DNA of 64,000 bases from Nitrospirota bacterium. Its GTDB lineage: Bacteria; Nitrospirota; Nitrospiria; Nitrospirales; Nitrospiraceae. This document shows, in pieces, positions 1 to 64,000 of the stretch. Below the pieces are notes generated by a model. It searched no databases, was not told the DNA's origin, and saw nothing but the letters and a program-made list of their open reading frames with translations. Both the position numbers and the translations under genes were made by a program. Position 1 is the stretch's first letter, and each line of letters opens with the position of its first letter. The stretch spans positions 186,001-250,000 of the forward strand of contig JAUSMA010000014.1 of the NCBI GenBank assembly GCA_030645475.1. The letters run 5' to 3'.

Positions 1-252
1 GCCGTACCGCAATACTTGTAACCCGCCGATATTCTCTCCTGTCAGAAACCGTTGAATCGGATTCCAGAACGCATCCTTCGACTCTCCGCTCAACGTGGCG
101 AAAATGACAATGCCCGATGTCGTCAACATCAGATACAGAAAGATGAGACTGGCCGGCAGCGGCGCCGAACCAGGGATATTGGGCACCACAAACTTCAAGA
201 TCGCATAGACGATCCCAATCAATATGACCGGCTTAAGCAACGAGCCCCCCAT
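1..252 (-). CDS. membrane protein of respiratory operon, C-terminus cut by window edge
   Basis: The first 84 residues are visible and the frame is open to base 1, so the 3' end lies outside the window. The start ATG at 252 is preceded by a strong ribosome site (GAGGAG, 5 bases away). Two hydrophobic stretches lie near residues 5-24 and 33-56, and no haem motif is seen in this part. It starts 10 bases after the stop of the cytochrome c gene at 263-886, so it is probably translated in the same operon and is likely a membrane partner of that respiratory assembly. I do not recognise the family. Confidence 0.7.
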   Translation of the reverse strand, partial: MGGSLLKPVILIGIVYAILKFVVPNIPGSAPLPASLIFLYLMLTTSGIVIFATLSGESKDAFWNPIQRFLTGENIGGLQVLRYG

Positions 253-262
253 ACGTTCCTCC

Positions 263-886
263 TCAGTGCGCTTGCGCCACGGCCACTGGACCGGATTGAG
301 CGACCTTCACCGGAGCGGCAGGCGCCTGTCCCGGCACTTCGAGTTCAGCCACATTCACGGAAATCGGCTCCCCGCTCATCTGTTGCAGGAATGCGATGAC
401 CGATAGAATTTCATTTTTGGAAAGCCCGATCGGGTTCTTATTGATGTAGGGCATCCTGGCTGGATATTCCTTCGGCTGGCCGCCATGGCGGTAGTCGAGA
501 TAGATATAGGCCTGCGGTTGCGTCAAGCTTTCAAACAGAAATTCACGGCTCAACTTGGCCCCGATTCCCTTGAGATCAGGGCATCGGGCGGACTCGCTCG
601 GGCCGATGGTATGGCAGAGCGCGCATTGGCCCTTGCTGAAGAAAATCTTCTGTCCGATGGTCGCCATATCGGTCGGCGTTTTGACCGTGGCGATGTCGAA
701 CTTCTCTTCCACCGGGGGCAACGACGCCATCTGCGGCACCGACAAGGCGACGAGCGTAAAGAGACCGAGTACGATCGCGACAAATCCAATGACCCGCACG
801 AATTGGGCGCGGACCAGGAGGAGGATCAGAGCCCCGCATCCGACTACCGTCAGCCCAATCAACTGCAATTTGACAACTTCGCTCAT
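263..886 (-). CDS. membrane-anchored mono-haem cytochrome c
   Basis: 207 residues. Two N-terminal membrane segments (about 7-26 and 31-52) anchor a periplasmic domain with one haem motif, CALCH (Cys88, Cys91, His92). Met145 in an ARMP context is the likely sixth haem ligand. This is a class I cytochrome c fold, expected to pass electrons on the periplasmic side. It lies 31 bases downstream of the bd-like oxidase gene in the same operon, so it may be the electron donor or a fixed subunit of that oxidase. Electron-transfer function is secure from the motif; its partner is inferred from position. Confidence 0.85.
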   Translation of the reverse strand: MSEVVKLQLIGLTVVGCGALILLLVRAQFVRVIGFVAIVLGLFTLVALSVPQMASLPPVEEKFDIATVKTPTDMATIGQKIFFSKGQCALCHTIGPSESARCPDLKGIGAKLSREFLFESLTQPQAYIYLDYRHGGQPKEYPARMPYINKNPIGLSKNEILSVIAFLQQMSGEPISVNVAELEVPGQAPAAPVKVAQSGPVAVAQAH

Positions 887-917
887 AAGACTCCTCTTGC
901 GAAATCGATCGCCTTAC

Positions 918-2696
918 TTAACTGTGCGATGCCTTCGCCTTATCGCTCATCGTGGCTACCCAGAAGATGAACGCGACAATCATGCAGAACAAGAAGGTGT
1001 TCAAGGCCATAATCCCGGCTGCATAACCCAGCGCCGGTGAAAATGCATATTGCGAGGAATCCCGAAGCACACCATACACATGCCAATGGACGCGCGATGA
1101 CGACCTGGCATATCCCATCAATGTCATCAGGAGGATGACCATGATCGCATTGAGGACCAGCGCGTACCCGGCCCGCGGAGGCATCTTGCCCCAGACCATT
1201 TCCGTCGTGGTCTTCGCGCTCTTCAGCAGCAGCGCGGTTAATGGCGTGATCGTCAACATGACGAAGAGCACGATCATGACCTGAGACGTTGAGAAGTAAT
1301 TGATCCGAATAATGGCCGGCACAAAGTAGCCCCAGACGCCCAGGACGACGACCGCGATACCAGCGAGGACCAGCAACGCACTCATCAGCGCTTTCGCGGC
1401 CTTTGCCCATCCGGCGGTCTCTTCCTTGCCCGCGCGCCAATACATGATAAAGCTCATGAACGTGACGAGAATCATGAGGTTCGAGACCGTCATCTTCGCC
1501 GACATGACGCCGAACACGCCAAGCAGCGGATGGTGGGTTCCTCCCATTTTTCTCGCTTCTTCCAAACTCGCCACGAGCGAGTGGGGCGTCATCCAGACGC
1601 CGAGGCAGAGCAGCAGGATAATCAACATCGACAACATCGACTTCCGATACTTCAACTCAGAGCCTGGAATACGATAGGTGATTCCCAGCCAGAAATAATA
1701 GTTCGATCCGAGAAACAGCACTCCGATGAGCATGGCCTGCAGAATGAACAGCCAGGAGAGGAAGCCTCCCATCAGCGTAATGCCCATCTGCTGGTTGTAC
1801 TGATAAATTTCGCGCATGAGCCAGTAGCCGGCAAAGGGAAGCGGCAAGAGACCGAACACCCCGATGAAATTTCCGACGTAGCCCATCCAATCGTAGTGAT
1901 CGCGCTCTTCTGCGTTTCTGGCAGAGAGATAGCGAATCCCGGCGTAGGCGCCGCAGATGTAACCGCCCAGCACCACGTTCGCAATCAAACGGTGAATGTT
2001 TACCGGCCACCAGGTTGGATTCCAGGTCGCAGCCCAGGCCCTGGCGATATCGGAGCCTTCGGCGAGCACAACCGGACTGGCCTGGAAGGTCGCCCAGGAG
2101 TTCGGCACAATCATGATGAAGAACGCGAAGAAGTTCAGCATGAAGCCGAGGAAAATGTGGAACGTCTTCTTGTGGCCGTCTTGCATCGCATCCCAGCCAT
2201 ACCAATAGAGATACAGCGTGGCGGTCTCCACCAGGAAGAGGAGACAATAGACGATGAAAGACGGGAAGAAAATATCCGTCAGATAGTTCATCAACTTGGG
2301 ATAGAACGAGATCAGCAGGAACAAGAGAATGCCGCCGAAGAGCGCCGTCGTGGCATAGGCGGATGTCAGGAGCTTGGTGAACTCTTTCGCAAGTTTGTCA
2401 TAGCGCTTTTCGCCCGTCTTCCAGGCCACGACTTCGCACAACCAGGCGAAAATCGGAACACCCAAGACGAACCCTGCGAGCAGCAAATGCAACTGCGCGA
2501 CAACCCAGACGAGGTTGCGGCTGCCGATGTAGGGAATGTCGCGATACTCGGTCGCGGCGGCCGGTGCGACATCTGCGCCAAAGGCCAGCGCGGGAAGGCT
2601 GAGCAGGCCCACGGCCCACAACAGCGCTGAGAACATCCCCCCATGACCGCGGCCGGCCTGGAGAAGTCTCTGAATCCATCCACCCTGTTGTTGCAT
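918..2696 (-). CDS. cytochrome bd-like oxidase subunit I homologue (copy 2 of the operon)
   Basis: 592 residues from the ATG at 2696. That start has a textbook ribosome site (GAGGTGA, 5 bases away); a GTG at 2720 would add eight residues and has no such site. After a hydrophobic leader, many membrane helices follow. His70 (in AQLHLLLAG) and His235 (in NIHRLIAN) sit where CydA haem-ligand histidines lie, and Glu157 (in LVETATLY) resembles the conserved acidic position. No long quinol-binding loop and no CydB gene are evident, so the electron donor could be cytochrome c rather than quinol. Its paralogue lies at 6653-8356. Such bd-like proteins are known in Nitrospira and proposed as terminal oxidases; the reaction is not provable from sequence. 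Confidence 0.82.
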   Translation of the reverse strand: MQQQGGWIQRLLQAGRGHGGMFSALLWAVGLLSLPALAFGADVAPAAATEYRDIPYIGSRNLVWVVAQLHLLLAGFVLGVPIFAWLCEVVAWKTGEKRYDKLAKEFTKLLTSAYATTALFGGILLFLLISFYPKLMNYLTDIFFPSFIVYCLLFLVETATLYLYWYGWDAMQDGHKKTFHIFLGFMLNFFAFFIMIVPNSWATFQASPVVLAEGSDIARAWAATWNPTWWPVNIHRLIANVVLGGYICGAYAGIRYLSARNAEERDHYDWMGYVGNFIGVFGLLPLPFAGYWLMREIYQYNQQMGITLMGGFLSWLFILQAMLIGVLFLGSNYYFWLGITYRIPGSELKYRKSMLSMLIILLLCLGVWMTPHSLVASLEEARKMGGTHHPLLGVFGVMSAKMTVSNLMILVTFMSFIMYWRAGKEETAGWAKAAKALMSALLVLAGIAVVVLGVWGYFVPAIIRINYFSTSQVMIVLFVMLTITPLTALLLKSAKTTTEMVWGKMPPRAGYALVLNAIMVILLMTLMGYARSSSRVHWHVYGVLRDSSQYAFSPALGYAAGIMALNTFLFCMIVAFIFWVATMSDKAKASHS

Positions 2697-2721
2697 GCCC
2701 CTCACCTCATCATCTCCCACG

Positions 2722-3729
2722 TTACGGTTTCTTGGCGGCAGGCGGAGCCGGTGCGGTTGCCGCCGGCGCTTTCACTGCATCTTTGCCTGCCTTGCCCTTA
2801 CTCTTGTCTTTTTCCAGTTCGGCTTCCGCCTGCTGTTTCTCCAGCAACTCAACCTGCGCTGTCAGCTGCGCCAGCATCTTCTCATCTTTATTGAGCGTCT
2901 CAAGCGGTTTAAACGCAGGGACGGCTTTGACTTCGGGCTTTTTACAACAGTCGTGCGGGTGTGGCGTGAATACCGGGAGGGAAGACCAGAAAAGGAGCGA
3001 CAGGATCACGGCCCCGCCGGTCAAGGCCGTCAGCATCAATCCTTGATCCGCCGGCACCCGCATCAGGTCCCAGCGAGTAATCAACCCTTGATAGTTTTCC
3101 GACGCAGGCCCAGCCGACTCCACCGTGCCACGAATCATCCGTCCGACCAGCGAAAGGCCGACGACTAACAATGCGATCAAAACCCCTGAGGCCACCCCGC
3201 CCCACAAAGTCAGTTCTATGCTGATTTTCTCCGCGACGGGAACGCCCTTCAGCATCTCCATTTCGAATAACGAATGGCTGATCGCAATGGCGTTTTCGGT
3301 GGTCGCGCTCACTGCGATCCAGAGGATCGGCAAGAAGATCCCCCCGACCAATGCACATTTCCACCAGAGCGTCAGCCCCAATCCCTCTGGCGGTTCACGC
3401 CGCAGCCGTTCGAGGAAAAATGTCCGCCCCACAACCCCGAGCGCCCAGATGTCGATCGGGATCGACAACAAAAACAGCAACGCAATGCCGACGCCTTCAC
3501 CGAGATGGGATTCCAATCCCAGCGTAATCGTCGGAAGCGCAAAGACGGTGACCGGGCTCGTCAGCAGCATCAGGAATGCGAGACCTATTCTCGTTTCAAA
3601 ATGCACCATCCCCAGCGCTAGAAAGAGCAGGACGAAGGCAAGCTTGATCGGCAAGCCGGTCCAGAAGGCAGGCCAAAGAATGCCGAACCCGAGCTTCGTA
3701 GGAGACATTGATTCGCGTTCGTCGCTCAT
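2722..3729 (-). CDS. polytopic membrane protein with helical Ala/Lys-rich C-terminal tail
   Basis: 335 residues. About six membrane segments fill residues 10-245, followed by a short HPHDCCKKP segment and a charged helical tail (about 265-310) likely to form a coiled coil. The last 25 residues are rich in Ala, Pro and Lys. No haem or metal motif is clear apart from the His/Cys pair in HPHDCC, which could bind a metal. It lies between cytochrome b and the second bd-like oxidase, 30 bases after the cytochrome b stop, so a structural or assembly role in the complex is the simplest guess. I do not recognise a named family. An internal ATG at 3708 is an alternative start; neither has a strong ribosome site. 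Confidence 0.75.
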
Positions 3730-3759
3730 AACAAACAGAGTCCGTTCTGCGAGAGGCCG

Positions 3760-4872
3760 CTAGTCCAAAAACTCTCGGTTGATAATGGCAGAGATCGTGA
3801 AGATCAAGATCGCAGCCATGACCACCACCCATCCGATCAGGGCGATGGGGCGCTTGAAAATATTCCGTTCGGGATCGCGGTCGAAGAAGGGCAAGGCGGC
3901 TAACAGCGCCATAAACGCTCCCGGCAACACCATGGCGCCGAGCATTTGGCCCATCTCGCCCGAGAACATCTTAAGTCGCAGCAACTGGAACAGGAAGAGG
4001 AAGTACCACTCCGGCTCCGGATGATAATCGCCCGGATCAGGCGTCGCCTCTTCCAATAAGACCACAGGCTCCCAGAAGGCCAAGGCGCAGATACAGGCAA
4101 AAACCGCCGCCATGCCGACGATGTCTTTCCAAATCTGCCGTGGGAAAAAGTAGTCGGTCTTCGCCTTCAGTTCTTCCGGAGTGCCCCGGAATGGACCAGC
4201 CGGTCCGGCCGATCTAAAGAGGAACAAATGCAGCCCGGCCAGCCCCATCAGGGCTGCAGGGAGCACCATCACGTGGATGACGAAGAACCGGCTCAGCGTC
4301 ATTTGGCCGGGAGTTGCGCCTCCCTTGAGGAATCGCGCCATGAAGTCGCCGAGCAGCGGCGTCTTGTCGAGAATTTCTACACCGACCGTCGTGGCCCAAT
4401 AGGCTCGCTGATCCCACGGCAGCAAATAACCAGTGAAACCGAACCCCATGACGATACCGAAGAGACCGAGCCCGACCAGCCAGACCAGCTCACGGGGTTT
4501 CTTGTAGGCGCCCCAGAGAAAGACTTGGGAAATATGCGCAAACACACAGACCACCATGGCCGTGGAACCCCAGAAATGGTAGCTCAGCAGGAACCAGCCG
4601 TAGTCCACGTCATGCAGAATGTATTGGGTACTGGCGTAGGCATGGTCGGCGGTGGGGACGTAGTAGAACATCAGCAGCACGCCCGTGACCGCCTGCATGA
4701 TGAAGATAAACAACAGCACCGACCCGAAGACATAGGCCCAACGAGAGCCGCCAGGGACCGGCTCATTGAGCATCTTGGCGGCCAGGAGCTTCAGGCCGAC
4801 CCGTTCATCGACAAAATCGATCACTTTTTCAAGGATCGTGGTTGGTGCGCTAGGAGAAGGGGTGTGGCTCAT
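3760..4872 (-). CDS. cytochrome b of a bc/b6f-type complex
   Basis: 370 residues, combining the haem-binding N-terminal half and the quinol-site C-terminal half. Haem ligands are His99/His113 and His200/His215. The second pair has 14 residues between the histidines, the b6 pattern, rather than the 13 typical of mitochondrial cytochrome b. The PEWY quinol-oxidation motif is at 287-290. With the Rieske gene directly upstream (stop and start adjacent, 4872/4873) it forms a quinol:cytochrome c oxidoreductase. In nitrite oxidisers such a complex may also run in reverse to reduce quinone; that is inference. Confidence 0.95.
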   Translation of the reverse strand: MSHTPSPSAPTTILEKVIDFVDERVGLKLLAAKMLNEPVPGGSRWAYVFGSVLLFIFIMQAVTGVLLMFYYVPTADHAYASTQYILHDVDYGWFLLSYHFWGSTAMVVCVFAHISQVFLWGAYKKPRELVWLVGLGLFGIVMGFGFTGYLLPWDQRAYWATTVGVEILDKTPLLGDFMARFLKGGATPGQMTLSRFFVIHVMVLPAALMGLAGLHLFLFRSAGPAGPFRGTPEELKAKTDYFFPRQIWKDIVGMAAVFACICALAFWEPVVLLEEATPDPGDYHPEPEWYFLFLFQLLRLKMFSGEMGQMLGAMVLPGAFMALLAALPFFDRDPERNIFKRPIALIGWVVVMAAILIFTISAIINREFLD

Positions 4873-5805
4873 CTAGACAATCCGCGTTTGGGACTTCGTC
4901 CCGGCTTTGAATTCCATATCGATAATTTGCACCTCACCGCTCGCGGACACCTGGATAGGCAATGGGTCGAGGGGACGGGGAGCAGGACCGTCCAAGACCG
5001 TGCCGGCCGCATCATAGATGCTTAAATGGCAGGGACACAAGAAGACTTGTCCCAGCACTTTATGCTGCCGCCATTTAAATCCACATCCAAGGTGAGGACA
5101 TTTACCTGAAAAGGCGATGTAGGGCACGTCCTTCTTATTGGTCCAGATCGTCTTTCCGGTGCCGTCCCGGAACTCCATATCTTTTCCCTGGTATACCTTT
5201 TCGAGGACTGCCGGCGTCGCTTTTAAGATCCACACATTCTTCTCGATCTCGGCTTCAGGCAGATAGGCCTCTTTGACCTTGCGCTTGAACTTGAACTGCG
5301 TCCCCGCATCGTCTGCCTTGATCTTCCCGATGTTACCGATCTTGAGCCATCCGTTGTCGAACGGGGCATACATCGGCTTCATCAAGTACTTCAATACGGG
5401 GAAGGCCAACGGCAATCCAATAAACAATCCGATCACGTGGGTCAGGTTTGCAAAGAAAGTCCGCCGCTTGACGCTCTTCTCCAACTCGGGAAACGGCACC
5501 AGGACTTCACCAGGCGAGACATGAAGATGGTCTTCAATGTGCGGAATCTCCACCTCATGCAGCGTGACATACTCATCACGCTTGAACGGCGGCAATGCAC
5601 TCACTTCAGAGGCAGACGACCGCAGCTGCACCACCTCGTCCGTGACGGTCTGCACCAGGCCCATCGCGACTTGCCGCTCGCCCGCACCGTTCAACGACAC
5701 CACGAGATGGCTGATCTCACGGGTCAGCGGATCCATGATGATCTTCGTCACGTCACCGACTTCTTGATCCGCACAGCGGACTTTGGATTTCAGTTTAGGC
5801 TGCAT
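4873..5805 (-). CDS. Rieske iron-sulfur protein with PRC-barrel-like N-terminal domain
   Basis: 310 residues. Residues 1-100 look like a small beta-rich PRC-barrel-type domain (KVRCADQEVGDVT start, then LTREISHLVV). A membrane anchor lies at about 117-140. The C-terminal Rieske domain holds the [2Fe-2S] ligands Cys236, His238, Cys257 and His260, with Cys241 and Cys259 as the disulfide pair. Ordinary Rieske proteins start with a short tail before the anchor, so the extra 100-residue cytoplasmic domain is unusual. It precedes cytochrome b without a gap and follows the anchored cytochrome c gene by one base. The Rieske assignment is firm; the PRC-barrel call rests on pattern recognition only. 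Confidence 0.92.
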   Translation of the reverse strand: MQPKLKSKVRCADQEVGDVTKIIMDPLTREISHLVVSLNGAGERQVAMGLVQTVTDEVVQLRSSASEVSALPPFKRDEYVTLHEVEIPHIEDHLHVSPGEVLVPFPELEKSVKRRTFFANLTHVIGLFIGLPLAFPVLKYLMKPMYAPFDNGWLKIGNIGKIKADDAGTQFKFKRKVKEAYLPEAEIEKNVWILKATPAVLEKVYQGKDMEFRDGTGKTIWTNKKDVPYIAFSGKCPHLGCGFKWRQHKVLGQVFLCPCHLSIYDAAGTVLDGPAPRPLDPLPIQVSASGEVQIIDMEFKAGTKSQTRIV

Positions 5806-5806
5806 G

Positions 5807-6613
5807 CTACTTCTTCTTAATCGGCTTTGGCGTATTCACCGATGTATTCTTGAATGTCCCGAGCCAGGAGGCGAGCGCCACGACGTCCTTCTCCTCCATC
5901 AAGTCCTTGTACTTGTCCGGCATCTTGCCCTTCTCGTACTCCTTCTCGAATCCTTCCGCCATGAAACTCTTGGGATCGAGGATCTTCTGCTTGATGTCGT
6001 CGACAGAGAGATAGGTGGCGATGTTATCGAGTTCAGGGCCGCGCTTCTTCCCGCCTTCCCCCTTCAACTTGTGGCAGTTATAACATTCCTGTAATTGCCA
6101 CTGCTCCTCACCCAGCTTCATGAAATCTCCGGTTGCCGCACCGGATGTTGCCGGGGTCGATCCGGAAGCTCCAGCCGGCTGGTCTTTTGTCGCCTGGTCT
6201 CCACCTACTGCCTTGAGGCGCACCGTTAAGGCTTTTACTTGCTCATCGAGGGCCTTCGCCCGCGCGATCAACTCCTCAGCTTTCCCCTGTTGAGTCGCTG
6301 CAAACTTGGGCTTCAAGATCTTGGCGATCTTTCCCTTCTCATCTTCCGGATCGTACTGCGGCCACATCGAGGCACCGGAAATGTACACCGTGCAGAGCAC
6401 GATATAGAACACCACCAACACGATGACGGACTTCAGTCCGCTCATCGGAGTAAGTGCCGGCGCATCCAGGATCATGAACACGACCGCTCCCAGCATCGCA
6501 TATGCGAAGAACATCATCTGGAAGATGACAGGGAACTCGAGGGCTCGCGTCGCACCGACCAGTGCGCCGCCCACCACCAAACCGATCATCAGCTTCTTAA
6601 TCACATTCCCCAT
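5807..6613 (-). CDS. membrane-anchored cytochrome c of the bc complex
   Basis: 268 residues with three hydrophobic segments (about 8-22, 28-50, 61-82), an Ala/Gln-rich linker (about 105-165) and a C-terminal haem domain. The haem motif is CYNCH (Cys177, Cys180, His181), with a Met in GKMPDKY as the likely sixth ligand. The C-terminus is basic (PKPIKKK). Directly ahead of the Rieske gene (one-base gap), it probably takes the role of cytochrome c1 in this complex. It resembles the split membrane-plus-haem arrangement of non-proteobacterial bc complexes. Confidence 0.88.
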   Translation of the reverse strand: MGNVIKKLMIGLVVGGALVGATRALEFPVIFQMMFFAYAMLGAVVFMILDAPALTPMSGLKSVIVLVVFYIVLCTVYISGASMWPQYDPEDEKGKIAKILKPKFAATQQGKAEELIARAKALDEQVKALTVRLKAVGGDQATKDQPAGASGSTPATSGAATGDFMKLGEEQWQLQECYNCHKLKGEGGKKRGPELDNIATYLSVDDIKQKILDPKSFMAEGFEKEYEKGKMPDKYKDLMEEKDVVALASWLGTFKNTSVNTPKPIKKK

Positions 6614-6652
6614 ACAGATCCTCTTTCCTTCAGTAGGCGTTCCGCACCCTGG

Positions 6653-8356
6653 TTACTTACTCCCGGCAGGGACTGGACTACCCTCAGGTGCATGCCCCTT
6701 CGAATCGGAAGGCCGAAGGGTCACGATAATCGCGAAACTGACGACGGCGTAAAAGACGACTGTAATCCCGGTAATCCACCAGGCGGAATAGGACAACGTC
6801 GGCGTGAAGGATTCCGCGGTGAAGTCCGGCAACAGATTGTAGGTGTGGTAATACTTCCGCAGCAACGAGCGAACCGCACCCATCAGACCCATCGTCCAAA
6901 TTGCGCTGAAGGCCAGGAAGATCAAGACAAACTGGGAGGCAAAATCGATCTTGCCCCAAACAATCGTGCCCTGACTGATGGCCCGGTTATAAATGACGTA
7001 ATTGACGACCGTGACGAAGACCAACGTAAATGCGGCTGAATTCTTCGCCGGCATCAACGCCAGGAAGTTCCAATCTGACGGCAACTCCAACTCCGCCACC
7101 AGCTTGGCCCCTGTCGGCACGAAGCCATGGGGCGTGAGCCAGATAGCATCGCCGACGACGACCATCAAGAATCCGACCTTGATCACGGTCCGCGCAGATA
7201 CCGTCAGCGGGATGAACCGGCCTACGGTGAACGGGGCCAACAACAGCGGAAGCAGGAAGGCCAGCGAGGTCGGATCAGGAACCGGATAATCCGTCATCAC
7301 CTTGGTCATCACTAAGGGCAGCAAGACCATCACGACAGGAGCCAGGATCGTCATCCGAACCTTTTCGACTCCCTCGATCCGCTTCATGCTGAGCCAGATA
7401 TAGTAATTACTCGCCAGGAAGATGAGGCCGATCATCGCGCCCTGCATTTCGAAAAACATCGAGAGCTGGTCGGCCATCATATACGGACAGATCGACGCAT
7501 CGTAATCGCAGAGCTCGTAGGCCAACAGATAGCCCATGAACGGCAGGAACAGCAACGCGCCCACACCGATCAGGTTGCCGACAAATCCCATCCAATCGTA
7601 GTAGGCTCGCTCCTCGTCCTTCTTCGCTCCCATGAACATGTAGGCGGCGATCAGACCGGCGACAAACCCGCCGAACGTCACGTTACCGACGAGGCGGTGG
7701 AGATTGAGCGGCATCCAGCTATAGTTGAAGATCTTGTCCCACAAACTCGCGGTCGCGAGGAACTCTTGCGGCGAGATACCCTCGGCCTTCACCGGCGTAT
7801 TCATAAACGAGGTCGGACCATCGATGACGAACAGCGTGATCGTGCCGATCAAATTCAAGAGCACCCCAAGGGCGATATGACGGGCCTTCTTTTCGCCCTT
7901 CCAGGAATCCCAGGTGTAGAAATACATGTACAGCAAGATGGTCTCGCTGATGAACAGCAACGGGTAGATCACCGCGAATAGCAGATAGAAGTGATTGATC
8001 AGCCACGTCGTGAACTGTGGGTAGGTCGCGAGCAGCACGAATATAAAGAGGCCCCCGGTGAGGGCGGTCATGCTGTAGAGAATGACCGTAACCTTCGTGA
8101 CCTCTTTGGCTAAACGATCGTACCGTGGATCCTGCTTTCGATACCCCAACCATTCCGAGATCACGACAAAGATTGGGGCACCGAGAATGAATCCCGCAAA
8201 CAGGATGTGAAGCTGGGCGACGATCCATACCGCGGTCCGATTCCCCGTATAAGGGAACTCCACGGGTGACGCGCCAGGAGCTTGGGCATACGCCACGCCT
8301 CCGAACAACGCCAGAAGCGCGAATGCCGCCATGAGACTGCGCTGCCACGTTTTCAT
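6653..8356 (-). CDS. cytochrome bd-like oxidase subunit I homologue (copy 1)
   Basis: 567 residues. A leader with a possible signal-peptidase site (AYA before QAPG) is followed by a multi-helix membrane protein. His50 (in AQLHILFAG) and His220 (in LNLHRLVGN) match the CydA haem-ligand positions, and Glu139 (in ISETILLY) the conserved acid. It is clearly paralogous to 918-2696: the same AQLH, NLHR and YYDWMG(F/Y)VGN(L/F)IGV blocks occur in both. No CydB partner is present. Placement between two cytochrome c genes suggests cytochrome-linked electron input or a structural role in a supercomplex; both are inference. Confidence 0.85.
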   Translation of the reverse strand: MKTWQRSLMAAFALLALFGGVAYAQAPGASPVEFPYTGNRTAVWIVAQLHILFAGFILGAPIFVVISEWLGYRKQDPRYDRLAKEVTKVTVILYSMTALTGGLFIFVLLATYPQFTTWLINHFYLLFAVIYPLLFISETILLYMYFYTWDSWKGEKKARHIALGVLLNLIGTITLFVIDGPTSFMNTPVKAEGISPQEFLATASLWDKIFNYSWMPLNLHRLVGNVTFGGFVAGLIAAYMFMGAKKDEERAYYDWMGFVGNLIGVGALLFLPFMGYLLAYELCDYDASICPYMMADQLSMFFEMQGAMIGLIFLASNYYIWLSMKRIEGVEKVRMTILAPVVMVLLPLVMTKVMTDYPVPDPTSLAFLLPLLLAPFTVGRFIPLTVSARTVIKVGFLMVVVGDAIWLTPHGFVPTGAKLVAELELPSDWNFLALMPAKNSAAFTLVFVTVVNYVIYNRAISQGTIVWGKIDFASQFVLIFLAFSAIWTMGLMGAVRSLLRKYYHTYNLLPDFTAESFTPTLSYSAWWITGITVVFYAVVSFAIIVTLRPSDSKGHAPEGSPVPAGSK

Positions 8357-8394
8357 GATGTTTCGCCGCCCCTCCTCACTAGATTGATATCAGC

Positions 8395-8961
8395 TTACTT
8401 GCCTGCCGGTGCCGGAGCAGCGGGAGCTGCAGCTGGTGCCGCTGCGGGAGCCGCGGCCGGAGCCGCAGGAGCAGCCGACACGCCCGCCGCATCAACCCAG
8501 GACTTCTTCTCGGTGTCCCAAGCTTTACCGGCTAACCCAAAGTTCCGCTCAAACAAGACGAGCTTCCAGCGATCTTCATCCGACAGCTTGCTCTTCCAGG
8601 CCTTCATCTTCGTATTGGGCACCCCTTCTGAAATTCTCCAGAACCACACGGAATCTGAATAGAGGCCCATCCGATCGCCCTTACGGAAGTCACGGGCGCC
8701 AGCCTTGACCGGCTTGCCGTCCTTGCCATGGCAACTCGCGCAATTCACATCGGGGTTCGTGTCGCCGATGAAAAGCTTCCGCCCCTCTTCCAACTTGGCG
8801 GCATCAGTCCACCAACCGGCAGGCATATGTTTATCTGCATACTCGGCAGGCGCTGGAGGCGGCGGAACGACCGGCCCCTCACTCTCTCCACCACCGCACG
8901 CCGCCAGAAAGAGCCCCGCTCCCAACACCACCGCTAACTGCGCAAATTTCATCTGTTTCAT
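8395..8961 (-). CDS. lipoprotein mono-haem cytochrome c
   Basis: 188 residues. A signal peptide ends in the lipobox LAAC, with Cys22 the lipidated residue. A Pro-rich linker follows, then a haem motif CASCH (Cys74, Cys77, His78), with a Met in NTKMKAW as the likely sixth ligand. The C-terminal 30 residues are a low-complexity Ala/Pro repeat (AAPAAAP units). It is the first gene of the respiratory operon; a ribosome site (AAGGAG) stands 13 bases ahead of the start. As a membrane-tethered periplasmic electron carrier it could link the bc complex to the bd-like oxidase encoded next. Confidence 0.88.
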   Translation of the reverse strand: MKQMKFAQLAVVLGAGLFLAACGGGESEGPVVPPPPAPAEYADKHMPAGWWTDAAKLEEGRKLFIGDTNPDVNCASCHGKDGKPVKAGARDFRKGDRMGLYSDSVWFWRISEGVPNTKMKAWKSKLSDEDRWKLVLFERNFGLAGKAWDTEKKSWVDAAGVSAAPAAPAAAPAAAPAAAPAAPAPAGK

Positions 8962-9023
8962 ATCTGTTCCCTACTCCTTTTTTCGCAACCACATCGATAA
9001 CGTTTCACTTTCGCACCAAGACG

Positions 9024-9068
9024 AAAAAAAACGCTTTCACCGGGAGGATAATCTCCCCTGCAAAAGCG
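9024..9068 (-). terminator. rho-independent terminator after 9166-9705
   Basis: Read on the minus strand: an outer CGCTTT/AAAGCG stem, an inner GGGGAG-type/CTCCC-type stem and then eight T residues. It lies about 100 bases past the stop of 9166-9705 and some 60 bases before the start of the cytochrome operon, so that operon should have its own promoter in 8962-9023. I could not pick out a convincing promoter there. Confidence 0.8.
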
Positions 9069-9165
9069 CTGATCCCAACGAGTCCTCTAACGCCACTCGT
9101 ACCCCCTACCAACATCAACCCACTAATCCAGCGGGACACATAATCCGCCCCACGGATCGCTTCGG

Positions 9166-9705
9166 CTATTTCTTACGCTTGCCCTGAGACGTCCCTCGCT
9201 TCTGTTCCCGCTTCCGCCATGAGCGAATCATCTTCAACCCCACGAACCCACCGGCTACTGCAGCAACGGCTCCCAACCCTCCGTAGACCCACATTGGGAC
9301 GCGTTCCCTATCGTGTATACAGCCGGCGCCAAAGTTGACCTGGACTTTTCGCTCCGCCTCCAGATCCTTCGGGTCAAACGAAATCTTCTGCTCCCGCTGC
9401 TCCCCCCTGGCTTCAACCAGCAACGGATCGCCAAGATTATCGTTATGGAGATGAAACGCCGCCTTATAGTACCCATCTCCGTCGGTCTTCACGATCTGGC
9501 CGTAGGAGATTCTCGTATCTTTCACGAGCACGTCTATATTTGCGCTGCCCTTCCCATCCGTCCCGCATACAAAGCCTTCGACTGTAAATCGATGGTCGGC
9601 TTCATGCGTTGCAGAAACGACCGATGGGAGACCGCCCACCATGGCTATGGCCAGGATCCACTCCCGCCACCGCGATTCATTCTGTGCGATCTGTCTACGC
9701 CTCAT
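9166..9705 (-). CDS. secreted, membrane-anchored protein of unknown function
   Basis: 179 residues from the ATG at 9705, chosen because it gives a plausible signal peptide (MRRRQ, hydrophobic run, VVSA cleavage). An ATG at 9816 would add 37 residues and cannot be excluded. The mature part (about 30-130) is beta-rich, with phrases such as VLVKDTRISYG and VKTDGDGYYK that recall transthyretin-like or carboxypeptidase-regulatory folds. Two cysteines (in FVCG and AGCIHD) may pair. A C-terminal membrane helix (about 138-162) is followed by a Lys/Arg-rich tail, so most of the protein would face the periplasm. It is a single-gene unit closed by the terminator at 9024-9068. Function unknown. Confidence 0.7.
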   Translation of the reverse strand: MRRRQIAQNESRWREWILAIAMVGGLPSVVSATHEADHRFTVEGFVCGTDGKGSANIDVLVKDTRISYGQIVKTDGDGYYKAAFHLHNDNLGDPLLVEARGEQREQKISFDPKDLEAERKVQVNFGAGCIHDRERVPMWVYGGLGAVAAVAGGFVGLKMIRSWRKREQKRGTSQGKRKK

Positions 9706-9957
9706 GAGCTCTGGACTGACGCCTTTTTCGGTCGCCGAACTCTTGCATCCGGCCCACACAGCAGAAAGTCTGATCAGCAATGAGCCAGGCCATTTTGAGG
9801 CCGACCCTTTTAACATAGCCCCTACTCTTTGTCAACGAATTGACAGCCCAATTCAACAAGCCAGCAAGCCCCATTCCCTGCGCCAGGAGCGGGCTATTTA
9901 AGATATGTCTGTATAGAAGAACGAGCGGGAAAAAGATAGAGCTAGAAAGCAGAGAGA

Positions 9958-10350
9958 CTAGAGAATTCCACGCGCTTGTGCGTCCGCGGCAACACGTTCC
10001 ACTTCGGCCCGTCGCTCAGAATCCTTCTTCGCGATCCAGGTTTCCCAGGATTTCCCCGTGGCCGTGTCCTCACCGGTGAAGGCAATGGAGGCGATCTGAT
10101 CGTACCGGATGCGACGAGCAGGAGAGCTATCAGAAGGAAACACTTCAAGAGAGGAATCGGAACCACTGACCTGGCGATTGAAAAGATATCCGCTGAGCGA
10201 CTCCCCCGACTTCAATACGACCGTCACATCGCCACGATAGTCGAACGCCAGCTCCACGGCTTCCGCCAGCTCAGCAAAAGAAGCCGGCTGAAACACACGG
10301 CCTTCCAGCGAGGCCGCAACACCGTCACTATGGTTCTTGGTATCGGTCAT
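9958..10350 (-). CDS. conserved hypothetical protein next to hpnH
   Basis: 130 residues from the ATG at 10350 (AGGG about 8 bases ahead). A longer reading from 10395 adds an unlikely Cys/Trp-rich leader. It is a soluble protein with a central beta-rich core (VTVVLKSGESLSGYLFNR, then RRIRYDQIASIAF) resembling small Sm-like or SH3-like barrels, and a charged helical C-terminus. There is no signal peptide. It follows hpnH by 55 bases on the same strand, so a link to hopanoid or lipid metabolism is possible but not shown. Confidence 0.7.
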   Translation of the reverse strand: MTDTKNHSDGVAASLEGRVFQPASFAELAEAVELAFDYRGDVTVVLKSGESLSGYLFNRQVSGSDSSLEVFPSDSSPARRIRYDQIASIAFTGEDTATGKSWETWIAKKDSERRAEVERVAADAQARGIL

Positions 10351-10405
10351 GACAAGGGCCCTGACGTACCATAGGTGGCACACAAGAGCATGCAATATAT
10401 CGTGT

Positions 10406-11422
10406 TCATCGCGAAGTCGGGAGCATCGTTAACTTCACAGTCCGGCCAAACCCGGACAACGTGCCAAAGGTATCTTCGACTGCCGACGCTTCATAGCCAC
10501 AATGCACCATACAATCGGCGCATTTCTCATTCCGCCCCGTCCCGTAGTGATCCCATTCCGTGCTGTCCATCAGTTCATGGAATGTCTTCGCATAACCTTC
10601 CTGAAGTAAGTAGCAGGGCTTCTGCCAACCGAATACGTTATAGGTCGGATTGCCCCAAGGCGTGCATTCATACTCCCGACGCCCCATCAAGAAATCCAAG
10701 AACAGCGGTGACTGATTAAACTGCCACCCCTGCTTCGGACTCCCCAAAATACGGGAAAACAATTCCCTTGTGCGTTCTCGCTTCAAGAAATGCTGTTGGT
10801 CCGGCGCCTTATTATAGCTATACCCAGGCGAGATCATCATGCCTTCGACGCCGAGCTCCATCATCGCATCGAAAAACTTGCGCACACGCTCAGGATTGGC
10901 ATCGTCAAAGAGCGTCGTATTGGTGGTCACCCGATGCCCCCGCTTCAACGCCGCCTTGATGGCCTTCACCGCGACGTCATAGACGCCGTCACGGCACACC
11001 GCCAAATCGTGCTCATCTTTTAGTCCGTCCATGTGGACGCTGAACGTGAGAAACTTCGACGGCTCATACTCATCGAGTTTCCGTTCCATCAGAATCGCAT
11101 TGGTACAGAGATACACGTACCGTTTCTGCGCAACCAACCCGCGAACAATCGATGCCATCTCGGGATGGATCATCGGCTCTCCGCCTGGAATACTGACAAT
11201 CGGGGCTCCACATTCTTCGGCAGCTGCCCAGCATTGCTCCGGAGTCAGCCGCTTATCCAGCACGTGGTCCGGGTACTGAATCTTTCCGCAGCCGGCACAA
11301 GCCAAATTACAACGAAATAAGGGCTCCAGCATCAACACAAGCGGATACCGCTTCACCCTGGTGATCTTCTGGGTGAGCACGTACTTCGTGACTGTAAACA
11401 TCTGGGAAAGTGGAACGGCCAT
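10406..11422 (-). CDS. hpnH: adenosylhopane synthase, radical SAM (HpnH)
   Basis: 338 residues. The start at 11422 has a strong ribosome site (GAAGGAG). The radical SAM cluster motif is Cys38-x3-Cys42-x2-Cys45 in FRCNLACAGC, followed by the SAM-binding PGGEPMIHPE. A Cys-rich C-terminal region (CADCMVHCGYEA) and overall length match HpnH. The enzyme joins a 5'-deoxyadenosyl group to diploptene to make adenosylhopane, the first step of hopanoid side-chain synthesis. Its downstream partner hpnG and the cyclase that makes diploptene lie 8-11 kb away on the same strand. Confidence 0.93.
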   Translation of the reverse strand: MAVPLSQMFTVTKYVLTQKITRVKRYPLVLMLEPLFRCNLACAGCGKIQYPDHVLDKRLTPEQCWAAAEECGAPIVSIPGGEPMIHPEMASIVRGLVAQKRYVYLCTNAILMERKLDEYEPSKFLTFSVHMDGLKDEHDLAVCRDGVYDVAVKAIKAALKRGHRVTTNTTLFDDANPERVRKFFDAMMELGVEGMMISPGYSYNKAPDQQHFLKRERTRELFSRILGSPKQGWQFNQSPLFLDFLMGRREYECTPWGNPTYNVFGWQKPCYLLQEGYAKTFHELMDSTEWDHYGTGRNEKCADCMVHCGYEASAVEDTFGTLSGFGRTVKLTMLPTSR

Positions 11423-11537
11423 TCCTCTCTCTCCTTCTAATTTATGCTGTCTGTGTAGTGAGCAACTGCGAACCGCAGCTGGACTTGCGAGCAAGAAACG
11501 GCACAAATCGTAACACTCTCATCCCCTGTCGTCAATT

Positions 11538-11613
11538 TGGAGGCGCCGGGCGGGTTCGAACCGCCGAATCGCAGTTTTGCAGACTGCTCCCTTAACCACT
11601 TGGGTACGGCGCC
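11538..11613 (-). tRNA. tRNA-Cys (anticodon GCA)
   Basis: 76 nt including an encoded CCA. The acceptor stem GGCGCCG/CGGCGCC is perfect, with discriminator U. The anticodon arm has stem GCAGT/ACTGC around loop CTGCAAA, giving anticodon GCA. The T arm contains GGTTCGAACC. No integrase or direct repeat of its 3' end is seen nearby, so it does not mark an island. Confidence 0.96.
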
Positions 11614-11621
11614 CCGCACGC

Positions 11622-11651
11622 ATTATAGCGGGCCCTCTTCCTCTATCTCAA
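11622..11651 (-). promoter_or_regulatory. promoter of tRNA-Cys
   Basis: On the minus strand, TTGAGA and a perfect TATAAT are 18 bases apart. The predicted start of transcription falls a couple of bases ahead of the tRNA 5' end. Confidence 0.7.
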
Positions 11652-11694
11652 CTTGCCATTTCAGAAATGCGGAGTAGACGTGACGGATAGATGA

Positions 11695-12876
11695 TCAGCG
11701 GTTGGGCAACACAGGGATTTCTTTTCCTAGCGTGGTAGGCTCATCCGACTGCGAACTCATCGATTCCCATCCTTCGTTCGAAGGGACCACGACCGTCCCA
11801 TTCCCTTCAGCTTCCTTTTCCTTGGCCATCAGCTCGACCTCTTGAATCAGCGTGTCCATCAACTCTTCGATGGGCACCTTGCGAACGAGCTTGCCCTTCT
11901 TGAACAGGATGCCTTTGCCTTCACCGCCGGCAATCCCGATATCCGCTTCCTTCCCCTCGCCAATCCCGTTCACGACACAGCCAAGGACCGACACATTCAA
12001 CGGAGTCGTGATATGACCGAGCTTCTTTTCCAATTCGTTGGCCAGCTTCACCACATCGATCTCAACTCGGCCACAGGTTGGGCAGGCGATGACATTGATC
12101 CCTCGGTGGCGCAGTTCGAGCGACTTCAAGATCTCGAACCCTACTTTGACTTCTTCAACCGGATCAGCAGCCAGCGACACGCGCAGCGTGTCGCCGATTC
12201 CCTGCGAGAGCAAGTATCCAAGCCCCATGGTCGACTTGACGGCCCCCGTCATTGCCGTTCCCGCCTCTGTAATACCGATGTGCAGAGGATAGTCGGACTG
12301 GTGGGCAAATAACCAATAGGCGTCAATGGCATGATGCACATCGGATGCCTTCAACGACACCTTCATATTCGTAAAGCCAACATCTTCTAACGCATGGACG
12401 GCGTTGAGCGCCGATTCGGCCAAGGCTTCGGGTGATGGCCAGCCGTACTTATCCAGCAACGGCCGCTCAAGCGACCCGCCGTTCACGCCGATGCGCAAGG
12501 GAATGCCCCGCTCGTTCACCGCCTTGATGACCTCTTCGACTTTCCACCAGGCGCCGATGTTGCCCGGGTTGATTCTGACGCAGTCGACGACCTCGGCGGC
12601 TTTCAATGCCAGCCGATGGTCGAAGTGAATATCCGCGATCAACGGCACAGTCATCGCCGCTTTGATCTTGGGCAGCACTGCCGCCGCTTCGTCGTCCGGC
12701 ACGGCCACACGAATCACTTCACAACCGGCAGCCTCTAGCTGGCGGATCTGCGCGATCGTCGCTGCGACATCTCGCGTGTCAGTCGAACACATCGACTGCA
12801 CGGACACGGGCGCATCTCCGCCGATCTTGAGCTTGCCAACCGTGATCTGCCTGGTTTTCCGTCTAGTAATATGCAT
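11695..12876 (-). CDS. ispG: 4-hydroxy-3-methylbut-2-enyl diphosphate synthase (IspG/GcpE)
   Basis: 393 residues. A TIM-barrel N-terminal part (VQSMCSTDTRD, IADIHFDHRLAL, CVRINPGNIG) is followed by the iron-sulfur domain with Cys265, Cys268 and Cys300 and Glu307, the known [4Fe-4S] ligands. It reduces methylerythritol cyclodiphosphate to HMBPP, the penultimate step of the MEP isoprenoid pathway. dxs, the first step, is directly upstream on the same strand, with a 44-base spacer that holds a 5-bp tandem repeat; ispH is at 26154-27107. The C-terminal 40 residues (after about 350) extend past the core and are poorly patterned. Confidence 0.96.
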   Translation of the reverse strand: MHITRRKTRQITVGKLKIGGDAPVSVQSMCSTDTRDVAATIAQIRQLEAAGCEVIRVAVPDDEAAAVLPKIKAAMTVPLIADIHFDHRLALKAAEVVDCVRINPGNIGAWWKVEEVIKAVNERGIPLRIGVNGGSLERPLLDKYGWPSPEALAESALNAVHALEDVGFTNMKVSLKASDVHHAIDAYWLFAHQSDYPLHIGITEAGTAMTGAVKSTMGLGYLLSQGIGDTLRVSLAADPVEEVKVGFEILKSLELRHRGINVIACPTCGRVEIDVVKLANELEKKLGHITTPLNVSVLGCVVNGIGEGKEADIGIAGGEGKGILFKKGKLVRKVPIEELMDTLIQEVELMAKEKEAEGNGTVVVPSNEGWESMSSQSDEPTTLGKEIPVLPNR

Positions 12877-12900
12877 CGTGTCTTCTTTACTGTCTTCCTC

Positions 12901-12925
12901 TTAGCTTAGCTTAGCTTAGCTTAGC
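12901..12925. repeat. five copies of a 5-bp tandem repeat between dxs and ispG
   Basis: TTAGC repeats five times on the plus strand (GCTAA on the coding strand). The last unit contains the TAA stop codon of dxs, so copy-number change would shift only the spacer ahead of ispG, not the dxs frame. Confidence 0.9.
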
Positions 12926-14870
12926 TTCCCTGCTCGTCTCCATGCGGCAACCGATCGGCCAATGTGGCAAGCGTGCGCTGCTCTCGCGCAGGAGCCTGCG
13001 CCTGACCGATCAATTCCTTCACGCTCTGATAGATACCTTCCGCCGTCAACCCATACCGCTCGCGCAGAAAGTCTTGTGGTCCTTGCTCAATGTACCAATC
13101 AGGCAGCCCGAGAACCTTCGTTCTCACATCCGTCACGCCGCCGTCCGACAGGGCTTCGAGTACTGCTGAACCGAACCCGCCCATTCTACTGCCTTCTTCA
13201 ACGGTCACGACATAGCGAACTTTCTTCGCGACCCCAACGATCAAATCCTGATCCAACGGCTTCACAAAACGCGCATTCACGACCGCTGTTGAAATACCTT
13301 CTGCTTCAAGCCGTTTTGCGGCCGTCACCGCATGCCAGACCGACACACCGATCGCGACGATTGCGACATCTGTGCCTTCCTGCAAGAGCTCACCTTTCCC
13401 GATCGGCAAGGCCTTAGGTTCCTGATCCATCGTCACGCCCAGGGTCAGCCCTCGAGGATACCGCACCGAAGCGGGGCCGTCATGCTGGACGCAGGTCTTC
13501 AGCATATGCTGCAACTCATTTTCATCCTTCGGCGCCATGACCACCATGTTCGGCATGTGGCGCAGGAACGCATAATCGAACGCCCCGTGGTGCGTCGTCC
13601 CGTCTTCCGCCACTAACCCGCCGCGATCGATGCAAAAAGTCACCGGAAGATTCTGGGTCGCAACATCGTGCACCACCTGGTCGTACGCCCGCTGCAAGAA
13701 AGTGGAATACATGGCCACCACCGGGCGGAGGCCCTGCGTCGCAAGACCAGCCGCAAACGTCACCGCATGTTGTTCGGCAATACCGACATCATAAATTCGG
13801 TCCGGAAATTCCTTCTCGAAGATATTCAGGCCGGTCCCTTCACACATCGCAGCCGTAATCGCGACGATGCGCTTATCGTGACGGGCCAGCTTCACTAATG
13901 ATTCGATAGCGATCTGCGTATAAGACGGTCGAGCCGCTTTCTTGGCCGGTGCCCCGGTTTCCCGCACAAAAGGCGGACAGGCATGGAACCAAACCGGATT
14001 GTTCACCGCAGGCTCATAGCCCAATCCCTTTTTCGTGATGACATGGAGCAACACGGGCCCCCTCATCTTCAACACATTATCCAAGGTCGGAAGCAGATGC
14101 TCAAAGTTATGGCCGTCGATCGGTCCGGCATATCTAAACCCCAGCTCTTCAAAAAGCAGCCCGGGGAGGATCGCACCCTTGGCCAATTCTTCTGCCCGGC
14201 GAGCCCACTTCTGCATATCCTGCCCGATATGGGGAATCTTCCCCAACAGTTGCCCCGTTTCCTCGCGCATCTTGGTATAAAACTCTCCGGTGAAGGTCCG
14301 GTTCAAATATGAGGAAATGGCTCCGACATTCTTCGAAATGGACATTTGATTGTCGTTCAGAATGACCAGGAAGTCTTTCCCCAACCCTCCAGCATGGTGC
14401 AGACCTTCCAGCGTCATACCGGCGGTCATGGCGCCATCTCCGACGACACAGACGACCTTGTGATGCTGCGCCAATTGCTCACGGGCAGCGACCAGCCCAA
14501 AGGCGGCGGACACGCCGGTACCAGCATGGCCTGCATTGAACGTATCGTAGACACTCTCCTCGCGCTTGGTGAAGCCGCTCATTCCCCCGTACTGACGGAG
14601 CGTATGAAATTGCTCCCGGCGCCCGGTAAGGAGCTTATGTGCGTAGGCTTGATTGCTGGTGTCCCAGACGATTTTATCTTGTGGCGTATCGAGCAGATAG
14701 TGCAACGCGACAGTCAGTTCAATCACTCCGAGGTTCGAGGCCAGGTGCCCTCCGACATTAGAGACCACGCCGATAATCTGTTCCCGCAGTTCCTGGCACA
14801 AGACAGGAAACTGCGCCGGTGAGAGCCGTTTCAGATCAGCAGGGCTGTGAATGGTCTTCAAGATCGACAT
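12921..14870 (-). CDS. dxs: 1-deoxy-D-xylulose-5-phosphate synthase (Dxs)
   Basis: 649 residues. The start at 14870 (MSILKTIHSP) has a ribosome site (AAGGAG) 8 bases ahead; an open frame continues up to 14942 without support. The thiamine diphosphate motif GDGAMTAGMTLEG..NDN, the transketolase pyrimidine domain (about 330-490, GIAEQHAVTFAAG) and the C-terminal domain are all present. It condenses pyruvate and glyceraldehyde 3-phosphate, feeding the MEP pathway that supplies hopanoids and quinone side chains. It is followed by ispG in one apparent operon. Confidence 0.96.
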   Translation of the reverse strand: MSILKTIHSPADLKRLSPAQFPVLCQELREQIIGVVSNVGGHLASNLGVIELTVALHYLLDTPQDKIVWDTSNQAYAHKLLTGRREQFHTLRQYGGMSGFTKREESVYDTFNAGHAGTGVSAAFGLVAAREQLAQHHKVVCVVGDGAMTAGMTLEGLHHAGGLGKDFLVILNDNQMSISKNVGAISSYLNRTFTGEFYTKMREETGQLLGKIPHIGQDMQKWARRAEELAKGAILPGLLFEELGFRYAGPIDGHNFEHLLPTLDNVLKMRGPVLLHVITKKGLGYEPAVNNPVWFHACPPFVRETGAPAKKAARPSYTQIAIESLVKLARHDKRIVAITAAMCEGTGLNIFEKEFPDRIYDVGIAEQHAVTFAAGLATQGLRPVVAMYSTFLQRAYDQVVHDVATQNLPVTFCIDRGGLVAEDGTTHHGAFDYAFLRHMPNMVVMAPKDENELQHMLKTCVQHDGPASVRYPRGLTLGVTMDQEPKALPIGKGELLQEGTDVAIVAIGVSVWHAVTAAKRLEAEGISTAVVNARFVKPLDQDLIVGVAKKVRYVVTVEEGSRMGGFGSAVLEALSDGGVTDVRTKVLGLPDWYIEQGPQDFLRERYGLTAEGIYQSVKELIGQAQAPAREQRTLATLADRLPHGDEQGS

Positions 14871-15167
14871 AGCAGATGCTCCTTTGCATGAATGCATGGG
14901 TCTGTAAGAACGAGCTGGGTCGGATACGCACTGGCGAAGCAACGTAGCAGCTTACAGGTTAACAGTTCGGATTTTCACATGGAACCCCCATGTTGTCAAG
15001 CGGTTAGCCAGCCGACATTCCGCACTTCCCCTCTCACTCATGACTCGAATCGATGAGTGAGGACCGTCGAGGCCGTACAGTCTTCCGACCCACCAGTGAT
15101 GAAATCCGCGTTCTCGACGCCGGAGACCGGCCAACGCAGTCGAACTCCTGCGCAACGGCCGTCACGG

Positions 15168-16370
15168 TTAGTAGGGGAAATCCAACCCAGCATAGATCGC
15201 GCCGCCTTCCCGGCTGTAGCCGTAATCGACACGCCCGACGACATTGGGTCGCACGATGCCGCGGAATCCGACACCAGGAGTCATGCGATAACTCTTAAAA
15301 CTGACATCCTTATAATCATTGAAGACCTGTCCGGTATCCAGAAACGGCGCGACTTCGAAATCCGCGATAACGCCCGCAACCCTCGTCCTCGCCAAATGAA
15401 TCCGCTCCTCGATACTGAGCGACACGAGATGCTTGTCGATGAAGCGGTCGACGCCGAATCCACGCAAATTGTTTTGCCCACCCAATGAACTTTGCTCGAA
15501 GAACGGAACCTGTGTCCCAATGGTCGCCTGGAGGTCCGCACGCACGACGAGAATTGCGCGCTTCGACTCGCTCGGGAACAGTTTCTTCACCTCGACTTCG
15601 TAGCGGGAATAGACGGGATGATCGCCGTTGCGGATATTCTGATTGACCTCGGCATACGCCGTCACGGCCATCCCATCGGTAGGCGTGACCAAATTATTGC
15701 GTGTATCGTAATAGAACGTCGCCCGGTGGCCGAGAATGATCGACTCGCCCTGCACGCCATCCACCGTCGAAAATCGGTCACCGGTAAAGGGAAGATCGGT
15801 GGCGCCCTTCTGCAAGCGCACGTCGCGGACACGCTGGCCGACGGCAATCTGGGTCACTTCGTTGGCATAGACCCCGAATCGCCAATTCACTCGCCCCTCA
15901 CGCGCCGTATAGTTCGTCTGTTGCGGCTCAGAGGTCGCTTCTCCTACCCCAAAAAAACGAGAGGTGGCATTTTTGAAAAACGAGGCGCCGAAATTCAGGG
16001 AGTAGCGTCCCTGGCTGAAGGCTGGATCGGCATAACTGAAGACCAGTTTCCGCTCGATCCGCTCCGTGAAGGAGCCGATGAAACGAATCTCACGCCCACC
16101 CGGTTCGTACCGAAACAGATTGAGCGCCCCGCGCGTCCCCACGATGGAGTTGCGAACGACCATCGGCGCGACGATATATTTCAACTCCCCATCGGGATCT
16201 GTAATCAATATCGGCGTGATCAGCCCGACATCGTTCCCATCGTTCTTGCTGGTCGACACGGACGGAACCGGGAAGTATTGAACGTCGGCTCGTACGGACT
16301 CAGGCAACGAGATGGCATTCGCCGCAAGAAACAGGAGGGCAACGGCGATACAGCCGCGCAAGCTTGTCAT
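15168..16370 (-). CDS. Omp85/BamA-type outer-membrane beta-barrel protein
   Basis: 400 residues with a signal peptide (cleavage after about ESVRA) and then an almost wholly beta-strand protein. The LRGFG motif (in NNLRGFGVDR) is the conserved Omp85 L6-loop signature, and the C-terminus ends in a barrel-like strand with terminal aromatic (GLDFPY). No POTRA domains are evident, so it resembles short surface-antigen (D15-type) barrels. Seventeen bases separate it from the upstream mlaC gene, and it has a ribosome site (AGGA). The link to the Mla genes suggests a role in outer-membrane lipid handling in place of MlaA; that is inference. Confidence 0.85.
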   Translation of the reverse strand: MTSLRGCIAVALLFLAANAISLPESVRADVQYFPVPSVSTSKNDGNDVGLITPILITDPDGELKYIVAPMVVRNSIVGTRGALNLFRYEPGGREIRFIGSFTERIERKLVFSYADPAFSQGRYSLNFGASFFKNATSRFFGVGEATSEPQQTNYTAREGRVNWRFGVYANEVTQIAVGQRVRDVRLQKGATDLPFTGDRFSTVDGVQGESIILGHRATFYYDTRNNLVTPTDGMAVTAYAEVNQNIRNGDHPVYSRYEVEVKKLFPSESKRAILVVRADLQATIGTQVPFFEQSSLGGQNNLRGFGVDRFIDKHLVSLSIEERIHLARTRVAGVIADFEVAPFLDTGQVFNDYKDVSFKSYRMTPGVGFRGIVRPNVVGRVDYGYSREGGAIYAGLDFPY

Positions 16371-16387
16371 GGAGTTCCTGGAAATCT

Positions 16388-17041
16388 CTACGGGGCTTTA
16401 ATCTTATCGGACTTCTTGCGGAGCTGATCGATCAAGTCGGCATAACTTGAGGAGCGAAGAATTTTCGTGAACTGCCCACGGTAGTTACTCACCAAACTCA
16501 CGCCGTCCACCACCACATCGTAGACTCGCCACTCCACACCCTTGTTGAGCAAGCGGTAATCGAGAGGAATTTCCGTCTTACCGGTCAGCACCTTCGTCCG
16601 CACCTCGGCAAACTCCTTATCGACCCGTTCATTGAGGTACTGCACCCCCTCACCGGAATAGGTCTCGACCTTGTCGGCATAGGAGTTCGTCAAGAGCGTC
16701 TGGAACAGGGCAACGAACTCTTGTTTGTCTTTATCGGCGAGCGTATTCCAGGAAGCCCCGAGCGCCCGTCTCGACATTTCAGGATAATCGAACCGGTCCC
16801 CGACAACCTGCTCCAATCTCTTCCGGCGCTCTTCAGCTCTTGCCGGTTGTTTCAGCTCCTTGTCCTGGATGACCCTGAGCACCTCGTCGATGGTGCTCTT
16901 CATGGCCTCAGTCGCGCCGCCGGCGACTGCCGGCTGGACTGCCACAACGCTGAGCAACAACAGTAGACAGGCCATCCCACTCGCGGCCCTGGCCCAACTC
17001 CATCTCTGCGCTGATCGACCGGCAGACCCCTTGATCTCCAT
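16388..17041 (-). CDS. mlaC: periplasmic phospholipid carrier (MlaC/Ttg2D family)
   Basis: 217 residues, with a signal peptide (hydrophobic 18-38, AVAGG) and the MlaC-type helical/beta fold. Family phrases are seen in FDYPEMSRRALG, FVALFQTLLTNSYADKVETY and YDVVVDGVSLVSNYRGQF. The ribosome site GGAGG is optimal. MlaC carries a lipid between the inner-membrane MlaFED complex and the outer membrane. It is encoded just after mlaD in an mlaE-F-D-C order, the usual order for this system without mlaB. Confidence 0.92.
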   Translation of the reverse strand: MEIKGSAGRSAQRWSWARAASGMACLLLLLSVVAVQPAVAGGATEAMKSTIDEVLRVIQDKELKQPARAEERRKRLEQVVGDRFDYPEMSRRALGASWNTLADKDKQEFVALFQTLLTNSYADKVETYSGEGVQYLNERVDKEFAEVRTKVLTGKTEIPLDYRLLNKGVEWRVYDVVVDGVSLVSNYRGQFTKILRSSSYADLIDQLRKKSDKIKAP

Positions 17042-17092
17042 GGATACTCCTCCCCCCTGCTAAATGCCCGCCTGTTCTCTACGATCGGATGA

Positions 17093-17536
17093 TCAGTTCA
17101 CTTTGCCATGCACATACTGACTCACCAACTCCTCAAGATCGAGGCCCGATTCAGTATCGCGTATCGTATCCCCCGGCTTGAGCGGATCGCCACCCCCTCC
17201 CGGAGACAGCGCGAGGAATTTCTCTCCGATGATGCCCCGCGTTTTGATAGAGGCAATCGTGTCGGTGTAGAGCTTGACGGTGTTATTGACCGCCAACTTC
17301 ACCATCGCGCGATCCTCTTTGAGCACAATCCCGCGGACCCGACCGACTTCGACTCCGGCGATTTCGACCGTCGAGCCTGGCTTAAGCCCCGAGGCCGTAT
17401 TGAACTGCGCGTCGACCTCGTAGACGTCGCCGCTGACCAACTCGAGTTTCCCGAGCTTGACCGCCAGATACCCGAGGCACAAGATGCCGACGAGCACGAA
17501 CACACCGACCACCATCTCTAGCTTGGCTTTTTCCAT
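17093..17536 (-). CDS. mlaD: MCE-domain substrate-binding protein (MlaD)
   Basis: 147 residues from the ATG at 17536; a GTG at 17557 overlapping the mlaF stop is an alternative. One N-terminal membrane helix (about 7-27) and a single MCE domain (GLKPGSTVEIAGVEVGRV, then IASIKTRGIIGEKFLALSPG) are followed by a short tail. MlaD forms a hexameric ring in the periplasm on the MlaE permease and passes lipid to MlaC. Confidence 0.94.
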   Translation of the reverse strand: MEKAKLEMVVGVFVLVGILCLGYLAVKLGKLELVSGDVYEVDAQFNTASGLKPGSTVEIAGVEVGRVRGIVLKEDRAMVKLAVNNTVKLYTDTIASIKTRGIIGEKFLALSPGGGGDPLKPGDTIRDTESGLDLEELVSQYVHGKVN

Positions 17537-17553
17537 CCTTAGTACTCCCCCTC

Positions 17554-18309
17554 TCACCCAACGAGCGATCCAGGCAACGCCACAGTCCCACCGACTGAAA
17601 TAAATTCGTGAATCTCCGGATCGGTGGTCCGCTGGAACTCAGCGGCCGGGGCCATCAATGCAATCTTGCCTTTCCGAAGTATCGCTACCCAATCGGAAAT
17701 CCCGAAGATCTCCGGAATTTCATGGCTGACCATCACCGCCGTAAAGCCGAACCGCCGCTGCATCGTGACAATTAAGTCGTGAATCGATTTCGCCATCAAC
17801 GGATCCAGCCCGGTCGTGGGCTCATCGAAGAGAATGATTTCCGGCTCCATGACCAACGCCCGTGCCAATCCTGCCCGCTTTCGCATACCCCCGCTCAACT
17901 CGGCAGGAAACTTGTGTCCCATCCCCGCCAGCCCGACTTCCCCGAGCTTTTCCTCAACCCGTTTGGTCACCGCCGAGCCCTTCATGCGCAATTTTTCACG
18001 CAACGGGAAGGCCACGTTCTCGAAGACCGAAAGAGAATCAAACAGTGCGGCCCCCTGAAACAGCATGGCAAAACGCTTCCGCACATCGTTCAATCGTGTG
18101 CCCGACAGCCTGGATATCTCCACATCGCCGACCCATACCTCACCGCGATCCGGCTGCATCAGCCCGATCATGTGCTTGAGGAGCACACTCTTTCCCTCTC
18201 CACTGCGGCCAATAATGGTCGTCAACTTGCCGACGGGGATCGTGAGATCAACGCCCTGTAACACCGGTTGTCCGCCCAGCTTTTTTTCAACGCCAACGAG
18301 CTTGATCAT
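17554..18309 (-). CDS. mlaF: lipid-transport ABC ATPase (MlaF)
   Basis: 251 residues. Walker A GRSGEGKSVLLKH, signature LSGGMRKRAGLARAL, Walker B EIILFDEPTTGLDP and the H-loop in VMVSHE are present. MlaF powers the MlaE permease. The gene lies 6 bases after mlaE. Confidence 0.95.
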   Translation of the reverse strand: MIKLVGVEKKLGGQPVLQGVDLTIPVGKLTTIIGRSGEGKSVLLKHMIGLMQPDRGEVWVGDVEISRLSGTRLNDVRKRFAMLFQGAALFDSLSVFENVAFPLREKLRMKGSAVTKRVEEKLGEVGLAGMGHKFPAELSGGMRKRAGLARALVMEPEIILFDEPTTGLDPLMAKSIHDLIVTMQRRFGFTAVMVSHEIPEIFGISDWVAILRKGKIALMAPAAEFQRTTDPEIHEFISVGGTVALPGSLVG

Positions 18310-18315
18310 GGGTAT

Positions 18316-19086
18316 TTAGAGCAAGACCGAGGTGAGAAAATAGTCCCATACGAGGATCAGCACCGACGACAAGACCACGGCTTCCGTCGTGGCACTCCCC
18401 AATCCCTCGGCACTCTGTCTCGTGTAGAATCCTTTATAGCAACAGATCCAACTGATGATCAGCCCGAAGCTGATCGATTTGAGAATACCGCCGTAGATAT
18501 CTTTCCATTCCACAGCCGATTCGATCGAGTTCCAGTAGGCCCCTTCGCTCACGCCCAACAAATCCACTCCGACGAGGGATCCGCCATAGATACCGACCAC
18601 ATCGAAGATCGCCACGAGCAACGGCACCCCGATCACGCCCGCCACCAATTTCGGTGCGATCAGATATTGCATCGGGTTGATCGCCATCGTATCGAGCGCA
18701 TCGATCTGCTCCGTAATCCGCATGATGCCGATCTCGGCAGTCATGGCTGAACCGGCCCGCGCTGTCACCATCAACGCCGCCAGCACCGGGCCCAACTCCC
18801 GGATCATGCTCAACGCCACCGCAGAACCCAGTAACCCCTCGGAGCCGAACTTCCGCAAGCTGTAATAGCCTTGAAGCGCCAGCACCATCCCCGTAAAACC
18901 CGCCGTCAGCACGACGACAAACACGGATTTATACCCGATGAAGTGGAGCTGTTTCATAATTTGATGGAATCGAAAGGGAGGCCGCACCAGCCAGGCACAG
19001 GCCGACAGCACAAATAACAACATGCGACCCATCTCCTGTATACGGAGGATGGCCCGCACACCCAGCTGTTCAATCACATTCGTCAT
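18316..19086 (-). CDS. mlaE: lipid-transport ABC permease (MlaE)
   Basis: 256 residues with the MlaE/YrbE family helices and signature phrases GLQGYY-type (VLALQGYYSLRKFGSE), RELGPVLAALMVTARAGSA and EIGIMRITEQIDALDTMA. It forms the membrane core of the lipid transporter. It starts 3 bases after the hpnG stop, which physically joins the hopanoid genes to the Mla genes in one transcription unit. Confidence 0.95.
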   Translation of the reverse strand: MTNVIEQLGVRAILRIQEMGRMLLFVLSACAWLVRPPFRFHQIMKQLHFIGYKSVFVVVLTAGFTGMVLALQGYYSLRKFGSEGLLGSAVALSMIRELGPVLAALMVTARAGSAMTAEIGIMRITEQIDALDTMAINPMQYLIAPKLVAGVIGVPLLVAIFDVVGIYGGSLVGVDLLGVSEGAYWNSIESAVEWKDIYGGILKSISFGLIISWICCYKGFYTRQSAEGLGSATTEAVVLSSVLILVWDYFLTSVLL

Positions 19087-19089
19087 CAG

Positions 19090-19863
19090 TTACCTAGACA
19101 AGCGAGAAGATTCGATGTCTGACTTCGCATAAAGTTGAAACCATTCGGTCAATCGATCCGCTGCCACTCGGCTCTGTATTCGCAGCCGATTCAGCCCTGC
19201 GAAACCAGTGGGGTGGCGGATGAGCGCCCACATACCTTTCATCCAGCCAGTGGGCCTGAGAAAGAGGTTGAAGTCAAGAGGGAGATCTTCATCCACGAGA
19301 TCGGAAACCGTCCGCACGATGGCCATCGGTACACCCCGTTTACGAGCCACCGATGCCAACGCGGCGCTTTCCATATCGAGCCCCGTCGCGTCAGTCAAAC
19401 GACGCAGCCGGCGCTTCTCCTCGGACTGCCACACCACTGTCGATCCGGACACAATCTTGCCCACTCGCACGACCATCCCTGCATCCTGTGCCACGGCGAG
19501 AAGACCTGAGCGCACAGCCTCATCACACAACATCGAGTCATGCCCCATCGCACCCGCTCCGTCACTCGGCACGGACGACACGGCGGTTCCAACGATGAGG
19601 TCTCCTACTTGAGCCGGTATCAGCGCGCAGGCAAAACCCGTAGAAATGACCAACGACATCGGCTGCGCCTTCAACACATCGTCAGCAACCGCGCTGGCCG
19701 CAGCGGGACCGACGCCGGTTTGAATGAGCCAGTAGGTGCGCTGCCCACGCTGCCCAATCCGGCAGCGGACTCCGGCAACGGTCGTAACACGATCCGTGAC
19801 GATTGCCTGCTGAACCGCCTGGAGTTCCCAGCGAGTCGCAACAAAGATGGCGATGGGATACAT
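19090..19863 (-). CDS. hpnG: hopanoid-associated nucleoside phosphorylase (HpnG)
   Basis: 257 residues. The ATG at 19863 is chosen because GAGG lies 7 bases ahead; a TTG one codon earlier is possible. It has a nucleoside phosphorylase fold with VISTGFACAL, DMESAALASVARKRGVP and IVRTVSDLVDEDLP, where Glu in DMESAA and Asp in VSDLVDE are the substrate-contact positions. HpnG removes adenine from adenosylhopane to yield a phosphoribosyl hopane. It lies 52 bases after the squalene-hopene cyclase gene, which makes this assignment stronger than for a generic phosphorylase. Confidence 0.9.
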   Translation of the reverse strand: MYPIAIFVATRWELQAVQQAIVTDRVTTVAGVRCRIGQRGQRTYWLIQTGVGPAAASAVADDVLKAQPMSLVISTGFACALIPAQVGDLIVGTAVSSVPSDGAGAMGHDSMLCDEAVRSGLLAVAQDAGMVVRVGKIVSGSTVVWQSEEKRRLRRLTDATGLDMESAALASVARKRGVPMAIVRTVSDLVDEDLPLDFNLFLRPTGWMKGMWALIRHPTGFAGLNRLRIQSRVAADRLTEWFQLYAKSDIESSRLSR

Positions 19864-19915
19864 CAACGATCCTCAGCGAGGCAACCCCGCGACATGGCGG
19901 AGGCCAGCGGAGCGA

Positions 19916-22096
19916 TCAACGGTCGGCTCGATGGCACCCGGATGCCAAGACCTGCTCACGCACTTCATCAGCCCGCATGTGTCCGCGCGTCCGTAAGTTC
20001 CGGTACATGGCCAAGGCCCACAGCGGGAAATATTGGCAGTACCAATGATAGCGGAGATAAAACACCCGAGGGAAACCGGTGCCTGTATGGCGAACCTCTT
20101 CCCACGAGCCATCCTTCAGTTGATGGCGAAGCAGATACTGGATACCTCGAGCGACGCTAAAGGCATCGGTCATCCCGGCCGACATCAGGCCCATGATGGC
20201 CCAAGCCGTTTGAGACGGGGTGCTGTCTCCCTTCCCGCTCCACGCAGGATCGTCGCCGTACGAATGACAGGACTCGCCCCAGCCGCCATCGGGATTCTGT
20301 TTCGACTCAAGCCAAGCGACCGCACGCTGAATATAGGGCTCCGAAAGATCCACCCCGATCGCCCGCAGCCCTGCCAGAACGGACCAGGTACCATAGATGT
20401 AATTGACGCCCCACCGGCCATACCAACTACCATCGGCTTCCTGCTCTCGCCTCAGAAACCGGAGAGCCGGCCCCACAGCGGGGTGTGTCTGATCGTAGCC
20501 CAGCGCTGCAAGCATCTCGAGGCAACGTCCAGTCAGGTCTGACGTACTCGGATCGAGCAAGGCATGGTGATCGGCAAAGGGGATATAGTTGAACACGATA
20601 CGATTATTATCCTTGTCGTACGCGCCCCAGCCGCCATCGGACCCTTGCATGGCGAGCACCCAGTTCGTTCCCCGTTGAATAGACTCTTGCAGTTCAGACG
20701 TCTGAGCCATTCGAACTTTCGACAACGCCATCAACACAACGGCCGAGTCATCCACATCGGGATAGAGCTCGTTCTCAAACTGGAAGTACCAACCTCCCGG
20801 TTCTGCGTTGGGGGCCGAGAACTTCCAATCTCCAACCGTTTTCGTCTGGCGGGAAGCCAAGTATGCAGCCGCTTTCTGGAGCGAGGGATGGTCCTGCGGC
20901 ATGCCAGTTTCAATAAAAGCATTCATGAGTAATGCCGTGTCCCAGATGGGAGAGTGGCACGGCTGGAGATGTAGGGCTTCGACGCGCTGATCGCCGATCG
21001 ACACGATGCTATAGACTTCCAGCGATTCAATTTCCTGGAATGCCTTCCGGACCAAAGGATCGTCGACCTGATACCCGAGGCAGCGAAGCGCCACGATCGA
21101 GTTCGCCATGGCCGGATAGATTGCCCCTAACCCGCCACTGCCCTTGATGTGGTCCAACATCCAGGTGGCCGCCCTATGCAAGGCCTTCTCGCGCAACCAA
21201 CTCAGCGGCATCCGGTCGTAGAGTTTGAGCACCCCGTCCAATTGGACGAAGAAATTATGCGGGGTGAACCACCGTTGATCCTTATTGAACGGTGGCACGT
21301 CGCGATAGCGAATCTCCGCCCTGGGGAAGACATAGAGTTCGTCGATCCCCTGCTCTTTGGGAATACGGCAGACGGGCTGATTCGCAAACACCACCAACAG
21401 GGGAATCAGGACGGCACGCGACCAATAGGAAATCGCATAGATGCTGAAGTAGAACCGCTTCGGCAGGAGCATGATCTCCGGCGGCATACTCGGAAGGCCT
21501 TCCCAATCGTACTGTTCGAACAAGGCCAGGGTGATTTTCGTGAAGACATTCGCACAGACCACGCCGCCTTTGGCATGAATACAGTCGCGGGCGCGGAGCA
21601 TGTACGGCTCCTCGGCTGAAATACCGCTCAACTTCAAGGCGAAATAGGCTTTGACCGAGGCGCTGATCTCCGAAGGGCCACCGTAGAAAATCGGCCAGCC
21701 ACCATCGGGCAATTGCATGGCGCGGAGGTAACGCACCGCCTTGCGTTCGCGCTCCGGATCGACCCGATCGAGAAACCGCCGCAACATGATGTACTCAGAG
21801 GTCAAGGTCGTATCGGCTTCAAGCTCCGCAACCCAATAGCCTTCGGATGCATCTTGTTTGGACAAGAACCAGGCTTGACTCCGCCGAACCGCGTCGTCGA
21901 GCGCATCCACCGGACTCACGGAATGGCTGGGTGGGCGGCGCATCGCAGGATCGACTGGGGTTGAAATCATGGGTTTGTCCGACACCAGACGCAGCGGTAG
22001 AGCCTTGGACAACTCAGTCGCCATCCCCAACTTCTCCGGCACGGAGACGAAGAGACTATCCGATAGACGATCCAGAAACGCTCGAATCAGATTCAT
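19916..22096 (-). CDS. shc: squalene-hopene cyclase
   Basis: 726 residues. The catalytic DVDD acid motif is at 447-450 and several QW repeats are present (QLPDGGW near 129, QGSDGGWGA, QNPDGGWGES, QLKDGSWEE). The N-terminal 60 residues are poorly conserved, and a later start such as Met25 is possible because no ribosome site precedes 22096. It cyclises squalene to diploptene and diplopterol at the inner membrane, giving hopanoids. A good promoter lies about 110 bases upstream (22208-22236), so it is probably the first gene of shc-hpnG-mlaEFDC. Confidence 0.95.
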   Translation of the reverse strand: MNLIRAFLDRLSDSLFVSVPEKLGMATELSKALPLRLVSDKPMISTPVDPAMRRPPSHSVSPVDALDDAVRRSQAWFLSKQDASEGYWVAELEADTTLTSEYIMLRRFLDRVDPERERKAVRYLRAMQLPDGGWPIFYGGPSEISASVKAYFALKLSGISAEEPYMLRARDCIHAKGGVVCANVFTKITLALFEQYDWEGLPSMPPEIMLLPKRFYFSIYAISYWSRAVLIPLLVVFANQPVCRIPKEQGIDELYVFPRAEIRYRDVPPFNKDQRWFTPHNFFVQLDGVLKLYDRMPLSWLREKALHRAATWMLDHIKGSGGLGAIYPAMANSIVALRCLGYQVDDPLVRKAFQEIESLEVYSIVSIGDQRVEALHLQPCHSPIWDTALLMNAFIETGMPQDHPSLQKAAAYLASRQTKTVGDWKFSAPNAEPGGWYFQFENELYPDVDDSAVVLMALSKVRMAQTSELQESIQRGTNWVLAMQGSDGGWGAYDKDNNRIVFNYIPFADHHALLDPSTSDLTGRCLEMLAALGYDQTHPAVGPALRFLRREQEADGSWYGRWGVNYIYGTWSVLAGLRAIGVDLSEPYIQRAVAWLESKQNPDGGWGESCHSYGDDPAWSGKGDSTPSQTAWAIMGLMSAGMTDAFSVARGIQYLLRHQLKDGSWEEVRHTGTGFPRVFYLRYHWYCQYFPLWALAMYRNLRTRGHMRADEVREQVLASGCHRADR

Positions 22097-22207
22097 TATA
22101 TTGTTCTGTGGAAAGCTGCTGGTGGATGGGACAATACGAATGACTCGCGTCGTCCCCGTATGAGCTCGAACTACGAGCCGTATGCCCGTAGTACTACCCG
22201 TTGTGGG

Positions 22208-22236
22208 TATATAACAGACACCCTACCCCGAGTCAA
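22208..22236 (-). promoter_or_regulatory. sigma70-type promoter upstream of shc
   Basis: On the minus strand, TTGACT and TATATA are 17 bases apart. The predicted transcript starts near 22200, leaving a leader of about 105 bases that contains a small GCTCG/CGAGC hairpin. Confidence 0.65.
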
Positions 22237-22292
22237 GAAACAGAGAGGCGGAAGTCCTCTGAAGTACGCATGTTTTAGCTACTTTGTTCTGC

Positions 22293-25200
22293 TTAGACCG
22301 GTTGCAAGTTCCCCAGTCTCACCGACACGATTTTTGAAATACCCGGTTCTTCCATCGTGACCCCGAACAAGGAGTCTGCAATGGCCATCGTCCGCTTGTT
22401 GTGCGTGATGACCATGAACTGTGCACTCGCGGAGAGTTCCCGCAAGACGCTGGTAAAGCGCCCAATGTTCTCTTCGTCCAGCGGAGCATCGATTTCGTCG
22501 AGGATACAGAACGGCGTCGGCCTGATCAGAAAACTCGCGAAGAGCAGGGCCATCGCCGTTAAGGTCTTCTCACCACCCGAGAGCATGGTCATACTCTTCA
22601 GGCGTTTCCCCGGCGGTTGCACCACGATGTCGACGCCGGGATCCTGTTGCCCACGGTTCTCTGTCGTCTCATCCGCCGGGACCTCGACCAATTGCAGCTC
22701 GGCCCGGCCCCCAGGAAAGAACTTCACGAACACTTCGCTGAATTTCTGCTGGAGCTCGGCAAAGGTGCTGGCAAACATATCCTTCGTGGTGAGGTTGATC
22801 CGCTGAATGATTTCCTTGAGCGAGCCGATTGAGGTGGAGAGATCTTGTTCCTGCGTCGTGAGAAATTGATACCGCTGATCCAATTCTTGATGCTCCTGAA
22901 TCGCGGCCAAATTAATCGGCCCCAGGCGATCGAGTTTCTCGCGAAGTTTCTGCAGTTGCTCCCTCATCGCCATCTCATTCACGGCTGAACGGCCTTCCGG
23001 AATCGGCGCCTCGCCAAGCGACAGTTGTTCGGCCGTTATCTCCCCAACCGGCGCATCAAGCAGCGTCGCGAGATCGACCTGGTACGTACCAGCGAGCGTA
23101 GACTCGACCGTCCCCAATTGCATCCGGACTTCTGCTTTCTTGACCTCCACCGCCAAGCGGGACTCACGAAGAGACGACACCGCACGACGAACTTCCTCTA
23201 ACCCGGCATCGAGCTGCTGGGCCGCCGCCATATCCTCCGCCTGAGATTCTTGCAATTCGACCAACTGGGCCTTCACCTGGGCGGCCGATTCGCCGAACTC
23301 ACGACAACGCGTTTCTTGATGTTCCCGTTCAGCTCGGCTCTGCTCGATCGAGACCGTCAGCCCTTCGACATGGCGCGTCACGATCTCGATCCGTGCGATC
23401 GCGTCCTGTTGCTCCTGCTCAATCCGGAGGAGGTCGCGCCGATGGTGCTCGCGAGTCGTCCTGAGATCCTGCGCGACCAACTGCGCCTCGGTGAATCGCT
23501 CCTGAAGCCCCTGCTTGTCCTGATCGATCTGTCCCACCCGTTCACGCACACGAGTGAGCTCGCCTTCCTGGCCGGCCTTCTCTGCCATCCACTGCGCGAG
23601 CTGTGCTTCGGAGGAACGCGTGTCATGCATGAGCCGCTCCACCTCCGCCGAGCCTCGCTGTGCATCACTCATCAACGTATCGATTCGCTGGGAGAGATTG
23701 CCCAGCACGTGCTGAAGCCCTGCTTCATCTTTTTGCAAGGAGAGCCCGCGCATTTCTGCGTCGCGAAGCGACTCGACGAGTTGCCGGCCCTGTTCGCGCA
23801 ACTCCTGCCCCTGCGCCAGCAATCGCTCCCGCCGCTGCTTGCCCTCGTCGACAGATCCCGTCAGCGACAGACGCTGCGCATCCAGCTGCAAGACCTCTCG
23901 TCGCCGTTGCAACACACCTCCCGTCGCACTGACCTGTCCACCGGTAATCGTCCCGGCCGCATCTAGGATTTCTCCTGCACGGGTGACGAGAACCGGTCCA
24001 TCGGGAGCCCCGATGGATAACTGAGACCACAATGCTGTCGCATCCTGGAGCGTTTCGATAAATACGATCCGGTCGAAGAGATAGTTGCGAGCCGCTTCAC
24101 GTTCGCCCTGAACAGGGATTAAATCGACTGCACGGCCCACCACACCAGACTGACCCTGCACAGCAGCCCACCATTGTTGAGCCCCTGCATCCCGAGCTGT
24201 CCATCGAGGATGCTGGGGAATAAATGTGCCCCGCCCGAGATCTTTCCCCTTGAGAAATTCAATCGCGTCACAAGCGGCGACGGGACTATCGACGAACCAG
24301 CCCCTGACCCGCTCGCCTAAAATCGCTTCCACAGCCCGATCCCATCCTGCAGGCACAGCCAACCACTCGGCAATGGCATCGCGGACTCCGCTGCAAGCTT
24401 TGAGCGCCGTCGATTCTTCATCGCCGCGCCGCCCATAGCCCATATCTTCCTGCAGCACACCTTCCAACGCCCGGAGATGAGAGTCCACCGCCGCCAACTC
24501 TTCCGACTGGCGAAGGACCAACTGATCGACCTCGACCAATTCGGCCGCGACGCGCTCATTTTCCTCTTCGACGCCCTGCTTCTGCCTACGCAGATCGGCC
24601 ACCAACTGCTCTGCCTCCTGGCAGGCCTGCTTGAGCGCCTCACGCTTGTCCGTTGTCGTGACATGCTGCAGCTGAAAGTCTTCCCGCTCGCGGGCCAGAC
24701 GGACCTCACGGTCCGTCGCCTCTTGAATGCGAGCAGCCAATTGAACCAGTGTCTGCTCGGTATTGGCGACCAATACCGCCAGGTTCAGGACGTCCCGGCG
24801 CCCTCGCTCTTCCTCTGCCAGGGCCGCAGTACGCTGATGAACCAGCTCTTTCATCTCCTGCTCAAGTGCCGCGAAAGCCTGCTCACGCTCCGCACATTCA
24901 CGTTCGAGCGCGACCAGCATACCCTCCAGAGCCGCAATTTCCGCCGTCCCCTGCGTTTGCTCCTGGGTGAGGCGCTCAAGCTCCTGCCCGCCCTGGCTCT
25001 GCTGCTGCACATAGAGCTCACCGCGATTACGCTCGACTTCTGCGGCCGTCAAGGCCTGCGCCTGTTGCTGTTCAACTTTCGACAGTTCCTCGCGCCGCTG
25101 CCCGATCGCCTCGCTCGCCGTGGCCATCGCGAATTTGATCTGCTCAAGCTCTGCGCTCAAACGTGCCAAACCGGCAACCTGTTCGGACTCGCGATCCCCC

Positions 25201-25979
25201 AGCTGTTGCAGTTCCTCCTCGACTTCCGCGATCGTCGTTCGAAGCACGCGATACTCATTCGTGAGCAGCTGAATCTCCAGCGATTTGGCCTCCTGATGCA
25301 ATGTCTGATAGGACCGTGCCTGCCGGGCTTGACGCTCAAGCGAATTCAACTGCTTCTTCACTTCGGCAATAATGTCCCGCACGCGCAAGAGATTCTGCTG
25401 TGTCGCATCCAACTTGCGTAACGCTTCGGCCTTCTGCTTTTTATAACGAACGATCCCGGCGGTTTCCTCGATCAACTCGCGCCGGTCTTGCGGTGAGGCG
25501 TTGAGAATCTGATCGATCTGCCCCTGGGCGATCACCGTGTGCCCTTTGGTCCCGGCCCTGGTATCAAGCAGAATGCTCCGGACATCCTTCAACCGGCAGA
25601 CGGTTTTATTGATGAGGTATTCACTGTCGCCATTGCGGTACAGGCGGCGCGTGATCATGAGTTCCTGATATTCAGACAGCTGGCTGGAAAGCCCGGACAA
25701 GGGATCCACATTGATCCGATCCAGGCCACTGATCACGAGGGATACTTCGGCCAGGCCAAGAGGCTTGCGCATCTCGGTCCCGTTAAAAATCACATCTTCC
25801 ATCTTCTCGCTGCGCAGAGCCTTGGTGCTCTGTTCCCCGAGTACCCAGAGAATCGCATCGACGACATTACTCTTTCCGCTTCCGTTGGGCCCCACAATAG
25901 CCGTGACGCCATCGGGAAATTCGATCCGGGCCTCCGCGAACGACTTAAACCCCGCCATTTCAAGGGATTTCAAATACAT
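22293..25979 (-). CDS. smc: chromosome segregation protein SMC
   Basis: 1228 residues from the ATG at 25979 (AAGGAG 6 bases ahead; the open frame continues upstream to 26075 without merit). The N-terminal head has Walker A GPNGSGKSNVVDAI. Two long coiled coils (about 165-500 and 680-1020) flank a hinge near 510-640 with Gly-rich GEILDAAGTITGG. The C-terminal head has the signature LSGGEKTLTAMAL and Walker B FCILDEIDAPLD. It is a full-length SMC that compacts and separates chromosomes. The kleisin partners ScpA/ScpB are not in this window. Confidence 0.96.
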   Translation of the reverse strand: MYLKSLEMAGFKSFAEARIEFPDGVTAIVGPNGSGKSNVVDAILWVLGEQSTKALRSEKMEDVIFNGTEMRKPLGLAEVSLVISGLDRINVDPLSGLSSQLSEYQELMITRRLYRNGDSEYLINKTVCRLKDVRSILLDTRAGTKGHTVIAQGQIDQILNASPQDRRELIEETAGIVRYKKQKAEALRKLDATQQNLLRVRDIIAEVKKQLNSLERQARQARSYQTLHQEAKSLEIQLLTNEYRVLRTTIAEVEEELQQLGDRESEQVAGLARLSAELEQIKFAMATASEAIGQRREELSKVEQQQAQALTAAEVERNRGELYVQQQSQGGQELERLTQEQTQGTAEIAALEGMLVALERECAEREQAFAALEQEMKELVHQRTAALAEEERGRRDVLNLAVLVANTEQTLVQLAARIQEATDREVRLAREREDFQLQHVTTTDKREALKQACQEAEQLVADLRRQKQGVEEENERVAAELVEVDQLVLRQSEELAAVDSHLRALEGVLQEDMGYGRRGDEESTALKACSGVRDAIAEWLAVPAGWDRAVEAILGERVRGWFVDSPVAACDAIEFLKGKDLGRGTFIPQHPRWTARDAGAQQWWAAVQGQSGVVGRAVDLIPVQGEREAARNYLFDRIVFIETLQDATALWSQLSIGAPDGPVLVTRAGEILDAAGTITGGQVSATGGVLQRRREVLQLDAQRLSLTGSVDEGKQRRERLLAQGQELREQGRQLVESLRDAEMRGLSLQKDEAGLQHVLGNLSQRIDTLMSDAQRGSAEVERLMHDTRSSEAQLAQWMAEKAGQEGELTRVRERVGQIDQDKQGLQERFTEAQLVAQDLRTTREHHRRDLLRIEQEQQDAIARIEIVTRHVEGLTVSIEQSRAEREHQETRCREFGESAAQVKAQLVELQESQAEDMAAAQQLDAGLEEVRRAVSSLRESRLAVEVKKAEVRMQLGTVESTLAGTYQVDLATLLDAPVGEITAEQLSLGEAPIPEGRSAVNEMAMREQLQKLREKLDRLGPINLAAIQEHQELDQRYQFLTTQEQDLSTSIGSLKEIIQRINLTTKDMFASTFAELQQKFSEVFVKFFPGGRAELQLVEVPADETTENRGQQDPGVDIVVQPPGKRLKSMTMLSGGEKTLTAMALLFASFLIRPTPFCILDEIDAPLDEENIGRFTSVLRELSASAQFMVITHNKRTMAIADSLFGVTMEEPGISKIVSVRLGNLQPV

Positions 25980-26153
25980 CGGCGACTCCTTCGGTAGCGT
26001 GTATCGAAAAAACTCACAGGGAAAGAATGCCCGGCTTTGTAACACAGGCCACCGGAAAAAATCAAAGAAAAACACTGCCGGTGGTAGGACTGGAGAGAGG
26101 GACCTACAATGCTTAGGGAGTGGGCCAAGGGGACTGCGGAACGATTACCCCGC

Positions 26154-27107
26154 CTACGCCTCGACAGATCGGTTGGAAGACTCGATGGTAATCAGTTCCT
26201 TAGGGAGGAGAAACTCAACGTCCTCTTCGATCACCGTCAGGTCTTCGACCTCGGCAGGCCCAAAAGTCTTGAGGTAGGTCACGACCTCTTCAACCAGGAC
26301 CTCCGGAGCCGAGGCGCCAGCCGTAATCCCGATCGCTTTCACATTGGCGAGCCATTCAGGGTTGATGTCGGAGGCGGCATCGATCAAGTAGGACGCAATC
26401 CCGCACCGCTCCCCCAGCTCTCGCAACCGGTTGGAGTTCGAACTATTGGGAGAACCGATGACCAGGATGACATCCACCAGCAAGGACAGCTCCTTCACCG
26501 CATTCTGCCGATTCTGTGTCGCGTAACAGATATCTTCTTGGTGAGGTCCCTTGATATGCGGAAACCGTTCATGGAGCGCCCCGACGATATCCCGGCATTC
26601 ATCGACACTCAACGTCGTTTGTGTCACGTACGAAAGGTCATGCGTTTGATCGACCTGCAGATTCTTGACATCTTCTACCGAAGAGACCAGATGGAACTTG
26701 TCCGGAATCTGCCCGAGCGTCCCGATCACTTCTGGGTGGCCGGCATGGCCGATCAGAATGAGATCGTACCCCTGCGTATAGTCGCGATTGACCTCGTTAT
26801 GCACTTTGATGACCAACGGACAGGTGGCATCGATCACATGCAGTCCCCGCCGATTCGCTTCGTCCCAGACCGACTTGGCAACACCGTGGGCACTAAAAAT
26901 CACCACCGAACCTTCCGGCACTTCCCCCAATTCCTCCACAAACACGGCGCCCTTGTCGCGAAGCGAGTTCACGACATGCCGACTATGGACGATTTCGTGC
27001 CGCACGTAGATCGGTGCCCCATACTTCTTGAGCGAGAGATCGACGATATCGATCGCCCGGTCGACTCCGGCGCAAAACCCGCGTGGATTCGTGAGATAGA
27101 TCTTCAT
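26154..27107 (-). CDS. ispH: 4-hydroxy-3-methylbut-2-enyl diphosphate reductase (IspH/LytB)
   Basis: 317 residues from the ATG at 27107 ([14 protein letters not shown]); upstream residues to 27143 are not conserved. The [4Fe-4S] ligands Cys12, Cys96 and Cys194 are present, as are His37/His41/His74-type substrate residues and the TQTTLS and [11 protein letters not shown] blocks. It makes IPP and DMAPP from HMBPP, the last MEP step. Together with dxs and ispG, three MEP enzymes lie within 15 kb, though ispH is a separate unit next to smc. Confidence 0.96.
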
Positions 27108-27239
27108 GACGGCGACCTTTCCTTCATACGTACATGACCACATTCGTGCCCATATACTTGCAGACGACTGCCGCCCACCTTACGTCAGCACAGCGGGTTC
27201 CGTCAACCCAATGGGCCCGATCCCTCTTCTCCTCCCGTC

Positions 27240-27268
27240 TTGACAGGATGCCTTCTCCCCCGTAGGCT
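27240..27268 (+). promoter_or_regulatory. candidate promoter of the PhoB-like regulator
   Basis: A perfect TTGACA lies 17 bases from TAGGCT. Transcription would start about 7 bases before the ATG at 27282, leaving almost no leader. This fits the absence of a ribosome site ahead of that start. Confidence 0.45.
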
Positions 27269-27281
27269 CACGCGACTCACT

Positions 27282-27992
27282 ATGTCCAACCCGGCCAGCA
27301 AAAAAATCCTCATCGTTGAAGATGAGCACGACATTCTCCAACTGGTCAAACTCTATTTGGAGAAAGAAGGCTTTCGAACGGTTGCAGCCAAAACCGGCAC
27401 GGAAGGTCTTCAGTACGCGAAACAAGAGAAGCCCGACCTAGTCGTCCTCGACTTGATGCTGCCTGAAATCGACGGCCTCGAGGTCTGCAAACGGCTGCGG
27501 TCGGCTCCGGAAACCGCCATGCTCCCCATCATCATGTTGACCGCCAAAGCCGAAGAATCGGATACCGTCGTCGGGCTGGAACTAGGGGCCGACGACTACG
27601 TGACCAAACCCTTCAGCCCGAAGACACTCGTCGCCCGTATTAAAGCTCTCCTTCGCCGGCTCGACCGTAAACCGGACGAGAGCCCGGCCAGATACCAGTA
27701 CGGCGATCTGGTGATGGACCTCGCGCGACACGAAGTCACCGTGAACAAGACAGAAGTCCCGCTCACGGCAAAAGAATTCGGCCTACTCGAACATCTTCTG
27801 CGCAATCCCGGCAGAGTCCTGACCCGAGACATCCTGCTCAACACCGTCTGGGGCTACGATTACTACGGCACGACGAGGACCGTCGACGTCCATATCCGAA
27901 GACTCAAGCAGAAGCTTCCCTCGCTCAACGAGGCGATTGTTTCGGTTAAATCCCTGGGTTATAAGCTCAAAGAGTTGGATGGTTCGGCATGA
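27282..27992 (+). CDS. OmpR/PhoB-family response regulator
   Basis: 236 residues. The receiver domain has acidic pair EDE at 13-15, phospho-acceptor Asp57 (VVLDLMLPE) and Lys in VTKPFSP. The C-terminal winged helix ends in TVDVHIRRLKQKLP and IVSVKSLGYKLKE. The start at 27282 is preferred over a TTG at 27240, which lies inside a promoter-like TTGACA. It overlaps the kinase gene by 4 bases (ATGA). Adjacent Pit and DUF47 genes point to phosphate sensing, so this is likely PhoB, but no clear Pho box was found. Confidence 0.92.
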   Translation: MSNPASKKILIVEDEHDILQLVKLYLEKEGFRTVAAKTGTEGLQYAKQEKPDLVVLDLMLPEIDGLEVCKRLRSAPETAMLPIIMLTAKAEESDTVVGLELGADDYVTKPFSPKTLVARIKALLRRLDRKPDESPARYQYGDLVMDLARHEVTVNKTEVPLTAKEFGLLEHLLRNPGRVLTRDILLNTVWGYDYYGTTRTVDVHIRRLKQKLPSLNEAIVSVKSLGYKLKELDGSA

Positions 27993-29824
27993 CCCTCTCC
28001 ATCCGATGGAAGGTCACTATCGGGACCCTGCTGGTCCTCTCCTGTGGACTTCTCATCGCCAGGACATTGGCGGTTCGCTCACTTGAACAACAAGAGATCG
28101 TTCAGTCCGTCCAGATACTGGAGACTCGAACCAGCCTCGTCGCCTACGGGCTGCAGCCGTTTTTGACGCAAGCAGGGACGCTGGCTTCGACCCCGCAATT
28201 ACAGGCAGCCGTTCGGGATCTCGGTGCGAGGGCCTTCGCCCGCGTAACCGTCGTCGCGCTGGATGGCCGGGTGCTGGCCGACAGCGCCGTCTCGGACAGT
28301 AACCTCTCGACGGTGGAGAACCATCTCGCGCGTCCGGAAATTCAGCAAGCTGTGGCCACCGGACGGGGAACAGATCTGCGCACAAGTCACACCACCGGTG
28401 AACGCACCCTGTACCTGGCCATCGGCATCGGCAGCACAAACCAGACGAAATCCTCCGGCTTCTTACGGCTGGGACTACCGATGACCACCTTCGATCATGA
28501 GGTGGCTAAGTTACACCGGAACTTGGCCCTTGCCTTTGGCATTGCCTTCTTGATTGCCGTCGCGCTGAGTGTGGGGCTCGCGCGCAGCATCACAAAACCC
28601 CTGTCCGATATTGCCATCGCCGCGCGGCAGCTCGCCAATGGTGACCACACAGTCCGCATCAGGACGGGATCACGGGATGAAGTCGGCCTCCTCGCCGATA
28701 CGCTCAACCAGATGACGGACCAACTGCGGGCCAAGATCGACGAGCTGTCCGAAGACCGGGCCCAGCTCTTGGCCATGCTGACCTCAATGGTCGAGGGCGT
28801 CATGGTCCTGGACTGCCGAGGCCGCGTCCTGCAAGTCAATCCGGCGCTGGAGCGAATGTTCGACGTCAGTCGAATGGATGCACGGGGGCACCATTGCTCC
28901 GATGTCTTTCGACATCCGCAACTGGACACACTCGTCTCAACAGTCTTGACGAAACGCATCAACGAGGAAGATGAAATCCTTTTACAGCCCAGCGGCCGCT
29001 GTCTCCATATCGAGGCCTCGGTCACGGCCTGCGATCGCGAGAATGAAGCCTGCGCCGTGCTGGTCTTTCACGACATTACCGAGTTACGACGCCTGGAGAA
29101 TATCCGGAAAGATTTCGTCGCGAACGTGTCCCACGAGCTACGGACTCCGCTTACGTCGATCAAGGGCTATATCGAAGCCTTACTCGACGGGGCCAAAGAC
29201 GATCCTGGGACCAGCACGAAATTTCTCGAGATTATTCTCAAGCAAAGCGACCGGCTGAACCTGATCCTGGAAGACCTCCTCCAGCTCTCGAAGATCGAAT
29301 CGGGACAGATTCTCTTCAAACGAGAACCATTACAGATCCAGCGGGTCATTGAACGGACGCTGGCCATGATCAAGCCGTTAGCGGACAAGAAGGGGCACCG
29401 GCTCCTCACCTTTGTAGCCCAGGATCTGCCAGCTGTGCTCGGCGATGAGGACCGGCTGATGCAAGTCCTGTCGAACTTGCTCGATAACGCGGTCAAATAT
29501 ACCCCAGGGAACGGGACCATTACGGTGGCGGCTCACCCGGTTGCTGACGATCTCGAACGGCCCACGATTGTCACAGCCGTGGAGCTGAGCGTGACCGATA
29601 CCGGTCTCGGCATTCCTGAACAGGATCGACCCCGCGTTTTCGAACGATTTTACCGAGTGGATAAAGCACGCTCGCGCGAGATGGGAGGCACAGGCCTTGG
29701 CCTGGCAATCGTGAAGCATATCGTCGAGGGATTGGGGGGACGGGTATGGGTCGAAGCCAATGCCCCGACCGGCAGCCGTTTTGTCGTCCGGTTGCCAATC
29801 CAACAGATCAATCAGCCGGTCTAG
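27989..29824 (+). CDS. PhoR-type sensor histidine kinase
   Basis: 611 residues: N-terminal membrane helix (about 8-28), periplasmic sensor region to about 175, second helix (178-200), HAMP (about 200-255), PAS (about 262-365), HisKA with phospho-accepting His in FVANVSHELRTPL, and ATPase domain with N box DNAVKY and G boxes DTGLGIPE and GTGLGLAIVKH. The domain order is that of PhoR. Stop and start overlap with the regulator ahead, and the gene ends tail-to-tail with the Pit gene (4 bases shared at 29821-29824). Confidence 0.93.
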   Translation: MTLSIRWKVTIGTLLVLSCGLLIARTLAVRSLEQQEIVQSVQILETRTSLVAYGLQPFLTQAGTLASTPQLQAAVRDLGARAFARVTVVALDGRVLADSAVSDSNLSTVENHLARPEIQQAVATGRGTDLRTSHTTGERTLYLAIGIGSTNQTKSSGFLRLGLPMTTFDHEVAKLHRNLALAFGIAFLIAVALSVGLARSITKPLSDIAIAARQLANGDHTVRIRTGSRDEVGLLADTLNQMTDQLRAKIDELSEDRAQLLAMLTSMVEGVMVLDCRGRVLQVNPALERMFDVSRMDARGHHCSDVFRHPQLDTLVSTVLTKRINEEDEILLQPSGRCLHIEASVTACDRENEACAVLVFHDITELRRLENIRKDFVANVSHELRTPLTSIKGYIEALLDGAKDDPGTSTKFLEIILKQSDRLNLILEDLLQLSKIESGQILFKREPLQIQRVIERTLAMIKPLADKKGHRLLTFVAQDLPAVLGDEDRLMQVLSNLLDNAVKYTPGNGTITVAAHPVADDLERPTIVTAVELSVTDTGLGIPEQDRPRVFERFYRVDKARSREMGGTGLGLAIVKHIVEGLGGRVWVEANAPTGSRFVVRLPIQQINQPV

Positions 29825-30813
29825 TGAAGCCTGACCATGAGAAGATAGATGAGCGATGCGAGAAGCGCCGCGCCAGGAAGCGTGAACACCCAGGCGTAAA
29901 GAATTCTCGTCGTGACGCCCCAGCGCACCGCCGAAAGTCGCTTGATCGCGCCGACCCCCATGACCGACGTCGTAATGGTCTGCGTGGTGCTCACCGGCAG
30001 ACCGATGTGCGCGGTCACGAGCAACACCGCCGCGGCACCGGTCTCTGCCGCAAACCCATGCACCGGTTCCAGCTTCACGATCCCCATTCCCAACGTACGG
30101 ACGATCTGCCAGCCGCCCACCGCCGTCCCCAATCCCATCGCCACCGCACAGGCGCCGATCACCCAACCAGGCACCTCGCCGGAAGGAATCTGCCCGGCAG
30201 AGAGCAAGGCCAAGGTAATGATGCCCATGGCCTTCTGCGCATCGTTGGCTCCGTGACTGAACGCCATGAAGCAGGCAGAAACGAGCTGCAGCCGTTTGAA
30301 TAGTCGAGTGGCCACACTTCGCGTCACACGAAAGCAGACCCAGCTGATGAGCACCATCAAGGTAAACCCAATCGCAAAACCAAAGAACGGCGCAAGCACC
30401 ATGGCTTCCATTACCGGACGAAGCCCAGACCACTTCACCATATCCCATCCGCCATGGGTCACTGCAGCCCCGACCAGTCCGCCGATCAAGGCGTGGGACG
30501 AGCTCGTCGGCAATCCCAGCAACAGCGTGAAGAGATTCCACAAGATCGCACCGGCCAACGCCGCCGCCACCATTTCTTGAGTGACCATGGTCGGGTTCAC
30601 AATCCCAGACCCCACCATCTTGGCGACCGCCGTGGACATGAACGCCCCGGCGACATTGAGGACGCCGGCTGCCATGACCGCCACGAGCGGGCTCACGACT
30701 CTCGTCGAGACGACCGTCGCAATGGCATTGGCACTGTCATGCCACCCGTTCGAAAAATCGAACAGGAGCGCCAACAACACGACAAGAAGCAACATTCCGG
30801 TCAATTCAGGCAT
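29821..30813 (-). CDS. pit: PiT-family inorganic phosphate transporter
   Basis: 330 residues, about ten membrane segments, with duplicated Pit signatures FSNGWHDSANAIATVVSTRV (N-terminal half) and FSHGANDAQKAMGIITLAL (C-terminal half). It is a low-affinity symporter of phosphate, probably as metal-phosphate with protons or sodium. It sits next to a PhoU-like gene (30911-31531), the common Pit accessory pair, with a heptamer-repeat spacer between them. Confidence 0.95.
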   Translation of the reverse strand: MPELTGMLLLVVLLALLFDFSNGWHDSANAIATVVSTRVVSPLVAVMAAGVLNVAGAFMSTAVAKMVGSGIVNPTMVTQEMVAAALAGAILWNLFTLLLGLPTSSSHALIGGLVGAAVTHGGWDMVKWSGLRPVMEAMVLAPFFGFAIGFTLMVLISWVCFRVTRSVATRLFKRLQLVSACFMAFSHGANDAQKAMGIITLALLSAGQIPSGEVPGWVIGACAVAMGLGTAVGGWQIVRTLGMGIVKLEPVHGFAAETGAAAVLLVTAHIGLPVSTTQTITTSVMGVGAIKRLSAVRWGVTTRILYAWVFTLPGAALLASLIYLLMVRLH

Positions 30814-30828
30814 GGCACCGCCGACGCT

Positions 30829-30873
30829 GAGTGCTATGTGCCGAGTCCTGAGTGCTGAGTCCTGAGTGCTGAG
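30829..30873. repeat. heptamer array in the DUF47-pit spacer
   Basis: Six in-phase 7-mers, mostly GAGTGCT or GAGTCCT with one ATGTGCC, plus a partial unit. It is the most regular member of the heptad-periodic family also seen at 35001, 44543, 59733, 61375 and 62177. Confidence 0.85.
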
Positions 30874-30910
30874 CTGAAAATGCCCTGGTGATATTACTCA
30901 TCGTTGCAGC

Positions 30911-31531
30911 TTAGTGGTGTTTAAGCGCGATCCGCTCAAGAATATTCGCGACGTCTTCGCAACGGTCGGTTCCCGCTTCGAAGTTCTCGTAAATCTCTTT
31001 CCACTTGATCACGGCAATCGGATCGGTTTCTTTTTCAAAGAGGGCGGATATCGCATCGCGGGACACTCGGTCGGCCTCGTTTTCCAAGCTGTTCACCCGC
31101 ACGCTGCATTCTTTCAGCTCCGGATGCGCGAGCCCCAGGCGATCCACGCCACTCCCCACGGCCACAGAGGCCTGATACAAAATATCGGCCAACTTGACCG
31201 CCATCGGCGTCGGCTTCGTGACCTTGTATAACACGAAGCGATCGGCGATCGCCTCCGTCACATCCAGAATATCGTCGAGCGCGCTCGCAAGGTCATGAAT
31301 GTCTTCCCGATCGATCGGCGTAATAAAGGTTTTGTTCAATCGAAACGCAATATCGTGCGTAATGCTATCTCCAACATGTTCAACGTCTTTAATCCCCTTG
31401 GCTTGTTCGATGGGAGACCGAAAATCCTCCATCATGACCTTTAGAAGGCGGCTTCCCTCGATCATATTATGTGCGGCCTTTTTGAACAGCTCAAAGAACG
31501 CTTCTTCTCGAGGGATCAATCCAAATAACAT
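30911..31531 (-). CDS. DUF47/PhoU-like phosphate transport regulator
   Basis: 206 residues, all helical, with the PhoU-like acidic motifs DVEHVGDSITHDI and EDIHDLASALDDILD, and near the C-terminus GTDRCEDVANILERI. These E/D-xxx-D sets bind metal clusters in PhoU proteins. It lies 97 bases ahead of pit on the same strand; such pairs are thought to gate Pit transporters. No signal peptide is present, so it acts in the cytoplasm. Confidence 0.93.
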   Translation of the reverse strand: MLFGLIPREEAFFELFKKAAHNMIEGSRLLKVMMEDFRSPIEQAKGIKDVEHVGDSITHDIAFRLNKTFITPIDREDIHDLASALDDILDVTEAIADRFVLYKVTKPTPMAVKLADILYQASVAVGSGVDRLGLAHPELKECSVRVNSLENEADRVSRDAISALFEKETDPIAVIKWKEIYENFEAGTDRCEDVANILERIALKHH

Positions 31532-31609
31532 CGCGACGCTCCTCAGTTCAGATACAATCGGCGTTTCTCACGGCACAGGCAACGCCGTCACGCCAGACAT
31601 CGACAGCCC

Positions 31610-32602
31610 TTACCAGCGAACCAACCCGGCCGCCCACGTCACACCACCGCCAAAACTGCCCAGCAAGACAAGGTCGTGGGGCACAATCTTCCCAGAGCGG
31701 ACTGCGTAGTCGAGCGCGATCGGCACTGATGCCGACGAGGTATTACCATACTGCCCGATCACGGAACAAACTCGTTCCGGCGAAACTCCCAGCCGCTTCG
31801 TCAGCTGGCTGATAATTCGCCCGTTGGCTTGGTGCAAGACCAGCTGCGCGAGATCGTGAATATCGACACCGCATTCTTTCACGATCTCGAGGATGGCCTG
31901 CTCCAATCGTTTGACCGCCAAACGAAAAAGCGGTGCCCCTTGCATCCGCAACGTATGACGCTTCGCCTCAACCGTTTCCAATGTCGTCGGCAGGCGCGAC
32001 CCACCTGCGGGGATGGAAATCAAACCATGCTGGGCACCGTCCGCATGGAGGCGGAGCCCCATAAGCCCCCGGCTCGGGTGACCCACCTCCGGTTCCCCCC
32101 GCAGCACCACCGCACCGGCTCCATCGCCGAATAACAGCACTGTATCGCCGTCAGCAGGATCGAGGAAACGAGACTTTACCTCGGCGGCGACCACCAAGCA
32201 GGTCTTGATCTGACCGCTCCGAATCATCGCATCGGCCATCGAGAGTCCATAAAGAAAGCCTGAGCAGGAAGCCGCCACATCGAATGCCGGTATCGCGGGA
32301 CAACCCAGCATCCGCTGAACATGGCACGCCGTCGAGGGGAAAACCGAGTCGGGAGAGGTCGTCGACAGCACGATCGCCCCTACGTCAGAAACCGGAAGTC
32401 CTGCAGCCTCAAGCGCCTGCCTGGCGGCTTCCACGGCAAGATCGGAGGAGGCTTGGGATGCCGCGGCCCAACGACGCTCCTGAATCCCTGTCAGGCGAGA
32501 GACCGCGTCAGGCTCAATACCCAACGACGCCCCCACCTCGCGATTCGTCACCACCCGTTCAGGGAGGTACGAGCCCGTCCCAATAATCCTTGTCCGTATC
32601 AT
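31610..32602 (-). CDS. fabH: 3-oxoacyl-ACP synthase III (FabH)
   Basis: 330 residues from the ATG at 32602 (MIRTRIIGTG). The catalytic triad is visible: Cys113 in AASCSGFLYG, His in VLHQANGRI and Asn in YGNTSSAS. It condenses acetyl-CoA with malonyl-ACP to start fatty acid synthesis. Here it stands alone, not next to plsX or fabD, so a role in another acyl-condensation pathway is possible, though length and motifs fit FabH well. Confidence 0.93.
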   Translation of the reverse strand: MIRTRIIGTGSYLPERVVTNREVGASLGIEPDAVSRLTGIQERRWAAASQASSDLAVEAARQALEAAGLPVSDVGAIVLSTTSPDSVFPSTACHVQRMLGCPAIPAFDVAASCSGFLYGLSMADAMIRSGQIKTCLVVAAEVKSRFLDPADGDTVLLFGDGAGAVVLRGEPEVGHPSRGLMGLRLHADGAQHGLISIPAGGSRLPTTLETVEAKRHTLRMQGAPLFRLAVKRLEQAILEIVKECGVDIHDLAQLVLHQANGRIISQLTKRLGVSPERVCSVIGQYGNTSSASVPIALDYAVRSGKIVPHDLVLLGSFGGGVTWAAGLVRW

Positions 32603-32727
32603 AGGTATCTGTACTGTGCGGGTCACTGCAAGAATGGCGGGATTATAGGTCTCGGTGCCACAGGGGTCAACTCGCATGCTCGAATCGTTGCATTCAACCC
32701 GCACTCCTGCTACATTTTGAAGCAGTC

Positions 32728-33666
32728 ATGATACGCTCATTTCCCAGCTTCACGATTGCACCACGGCTGGCAACGGCTCTTGGCCTTTGCACAGCCATTT
32801 TCTGCATCATCACGGCCTGCTCCAGTACACCCAAGCCCCAAGATACGGCTAAGAAAGCCCTGAGCGGGACCGACGAGCAGATCTTCTTAGGCGACACGAT
32901 CGAGAAAAATTACGACCCCAACGTCATCATGAAGCGAGGCGAAGCGTTCTTCGAGAAAGAGGAATACACGGAAGCCATCGTGGAATATAACCACTTCCTC
33001 GATCTCCATCGCACCCATACCCTCGCCTCCTATGCCGCCTTCCGGATCGGAGAAAGCCAGATGAAACGGGCCAAGGGGATCGATCGCGACCCGGACCCAG
33101 TCCAGAAAGCCATCGAAGCCTTTGATCGGCTGCGGAAAGACTTTCAAGGCAGCCGGTACGACGGACAAGCACTCCAGAAGATCCAGGAATGCCACGATCT
33201 CCTCGCGCAGATGCATCTCTTCGTGGGGCAATTCTATTATCGACGGGGCTCCTATCTGGCCGCCGCACATCGCTTCGAACAAATCATGAAGCTGTATCCC
33301 GACAAGTCGGTCGCACCAGACGCCTTGTACTTCCTGGCGCTCAGCTACCATGACTTGGGTGCAGACGATTGGGCCAGTGAACAACTAACTCTCTTGGCAG
33401 AAAAGTACCCGGCCAACGTGCATGCAGGCGAGGGAAAGAGCTTGCTCGCGAAAATTGGCAACGGAAAGTCTGCTCCACTTTTGGCGAAACAAACCGAGCC
33501 CGCGCCATCTGTGAGTTCACCGACCACCGCTTCATCGGGAAACCAACTCAGCCTTGCGGCAGGACTCCTCCCCTCTGTCCCGACCGGATCCTTCCGCCTT
33601 CCTTCTGCCTCGGCATTGGGGTTAGGCCAATCGTTTGTGACCTGCCGCCTCGGCGCTTGGTGCTGA
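32728..33666 (+). CDS. BamD-like outer-membrane lipoprotein with TPR repeats
   Basis: 312 residues. The signal peptide ends in a lipobox-like ITAC with Cys31 as lipid site. TPR-type helices fill about 65-250 (AEAFFEKEEYTEAIVEYNHFL region and VGQFYYRRGSYLAAAHRFEQ), matching BamD/ComL. The last 60 residues are Pro/Ser-rich and not part of the family core. BamD supports insertion of beta-barrels by BamA. It is divergent from fabH, whose start is 125 bases away. Confidence 0.87.
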   Translation: MIRSFPSFTIAPRLATALGLCTAIFCIITACSSTPKPQDTAKKALSGTDEQIFLGDTIEKNYDPNVIMKRGEAFFEKEEYTEAIVEYNHFLDLHRTHTLASYAAFRIGESQMKRAKGIDRDPDPVQKAIEAFDRLRKDFQGSRYDGQALQKIQECHDLLAQMHLFVGQFYYRRGSYLAAAHRFEQIMKLYPDKSVAPDALYFLALSYHDLGADDWASEQLTLLAEKYPANVHAGEGKSLLAKIGNGKSAPLLAKQTEPAPSVSSPTTASSGNQLSLAAGLLPSVPTGSFRLPSASALGLGQSFVTCRLGAWC

Positions 33667-33772
33667 TCCGAGCAGCATCGAAGCAATCAACATTTCGCTC
33701 TCAGCAGACTTCCACATCTCTTGATTGTCGTTCGTGATCCAACAGCAGAAAATGCGGTCCGCTACGATGCGC

Positions 33773-34975
33773 TCAACGGAACGAAACGGCTTCGAGGAGC
33801 AAGTCCTTGAGGGATAATTTGATCAGACTCTTCGCCTTGGCATAAAACGTACGGTAGGTTTCACGCCCACGGAGTACGTCGTAATAGAGCATGACGATGT
33901 GTTGATAACGGGGCAGGTGGTGGTGGCAGAAACGCGGATACGAATAGACAACACTCGCCACACGAGCCGCCACCAGAAACTCCTCGTAAATCTCATGCCT
34001 GACGGCATCTTCGTACTCGGCCAGCGAATATCGCGAATCCTTGACCTGGTTCAGAATCGATTCTGCGGCCAGCTGCCCCGACCGTACTGCGTAATAAATG
34101 CCTTCGCCGAATAAGGGATCGACCAGATGCCCCGCATCTCCCACCAGTAAGGCGCGGCCTCGCACTAATCCGACTGACTCCCGATCGGCCTCGCCATACT
34201 CACTGAAGACCGGGAGTGGATGGCCGGTCGGATGCGGAACCTTCCATGAAGCCAATCCCTGCTCATGCTGCACGAACTGATCGAACACCTTCTTCGGACT
34301 CGCGAGCCCTCCGCGAAGATCCCCCACGCCGATGGAGAGCCGTTCCTGCTTCGGAAAAATCCAGGCATACCCTGCGGGCGTCGCACCGATATCGATGAGC
34401 GCACGACCGGTGCCGGGATACTGGGGTGCGATTCCGATCGGGACTTCACTCTCCAAGGCCGCCATCCGGCGGCTCCGGCGTCCCGGGAATAACTGCTGCG
34501 CCACCATGCTATTCGCCCCATCCGCCCCAATCAGAACCTTCGCCACATACCGGCCACGATCCGTCGTCACTTCAACGCCGTCTGGAAGCTGCAGGCAAGA
34601 CATCACCAGCTCGTCTTCGTGCACCTCGGTGCCCGCTCGCCTCGCTTTCTCCGCAAGGAAACAGTCGAACCGGTCACGCATAACCATGTAAGCGATCGGG
34701 CTGGAGGAATCGAGGAAGAAGGGGTCCGCGCCGCGGTAAGAAAACTGTATGCCGTAGATCGTCTGCTCAACGACCGACTTGTAATCGTCTTCCAGGATGC
34801 CGTCTATCCTGGCCGACAACCCGCCACCGCAAACCTTGTATCGTGGATGCGTCGCCTTATCGAGTCCGAGGACAGACAGCCCGGCTCGACTCAACTGATA
34901 GGCAGCGGTGGCGCCAGCCGGCCCCATACCGACAACCAAGGCATCGTAGACGTTGACGTTGGACAGCGTTGACAT
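33773..34975 (-). CDS. geranylgeranyl reductase-family FAD oxidoreductase
   Basis: 400 residues. The N-terminal dinucleotide site VVGMGPAGATAAYQLSRAG is followed by CGGGLSARID and the second FAD contact LLVGDAGHLVDPLFGEGIYYA. This is the signature set of the geranylgeranyl/digeranylgeranyl reductase family, which saturates isoprenoid chains on lipids or quinones. Nitrospira-type bacteria carry menaquinones, so a quinone side chain is a possible substrate; the true substrate cannot be read from sequence. Confidence 0.85.
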   Translation of the reverse strand: MSTLSNVNVYDALVVGMGPAGATAAYQLSRAGLSVLGLDKATHPRYKVCGGGLSARIDGILEDDYKSVVEQTIYGIQFSYRGADPFFLDSSSPIAYMVMRDRFDCFLAEKARRAGTEVHEDELVMSCLQLPDGVEVTTDRGRYVAKVLIGADGANSMVAQQLFPGRRSRRMAALESEVPIGIAPQYPGTGRALIDIGATPAGYAWIFPKQERLSIGVGDLRGGLASPKKVFDQFVQHEQGLASWKVPHPTGHPLPVFSEYGEADRESVGLVRGRALLVGDAGHLVDPLFGEGIYYAVRSGQLAAESILNQVKDSRYSLAEYEDAVRHEIYEEFLVAARVASVVYSYPRFCHHHLPRYQHIVMLYYDVLRGRETYRTFYAKAKSLIKLSLKDLLLEAVSFR

Positions 34976-35000
34976 TGGAAGAAGACCGTCTAACCCCTGC

Positions 35001-35028
35001 GTGCTGAGGCCTCAGTTCTGAGTGCTGA
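35001..35028. repeat. short heptamer array
   Basis: Four in-phase 7-mers (GTGCTGA, GGCCTCA, GTTCTGA, GTGCTGA) in the spacer between 33773-34975 and ccdA. Same consensus as the array at 30829-30873. Confidence 0.6.
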
Positions 35029-35115
35029 GATTTGGATTGAGATTACCGGGAGTCGACGCTGGAAGAGGAGCTCCGCTGACGCAGTCTGCCCTACGTTGGT
35101 AGTCTGGCATTCTGA

Positions 35116-35862
35116 TCACTGACCGAGGTACCAACCAATTCCCTGCCGTTCTAAAAATCCGGTAATCATCGTGAGGGTATTGGCATAAATCATGACGCCC
35201 ACGATGATGAGCAACACCCCACTCACGGTCGAAACTCCCCACAAATACAGGCGCGCCTGCTTGAAATAGGCGAGAAATCGATCGACTCCCAGGGCCGTAA
35301 GAAACAACGGCAATCCCAATCCCATCGAATAACTCGTCAGCAACAAGACCCCGTTCAACAACGAATCAGTGGTGCTGGCATACAATAAGATAGTCCCGAG
35401 CACCGGCCCGACGCAGGGCGTCCAGCCTGCGGCAAACGCGATACCGATCAAGAACGACCCCACATACCCAACCGGCCGGCTTCTGAATTGGAAACGATGT
35501 TCCATCTTCAGAAAGCTGATATTCAAGATCCCCAATAAGTAGAGACCGAAGATGATGATCAGGATTCCGCCGATCCGTCGAATGTGATCTTGATAGGTAA
35601 TCAACGCCTGTCCGATGAAGCTGGCAGAGGCGCCAAAAGATACGAAGACAGTGGTAAATCCGGCGATAAACAACAGGGCATTGACGACGATGGATTTCTT
35701 AAACTTCGATCGCACCGTCGAATCGGTGAGTTGTTCGATGGAGAGCCCGGTAATGTAGGAAATGTACGAGGGAACCAGTGGAAGCACGCAGGGCGACACA
35801 AACGACAGCAAGCCGGCCGAAAAGGCCGCCACAAGAGAAATATTCGTGATCGATTGCGACAA
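35116..35862 (-). CDS. ccdA: cytochrome c biogenesis thiol transporter (CcdA)
   Basis: 248 residues, six membrane helices. The two redox cysteines are in SFVSPCVLPLVP (Cys25) and GWTPCVGPVLG (about 146), as in CcdA. It moves electrons from cytoplasmic thioredoxin to periplasmic thioredoxin-like proteins, here most likely the two encoded just upstream. A palindromic repeat element (35956-36080) separates it from them. Confidence 0.95.
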   Translation of the reverse strand: MSQSITNISLVAAFSAGLLSFVSPCVLPLVPSYISYITGLSIEQLTDSTVRSKFKKSIVVNALLFIAGFTTVFVSFGASASFIGQALITYQDHIRRIGGILIIIFGLYLLGILNISFLKMEHRFQFRSRPVGYVGSFLIGIAFAAGWTPCVGPVLGTILLYASTTDSLLNGVLLLTSYSMGLGLPLFLTALGVDRFLAYFKQARLYLWGVSTVSGVLLIIVGVMIYANTLTMITGFLERQGIGWYLGQ

Positions 35863-35955
35863 TGTCTGACAGGCTCCTAGCAGGCTACGAAAATACGCTA
35901 TGAGTGCGCCGAAAATTTACTGATCTGCCTATTTGAAACAACAGGCGAAATCCAC

Positions 35956-36080
35956 GCAGGATGCTCAAACAGTCCGCTCAGCAAGGCCGCAGCGAGCGAA
36001 GAGGCGAGGCGTACCCTTGTGGTACGTTGAGCCTCTGAGCGATGCGAGAACGATGCTGACGGACTGTTTCAGCATCCTGC
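35956..36080. repeat. palindromic repeat element, copy 1 (125 bp)
   Basis: Terminal inverted repeats of about 21 bases (GCAGGATGCT...CAGTCCG outward) match at 20 of 21 positions. The centre GTACC/GGTAC is also palindromic. The right end supplies the first base of the stop codon of the TlpA-like gene at 36080. Related copies are at 42553-42639 and 55557-55684. No open frame for a transposase lies inside, so it is a MITE- or REP-like unit. Confidence 0.85.
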
Positions 36081-36619
36081 TAGGACTTCATCAACATCTG
36101 CACCAGCTGATGTGCCTCCGCCGCTGCCCAGTCGCGCGCGCCAAAAATTTGGTGTCTGACAATTCCTTGCCGGTCGACCATAAAGGTCATAGGAAGACTC
36201 CTGGCCCCATAGGTCAAGCCTACACGATAATCGGCATCGTGGAGGATGGGGAACGTCAGGTGGTTCTCTTGCTGAAACGGCCTGGTGACCGATGCGCCTT
36301 GCGCATCGGTAGACACAGCGAGAATTTCAAAATCATTCCGTGAAAATGTCCGGTAGAGCTCTTCCATCGCCGGCATCTCCACCCGGCAAGGGCCGCACCA
36401 GGTTGCCCAAAAATTCAACAACACCACTTTGCCACGCAAGTCAGACAGTGAAACCATCTGGCCGTTCAAATCTCGAAGGCGAAAGTTCGGGGCTGGCTCA
36501 CCCAGCTTCACGGCGTTGCGTTCAGCAACCGGCAGAATATCCGGCGCTGCCGCCCCACCGATCCCCACCAGCGTAACCATCAGCATGGCCACGATTCCAA
36601 CAATGACCAACCTCATCAT
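36080..36619 (-). CDS. TlpA/ResA-like thiol-disulfide oxidoreductase (second copy)
   Basis: 179 residues. Signal or anchor helix (2-22), then a thioredoxin fold with WCGPC in NFWATWCGPCRVEMP and the cis-Pro region SLPMTFMVD. It overlaps the upstream paralogue by 4 bases (ATGA). Expected role: keep apocytochrome c haem-site cysteines reduced before haem attachment, taking electrons from CcdA. Confidence 0.93.
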   Translation of the reverse strand: MMRLVIVGIVAMLMVTLVGIGGAAAPDILPVAERNAVKLGEPAPNFRLRDLNGQMVSLSDLRGKVVLLNFWATWCGPCRVEMPAMEELYRTFSRNDFEILAVSTDAQGASVTRPFQQENHLTFPILHDADYRVGLTYGARSLPMTFMVDRQGIVRHQIFGARDWAAAEAHQLVQMLMKS

Positions 36620-37242
36620 CCCTTCCTCGCTCCACCATCCAATGATTGAGCATCGGCGGCTTTGGGAGTCACATTGAGCAACTTGGTCAACACTTGCAGA
36701 CTATCGAGTCTTGTCCAGTCCCGCGGCCCGATCACAATCTCTCGAATGACGCCCTGCTGGTCGATGATAAACGTTTCCGGTACGCCCATACGTTTATAGG
36801 GCTTATCGGTCTTTCCCCAGGAATCGATCAAGACAGGGAAGGTCAGATTCATGCCCTTGATGAACGGAGGAATGTCTTTAGTCGTCGTCACGCGATCGAT
36901 GCTGACCGCCAGAACCACCAGGCCGTCCTTCTCGAAGTTTTTATGGAGCACTTCCATCGAAGGCATTTCTTCACGGCAGGGTTTGCACCAGGTCGCCCAA
37001 AAATTCAGAAACACCACCTTGCCGCGAAAGTCCGAGAGCTTCTGGGATTTGTCGTTCAGATCGGTCAGGACAAAGTCAGGCGCCGGCTTCCCCACCGTCA
37101 ACAGCTCATACTGAGCGCTCTGCATCCACACGATTCCGAACACCACCGCGAGAATGGCGGCGCCGACCAAGACGATCAAGAGGCGTGAGCCTCCTGACGC
37201 AGGCGAGGCAACAGAAGATGTAGAGATCGATGGTTCAGTCAT
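36616..37242 (-). CDS. TlpA/ResA-like thiol-disulfide oxidoreductase (first copy)
   Basis: 208 residues from the ATG at 37242 (MTEPSISTSS), the first start after the ccsA stop with an AGGT site; a much longer frame to 37494 lies inside ccsA and is rejected. The membrane anchor is at about 25-45 and the redox site is WCKPC in NFWATWCKPCREEMP. Two adjacent ResA-like genes may divide substrates or act in series between CcdA and the haem lyase. Confidence 0.93.
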   Translation of the reverse strand: MTEPSISTSSVASPASGGSRLLIVLVGAAILAVVFGIVWMQSAQYELLTVGKPAPDFVLTDLNDKSQKLSDFRGKVVFLNFWATWCKPCREEMPSMEVLHKNFEKDGLVVLAVSIDRVTTTKDIPPFIKGMNLTFPVLIDSWGKTDKPYKRMGVPETFIIDQQGVIREIVIGPRDWTRLDSLQVLTKLLNVTPKAADAQSLDGGARKG

Positions 37243-37274
37243 GGTGACCTGAATGTGAGGCAACCACAGAAATC

Positions 37275-38189
37275 TTATGCATAGGCATGGAGGCCTGAGA
37301 GCAAGAAGTTCACACCCCAAAAACAAAAGACGACCATCAAGAAGCCGAAGATCGCATAGACAGCGGCACGGTGCCCCTCCCACCCGCGCGTCATCCTGGC
37401 ATGGATGTAGGCTCCGTAGATCAGCCAGACGATCAGAGACCAGGTCTCTTTCGGATCCCAACTCCAATAACCGCCCCATGCATAGTTGGCCCACATCGCC
37501 CCAAGGATAATGCCGAAGGCCAGCAAGGGAAAACCGACCGTAATGGCTTTATAACCTAACTCATCGATGGTCTCGAGATCCGGAAAGGCGGCGTAGAAGC
37601 GGGAGGTGCTCCCCCGTCGTTCCGCCCGCTCCTTAAAGAGGTACATCACGCCCAGGCCCCCGGCCATCGCAAATGCCGCATAGCTGGTCAGCGTGATCGA
37701 CACATGGATATAAATCCAATAGCTATTCAACGCCGGCACGAGCGGTTCGGCCGTCTGATATCGATAGGGCAACAGCGACGCCGCACCCATCGCAATGAAC
37801 CCGATGCCCACCACAAAGGCGCCGATGGCTTTGATCTTGTAGCGCAACTCCAACAGCACATAGCCCAGAATGATCGCCCAGGACACATAGGCCATCGCCT
37901 CGAACTGATTGGACCAGGGGGCAAAGGTTCCTGACGTCTGCATCCGCTCGAAGGCTCGCGTGAACAGGGCACCGGTATTCACAATCCACCCGAACACCGT
38001 AATCAAGGTGGCGATCTGACCCAACTGCGTAGCCCAGGCTCCGTCGCGTTCATCGAAGTTATCCGTTGAGTGACCGGCAGGAGCCAAGGCCATCGCCGGA
38101 CGGCGCGCAAAGAGATAGGCAATATAGAGGGTCAGCGCGGCAAGATAGAGCCAAAACGTCATGTCGAACAGAAACAGGGATCGGACCAT
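37275..38189 (-). CDS. ccsA: cytochrome c haem lyase subunit CcsA/ResC
   Basis: 304 residues from the ATG at 38189 (GGAGG 5 bases ahead). About eight membrane helices with the tryptophan-rich haem-handling WWD motif (WGGYWSWDPKETWSLIVWL) near 220-240 and flanking histidines. With ResB it exports haem and attaches it to CXXCH motifs (System II). The many cytochromes c of the first 9 kb are likely clients. Confidence 0.94.
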   Translation of the reverse strand: MVRSLFLFDMTFWLYLAALTLYIAYLFARRPAMALAPAGHSTDNFDERDGAWATQLGQIATLITVFGWIVNTGALFTRAFERMQTSGTFAPWSNQFEAMAYVSWAIILGYVLLELRYKIKAIGAFVVGIGFIAMGAASLLPYRYQTAEPLVPALNSYWIYIHVSITLTSYAAFAMAGGLGVMYLFKERAERRGSTSRFYAAFPDLETIDELGYKAITVGFPLLAFGIILGAMWANYAWGGYWSWDPKETWSLIVWLIYGAYIHARMTRGWEGHRAAVYAIFGFLMVVFCFWGVNFLLSGLHAYA

Positions 38190-38288
38190 CGTGTCCTCCG
38201 CGATCGATTCAGGCCAACGTACCAATTGTCATCATACTCAATACAGCGGCAGTTTGACTACTCAACCAGAGCCTCATCGCGTCACGGC

Positions 38289-39731
38289 TTACACTGGAGA
38301 GGCCGAGAAGGTGCGGAGCTTCTCCGTCAGCTTTCGAAACTCCCGCTGAAAGTCGATCTGGCTCTTGTGCGTCGTGCCGCCGACATAGACCGTCACCCCC
38401 TCCGGAGCCGGAACGATCTTCATCCAGATCCGGCGGTGGAAGATAAAGGACGAGAGGGTAATCCCCACCACGATCATGGTCGAGCCGGTCCAGACGATAT
38501 TGATTCCGGGATTCTTGGCGATCTGAAGACCGGTAAATTTCTTCGGCTTGTACGCCACCAATTCGAACTGGTATTTCGACTCTTTAATATCGAAGAGGTC
38601 CGGGAACTGATAGAACACCCAGGGCGTCGACTGGACCGAGCTCCGCTCATTCACCGCCAATCTAATCGCGGGATTCGCATGTTCCACGGTCTTGGAAAAT
38701 ACCTTCTTCTCCGTCGAATTGAAGGCAAAGTCCGCCACGAAATCGGTGATCGATAGCTTCAGATCGAGATCCGCAACCGCCTGCTCCTTGTGCCACTCCA
38801 GATCGACGGTCTTGAGGACCTTGTCCGTCGCTTTATCCTTAATGTTGACCCGCGCCACCTCGACCTGATCCCAGGAATCCCCGTAACTGGATTGATAGAA
38901 CCAAATGCCTTTGTAGACGAGGGGATCGTTGACCGAGATGGTCTTGGTAACAGCCGACTTGCCCCCGTCAATAACAGTCAGAGTACTGTTGTAAGACTTC
39001 ACGGACCCGTTCTCGTGATAGTCGATCCAGAATTTATCGACCTTGATGTCGAAGTTGCCCCGCGGGATATGGTAGGTCTGCCCTTCGAGACAGACCCCGA
39101 ACTCCTGGAAACCGTAATAGGTGCCGATCAGACCACCGACGATAATCACGGTCGCACTCAAATGCGCCATATGCGCGCCGACGCGTCCCAGGACCCCTTT
39201 CGTCGCATAGATCGTCACCTCACCCGGGTCATTTTTCGCCAGGACCTTGTAGCCCTTTTCGATAAAATGCTGGGCCAACTGCTGGGACACGACTTCCTTG
39301 CTGCTTGCGATCGAGACCTCAGCCTGCTGCTTCATCCCCTTCACAAAGTCCAGCGATACGCTGACCCGGTCTTGTTTCATCGACCGCCAAACACCGGGGA
39401 ATCGCTTATAGAAACAGGTAAGCGAGTTGACGCAGAGGAGCCCGAGGAGACTGGTAAACCACCAGGTGTGATAGACGTCGATGAACCCCAGCCGGAGAAA
39501 CCACCGATAGGTATTCTCTCCGTACTCTTGAATATAGGATTCCGGCCGTTCGTTCTGTTGGATCACCGTCCCGATCGTGGCAGTGATGGCGATGAACAGA
39601 AACAGGAACATCGCCAGCTTGATCGAGGCGAAGAACTCGACGAGTTCGCGGGAGAACTCCTCCCATCCCAGCCTTGGAGCGGGGGATCGGGGGCTCTGTC
39701 GTTCGGGAATCGCGTCCGACTGACCATTCAT
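38289..39731 (-). CDS. resB: cytochrome c haem lyase subunit ResB/Ccs1
   Basis: 480 residues from the ATG at 39731; a GTG at 39764 is an alternative, and neither has a strong ribosome site. Three N-terminal membrane helices, a large periplasmic domain (about 200-420) and a final helix (about 425-450) match ResB. It pairs with CcsA encoded 100 bases downstream. The order resB-ccsA-tlpA-tlpA-ccdA gives a full System II set. Confidence 0.93.
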   Translation of the reverse strand: MNGQSDAIPERQSPRSPAPRLGWEEFSRELVEFFASIKLAMFLFLFIAITATIGTVIQQNERPESYIQEYGENTYRWFLRLGFIDVYHTWWFTSLLGLLCVNSLTCFYKRFPGVWRSMKQDRVSVSLDFVKGMKQQAEVSIASSKEVVSQQLAQHFIEKGYKVLAKNDPGEVTIYATKGVLGRVGAHMAHLSATVIIVGGLIGTYYGFQEFGVCLEGQTYHIPRGNFDIKVDKFWIDYHENGSVKSYNSTLTVIDGGKSAVTKTISVNDPLVYKGIWFYQSSYGDSWDQVEVARVNIKDKATDKVLKTVDLEWHKEQAVADLDLKLSITDFVADFAFNSTEKKVFSKTVEHANPAIRLAVNERSSVQSTPWVFYQFPDLFDIKESKYQFELVAYKPKKFTGLQIAKNPGINIVWTGSTMIVVGITLSSFIFHRRIWMKIVPAPEGVTVYVGGTTHKSQIDFQREFRKLTEKLRTFSASPV

Positions 39732-39950
39732 CGTATTGACAATCCCTTTCTCATCACGAGGCACAGCCTGTCACCGCTCGTTGGATACGCGGCCTTACAC
39801 AGAAGAACGATCGTGGCCCGGGGAGAGAAGGCCAATCCCAGACGCGCCCTTATGGCGTCGCAGAGAAAAGAGGCGAGAGTTGCAAAGCGCGGTGATCTTA
39901 CAAGTGCCCGAAAAGGGGTGTCAAGCAAGCCTGTGCGATGCCGCGCTAGA

Positions 39951-39965
39951 CATATCCAGGATATG
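39951..39965. promoter_or_regulatory. perfect palindrome upstream of metK, possible operator
   Basis: CATATCC, one base, GGATATG: a 7+1+7 perfect inverted repeat ending 7 bases before the candidate -35 box of metK. Position fits an activator or repressor site; no regulator gene is nearby. Confidence 0.4.
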
Positions 39966-39972
39966 AAAGAAA

Positions 39973-40002
39973 TAGACAAAGGAGGCGCGCTCATACTAGT
40001 AT
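39973..40002 (+). promoter_or_regulatory. candidate promoter of metK
   Basis: TAGACA and TAGTAT separated by 18 bases, about 47 bases ahead of the metK start. Moderate match to the sigma70 consensus. Confidence 0.4.
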
Positions 40003-40048
40003 TCCATGGTAATACGTGGGTTATCGCCAACCGACCATTGAGGAGCCA

Positions 40049-41197
40049 ATGAGAACTAACTACCTGTTCACATCAGAGTCTGTGACAGAAGGACATCCCG
40101 ACAAGATCGCCGACCAGATCTCCGACGGAATCCTGGATGCGATCATCGCAAAAGATAAGTTTGCCCGGGTCGCCTGCGAAACAATGCTCACAACCGGCAT
40201 TGCCTTCGTGGCGGGTGAAATTTCCACCAAAGCCTATGTCGAGATTCCCGATATCATTCGCGAGGTCATTAAAGACGTCGGCTACTGCGACGCCGCCTGG
40301 GGCTTCGACTACCATACCTGTTCCGTCCTCACTGCCATTCACCAACAGTCCGGCGACATTTCCATGGGCGTGGATTCCGGTGGCGCCGGCGACCAGGGAC
40401 TGATGTTTGGCTTTGCCAGCGACGAGACCTCCGAACTCATGCCTATGCCGATCGTCCTCGCCCATCGGCTCACCAAGCGGCTAGCCGAAGTCCGGAAGAA
40501 AAACATCCTCCCTTGGGTCCGTCCCGATGGAAAATCCCAGGTCACCGTGGAGTACAAGAACGGGAAACCGGTCCGGATCGACACCATCGTCGTGTCGACC
40601 CAACATAGCCCCGACGTGACCAACAAGCAGATCGAACGCGACATCATGGAGAAAGTCATCCGCCCCATGATGCCGAAAGGGCTCTACGATCCAACGAGCG
40701 TGAAACACCACATCAATCCTACCGGCCGCTTCGTGGTCGGCGGTCCGATGGGCGACACAGGGCTGACGGGCCGCAAGATCATCGTCGACACCTACGGCGG
40801 TCACGGCAGCCATGGCGGCGGCTGCTTCTCCGGCAAGGATCCCACGAAAGTGGACCGGTCGGCCTCGTATATGGCCCGCTACATCGCGAAAAACATCGTC
40901 GCCGCCGGGCTAGCTAGAAAATGCGAAGTACAGCTCGCTTATGCAATCGGCGTCGCCGATCCAGTCTCAGTGCTGGTCGACACGATGGACACGGAAAGGG
41001 TGGCGGTCGAGAATCTGGACAAGCTTGTGCGGAAGCACTTCCCCTTGACCCCACTTGGCATCATCAACCATCTCAAGCTCCGCCGGCCGATCTTCCGAAA
41101 GACCGCCGCCTATGGGCACTTCGGCCGGAACGAGCCGGAATTCACCTGGGAAAAGACCGACAAGGCCAAAATCTTGCGCAAAGACGCAGGTCTATAG
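40049..41197 (+). CDS. metK: S-adenosylmethionine synthase (MetK)
   Basis: 382 residues from the ATG at 40049 (GAGGAG 5 bases ahead). Contains [16 protein letters not shown], the ATP loop [11 protein letters not shown], and the P-loop-like region [22 protein letters not shown]. It makes SAM from methionine and ATP. It is followed by a strong terminator and then ahcY, so synthesis and recycling of SAM are neighbours. SAM is used here by the radical SAM proteins HpnH and 55686-57320. Confidence 0.97.
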
Positions 41198-41218
41198 TTT
41201 AGACCGGACCGATGACAG

Positions 41219-41253
41219 GGGGGGCCGGATTGAAAAATCCGGCCCCCCTTTTT
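41219..41253 (+). terminator. strong rho-independent terminator after metK
   Basis: A 13-bp GC-rich stem (GGGGGGCCGGATT arm) with a GAAA tetraloop, followed by TTTTT. It lies between metK and ahcY, so ahcY needs read-through or its own promoter. Confidence 0.9.
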
Positions 41254-41257
41254 CTGA

Positions 41258-42552
<1,295 letters not shown>

Positions 42553-42553
<1 letters not shown>

Positions 42554-42639
42554 CAGGAATGCTGAAAATGACCCCCAGCGTCGTTCTCAGTCGCCGGACT
42601 CCCTGCGGCCTTGCAGGGATGCCATTTTGAGCATCCTGC
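42553..42639. repeat. palindromic repeat element, copy 2 (87 bp, shortened centre)
   Basis: Ends are GCAGGAATGCTGAAAATG and, inverted, CATTTTGAGCATCCTGC. It has the GCGTCGTTCTC and GCGGCCTTGC blocks of the other copies but lacks the GTACC centre. Its first base is the last base of the ahcY stop codon. Confidence 0.8.
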
Positions 42640-42711
42640 ATTCGGATTGGGTTCGGTAAATGCGCACAGTTAAGAGCATCTACTTCGCACCTACGGAGAG
42701 AAAGTAAACGG

Positions 42712-42743
42712 AAAGGCCACCGGAAACGGTGGCCTTTTTGTTT
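42712..42743 (+). terminator. rho-independent terminator downstream of ahcY
   Basis: Stem AAAGGCCACCG/CGGTGGCCTTT with a GAAA tetraloop and a T-rich tail (TTTTTGTTT). Confidence 0.88.
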
Positions 42744-42791
42744 GTGCTCACGGTATAGCGGTGGCTGACACCTTCCCCCGCTTACAGCCAG

Positions 42792-42820
42792 TTGCACCAC
42801 GGAATAGAGTAGCGTTTAAT
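42792..42820 (+). promoter_or_regulatory. sigma70-type promoter of the 42886-44388 cassette
   Basis: TTGCAC and TTTAAT separated by exactly 17 bases; transcript would begin near 42827, about 60 bases before the first gene. Confidence 0.55.
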
Positions 42821-42885
42821 AGCGCGGCAGAGGCGGAGGAAGCAGGGTATCGAGTAGCGGAGAACGTCCGTGAGGAAAGCCGTAT

Positions 42886-43575
42886 ATGGGCGTCTATGAT
42901 GTAGTGCAAATCGTTCTAGTGGTACTCACGCTCACTCTCCCAATTACCATTTGGGGAATAAAACTTTATGCCAAGACATGGATACCTGAACTGGTCAAAG
43001 CCGAGGTCAAGCGTCAATACAGCCTAACAGAAGAATCGGCAAGCGATAGACTTTCAGCATGTAAATCTCTAATTCGTCTCATTGGTGACACCCAAAAATC
43101 CGCAGGAGAAAGCAGGATGGCCGCGAAGGTTGTGCTTATATGCGCCAAGGGAGATGAAGAGCTGTTTGCTCACTTACTCGACACAATGCTTAAGAAACAG
43201 AAACCGCGAACGGTCTTAGCGGGGGCCATGTCTCCTCTTTTTGATCAAGTTATTATGGCCACCAAGAGATTCTTTGGAGACTGCGGATATCAGTTAGAGA
43301 TTCAATCTAAGCCGCTTCATACATGGTTACCTGACAACATTGAAACGCTTCTTCATGATCTCGTAAGAATGTATTCAGAGAAAGGGATTCAAGAGCGGTT
43401 TGAAGAGCTTGTCCGTGCCGTTAGAGAGGGAAGAGTTAATGCTCTTGCTGCGATCAAGGAATTCCAGGCCTTGGGAGATAGCTGGGAAGCCAGGCTAGAC
43501 GAACTGGAAAACAAGATAAAGGTAGAACTGAAACGACTACTTGGAGTCGAGACCCCGCGCATACCAGTGGTGTGA
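42886..43575 (+). CDS. single-pass membrane protein of unknown function (cassette gene 1)
   Basis: 229 residues. An N-terminal membrane helix (about 5-27) anchors a mostly helical cytoplasmic or periplasmic domain. A heptad-like C-terminal helix is at about 185-220 (SWEARLDELENKIKVELKRL). No catalytic motif is recognised. Codon use and base composition are visibly more AT-rich than the neighbours, and it has its own promoter, which suggests acquisition by transfer. The next gene starts 12 bases later and is also a membrane protein, so the two likely act together. A GAGG ribosome site lies 10 bases ahead of the start. Confidence 0.75.
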   Translation: MGVYDVVQIVLVVLTLTLPITIWGIKLYAKTWIPELVKAEVKRQYSLTEESASDRLSACKSLIRLIGDTQKSAGESRMAAKVVLICAKGDEELFAHLLDTMLKKQKPRTVLAGAMSPLFDQVIMATKRFFGDCGYQLEIQSKPLHTWLPDNIETLLHDLVRMYSEKGIQERFEELVRAVREGRVNALAAIKEFQALGDSWEARLDELENKIKVELKRLLGVETPRIPVV

Positions 43576-43587
43576 AGGCTCTCTTCT

Positions 43588-44388
43588 ATGCTGACTCGAC
43601 CAACTCCTCAAACCGTCGGTTTGACTGAAGAGCATCTGGAAACTCTCAGAACAGTCAAATCAAGACGAGACCATCTGCTGTATCTCATTGCCTCTCGCGG
43701 TACCGTGATCCTAAGTATCTGCTTCGTAGTGTGGGCGTTGCTACCGCTAAATACCGAAAATACTCTTGCTCGATTAGCACTAGTGGCCTTCTTTTCGTTA
43801 ATTGGGTGGGCTTTTGTCATGGGCATTCTTTACGCTGTGAGCGGTCTCTTTCTGCGCAAACCGAAACAATATGAGAAGGTGGAATCCTATGACAGAGCGG
43901 TCCTTGATTTTGAGAAGGATTGGCGAAAGCACTACTTGAAATATTTTTGGGATTCGGTTTCGTTTTTCTTATACCATGCGGAACCAGAGAACGATTTTCC
44001 TAAGGTGAGACTCGGCTTCTTGGATCATTGGTGTGTCTCTGGAGTTAGCTTCTTCTTTGTTCTAAAAGCCAAACGACACATTTTCTACACAGTTCCTGAG
44101 AATGCTACCTTGGACAAGAGAACAGCATGCAAAGCGGTGGACGCTCTAAAATTTTACTCTGCTGACGTGCTGTGCTTACTTTCGCCAAACGGATTCTCCG
44201 AAGAAGCAGTAGCCCATTTGGCAAAGAACTATCCCGATCAATTCTTGGTTCAGATAGGCAAGGAAGCTATTGAGACGATAAGTTGGTTAAAGACCATTGG
44301 GGCAAATGCCCCAGCGGTACCCCTGGATGTTTATGCGGCGGCTAGCGATCTCTCGCAGGTTCTACGAGATTGGCGGTCAAGGCTATAA
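43588..44388 (+). CDS. two-pass membrane protein with possible Mrr-like C-terminal region (cassette gene 2)
   Basis: 266 residues. Two membrane helices (about 34-52 and 63-88) precede a soluble domain. The stretch ADVLCLLSPNGFSEEAVAHL near 191-210 resembles the end of Mrr/NERD-like restriction folds, where a strand, a Gly-Phe turn and a helix follow the active site. A clear catalytic D-(x)n-ExK set was not found, so nuclease activity is doubtful. AT-rich composition matches cassette gene 1. Family not recognised; a membrane-linked stress or defence role is only a guess. Confidence 0.75.
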   Translation: MLTRPTPQTVGLTEEHLETLRTVKSRRDHLLYLIASRGTVILSICFVVWALLPLNTENTLARLALVAFFSLIGWAFVMGILYAVSGLFLRKPKQYEKVESYDRAVLDFEKDWRKHYLKYFWDSVSFFLYHAEPENDFPKVRLGFLDHWCVSGVSFFFVLKAKRHIFYTVPENATLDKRTACKAVDALKFYSADVLCLLSPNGFSEEAVAHLAKNYPDQFLVQIGKEAIETISWLKTIGANAPAVPLDVYAAASDLSQVLRDWRSRL

Positions 44389-44542
44389 CTAGCTAAGTCT
44401 GTGAATGAAAAACGGGGACATTCTGAATTTTCTGTTGTCGCAGGTGGTGGAGGCTGGCAGGAGCGGAGGTCACCGGAGGCGCGGGGACCGCGGATGGCGA
44501 CGGACGAGTCCGTTCGTGATTTCGACTCCACGCTTTGCTCCG

Positions 44543-44626
44543 AGCTATAGGCTATCTGCCATAAGCTCTTCTCAGAACCCCGTTTCGTTCCGAACCATAC
44601 GCCATCGGCTAGCAGCCATCTGCCGT
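44543..44626. repeat. degenerate heptamer array, 12 in-phase units
   Basis: Seven-base units such as AGCTATA, GGCTATC, TGCCATA, ACGCCAT, CGGCTAG and CAGCCAT keep phase for 84 bases. The middle units are most degraded. Inverted relation between GGCTAx and xAGCC units could let it fold. Confidence 0.65.
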
Positions 44627-44643
44627 CCCGTGCGGATACGCTA

Positions 44644-44672
44644 TTGACTGAATGGTCCTATTTGCTTATCGT
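44644..44672 (+). promoter_or_regulatory. sigma70-type promoter of 44729-45181
   Basis: TTGACT and TATCGT separated by 17 bases, transcript start near 44679, about 50 bases before the ATG at 44729. Confidence 0.55.
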
Positions 44673-44728
44673 TGCTCGGGCATCTCTCACGCCTATGCTC
44701 CACACGAGTTAATCTCGGAGATTGCACG

Positions 44729-45181
44729 ATGAGCGACCAGGGAAACCACATCGAGCAGGATTACCTGAATTACAAGGTGCTCCTCGATTTATGGTCGAAG
44801 GAAAATCCGATCAAGACGACCAAGCTGCAAATGCTGCTGGCGGTGAACGGTCTGTTGGCCTCTGCGGTCAACATCAGCGGCGGCGTGAGCGGGTCGAAGT
44901 GGTATGTCTACTTGGCTGCGGCGGTCTTCTGTCTGATCTGGATGTTCTCGATCGGGAGAACGGTCTTGTTCCAAGACATCTGGCAGCATAAGCTGCAAGA
45001 GCTCCAATCGCGATACCCCAACGACTCCCGATTTTCGATCCTCCAGACCACACCCTATCGGGAACGTGTCTCGCCTCTTTCAAGAACCTTTGGCGCAGTT
45101 CCGTCGAAGTGGTATCTGCTGTTCTCACCCTTTGTGTTCGCCATCGTATGGCTCGCGGTCCTGGTCTTTTCATTGCGTTAA
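44729..45181 (+). CDS. small membrane protein of unknown function
   Basis: 150 residues from the ATG at 44729 (GGAG 8 bases ahead); a TTG at 44672 overlaps the promoter and is rejected. Hydrophobic segments lie near 32-48, 54-74 and 125-146, with a polar stretch between. The N-terminal line (EQDYLNYKVLLDLWSKENPIKT) and topology loosely recall RipA-type small membrane proteins, but I would not assign that. GC content is nearer the genome average than in 42886-44388. Confidence 0.75.
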   Translation: MSDQGNHIEQDYLNYKVLLDLWSKENPIKTTKLQMLLAVNGLLASAVNISGGVSGSKWYVYLAAAVFCLIWMFSIGRTVLFQDIWQHKLQELQSRYPNDSRFSILQTTPYRERVSPLSRTFGAVPSKWYLLFSPFVFAIVWLAVLVFSLR

Positions 45182-45318
45182 GCAATCGTTCCAACGCTCC
45201 GTTTTGGTCCGAGCTATCCCCCATAGGGTTGTTGAATCCCACGCCAGGCCTCACCCAGTCGAACTCATAGAGTTTCTTGATACTCTCGTGATGAGGATTC
45301 GTCCTGTGGTGTGAACGT

Positions 45319-46107
45319 CTACGAGGAGGGGTCGGTCGCCCTGCTATCCGATTGAGATATCTCGCCAACCTGCCGGGCGACTGCATCCAGGAGCTGTTGC
45401 AGCTCAAACGGCTTGTTTAGTGTCTCGTGGGCACCCAACATCTTGGCTACAGCACAGTAATTCAAGTATTTGCTTCCGCCGGATATCACGATGATCCGGA
45501 TTTTCGGGAAGTTCCGATGCAGCTCCCCGATCATCTCCAGACCATCCATGTCTGACATCAGGATATCGGTGATCACCACATCAATGGGCTGTGCACAGAC
45601 CTGGCGCAGGCCCTCAGTCCCTGATAATGCCTCCCAGACCTGGTAGCCAGCCCCTTTGAGCGTCTTGCGAAGGAGTTGCAGGATCGGCACCTCATCATCG
45701 ACGACAAGGACAGAGGCCATTGGGCAGCCACTTGGACCAGCAGAGTCAGCCGATGGTGACAGCTGGCGAAGGGCCTGGTCCAAATCCGCCGGCATGAACG
45801 GCTTCTGAAGTACCACGCTGGCGCCCAACTCACGGGCTGCACGATACTGCTCGCCTGTTTCATCCCCTGTTAACCCGATGACAACCGCTTCAGGATCGGC
45901 GGCCCGCAGCTTCCGGAGCAGATCAATCCCAGCAGCTTCTGCAAAGTCGAGGCTCAGTATGGTGATGCCGGGATGCGTTGACTCGAACAGCATCCACCCC
46001 GTCTGTACCTCGGTTGCGAGGGTGATCGTATGCCCCAACAGGCGTAATGCGGCATCCAGCTGCTCAAGCAGTATCCCTTCTTCTGCAATCAGAAGAATCG
46101 TCGCCAT
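45319..46107 (-). CDS. response regulator with two receiver domains and no output domain
   Basis: 262 residues from the ATG at 46107 (AGAGG ahead). Receiver 1 (about 3-120) has a weak acidic pair (AEEG instead of DDE), an Asp in LSLDFAE and Lys in LQKPF. Receiver 2 (about 133-250) is canonical: VVDDE, Asp in ITDILMSDMDG, and LNKPF. There is no DNA-binding domain, so it probably relays phosphate or binds partner proteins. It lies just downstream of the NarL-type regulator and the multi-PAS kinase, its likely signalling partners. Confidence 0.9.
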   Translation of the reverse strand: MATILLIAEEGILLEQLDAALRLLGHTITLATEVQTGWMLFESTHPGITILSLDFAEAAGIDLLRKLRAADPEAVVIGLTGDETGEQYRAARELGASVVLQKPFMPADLDQALRQLSPSADSAGPSGCPMASVLVVDDEVPILQLLRKTLKGAGYQVWEALSGTEGLRQVCAQPIDVVITDILMSDMDGLEMIGELHRNFPKIRIIVISGGSKYLNYCAVAKMLGAHETLNKPFELQQLLDAVARQVGEISQSDSRATDPSS

Positions 46108-46278
46108 CAGCCTCTGGCGACTCTCTGATTGATTTCGCCACACATGGCTCTTGCTGCCACTACCATAGATCCAATCCCCGCTTCCGGGCACTATGGACCA
46201 AAAGCGAAGAACGGGGTATCGGCGGAAGGCGATGGGAGCGTAGGCTTTTCGGCGGTACTCAGCTACCGCCGAATGGAG

Positions 46279-46938
46279 CTAGTCGGAGTGTTGCTTGAGG
46301 AACATGGCGGCGGCTTGCGTGCGGCTGGTGACTTGCAGTTTATCAAAGATGTTGGAGAGATAACTTTTGATGGTCTTGTCGCTCAGACCGAGAGCGACGG
46401 CAATTTCCTTGTTGGTCTTACCGTCGGCCACCAAGGGCAAGATCCGTCGCTCTTGAGGAGACAACATTACATTTTGGCCATTGGCGTCCATCGTCGAAAG
46501 GGATCGCATACGAGCGAGGACAGACTCAGTCACGGCGGGATCGAGAATGGACTGCCCGCCGGCTATGGCGTGAATGGCCTGAACCAATGCCGCCCCTCCG
46601 ATCGTTTTCAAGAGATACCCTTTCGCACCGGCAAACGTGGTCGACAACACCGCATGCTCATCCGCAAACGACGTGAGAAAGACGACATCTGTGCCGGGAC
46701 ATGTCCCCAGAATCTCCCGGCAGGCTTCAATGCCACTGCCGTCAGGCAAGCGGAGGTCCAGCAGGACAATGTCGGGGCGAAGTCGGATCGCCTCGGTGAC
46801 GGCGGAGGCGACGGAATTGGCCTCACCCACAACCTGAACCGTCCCGGCTCTCCGGAACAACGTGTCCAGGCCCATACGGACCACCTCATGGTCGTCCACA
46901 AGGAGCAACCGAATCGGCTTAACTGCTTGCGCTAGCAT
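46279..46938 (-). CDS. NarL/LuxR-family response regulator
   Basis: 219 residues. The ATG at 46938 has GGAGG 6 bases ahead and overlaps the kinase stop by 20 bases. The receiver has DDHE near 15, Asp in VLLDLRLPDGSG and Lys in YLLKTIGG. The C-terminal LuxR helix-turn-helix is LSPQERRILPLVADGKTNKE with LSDKTIKSYLSNIF. Overlap with the HisKA_3-type kinase gene makes them a cognate pair. Confidence 0.93.
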   Translation of the reverse strand: MLAQAVKPIRLLLVDDHEVVRMGLDTLFRRAGTVQVVGEANSVASAVTEAIRLRPDIVLLDLRLPDGSGIEACREILGTCPGTDVVFLTSFADEHAVLSTTFAGAKGYLLKTIGGAALVQAIHAIAGGQSILDPAVTESVLARMRSLSTMDANGQNVMLSPQERRILPLVADGKTNKEIAVALGLSDKTIKSYLSNIFDKLQVTSRTQAAAMFLKQHSD

Positions 46939-49900
46939 GCTGATCCTCCAGCGGGAGTTCGACGAGAATCTGAGCCCCCGATCCAGGCTTTGAGATGATC
47001 TGAAAATTCGCGCCAAGCTTGTGCGCTCGCGCAGCCATATTCTGCAATCCGTGCCCCTGTCCGGAAGCCTCCTCAAGATTGAAGCCGATACCGTCGTCGC
47101 TGACCTCAAGACGGATGCGCCCTTCTTCCATCTGCAGGGAGACGTGACCGCTTCGGCTCTTTGAGTGGCGAAGGCTGTTGCTCATCGCCTCTTGCACAAT
47201 GTGAAGAATATGAAACGCGCCCAACGGAGTCAACCGCCGAGCGGCTTCCACCGCGAGATGGAGTGAAAAACGGATCCCCTGCATACTCTCCATGGTCACC
47301 GCCAGCTCGGCCAACTTCGCACAGAACTGTTGCCCGCTCACCTCTTCATGCTTGTCCCACACGATATACATCCGAACATCTGAAATAACCCTGTTTAAGC
47401 AACCGACGGCATGCTCCAGCTTCTTGTCGGCCGCCCGACGGTCTTCTTGAACGAGATAGCGACATTCCTCAAGACTCATGCCAATCGCATAGATGGTTTG
47501 AATGATGTTGTCGTGGAGGTCCTGGGAAAGCTGCTCCCGCTCTTCGAGCACTTTGCGAAGCTGTTCTTCGCTCTTTCGCAATGCCTCTACCGCCTGTTTG
47601 CGATCAGTGATGTCTTGAGTCGTACCGATCGAGCGAGTTGGGCGGCCATCCGGCGCATAAAACGTCTCGCATTGCTCGTGAACGAACTTGACCCGCCCGT
47701 CGGACATGAGCAGCCGGTGCTCGATATTATAACAAGTCCTGTTGGCGACCGATTCAGTATAGGACTCGTTGACAAATTGGCGGTCATCAGGGTGCACCAG
47801 CTCAAGGAAAGCCGCATAGGAAGCTCCAAAATGCGCGGAGTCGATCTCGAAGATACAATAATTTTCATCGGACCAAGTGAGTATATTCTCGACCAAGTCC
47901 AGATCCCAGCTTCCAATATGCGCGATGCGCTGCGCTGCATTTAGTCGAGCGTCGTTCTGCTGAAGTGCTTCCTCCGCCTGCTTGCGATCGGTAATGTCCT
48001 CCGAGATGCCCAATAGATATTGTGGCGTACCATCGGTGCCGCAGATTGGGATCTTCTTCGTGTGGAGAAACCGCAATCCATTTCCTCTGGTCTGAATGGG
48101 CTCTTCCGGAATATCCAGCAGACAGCCACTGCGCAGGACTTCCCGATCCTTGGTTATGAAAAAGTCGGCTTCCTCTTTCGGGAAGATGTCGTAGTCGTTT
48201 CTGCCCAAGAGCTCATCCCGGCGATATCCCAACAGCTCTTCCCCCGCCTTATTGAAACGCAAAAAACGAAGATCCTTCGCATCCTTCACGAAAATCATGC
48301 TGGGGAGATTTTCAAGCACGGAGTCGATGAAGATCTTCGAGCGGCGCAAGTTCTCCTCGATCAATTTCTGGTCCGTGATATCGGTCAGGATGCAATGCGT
48401 CCTCAGAAAGTTCCCCCTTGGGTCGCGCTGGACGCGGCCGTTCAGAATGACGGAGATTTCCTTCCCGTCCTTTCTCCTGAGTCTGAGATGCTTAATCTCG
48501 CCGCCGCTTTTCATCAAACTGCCGAATTCGTCCTGGAAAAACTGCCGCAGATCAGGGGACCAGAAGTCGTCGAACGGCTTGCCCAGCAGCTCATCAGGGG
48601 AGTATCCGAGCAATGTGCACAGTCCCTTGTTGGCATCGAGGTACCGCCCCTCGATGTCCAGCGATTGATAGGCGATCGGCACTTCTTCGAACAGGCCCCG
48701 GAAACGTGCTTCGCTTTCCCGCAATGCCTCCTCCGCCTGCTTGCGCTCGGTGATGTCTCTGATGAAACAGTAATGCCCGGACATACCTGACAGATGCCCG
48801 TCAGGCTTGATAATCACAATCTGCTTATAGAAAATCGTTCCGTCTTTCCGCACTCCCCGCAATTCAGTTTCCCCTTTGCCGCAGGTCAGCATCTGCTGAA
48901 ACGCGACGCCGACAGAGACACGATCGTCCGGATGGACCGTCGTCTCCCAGCTTTTCCCCACCAATTCCTCCGGACGGTATCCCGCCATAGCGGCGTACTG
49001 CTCGTTGACGGAAACGTAGTGCCCCTGGTCATCCAGCTTCGAAATCCCTTCGACGGCCAGCTCCACAGCGGCATGTGCTTCCTTCAGCGCCTGCTCCGTC
49101 CGCTTGCGCTCGGTGATATCCAGCATGATACCCCGCAGAATTGCCGGGCCCTGCTCGTCGGTCTCTACCGTCACAACGTCCTGGAGCCACACGGTTCGTC
49201 CATCGGCTGCAATCATCCGGTAATCGAACGAGTATTTGCGTGTGTCCCGTAAAGATACGAGGCAATACTCGATGACCCAGTCTCGATCATCCGGGTGTAT
49301 GTGCGTTTGCCAAAAGTCCGGCTCATCGAGCCAGTGCTGCACGGGATAGCCGAGCACCAATTCGGCCTGGTGGTTGACGAACGAAAACCGCCAGGTCCGC
49401 GCGTTGCACTCCCACACGATCCCCGGAATCGCTTCGATCAAGTCGCGCTGCCATGCTCGGGCGTGGCAAAGGGCGTCGTTCGCCACCAGGAGTTCTTGCG
49501 TTCGCTGAGCCACCCGCTGTTCCAACTCATCGTTCGCCTGCCGCAGCGCCTGTTCCATCTGCTTGCGCTCGGTAATGTCGCGGCCCGCCACGAGGCGGAG
49601 ATCCCGCCCCTTATACCGGCAGGGTTTGACGACGACTTCTCCATAGAATATCGAGCCGTCTTTACGCCGTCCCACGGATTCGTAGGGACCTTGCCCTCCC
49701 TGCCTCATATTGGCGATAACCATCTCGCGGGATTCGTCGGCCACCAGGTCCAGCACATGCTTCCCAATGAGTTCTCCCGGGCCATACCCGAACATCCGTT
49801 CCAAACCTGAACTGGCTTCGATCATGATCCCTTGATCGTGGATGGCGATGCCGTCGAACGTGGCCTCAGTGAGGAGCCGGTAACGCTCCTCGCTCTCGCG

Positions 49901-50617
49901 CAACGCCTCTTCGATCCGTTTGCGTTCGGTGATGTCGCGAGCGGCCGCGTAAAACATCGGCGGCTCCTGTTCCGGAGCCGGAGTAATCCAGCTCAGCCAT
50001 CGATAGGACCCATCAAGGCACCGATATCGATTGTCGAAGTTGATGGCCGGCTCCCCGCGCGACAGCTTCTCCATGACGTCTTGTGTGCGAGAACGGTCAT
50101 CGGGATGAATGAATTCGATAAAGGGTTTCGAGCACAGTTCTTCTCGGCTGAACCCCAGCGCTCGTTCCCATGCCGGATTGAGTCGTTTGAAATAGCCGTC
50201 GGTTTCCGCGATGCAGAGAAGGTCCATGGAGAGGTCGAAAAACTTGTCCCGTTCTTGATTTGCCTCACGAGACTCTCGTGTGGCATGGGCTGCACGTTCG
50301 CCTGCCCAGCCTGCCATCAAACCAAGCGCGAGACCCGCGAGCAGGGCCGGCCACCGTCCAATCACAACCTCCCACCCGATCTTCCCCACTAGCGTGAAGT
50401 TCATGATATTCAGCGTACTCCCGAGCAGTCCGGCAACAAGGCCAGCACGAGACCCCAACAGCCATCCTGCCACGGCCACCGGGATTACGGTGAATACAGC
50501 CACACCATCACCCGCCAGCTGATGCAGGGACGCAAATGCCAGCTCATAGGCCGTCGCCGTTCCGAGAACAATCGTGATGGGCACCCACCGAGGCTGACGC
50601 TTCAGTATCTGTGTCAT
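46919..50617 (-). CDS. membrane sensor histidine kinase with seven PAS domains (NarX/DegS-type)
   Basis: 1232 residues from the ATG at 50617; an ATG at 50677 is possible. Three to four N-terminal membrane helices (about 10-100) in a KdpD/MASE-like module precede seven PAS repeats, many with HPDDR and ITERK ends. The transmitter is HisKA_3 type, His in LSQDLHDNIIQTIYAIG, with ATPase motifs EAMSNSLRHS and DDGIGFN. The PAS array suggests integration of several redox, ligand or protein signals. HisKA_3 kinases work with NarL-type regulators, matching the overlapping gene. Confidence 0.93.
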   Translation of the reverse strand: MTQILKRQPRWVPITIVLGTATAYELAFASLHQLAGDGVAVFTVIPVAVAGWLLGSRAGLVAGLLGSTLNIMNFTLVGKIGWEVVIGRWPALLAGLALGLMAGWAGERAAHATRESREANQERDKFFDLSMDLLCIAETDGYFKRLNPAWERALGFSREELCSKPFIEFIHPDDRSRTQDVMEKLSRGEPAINFDNRYRCLDGSYRWLSWITPAPEQEPPMFYAAARDITERKRIEEALRESEERYRLLTEATFDGIAIHDQGIMIEASSGLERMFGYGPGELIGKHVLDLVADESREMVIANMRQGGQGPYESVGRRKDGSIFYGEVVVKPCRYKGRDLRLVAGRDITERKQMEQALRQANDELEQRVAQRTQELLVANDALCHARAWQRDLIEAIPGIVWECNARTWRFSFVNHQAELVLGYPVQHWLDEPDFWQTHIHPDDRDWVIEYCLVSLRDTRKYSFDYRMIAADGRTVWLQDVVTVETDEQGPAILRGIMLDITERKRTEQALKEAHAAVELAVEGISKLDDQGHYVSVNEQYAAMAGYRPEELVGKSWETTVHPDDRVSVGVAFQQMLTCGKGETELRGVRKDGTIFYKQIVIIKPDGHLSGMSGHYCFIRDITERKQAEEALRESEARFRGLFEEVPIAYQSLDIEGRYLDANKGLCTLLGYSPDELLGKPFDDFWSPDLRQFFQDEFGSLMKSGGEIKHLRLRRKDGKEISVILNGRVQRDPRGNFLRTHCILTDITDQKLIEENLRRSKIFIDSVLENLPSMIFVKDAKDLRFLRFNKAGEELLGYRRDELLGRNDYDIFPKEEADFFITKDREVLRSGCLLDIPEEPIQTRGNGLRFLHTKKIPICGTDGTPQYLLGISEDITDRKQAEEALQQNDARLNAAQRIAHIGSWDLDLVENILTWSDENYCIFEIDSAHFGASYAAFLELVHPDDRQFVNESYTESVANRTCYNIEHRLLMSDGRVKFVHEQCETFYAPDGRPTRSIGTTQDITDRKQAVEALRKSEEQLRKVLEEREQLSQDLHDNIIQTIYAIGMSLEECRYLVQEDRRAADKKLEHAVGCLNRVISDVRMYIVWDKHEEVSGQQFCAKLAELAVTMESMQGIRFSLHLAVEAARRLTPLGAFHILHIVQEAMSNSLRHSKSRSGHVSLQMEEGRIRLEVSDDGIGFNLEEASGQGHGLQNMAARAHKLGANFQIISKPGSGAQILVELPLEDQHASASS

Positions 50618-51060
50618 GGGTATGAGATCATGCCTCGCTATAGACCGGTGACCACTTGAGAGAAAGAAGACACGCATCCTGAAGGAAGGGCAAGGACTGA
50701 TGGGCGATTCGGACGGAACTTTCGCATAGAGGATGAGACCCTTCTCCTACCCAGGTCCGAAACATTGTGGATCGCAAGCCACTGAATGACTGGTGGAGGT
50801 ACGTTAATATAGGTATTTTGTCAAGGTGCCCCGTTCTCCATATATGACAGACAGCCTGCTGGGCCTTTCTGGCTCAGAGAGGCCAAATGTGCCGATATCA
50901 TCGGCATTCTTTGCCTGGCAACCGATGTTCAGATTCCACGCAGCAGACAAATTGAGGGACTTTTGAGAGATTCGTCCTCTGTGGTGCGCGGCACGGAAGT
51001 TGAGAGAGCTTTGCCTGGATCGAAGCCTTTACGAGCCATCGTGCAATAACTGAGGATGCG
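50618..51060. other. 443-base divergent spacer between PAS kinase and motor module
   Basis: No gene seen. Contains a perfect inverted repeat (50890-50906) and AT-rich segments around 50800-50825 and 50858 that could hold promoters for either side; no box pair was convincing. Confidence 0.5.
50890..50906. promoter_or_regulatory. perfect inverted repeat, operator or small terminator
   Basis: TGCCGAT, three bases, ATCGGCA. On the plus strand it is followed by TTCTTT, a weak terminator tail; as a symmetrical site 155 bases before the motor gene it could equally be a regulator site. Confidence 0.35.
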
Positions 51061-52290
51061 ATGATCGATACATCCAGTCTGTGGGAATTCTTGAGCCGTG
51101 ATGCCTCCTTCTTCGGAGGGCCCCAAAGCCCGATGTTGAGCTGGCTTGGGTCGTTCGGGATCGTGCTCTTCTTCCTCTGGCAAGTCATGCGGCTACGCAG
51201 GGAAATATCCGGCGCACAGCGTCCGTTTGATCGAGTGCGACCGATGCTGACCACCCTGGCGAATGAGCGTGGAGACTTGGATCGTGAGCGCTTCACGAGT
51301 CGTGCGCTGGTGGGACTCACGGCCCCAGCCGGGCAACCCGCATCAGCGCCCAAACGGATTGACTGCGACGACCTGACCGCCCTTGAAACGGCCATGCAGC
51401 AAGAGCCCATGTTTCGGCAGCCCTGGGGCCAATTCCGCAAAACGCTGATCCTGGAGCATGTCCCCTGGTTCGTGGAACCACGCATTTTCAGCACCCGCCG
51501 CGCAGAAGATATCTTCACGCAGGACACGCTACTGAGCCATCGCGTCAATCTGGCCTTCTACAGCCAACTGCCTTCCCTGGTGACGGGAATCGGCTTGCTG
51601 CTGACGTTCCTCGCCTTGTTTATCGGTCTCAGCAAACTTCACGCGGAGGGGCAAGAGATCGCCGGCATTCAAGGGCTCATCAACGGATTGGCCGGGAAAT
51701 TCCTCACGTCCATCGTCGGACTCATCGCCGCCAATCTCTTCACGCTCATCGAAAAACCGATGGTCTTCCGGCTGATGAACGCACATCATTCGTTCCTCGG
51801 CCTCATCGACAAACTCTTTCCCCGAAAGACCATGGAGCAGATGCTCGAGCAACTCACGCCGATGCATCAGGCGCAGGGAAAAAGCCTGCAGACTGCCGGT
51901 GGAGAACCGAGGGAACGTGTCGGAGGGATGAGCACAGACAGCCTGACGGCTCCTCTTGCTGAGCTGACCTCGGCAGTTCGATCCTTTACAAAATTGAAAC
52001 AAGAGGAGCAGGCAGCCGGACGCCGCATGACGACTGAACTCCCGCGCGTGATCCGTGAAGAATTCACGGCGCCGATGACCGCACTCCACGACTCGATTCA
52101 TGAGCTCACCACGTTGCTCAAGACAATGCACAACCAGCAGACCCAGGCGACGGCGAGATTCGACGATCTCATGAGCCACCTGACGGACAGGCTCAGCCCG
52201 CAGCGAACCGCGACTGGTAGCGGGCGCTCCGAAGGCAGCCGGTTCTGGCCGAAGCGAGCGCTCGTGTCCACGCAAGGGCCCTCCGAATGA
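51061..52290 (+). CDS. MotA/ExbB-type proton channel protein, ZorA-like
   Basis: 409 residues. One membrane helix near 26-44, then a cytoplasmic segment, then two helices (about 165-190 and 213-235) in the MotA/TolQ arrangement (YSQLPSLVTGIGLLLTFLALF and KFLTSIVGLIAANLFTLIEK region). A long helical, partly coiled-coil tail (about 255-385) projects into the cytoplasm, as in ZorA of Zorya phage defence but shorter. The ribosome site GAGG is 5 bases ahead. Its stop overlaps the MotB-like gene (ATGA). Flagellar MotA is unlikely because the domain order is wrong and no flagellar gene is near. Defence role inferred only. Confidence 0.82.
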   Translation: MIDTSSLWEFLSRDASFFGGPQSPMLSWLGSFGIVLFFLWQVMRLRREISGAQRPFDRVRPMLTTLANERGDLDRERFTSRALVGLTAPAGQPASAPKRIDCDDLTALETAMQQEPMFRQPWGQFRKTLILEHVPWFVEPRIFSTRRAEDIFTQDTLLSHRVNLAFYSQLPSLVTGIGLLLTFLALFIGLSKLHAEGQEIAGIQGLINGLAGKFLTSIVGLIAANLFTLIEKPMVFRLMNAHHSFLGLIDKLFPRKTMEQMLEQLTPMHQAQGKSLQTAGGEPRERVGGMSTDSLTAPLAELTSAVRSFTKLKQEEQAAGRRMTTELPRVIREEFTAPMTALHDSIHELTTLLKTMHNQQTQATARFDDLMSHLTDRLSPQRTATGSGRSEGSRFWPKRALVSTQGPSE

Positions 52291-52964
52291 CGCGCACAAC
52301 CGCACAGGGAGCCGGCGCCTCCCATACCACCATCGGCATCACCGATCTCATGACCTCGCTCGCAGTCGTGTTCATCCTGCTCTTCGCCGCACAGATCACC
52401 AAAACCTCCTCCGCCGCACAGTCTGAGCTCCAAGGCAATAGAGAGGACGTGCAGACGGCGCTACAAGACCACATCCAGCGCTTGGGGCTCTCGCTCGATG
52501 CGGACCCCCGCGACCCTCTCGCGCTCCTGATTGTCGTCCCGGAAAACAAGCTGACGTTTGAGTTCGGAAAAAGCACGTTATCCTCGACTGCGGATGAGTT
52601 TCTCGCAGAGGCCCTCCCCTTCTATGTGGGGGCCTTGTGCGGGCCACTGCGTGACAAGATCGACTCGCTCGCCATCGAAGGCCATACCGATGATCACGGC
52701 AGCGATGCCTTGAATCTCAAGTTGAGTCAGGAGCGCTCGCTGGCTGTCATGGTGAAGGGGATGGAGATCATTCAGACCAAAGAGCCATCAGCCTATCAAT
52801 GTTTTCAAGAAATCACGTCGGCGACCGGACGCGGCAGACAAGACCTGATCTATGATGCGGCGGCAATCGTCAATCGCGAGAAAAGCCGCCGGGTGATTTT
52901 CAAGATTCGACTTCGTTCTGCCGAACAGCGGCATCATCTAGAGCGTCCAACCAAGGCGCTGTGA
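52287..52964 (+). CDS. MotB/OmpA-domain stator protein, ZorB-like
   Basis: 225 residues. Short cytoplasmic start, then one membrane helix (about 21-36) led by Asp20 in GITDLMTSLAVVF, the position of the proton-binding Asp of MotB, ExbD and ZorB. The C-terminal OmpA-like peptidoglycan-binding domain has IEGHTDDHGSDALNLKLSQE and a following ERSLAVMV helix. Translationally coupled to the ZorA-like gene, so the two should form a wall-anchored, ion-driven motor. No ZorC, ZorD or ZorE follows; the next gene is an unrelated transporter on the other strand. Confidence 0.85.
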   Translation: MTRTTAQGAGASHTTIGITDLMTSLAVVFILLFAAQITKTSSAAQSELQGNREDVQTALQDHIQRLGLSLDADPRDPLALLIVVPENKLTFEFGKSTLSSTADEFLAEALPFYVGALCGPLRDKIDSLAIEGHTDDHGSDALNLKLSQERSLAVMVKGMEIIQTKEPSAYQCFQEITSATGRGRQDLIYDAAAIVNREKSRRVIFKIRLRSAEQRHHLERPTKAL

Positions 52965-53022
52965 TCGCTGCCGGCCGCAGGGACGAGAAAACCCATGTTT
53001 GGAAATGGACCGGCGAAACAGA

Positions 53023-54015
53023 TCAGGCGGACATGCGGGAGCCAGCTAAGCTGCCGAGACGACGTTTCGCCCAGAGATAACTGGTGCTCAATTGAGGCTG
53101 ACTGGCCTGACGAACCAATTCGGCGCCGACGAGAATGATCGCACCACCCACCATCGCATGAAGCTGGAACGGTTCGCCCAAGAAAAGACAGGCAAACAGA
53201 ATCGCACAGACAGGGGTCAGGTTCTGGTATACCGCAACTGTCGCAGGGGAAATGGTTTGGAGCGCGCGATAGCGCAAGAGGAAGACGGAGGCCGTGGCCA
53301 CTCCGATGTACAGCACGGAGGAAGCGATCGGCATCGACAGATCGTCGGTCGGCAGATGCCCCCAGACCAACGCCGCGACCGCCAGCAACAACGCACTGCT
53401 GCCGAACATGACCGTATTGGCGGTCATAGCCCCGAAGCGTTTCACGATGTCGGCACTCCCCACCAGGTGCGCAGCCATCATGATCGTAAAGACAAGAATC
53501 AAGAAATCTCCAAATCCGAAATTTGCTTGAAAGTTTGACAGTTTCTCTGACATCGCGATCCCGCCACCAACCAAAGACGTCACAATACCGACAATCTTGA
53601 GCGGACGACTCTGGCTCTTTTGCAGGACCACACTAAATAGTGCCGTAACCGGTGAGAGCAGACTGTAGATCACAATGTAATGGGTGACGCTGGTGAGGCG
53701 AAGACCCCAGGCCGCAATCACATAGGACCCGACCCCGAGCGCTCCCAAGAGCGTCAGTCTGAGCAAATCCCCAGCGGTCAACCCACTCAGCCCTCTCCGG
53801 TCTTGCGCGAGGGTAATCGCGAGCAAAAAGGCGAACCCGATCATCACCCTGATAAGGGCCATCCCCAGCGGATCCACCGTACTGTGCGTGAAGACAAACT
53901 TCGTGACGGTCGGTACCGTGCTGAGGAGCAGGACGGCGCTGATAAGATAGACGAATGGCTGAAGGCTCGGCGACTCCCCTGACGAACCGTTCGCTTCACC
54001 TGAACTGGTCGCCAT
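53023..54015 (-). CDS. EamA/DMT-family transporter
   Basis: 330 residues, ten membrane helices in two EamA repeats (first ending near 165, second with SVLYIGVATASVFLLRYRALQ and VYQNLTPVCAILFACLFLGE). Small-molecule exporter of unknown substrate. The gene starts 3 bases after the stop of the PilZ gene on the same strand, so the two may be co-expressed. Confidence 0.9.
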   Translation of the reverse strand: MATSSGEANGSSGESPSLQPFVYLISAVLLLSTVPTVTKFVFTHSTVDPLGMALIRVMIGFAFLLAITLAQDRRGLSGLTAGDLLRLTLLGALGVGSYVIAAWGLRLTSVTHYIVIYSLLSPVTALFSVVLQKSQSRPLKIVGIVTSLVGGGIAMSEKLSNFQANFGFGDFLILVFTIMMAAHLVGSADIVKRFGAMTANTVMFGSSALLLAVAALVWGHLPTDDLSMPIASSVLYIGVATASVFLLRYRALQTISPATVAVYQNLTPVCAILFACLFLGEPFQLHAMVGGAIILVGAELVRQASQPQLSTSYLWAKRRLGSLAGSRMSA

Positions 54016-54018
54016 GAA

Positions 54019-54342
54019 TTAAAACCCTGTCAGATTGAGTACATTCAATTGCTCGATGAACTGAGTCAGACAATGTTGGTGCGCGGGAGAAATGCTGGTG
54101 ATGCGGGCGCCAAATTGAGGCGCCGCCGCGTACGTAATCTCGACCGTGCAGTGGATCGGGGCTCCCTTGGTCAGCTGGAATTCGAGATCAAGCCTGTCTC
54201 CAATTGCACCAGCGAGATCCGTGCGGATCTGAAATCCCTTTTCCGTAAGGTCGAGCACTTCGCAGGGAACAACCTCAGCCCCTCGACTGACCTGGCCATT
54301 CCGTTCGATCGCGACTCTGAAGAATTCCCGCTTCTGCGTCAT
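54019..54342 (-). CDS. PilZ-domain protein, probable cyclic-di-GMP binder
   Basis: 107 residues, a lone PilZ domain. The RxxxR motif is REFFR near 5-9 and the second motif is DLTEKG (about 31-36), with Thr where Ser is usual in D/NxSxxG. Most binding residues are thus present. It is a likely c-di-GMP-responsive adaptor; its target is unknown. Confidence 0.85.
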   Translation of the reverse strand: MTQKREFFRVAIERNGQVSRGAEVVPCEVLDLTEKGFQIRTDLAGAIGDRLDLEFQLTKGAPIHCTVEITYAAAPQFGARITSISPAHQHCLTQFIEQLNVLNLTGF

Positions 54343-54513
54343 GTCGTCAGTGACCTTTCATACGTCCGGCTCATGATCTATCCTTGCAGGACCGAGAGGA
54401 ATGAAGAGGAACGAGTCCTTCCGAAGTATAGCAGGCCCTCGATAGCCCTAGAACATCGGCCCTGAGACTACGCCAGACGGCTGGAGTTTGTGGGCGAGAA
54501 CCTGATGAACCTC

Positions 54514-54522
54514 TGCTATAAT
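54514..54522 (+). promoter_or_regulatory. extended -10 promoter of the ferritin-like/VIT gene
   Basis: TG-C-TATAAT, a perfect -10 box with the TGn extension and no clear -35 box, 50 bases ahead of the start at 54573. Confidence 0.55.
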
Positions 54523-54572
54523 CCACCAGACCATCCGCAGATCTTTCAACGAATTCAATCCGTTGGAATGGC

Positions 54573-55541
54573 ATGATCCCTACCGCTCACCGCGACGACC
54601 CCAAGCTCGCACGGCTGCTCATCCTGGATGAGCTCTTCGACCTTTCGCTCTACAAAGCACTGCGGGATATTTCGACGGATGCAGATGCCAGAAATACACT
54701 AGATGAATTAGTGCTGATTGAAACCAGACACCTGGCCTTCTGGCAAAAATTCTTCGACCTCAAATTAGATCGCCTGAATCCTGGCCGACAACTGAAGCTG
54801 TGGTGCTTCATATGGCTCTGCCGCCTGTTCGGGTCCACGGCAGTCCATCTCGTCCTGGAAGCCATCGAAGTCTACGGGGTCAGAAAATATCTCGCCCTCT
54901 GGAATTCCTACCAGGATCAGCCCCTGGGCGAAGCCCTCAAGGGGATCCTGCAAGACGAGTTCAAACATGAGGATGTGCTCGTCACAAAACTGACCGAGCG
55001 AAAAATCAATCCAGAAAAGATCCGCAATATCTTCCTGGGCCTCAATGACGGGCTGGTGGAAATTCTTGGAGCCGTGAGCGGGTTCTTCGGCGCCTTTGGC
55101 GACGCCGTCACCGTCTTGATCGCCGCCTCGACCACCGCAGTGGCCGGCGCATTGTCGATGGGAGCCGGGGCGTTTCTAGCGCTGAACTCCGAAAAAGAAG
55201 TACGGGCGATGGAAGCGGCGAAAAAGCGATTCCTTGGAGAAGAGACCGGCTCAGCGGAGATGCAGGAACAGCCGTTGAAGTCAGCCTTATTTGTCGGCGG
55301 AGCCTATGTCATCGGCGCCTTGGTTCCGGTGCTCCCCGTACTCTTCGGCGCGAAAGATGCGCTGGTGTCCGTCCTGACGGCGGGGACCATGGTCATCCTC
55401 GTCTCGTCGATTCTTGCGTTCTTGTCAGGAATGGAGATGAAACGCCGGATCCTGCTGAATCTCGTGATCATCACCGTCGCGGTGAGCGTAAGTTATGCAA
55501 TTGGGTTGGCGGCGAAACAGATCTGGGGGATTGCGGTGTAG
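54573..55541 (+). CDS. ferritin-like/VIT1 fusion, membrane iron transporter (MbfA-like)
   Basis: 322 residues. The N-terminal ferritin-like domain (about 10-140) carries Glu20, Glu50-x-x-His53, acidic residues near 96-99 and Glu129-x-x-His132, the pattern of a di-iron site. The C-terminal VIT1/CCC1 domain has the LNDGLVEILGAVSGFFGA and AAGALSMG-type blocks and about five helices. Related proteins export iron or manganese under oxidative stress. It has its own extended -10 promoter. A palindromic element follows 15 bases after the stop. Confidence 0.88.
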   Translation: MIPTAHRDDPKLARLLILDELFDLSLYKALRDISTDADARNTLDELVLIETRHLAFWQKFFDLKLDRLNPGRQLKLWCFIWLCRLFGSTAVHLVLEAIEVYGVRKYLALWNSYQDQPLGEALKGILQDEFKHEDVLVTKLTERKINPEKIRNIFLGLNDGLVEILGAVSGFFGAFGDAVTVLIAASTTAVAGALSMGAGAFLALNSEKEVRAMEAAKKRFLGEETGSAEMQEQPLKSALFVGGAYVIGALVPVLPVLFGAKDALVSVLTAGTMVILVSSILAFLSGMEMKRRILLNLVIITVAVSVSYAIGLAAKQIWGIAV

Positions 55542-55556
55542 CACGAGAGCCGACTT

Positions 55557-55684
55557 GCAGGATGCTCAACACGTTCGTCCAGCAAGGCCGCAGGCGGAGC
55601 AAGAACCGGAGGCGTACCCTCAGGGGTACGTTGAGGATTCTTGCGAGCCGAGAACGATGCTGGCGGACCTGTTCAGCATCCTGC
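55557..55684. repeat. palindromic repeat element, copy 3 (128 bp)
   Basis: Begins GCAGGATGCTCAAC and ends GTTCAGCATCCTGC. It has the same internal blocks as copy 1 (CAGCAAGGCCGCA, GGCGTACC, GGTACGTTGAG, GAGAACGATGCTG). It fills the gap between two convergent genes and ends one base from the TAA stop of the radical SAM gene. Confidence 0.85.
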
Positions 55685-55685
55685 C

Positions 55686-57320
55686 TTAGCGGCCGTGGAC
55701 CATGGGTAACTCGCGCGACCCTTCCGCTTCCTGCTGAATGCGTAACCGCTCCAGCCGGGACTCTTCCATCACATGCTGAAGCACTTCGTCCGTCATCTGA
55801 GTCATCTGTGCCGCAGCATCTTTCATCTCGGCATGCTCGACTGCCCGTGAAAGCACCTCTGCCTTCGTGGCGCCTTTCTTCTGGCCCAGGAACGGCTTGA
55901 TGATCAGATACCCGACATCACGCGCCGGCATGAAGCGAAGAAACCGCCGCAGCAGCCGAGCCGTTTGCAGGGGATAGTGCAGGAGCTTGTAGATGAAGAG
56001 CCGCTTGAGCCCCTGACGACGGACCTCGTTGATCACTTCGCCTGGCAAGCAGGTCGGGTCGATCTCCGAGCACTTAAAATACTTGTACCAATCGGTGGTT
56101 TCGCTGACCAAACCGCGCTTCACATATTCCTGCCAGAGCGGAGTCCCGCGATACACACAGAGCCGATTGAAGCCGAAGGTGTCGAGCGGCAGTTTAGAAG
56201 CCAGATCGAACGTAGCGTTCATATCTTCGACCGTTTCATCGGGGTTGCCCACGGTGAAGAAGCCATGAACGATTTCAATGCCGGCCTGCTTGGCATTTTT
56301 CACCGCAGTCGCCACTTCCTCCAACGTCTGTTCTTTCTTCAGACGATCGAGGATCTTCTGGCTCCCGCTTTCAATTCCGAACATCACCGTCCGGCAATGG
56401 GCCTTGGCCATGGCGGGGAACAAATGCTGCGCGACGGAGTCCACTCGCCCTTCGATGCCCCACTGAATCGTGAGCTTCTCGTCCATCACGCCTTGGCAAA
56501 TCGCCTCGATGCGCTTGGGCTGCAGAAGGAAATGGTCGTCGACGAAATAGACGGACCCGTAGCCGCATTCTTCGAGGTACTTGAGTTCGCGCACCACATG
56601 GGCGGCTGTCCTCGCGCGCCACTTGCCTTCGTTGAAAATTGGAATGTCGCAGAATACGCAGGGCCAGGGGCAGCCGCGCGACGTTTGCATCGTCGTAAAG
56701 CGCTCCATCGACAGCACCGCCGGCACATCTAGCGGCATTGATTCCACAAAGTCGAGCGGAAGGCCTTCGCGGTCAGGGAAAGGCCATTGATCGAGATGGC
56801 GCTCCATCGGCCGTCCTGGATTCTGCACGACCTGGCCATCCTTGGCCCAGGTCAACCCGGCGACCGAAGCGGGATCATCGAACTTTTCAAGGAGGTCGAG
56901 GAGCAACTGCTCGCCGTCGCCTCGGCAGATAAAATCCACTTCGGGGCACTGCAATTTGACCAATGCGGCATTCAAGCTCGCAAAGACGCCACCGAAGGCC
57001 AGCTTGACCTTCTGGTTGGTGGCACGAATCTGACGGGCTAAAATCTTCGCGTAGGGATAGCTGGTGGTACTGAGGAAACTGAGGCCGACCAGGTCAGGCT
57101 GCTGCCGATTGATCTCTTCGAGGATGACCTCGTTCGGCGTATCGGGATTCGCCTGATCGAACATCACACATTCATGGCCGGCTTGTTTGAGCACCGACGA
57201 AAGCGACATGATGCCGATGGGCGGAAAACCCATGACTCTAATACGGCCGTTTTTTGCTCTGGTTTTTGCCGGGAGGGCGTAGAACTGGGGGTCACGCACA
57301 TGGATCAGAAATACACGCAT
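55686..57320 (-). CDS. B12-binding-domain radical SAM protein
   Basis: 544 residues. An N-terminal cobalamin-type Rossmann domain (about 28-150) lacks the DxHxxG cobalt-ligand motif, so cobalamin, if bound, would be base-off or weakly held. The radical SAM motif is Cys217-x3-Cys221-x2-Cys224 in SRGCPWPCVFCDIP. A helical C-terminal region follows from about 400. Such proteins modify lipids, cofactors or methylate carbons; hopanoid enzymes HpnJ and HpnP are distant relatives. Substrate unknown. It has no co-directional neighbour closer than sucD, 170 bases upstream. Confidence 0.87.
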   Translation of the reverse strand: MRVFLIHVRDPQFYALPAKTRAKNGRIRVMGFPPIGIMSLSSVLKQAGHECVMFDQANPDTPNEVILEEINRQQPDLVGLSFLSTTSYPYAKILARQIRATNQKVKLAFGGVFASLNAALVKLQCPEVDFICRGDGEQLLLDLLEKFDDPASVAGLTWAKDGQVVQNPGRPMERHLDQWPFPDREGLPLDFVESMPLDVPAVLSMERFTTMQTSRGCPWPCVFCDIPIFNEGKWRARTAAHVVRELKYLEECGYGSVYFVDDHFLLQPKRIEAICQGVMDEKLTIQWGIEGRVDSVAQHLFPAMAKAHCRTVMFGIESGSQKILDRLKKEQTLEEVATAVKNAKQAGIEIVHGFFTVGNPDETVEDMNATFDLASKLPLDTFGFNRLCVYRGTPLWQEYVKRGLVSETTDWYKYFKCSEIDPTCLPGEVINEVRRQGLKRLFIYKLLHYPLQTARLLRRFLRFMPARDVGYLIIKPFLGQKKGATKAEVLSRAVEHAEMKDAAAQMTQMTDEVLQHVMEESRLERLRIQQEAEGSRELPMVHGR

Positions 57321-57414
57321 GTATCCACCCTAACATGAATGACGGGGGCAGGAGAAGTGAAATTACCAGGTCCTGATGAACTGAGAATGAGTGGGGAGAG
57401 AAGGATTGAAATGA

Positions 57415-57453
57415 GAAGTGGGGATGCGGTGATCATTCACCCATCCCCACTTC
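57415..57453 (-). terminator. long hairpin after sucD, likely end of the TCA cluster transcript
   Basis: Twelve base pairs (GAAGTGGGGATG and its complement) plus an inner GGTGA/TCACC stem with one unpaired base. The tail on the minus strand (TCATTTC) is only weakly T-rich, so it may act as a 3'-end stabiliser rather than a full terminator. Confidence 0.6.
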
Positions 57454-57490
57454 ACTGAATATCTTACGGACGACGAGACGAGAGACTGAC

Positions 57491-58363
57491 TTACCGCCCG
57501 AGCGCCAGCTTGATGGCATGACCGATTTCAGCCGGGTTCTTCACCACCCGGACACCGGCCGCTTCGAGCGTCTTCATTTTCTCAGCCGCGGTACCTTTCC
57601 CGCCTGAAACAATGGCGCCGGCATGGCCCATACGGCGGCCTGGCGGAGCCGTGATTCCGGCGATGAAACTCACGACCGGCTTCTTCACGTTCTTCTTGAT
57701 AAACGCAGCGGCTTTTTCTTCCGCGTCGCCACCGATTTCACCAATCATGACGATCCCCTGAGTCTCGGGATCTTTCTCGAACAGGGCCAACACATCGACG
57801 AAACCCGTTCCATTGACCGGATCGCCGCCGATACCGACACAGGTCGTTTCACCTAAGCCAAGCGTCGAGAGTTGATGGACCGCTTCATAGGTGAGAGTCC
57901 CGCTGCGGGAGACGACGCCGACGATCCCCTTCTTATGGATGAAACCGGGCATGATGCCGATCTTCGCTTCATCGACCGTAATCACGCCGGGGCAGTTTGG
58001 TCCGATCAAGCGAACGTCGCGGCCATAGAGGGCGCGCTTCACCTTGACCATGTCGTTCACCGGGATGCCTTCGGTAATGCAGATAATCAACTTCACGCCG
58101 GCATCGGCGGCTTCGAGAATCGCATCGGCGCAAAATGGCGGTGGCACGAAAATCAGCGAGGTATCGCATTGCGATTTCTTCACGGCATCGCGCACCGTAT
58201 TGAATACGGGAATGCCCTCGACCTCTTGGCCGGCCTTGCCCGGTGTCACACCCGCGACCACCTGCGTCCCGTAGGCTTTACACTGCGTCGCATGGAACGA
58301 GCCTTCCTTCCCCGTGATCCCCTGCACCACCACCCGCGTATGCTTATTAACGAGAATGCTCAC
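57491..58363 (-). CDS. sucD: succinyl-CoA synthetase alpha subunit
   Basis: 290 residues starting with GTG (GAGGA ahead). CoA-binding Rossmann part ([13 protein letters not shown]), [10 protein letters not shown], and the phospho-His loop [14 protein letters not shown]. With SucC it interconverts succinate and succinyl-CoA; in the reductive cycle it runs toward succinyl-CoA using ATP. A 156-base spacer with a large inverted repeat separates it from sucC. Confidence 0.97.
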
Positions 58364-58415
58364 AATGTCCTCTTCTTTCTTCCACTCGTCCCCTTATGGC
58401 TGGAAAACATCCCCA

Positions 58416-58514
58416 GGGGAGCGACAGGGTTAAGGCCCTGACTGCGGCCGTCGAGCGAGCACATTCTGATCGTGCGCGCTCCGGGAGCAAAAGGGCCTAA
58501 CCCTGTCGCTCCCC
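58416..58514. repeat. near-perfect long inverted repeat between sucC and sucD
   Basis: Arms 58416-58438 and 58493-58514 pair over 22 bases with one bulged A (outer ends GGGGAGCGACAGGG and CCCTGTCGCTCCCC). The 54-base loop holds a second GAGCG/CGCTC plus GCAC/GTGC hairpin. It lies 5 bases past the sucC stop. Confidence 0.9.
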
Positions 58515-58519
58515 ACTCA

Positions 58520-59698
58520 TCACGCCGCTTTTCCTGTCAGCTTCACAATTTTTTGCGCCGCTTCCCACAAATCGTCCGCCACCTCCACCTTGAGGCCGGA
58601 CTCGGCCAGCAACTTACGGCCTTCTTCCGCATTCGTCCCTTGGAGCCGGACGACTAATGGCACCGTAATCTTCACTTCTTTTGCCGCTTCGATCACTCCG
58701 TTGGCGATCCGCTCACAACGCACGATCCCGCCGAAGATGTTGATGAAGATGCCCTTGACGTTCGGGTCCTTGAGCAGGATCCGGAATCCCGCCGCCACAG
58801 TTTCCTTGGTTGCGCCGCCGCCGACATCCAGGAAGTTCGCCGGTTCGCTGCCGGCCAGCTTGATCACGTCCATCGTCGCCATGGCCAAGCCCGCGCCATT
58901 CACCATGCACCCGATGTTGCCGTCCAGCTTCACGTAGTTCAGATTATTTTCTCCCGCTTCGACTTCCAGCGGATCTTCTTCATGGAGGTCGCGCATCTGC
59001 TGCACATCGGCATGCCGAAATAACGCACTATCGTCGAACGACACCTTGCCATCCAGCGCGATGAGTTTCTTGTCACTGGTGATGACCAACGGATTGATCT
59101 CCACCATCGCCGCATTCTTCTCCATAAACATCCGATAGAGATTCCCCAGCATCTGGATGAAGGGATTCACCACGGCTGGCTCCATAGCGGGAAGCCCGAG
59201 CGCAAACGCAATGTTCCGCCCGTTGTAGCCCTGGAACCCGACTGCCGGGTCGATCGCTTCGCGAATGATCTTTTCCGGCGTATGAGCGGCAACTTCTTCG
59301 ATCTCCATCCCGCCTTCTGTACTCGCGATAAACACAGGCCATCCACTATCCCGATCGACAACGATGCTCACATACAATTCCTTGGCAATCGCCGCGCCTT
59401 CTTCGATCAGCAATCGCCGCACTTCCCGCCCCTTAGGACCGGTTTGGTGGGTGACGAGCGTCTTGCCAATGAGCTCCTTGACCAAGCCTGGAACAGCAGC
59501 CTTATCCTTCGTAATCTTCACGCCGCCGGCTTTGCCACGACCGCCTGCATGGATCTGCGCCTTGACGACAAACACCGGAGTATTAAGCTCGGCCACCCAT
59601 GCTGCGCCCGCCTCAGGCGAGGTGATCTCTTTCCCGCGCGGAACCGTAACCCCGAATTGCCCGAACAATTGCTTGGCCTGGAACTCATGAACGTCCAT
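58520..59698 (-). CDS. sucC: succinyl-CoA synthetase beta subunit
   Basis: 392 residues from the ATG at 59698 (GGGAG ahead; upstream frame to 59755 is unsupported). ATP-grasp N-terminal domain (MDVHEFQAKQLFGQFGV, KAQIHAGGRGKAGGV) and the C-terminal CoA-ligase domain (NIFGGIVRCERIANGV, RLQGTNAEEGRKLL). It forms the nucleotide site of the enzyme with SucD. Confidence 0.97.
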   Translation of the reverse strand: MDVHEFQAKQLFGQFGVTVPRGKEITSPEAGAAWVAELNTPVFVVKAQIHAGGRGKAGGVKITKDKAAVPGLVKELIGKTLVTHQTGPKGREVRRLLIEEGAAIAKELYVSIVVDRDSGWPVFIASTEGGMEIEEVAAHTPEKIIREAIDPAVGFQGYNGRNIAFALGLPAMEPAVVNPFIQMLGNLYRMFMEKNAAMVEINPLVITSDKKLIALDGKVSFDDSALFRHADVQQMRDLHEEDPLEVEAGENNLNYVKLDGNIGCMVNGAGLAMATMDVIKLAGSEPANFLDVGGGATKETVAAGFRILLKDPNVKGIFINIFGGIVRCERIANGVIEAAKEVKITVPLVVRLQGTNAEEGRKLLAESGLKVEVADDLWEAAQKIVKLTGKAA

Positions 59699-59732
59699 CT
59701 TGCTCCCTTCAGTCGTGGGCGAATGGCACAGG

Positions 59733-59784
59733 GCTAGGGCGAGAGTTCCTCTCACCCTTTGCCTCTGGCCTCAAGCCGCTAGCC
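59733..59784. repeat. degenerate heptamer array between frdA and sucC
   Basis: In-phase 7-mers including GCCTCTG, GCCTCAA and GCCGCTA, ending exactly at the base before the stop codon of the flavoprotein gene. Same unit type (GCCTCTA) as at 62177-62239. Confidence 0.6.
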
Positions 59785-61365
59785 TTATTCTTTCCTTGTG
59801 TATGCCGGCAGGATCATGGGCGAGACGACTCCGCTCGCATTGCCATGCTTCTTCGCTTCGGCGCGGAAGCCTTTCAGATGCTCGACCGTCAATTTCCCCT
59901 GTGGCATGGCAGCCGCACGAGCAGCGGCTGTTAACCCCGATCGTTTTCCAAAGACCATTAAGTCGAGCAGAGAGTTTCCCATCAATCGATTGCGTCCATG
60001 CAATCCGCCGGATGCTTCTCCCGCCACGAAGAGATTCTTCACATCGGTCTCTGAATTCGTGTCGATCTTCACCCCGCCGTTCTGATAATGCAACGTGGGA
60101 TAGATCAGCACGGGATCTTTGCTGATATCGATACCGAATCGTTCGAACTGCAGCATCATCGCGGGGAAATGCTTCTCCATCGTACCGGGACCACTTGCGG
60201 CATCGAGCAGCGGTGTGTCGAGCCAGACTCCGATTCTCCCGGACATGGTTCGAATGCCACGACCCTCTTCGCATTCCCGAATAATCGACGCCGAGACGAC
60301 ATCGCGGGTATCCAGTTCATTGACGAACCGTTCACCCTTCGCATTGACCAAATGTCCGCCTTCGGACCGGATGCCTTCTGTCACCAACGCCCCAATGAGC
60401 TGTTCGGGATAGACGGCGCCTGAGGGGTGATACTGAAACGTATCGACATGCATGAGTTTCGCGCCAAGCCGATAGGATAAGCAGAGTCCGTCGCCTGTCG
60501 CACCGTAGTGATTGCTGGTCGGGAACCCCTGAATATGGAGCCGGCCGATCCCGCCCGTCGCCAGAATGACAGACTTGGCTGCAACGACGACGTGGCGCTG
60601 GTTGTCGAGGTCTTTAAAAATGGCGCCGGTGCAATGGCCATTGGCATCACTCGTCAACTCGACCGCGGCACAGAACTCGAGTAACTGAATTTTCTGATTC
60701 AGGACCTCGTCCTTGAGCACCCGCATAATTTCAAGACCGGTGTAGTCTGAACAGGTGAGGAGGCGGGGCTTCGAGCTTCCGCCGCCCTTCTTCACGTGGA
60801 GATTCCCGTCTCCGTCACGATCGAACAACACGCCCAGGCTCAAGAGCCATTTCGCAATCGACGGGCCTTCTTCGACCATCACCTTGAGCAGCTGATGGTC
60901 GTTCTGCATGTGGCCGCCCTTCAGCGTATCCACGAAATGCGTCACGGGCGAGTCTTCCGGCGCCACCGAAATCTGCATGCCCCCTTGGGCCATGACGCTA
61001 TTGGAGTCGCCGAGTCGAAGCTTCGTCGCCAGCATGACCTTGGCACCGGCTGCATGCGCATGAAGTGCTGCGGCACAACCGGCTCCACCACCGCCCACCA
61101 CCAACACATCGGTCGTGTAGTGGGGCGTCAGATCGAATCCGTCGGCAATAGAGCTATCACCCTCCAGCAATGTCGCCAGCTCAATAGCCGTCTTGTCCCC
61201 CACATTGGGACCGAAACGGATCGGACGAAAAGCACTTGCCCGAAAGTCCGGATGATACTTATGGATCAGTTGATCGCGATCGGCCGGTGAGAGCTTAGGC
61301 AGGGTCTGCTTTCGTCGAGCATCCCGCGTCTGATGTACGATCTGTTGAAGGGCATGAATGTCCAT
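59785..61365 (-). CDS. frdA: fumarate reductase/succinate dehydrogenase flavoprotein subunit
   Basis: 526 residues. The FAD-binding VVGGGGAGCAAALHAHAAG is near 90-110, the His-containing flavin-attachment region is MAQGGMQIS, and substrate-site blocks include GDGLCLSYRLGAKLMHVDTFQYHP-type sequence and the C-terminal GEASGGLHGRNRLMGNSLLD. It reduces fumarate to succinate in the reductive cycle or does the reverse. It follows frdB. No membrane-anchor subunit is present in the window, so a soluble or otherwise anchored enzyme is possible. Confidence 0.93.
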   Translation of the reverse strand: MDIHALQQIVHQTRDARRKQTLPKLSPADRDQLIHKYHPDFRASAFRPIRFGPNVGDKTAIELATLLEGDSSIADGFDLTPHYTTDVLVVGGGGAGCAAALHAHAAGAKVMLATKLRLGDSNSVMAQGGMQISVAPEDSPVTHFVDTLKGGHMQNDHQLLKVMVEEGPSIAKWLLSLGVLFDRDGDGNLHVKKGGGSSKPRLLTCSDYTGLEIMRVLKDEVLNQKIQLLEFCAAVELTSDANGHCTGAIFKDLDNQRHVVVAAKSVILATGGIGRLHIQGFPTSNHYGATGDGLCLSYRLGAKLMHVDTFQYHPSGAVYPEQLIGALVTEGIRSEGGHLVNAKGERFVNELDTRDVVSASIIRECEEGRGIRTMSGRIGVWLDTPLLDAASGPGTMEKHFPAMMLQFERFGIDISKDPVLIYPTLHYQNGGVKIDTNSETDVKNLFVAGEASGGLHGRNRLMGNSLLDLMVFGKRSGLTAAARAAAMPQGKLTVEHLKGFRAEAKKHGNASGVVSPMILPAYTRKE

Positions 61366-61374
61366 GAATGTGCT

Positions 61375-61444
61375 TTCAGCGTTCAGCGACCAGCATTCAG
61401 CTTTTGCCTCATCTTCAGAAGCTGAGAGCTGACGACTGATGGCT
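61375..61444. repeat. degenerate heptamer array between frdB and frdA
   Basis: Ten in-phase 7-mers over 70 bases: TTCAGCG twice, ACCAGCA, TTCAGCT, then units ending in GCT (AGAAGCT, GAGAGCT, GATGGCT). The two halves are roughly inverted relative to each other. Confidence 0.7.
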
Positions 61445-61451
61445 CGTTAGG

Positions 61452-62162
61452 CTACTTGACCGTCGCGCAGTGATCGGCCAGTTCTTTCTCAGTCATCTTG
61501 AGGATCTTGGCCCATTCATCCGTAAAACGGCCGTCCTGAATTTCCTTGATGCGCGTATCCAGCCCCACAGGCTTCTCGGTGAAATGAGCCCCCTGCGCTC
61601 GGCTCACGTACAGGGCCACCAGATTAGGGGCGATGTCCGCGATACAGACTGGCGTACACATGCCGCACATCACGCAATCCATAAACATCTCGGACACACT
61701 TTTGAAATCGCCGAAGACCGCTTTCCAGACTCCCTCCCGCACGTCGATCTTCTGCGGGCAGGCTTCAGTGCAGGCGTTGCAGTTCCGGCAGAGCGGCGCT
61801 TCGGGATAGAGATTGAAGAGGTCTTGTTTCGGATCTTTGAGCGTCTGAATATCGTACGTCGCCTTGCGGGCTGGAAACGGCGGCATCATCGTGATCGACA
61901 TCCCATCCTGAACCGCCATTTGGCAGGCCAGGCAGGTTCGCACTTTCGGATCGTCCTTGGTCCGATAGTAGGCTGCGCAGGCGCCGCAGAACCCACCGAG
62001 ACAGCCGGCCCCGCGGACGACTTCCTGGCCCGAGTACCAGAGGGCCTTGATGATCGTGATCCCCTCCGGCACGTCGTACTTCTTGCCGGCGATCTCGACC
62101 GTGACCATCTTGTGCCGGGTGACTTCCGGCTGATCGATAACGTTGCTGTCTTCTTGTGCCAT
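61452..62162 (-). CDS. frdB: fumarate reductase/succinate dehydrogenase iron-sulfur subunit
   Basis: 236 residues. N-terminal [2Fe-2S] ferredoxin domain with Cys54, Cys59, Cys62 and Cys77; C-terminal domain with CRNCNACTEACP (Cys125, 128, 131, 135) and CVMCGMCTPVC (Cys163, 166, 169, 173). The second set reads as a regular 4Fe-4S motif, so the cluster make-up may differ from standard 2Fe/4Fe/3Fe SdhB. Ribosome site AAGGA. Passes electrons to FrdA. Might be a reductase using a soluble donor, given no anchor genes. Confidence 0.9.
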   Translation of the reverse strand: MAQEDSNVIDQPEVTRHKMVTVEIAGKKYDVPEGITIIKALWYSGQEVVRGAGCLGGFCGACAAYYRTKDDPKVRTCLACQMAVQDGMSITMMPPFPARKATYDIQTLKDPKQDLFNLYPEAPLCRNCNACTEACPQKIDVREGVWKAVFGDFKSVSEMFMDCVMCGMCTPVCIADIAPNLVALYVSRAQGAHFTEKPVGLDTRIKEIQDGRFTDEWAKILKMTEKELADHCATVK

Positions 62163-62176
62163 GGAATTCCTTAAAG

Positions 62177-62239
62177 GGCCAGAGGCACGGGGCTAGTGGC
62201 TAGAAGACTAAGGTTTCGCCCCCTCGCCTCTAGCCACGC
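62177..62239. repeat. degenerate heptamer array between icd and frdB
   Basis: Nine in-phase 7-mers including GGCTAGT, GGCTAGA, GCCTCTA and GCCACGC. GTGGCTAG (62196) and CTAGCCAC (62230) form an 8-bp inverted repeat. Confidence 0.7.
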
Positions 62240-62249
62240 GACCATTCTT

Positions 62250-64000
<1,751 letters not shown>

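What the first reader, a model, noticed from the sequence alone, without database searches (positions are those of the whole stretch)
51061..52964. Orphan ZorAB-like motor module without known Zorya effectors
Two translationally coupled genes encode a MotA-type channel with a long helical cytoplasmic tail and a MotB-type partner with the proton-binding Asp20 and an OmpA peptidoglycan domain. This is the Zorya sensing/motor pair, but no ZorC, ZorD or ZorE gene follows and no flagellar or Tol/Exb genes are near. It may be a minimal two-gene system, one using a distant effector, or a motor for another purpose.
Basis: partly seen in the sequence, partly recalled or inferred. Interest (0 to 1): 0.65.

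Follow-up and report, generated by a model that had tools for sequence, protein, structure and literature searches.

The report
Effector-less ZorAB-type motor of Nitrospirales
Nitrite-oxidising Nitrospira and their relatives carry, as a stable two-gene unit, a cell-wall-anchored ion-driven motor of the kind used by the Zorya phage-defence system, but without its DNA-attacking partners and with its own short tail and conserved tip, so it probably does another job that is still unknown.

Summary
ORFs 51061-52290 (A, 409 aa) and 52287-52964 (B, 225 aa) overlap by 4 bp. Profiles and AlphaFold models place them with ZorA/ZorB, not TolQR, ExbBD or MotAB; the ion-path Asp20, the Thr182/Ser217 ring and the peptidoglycan-binding residues are kept. 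No zorC, zorD, zorE or zorF/G lies nearby, and zorC/zorE proper are absent from the genome, which has its own MotA/TolQ/ExbB-type genes elsewhere.

The pair is not a broken Zorya. It recurs in Nitrospirales as a two-gene unit (16/16, 37/40 and 8/10 sampled genomes of three genera), in ordinary chromosomal settings that differ by lineage, usually closed by a convergent gene. It was not found in viral contigs, and A not in plasmids. The core is under strong purifying selection (dN/dS about 0.05). Two relatives carry a complete Zorya I in addition.

The motors form one clade (UFBoot 98) near type I ZorAB. Unlike the Zorya proteins compared, A has a short tail (about 150 aa after TM3) ending in a conserved Trp/basic motif (68/73 against 0/10). 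I read it as a ZorAB-derived peptidoglycan-anchored motor acting on an unlinked cytoplasmic partner, more likely housekeeping than phage defence. Partner and function are unproven.

The parts
51061..52290 (+). Gene A: ZorA-like motor subunit, 409 aa
   Evidence: PADLOC ZorA1 4.3e-23; NCBIfam antiphage_ZorA_2 9e-19 (below curated cut-off); fold match 8vvn_C ZorA Z 14.1
52287..52964 (+). Gene B: ZorB-like subunit, 225 aa, one membrane helix plus OmpA-type domain; overlaps A by 4 bp
   Evidence: PADLOC ZorB1 1.5e-39; Pfam OmpA 3.9e-8; Foldseek best matches 8vvn/8vvi ZorB
51445..51492 (+). A residues 129-144: pair of short strands in the cytoplasmic domain, as in Zorya-type A subunits
   Evidence: DSSP on model, strands 129-132 and 141-144; beta-sheet described as Zorya-specific in PMC12505986
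51604..51606 (+). A Thr182, TM2 polar-ring residue
   Evidence: Invariant in 67/67 homologues; aligns with Thr of 8vvn and 8qyy ZorA
51709..51711 (+). A Ser217, TM3 polar-ring residue
   Evidence: Invariant in 67/67 homologues
51859..52206 (+). A residues 267-382: low-confidence linker then tail helices 291-318 and 326-382
   Evidence: AlphaFold model; dN/dS 0.2-0.37 here against about 0.05 in the core
52240..52257 (+). A residues 394-399 RFWPKR: conserved C-terminal Trp/basic tip motif
   Evidence: Trp with at least 2 basic residues near it in the last 40 aa in 68/73 orphan A, 0/10 Zorya-type ZorA; synonymous sites vary while residues are fixed
52344..52346 (+). B Asp20, ion-carrying Asp (ZorB D24 type I / D21 type II)
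   Evidence: Invariant in 54/54 homologues; aligns with ZorB Asp in 8vvn/8vvi/8qyd
52548..52913 (+). B residues 88-209: periplasmic OmpA/ZorB peptidoglycan-binding domain with H133, D135, L146, R150, R201 and a conserved Cys118/Cys172 pair
   Evidence: Model pLDDT mostly over 84; Asp135, Leu146, Arg150, Arg201 and both Cys invariant, His133 in 48/54

Best explanation
A and B encode a ZorAB-family 5:2 ion-driven motor that stands alone as a two-gene operon in Nitrospirales. Shown by sequence: motor-core residues, peptidoglycan-binding residues, a short tail with a conserved Trp/basic tip, one clade, a stable chromosomal setting, purifying selection and no Zorya effector. Inferred: five A subunits surround two B helices; B's periplasmic domains hold peptidoglycan; ion flow past B Asp20 and the A Thr182/Ser217 ring turns A, and the short tail presents up to five copies of the tip motif to a cytoplasmic partner encoded elsewhere. 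The likeliest role is a non-immune one, coupling cell-wall state or membrane ion gradient to that partner. The motor was probably taken over from, or shares an ancestor with, a type I-like Zorya.
For: Family. Strict two-gene unit: the next identifiable gene is convergent in 48 of 67 loci, 35 of them within 110 bp, and no same-strand partner recurs across clades. Near-core: 16/16, 37/40 and 8/10 genomes of three genera. A absent from plasmids and viral contigs. ZorC in 1 of 61 genomes, namely one that has a complete Zorya I besides the pair; ZorE only as a generic HNH hit. A second MAG also has both (L129 and L133). AB and RpoB trees share 14 of 21 splits (shuffled-label expectation about 0.3 in the 25-taxon run). 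One clade, UFBoot 98, with no effector-bearing Zorya inside. Tip motif specific to this clade and conserved at protein level. Separate MotA/TolQ/ExbB-type genes in the same genome.
Against: No partner was identified and no functional data exist. Some genus members lack the pair with an otherwise conserved gene order, so it is dispensable, as defence genes often are. AB and RpoB trees conflict at one deep node and one within the marine group, so at least one ancient transfer is possible. The A model has low confidence in the tail. The tip motif was defined after looking at the sequences.
Confidence: 0.55

Rival explanations
1. It is a phage-defence sensor. The pair senses envelope damage at phage entry and recruits an unlinked nuclease, or acts alone by letting ions leak.
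For: Closest characterised proteins are ZorAB. Peptidoglycan-binding and ion-path residues needed for Zorya defence (PMC11890865) are kept. Patchy presence in part of the genus with clean empty sites.
Against: ZorAB alone gave no protection in published tests (PMC11890865; PMC8565338 states that ZorAB are not sufficient). No ZorC/E in this genome; the ZorD hit is a SNF2 helicase match of a kind also seen in most control genomes. Near-core in two genera, not found on plasmids or viral contigs, coexists with complete Zorya. Tail much shorter than in most Zorya.
Confidence: 0.3
2. It is a decayed remnant of a Zorya system that lost its effectors.
For: The larger clade includes an effector-bearing Zorya, L133.
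Against: Intact frames, dN/dS about 0.05 in the core and about 0.1 in B, invariant functional residues, and a clade-specific conserved tip.
Confidence: 0.03
3. It is a TolQR/ExbBD or flagellar stator variant serving transport or motility.
For: Same superfamily; TolQ also matches by fold, more weakly (Z 11.1).
Against: PF01618 11.5 bits against a cut-off of 22.9. ZorA matches stand first in every profile and fold search. B has an OmpA domain, unlike ExbD/TolR. Neighbours are not transport or motility genes as a rule, and separate MotA/TolQ/ExbB-type genes exist.
Confidence: 0.04

Closest known systems
Type I Zorya motor ZorA1B1 (PDB 8QYD, 8VVN)
   Same: Three-helix A subunit with cytoplasmic strand pair, Asp in the B helix, Thr/Ser ring, OmpA-type peptidoglycan-binding domain, A-B gene order
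   Different: No ZorC/ZorD; tail about 150 aa instead of about 460 aa; conserved Trp/basic C-terminal tip; Cys118/Cys172 pair in B; near-core chromosomal gene pair instead of a mobile defence cassette
Type II Zorya motor (PDB 8VVI; plasmid examples L137, L138)
   Same: Motor core, PG-binding domain, operon order A-B
   Different: Type II has the HNH nuclease gene zorE directly after zorB; here the next gene is unrelated and usually convergent
Type III Zorya (ZorF/ZorG, PMC8565338)
   Same: ZorAB core with other partners than ZorC/D/E
   Different: No DUF3348/DUF2894 gene was found among the neighbours scanned
TolQR, ExbBD and MotAB 5:2 motors
   Same: Ion-driven 5:2 principle
   Different: Profiles and folds are more distant; no TolA, TonB or flagellar partner; the organism has separate MotA/TolQ/ExbB-type genes

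Membership tests
ZorAB motor superfamily | Sequence and fold closest to ZorA/ZorB | tested here: met
   Best profile and PDB matches are ZorA/ZorB
ZorAB motor superfamily | NCBIfam curated score cut-off for ZorA | tested here: not met
   67.8 bits against 100 for NF033915: related, but not a member by that standard
ZorAB motor superfamily | Asp in B helix and Thr/Ser ring in A | tested here: met
   Invariant Asp20, Thr182, Ser217
ZorAB motor superfamily | Peptidoglycan-binding residues of ZorB | tested here: met
   Asp135, Leu146, Arg150, Arg201 invariant and His133 in 48/54 homologues, compared with H186, L199, R203, R254 of ZorB I (PMC11890865); R259 seems to fall on Lys206. Binding itself not tested
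ZorAB motor superfamily | Cytoplasmic strand pair in A | tested here: met
   Strands 129-132 and 141-144 in the model
ZorAB motor superfamily | 5:2 assembly | not testable with these tools
   No complex prediction was available
Zorya defence system | Effector genes zorC+zorD, zorE, or zorF+zorG in the operon | tested here: not met
   Absent next to the pair in the window; no such partner recurs next to the orphan pairs of the clade. In the genome no ZorC and only a 122-aa generic HNH hit for ZorE
Zorya defence system | Long rod-forming ZorA tail | tested here: not met
   About 150 aa after TM3 with an interrupted helical part; A lengths 373-458 aa in the clade against 550-773 aa in most Zorya compared (one type II has 363)
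Zorya defence system | Anti-phage activity | not testable with these tools
   Needs a phage assay
TolQR/ExbBD | PF01618 over cut-off in A | tested here: not met
   11.5 bits against 22.9
Flagellar stator MotAB | Four-helix membrane domain with torque-generating interface in A | tested here: not met
   Three membrane helices in the model; PomA/MotA matches weaker, Z under 7

The most novel reading that the evidence does not exclude
A ZorAB-type motor was taken over by a whole bacterial order for a non-immune cell function. It would be a further functional class of 5:2 ion-driven motor that acts on its own cytoplasmic partner through a short tail with a Trp/basic tip.
Probability: 0.45. Interest if true: 0.75.

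Novelty: new variant of a known kind. Interest (0 to 1): 0.55.

Why it matters
Zorya motors are known only as parts of phage defence, and how ion flow is turned into a cytoplasmic output is open. A natural ZorAB without effectors, kept for a long evolutionary time and carrying a short conserved tip instead of a long rod, gives a minimal system in which the output side can be looked for directly (what binds the tip). It also warns that ZorA/ZorB hits alone should not be counted as defence systems.

Tried and rejected
A shared third gene: rejected; same-strand next genes are few and clade-limited (an indoleamine dioxygenase family protein, a 157-aa ORF without Pfam match). The histidine kinase upstream as a conserved partner: the window's kinase matches only its close relatives over the last 230 residues, not the PAS proteins upstream of A in other families. 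ZorD in the genome: only the SNF2 helicase part matches, as in most control genomes. Weak own-genome hits to A (L002, L003): short, near-chance scores, one with stops inside; dropped. First RpoB tree was wrong because minus-strand loci were not turned; redone. Transfer by plasmid or phage: A not found in plasmids, no relative confirmed in viral contigs; B hits on plasmids were 7 distant matches at 25-26% identity, two of three annotated ones next to an HNH zorE. TM3 Thr216 before the ring Ser, as in the Na+-bound Shewanella ZorA, might hint at Na+ use; not pursued.

Full report
What is there. Gene A (51061-52290, 409 aa) and gene B (52287-52964, 225 aa) share an ATGA overlap. The next gene downstream, an EamA transporter on the other strand, begins 58 bp after B; upstream, a PAS histidine kinase points away, 384 bp off. 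There is no room for a third gene of usual size in the unit.

Family. A matches ZorA models (PADLOC ZorA1 4.3e-23, NCBIfam ZorA_2 9e-19 but below its curated cut-off) and not PF01618 (11.5 bits against 22.9); B matches ZorB (1.5e-39) and Pfam OmpA. In the PDB the nearest sequences and folds are ZorA and ZorB. For A, VIA-align gives 8vvn_C Z 14.1, rmsd 2.5 over 204 residues, with TolQ at Z 11.1 and PomA at 6.8. The A model has modest confidence (mean pLDDT 64.6); the B model is good (84.7). Asp20, Asp135, Leu146, Arg150 and Arg201 of B and Thr182/Ser217 of A are invariant in the homologues aligned; His133 is kept in 48 of 54. In published work the matching Asp, the peptidoglycan-binding residues and the ZorA tail are needed for Zorya defence, and the pair alone did not protect (PMC11890865).

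Distribution. In a phylum sample, 69 of 295 genomes match; by genus 16/16 (g17), 37/40 (g6), 8/10 (own genus g1), five genomes in a second family, and almost none elsewhere; two matches sit in long frames (632 and 639 aa) and may be Zorya ZorA. A scan of one genome per species gave 80 loci, nearly all Nitrospirales, including Nitrospira defluvii. Related pairs also occur in a Rokubacteriota and a Bdellovibrionales record. None was confirmed in viral contigs and A was not found in plasmids.

Setting. Neighbours differ by lineage and are ordinary genes: SucC/SucD-type CoA ligase subunits, an FAD-binding oxidoreductase, a B12-binding radical SAM protein, a tetrahydropterin synthase family protein, an FGE-sulfatase domain protein, an alcohol dehydrogenase. 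The next identifiable gene after B is convergent in 48 of 67 loci. In two relatives that lack the pair, the flanking order is otherwise kept and no trace of A or B remains. So the unit is dispensable and comes or goes cleanly.

Relation to Zorya. A complete Zorya I (A-B-C-D) lies elsewhere in one genus member (L053) and in one MAG that also has the orphan pair (L133). ZorC is absent from the other 60 genomes searched. A tree of the motor core with Zorya of types I and II puts the Nitrospirales and Rokubacteriota pairs in one clade (UFBoot 98), next to L133, the Bdellovibrionales pair and the Bryobacteraceae operon, apart from the five other type I Zorya used. AB and RpoB trees agree on 14 of 21 splits, with two supported conflicts; the deep one suggests an ancient transfer or uneven rates.

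Selection and tail. dN/dS is about 0.05-0.1 in the A core, about 0.1 in B and 0.2-0.37 in the tail. After a weakly conserved linker, A ends in a Trp with basic residues: RFWPKR in this genus, LRWFANWRQ in the N. defluvii group, SWPRWPR or similar in others. 68 of 73 orphan A proteins have it within the last 40 residues, 0 of 10 Zorya-type ZorA; Trp is 0.3% of the tail body and 3.6% of the last 40 residues. Synonymous sites there vary while the residues are fixed, so selection acts on the protein. The count is not phylogenetically independent and the motif was defined after the fact.

Reading. The anatomy is that of a peptidoglycan-anchored ion-driven motor with a short output arm ending in a docking-like motif. 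Stable, near-core, effector-less inheritance speaks for a function other than Zorya defence; a defence role with an unlinked effector is not excluded. Membership: it belongs to the ZorAB superfamily by profile and fold, though below NCBI's cut-off, and it is not a Zorya system by gene content.

Limits. No complex model, no expression or phage data, low confidence for the tail, and no partner found. The searches used for absence cover one genome per species and the collections named.

Noticed in passing
L053 (9108-17454) and L133 (1718-9146): Complete type I Zorya operons (zorA, zorB, zorC, zorD) in two Nitrospira genomes that also carry the orphan pair.
   Followed up: yes
L134 1346-5352: Bryobacteraceae operon-like run: short ZorA-like (285 aa), ZorB-like, a 425-aa protein without Pfam or PADLOC match, and a glycosyltransferase; possibly a Zorya variant with other partners.
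   Followed up: partly
window 52638-52640 and 52800-52802: B Cys118 and Cys172 are invariant in all 54 aligned homologues, including L133 and L134, but absent as a pair from the four other Zorya ZorB read (L053, L137, L138, L140); perhaps a periplasmic disulfide.
   Followed up: partly
window 46919-50677; L070, L072, L080, L132 upstream of A: Different PAS-family proteins are divergently placed just upstream of A in three families; probably chance, as such proteins are common here, but not explained.
   Followed up: partly
L108, L109, L112, L115 upstream of A: In one subclade an MltC-type lytic transglycosylase gene precedes the pair by about 0.1 to 1.1 kb on the same strand; a possible cell-wall link that was not pursued.
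   Followed up: no
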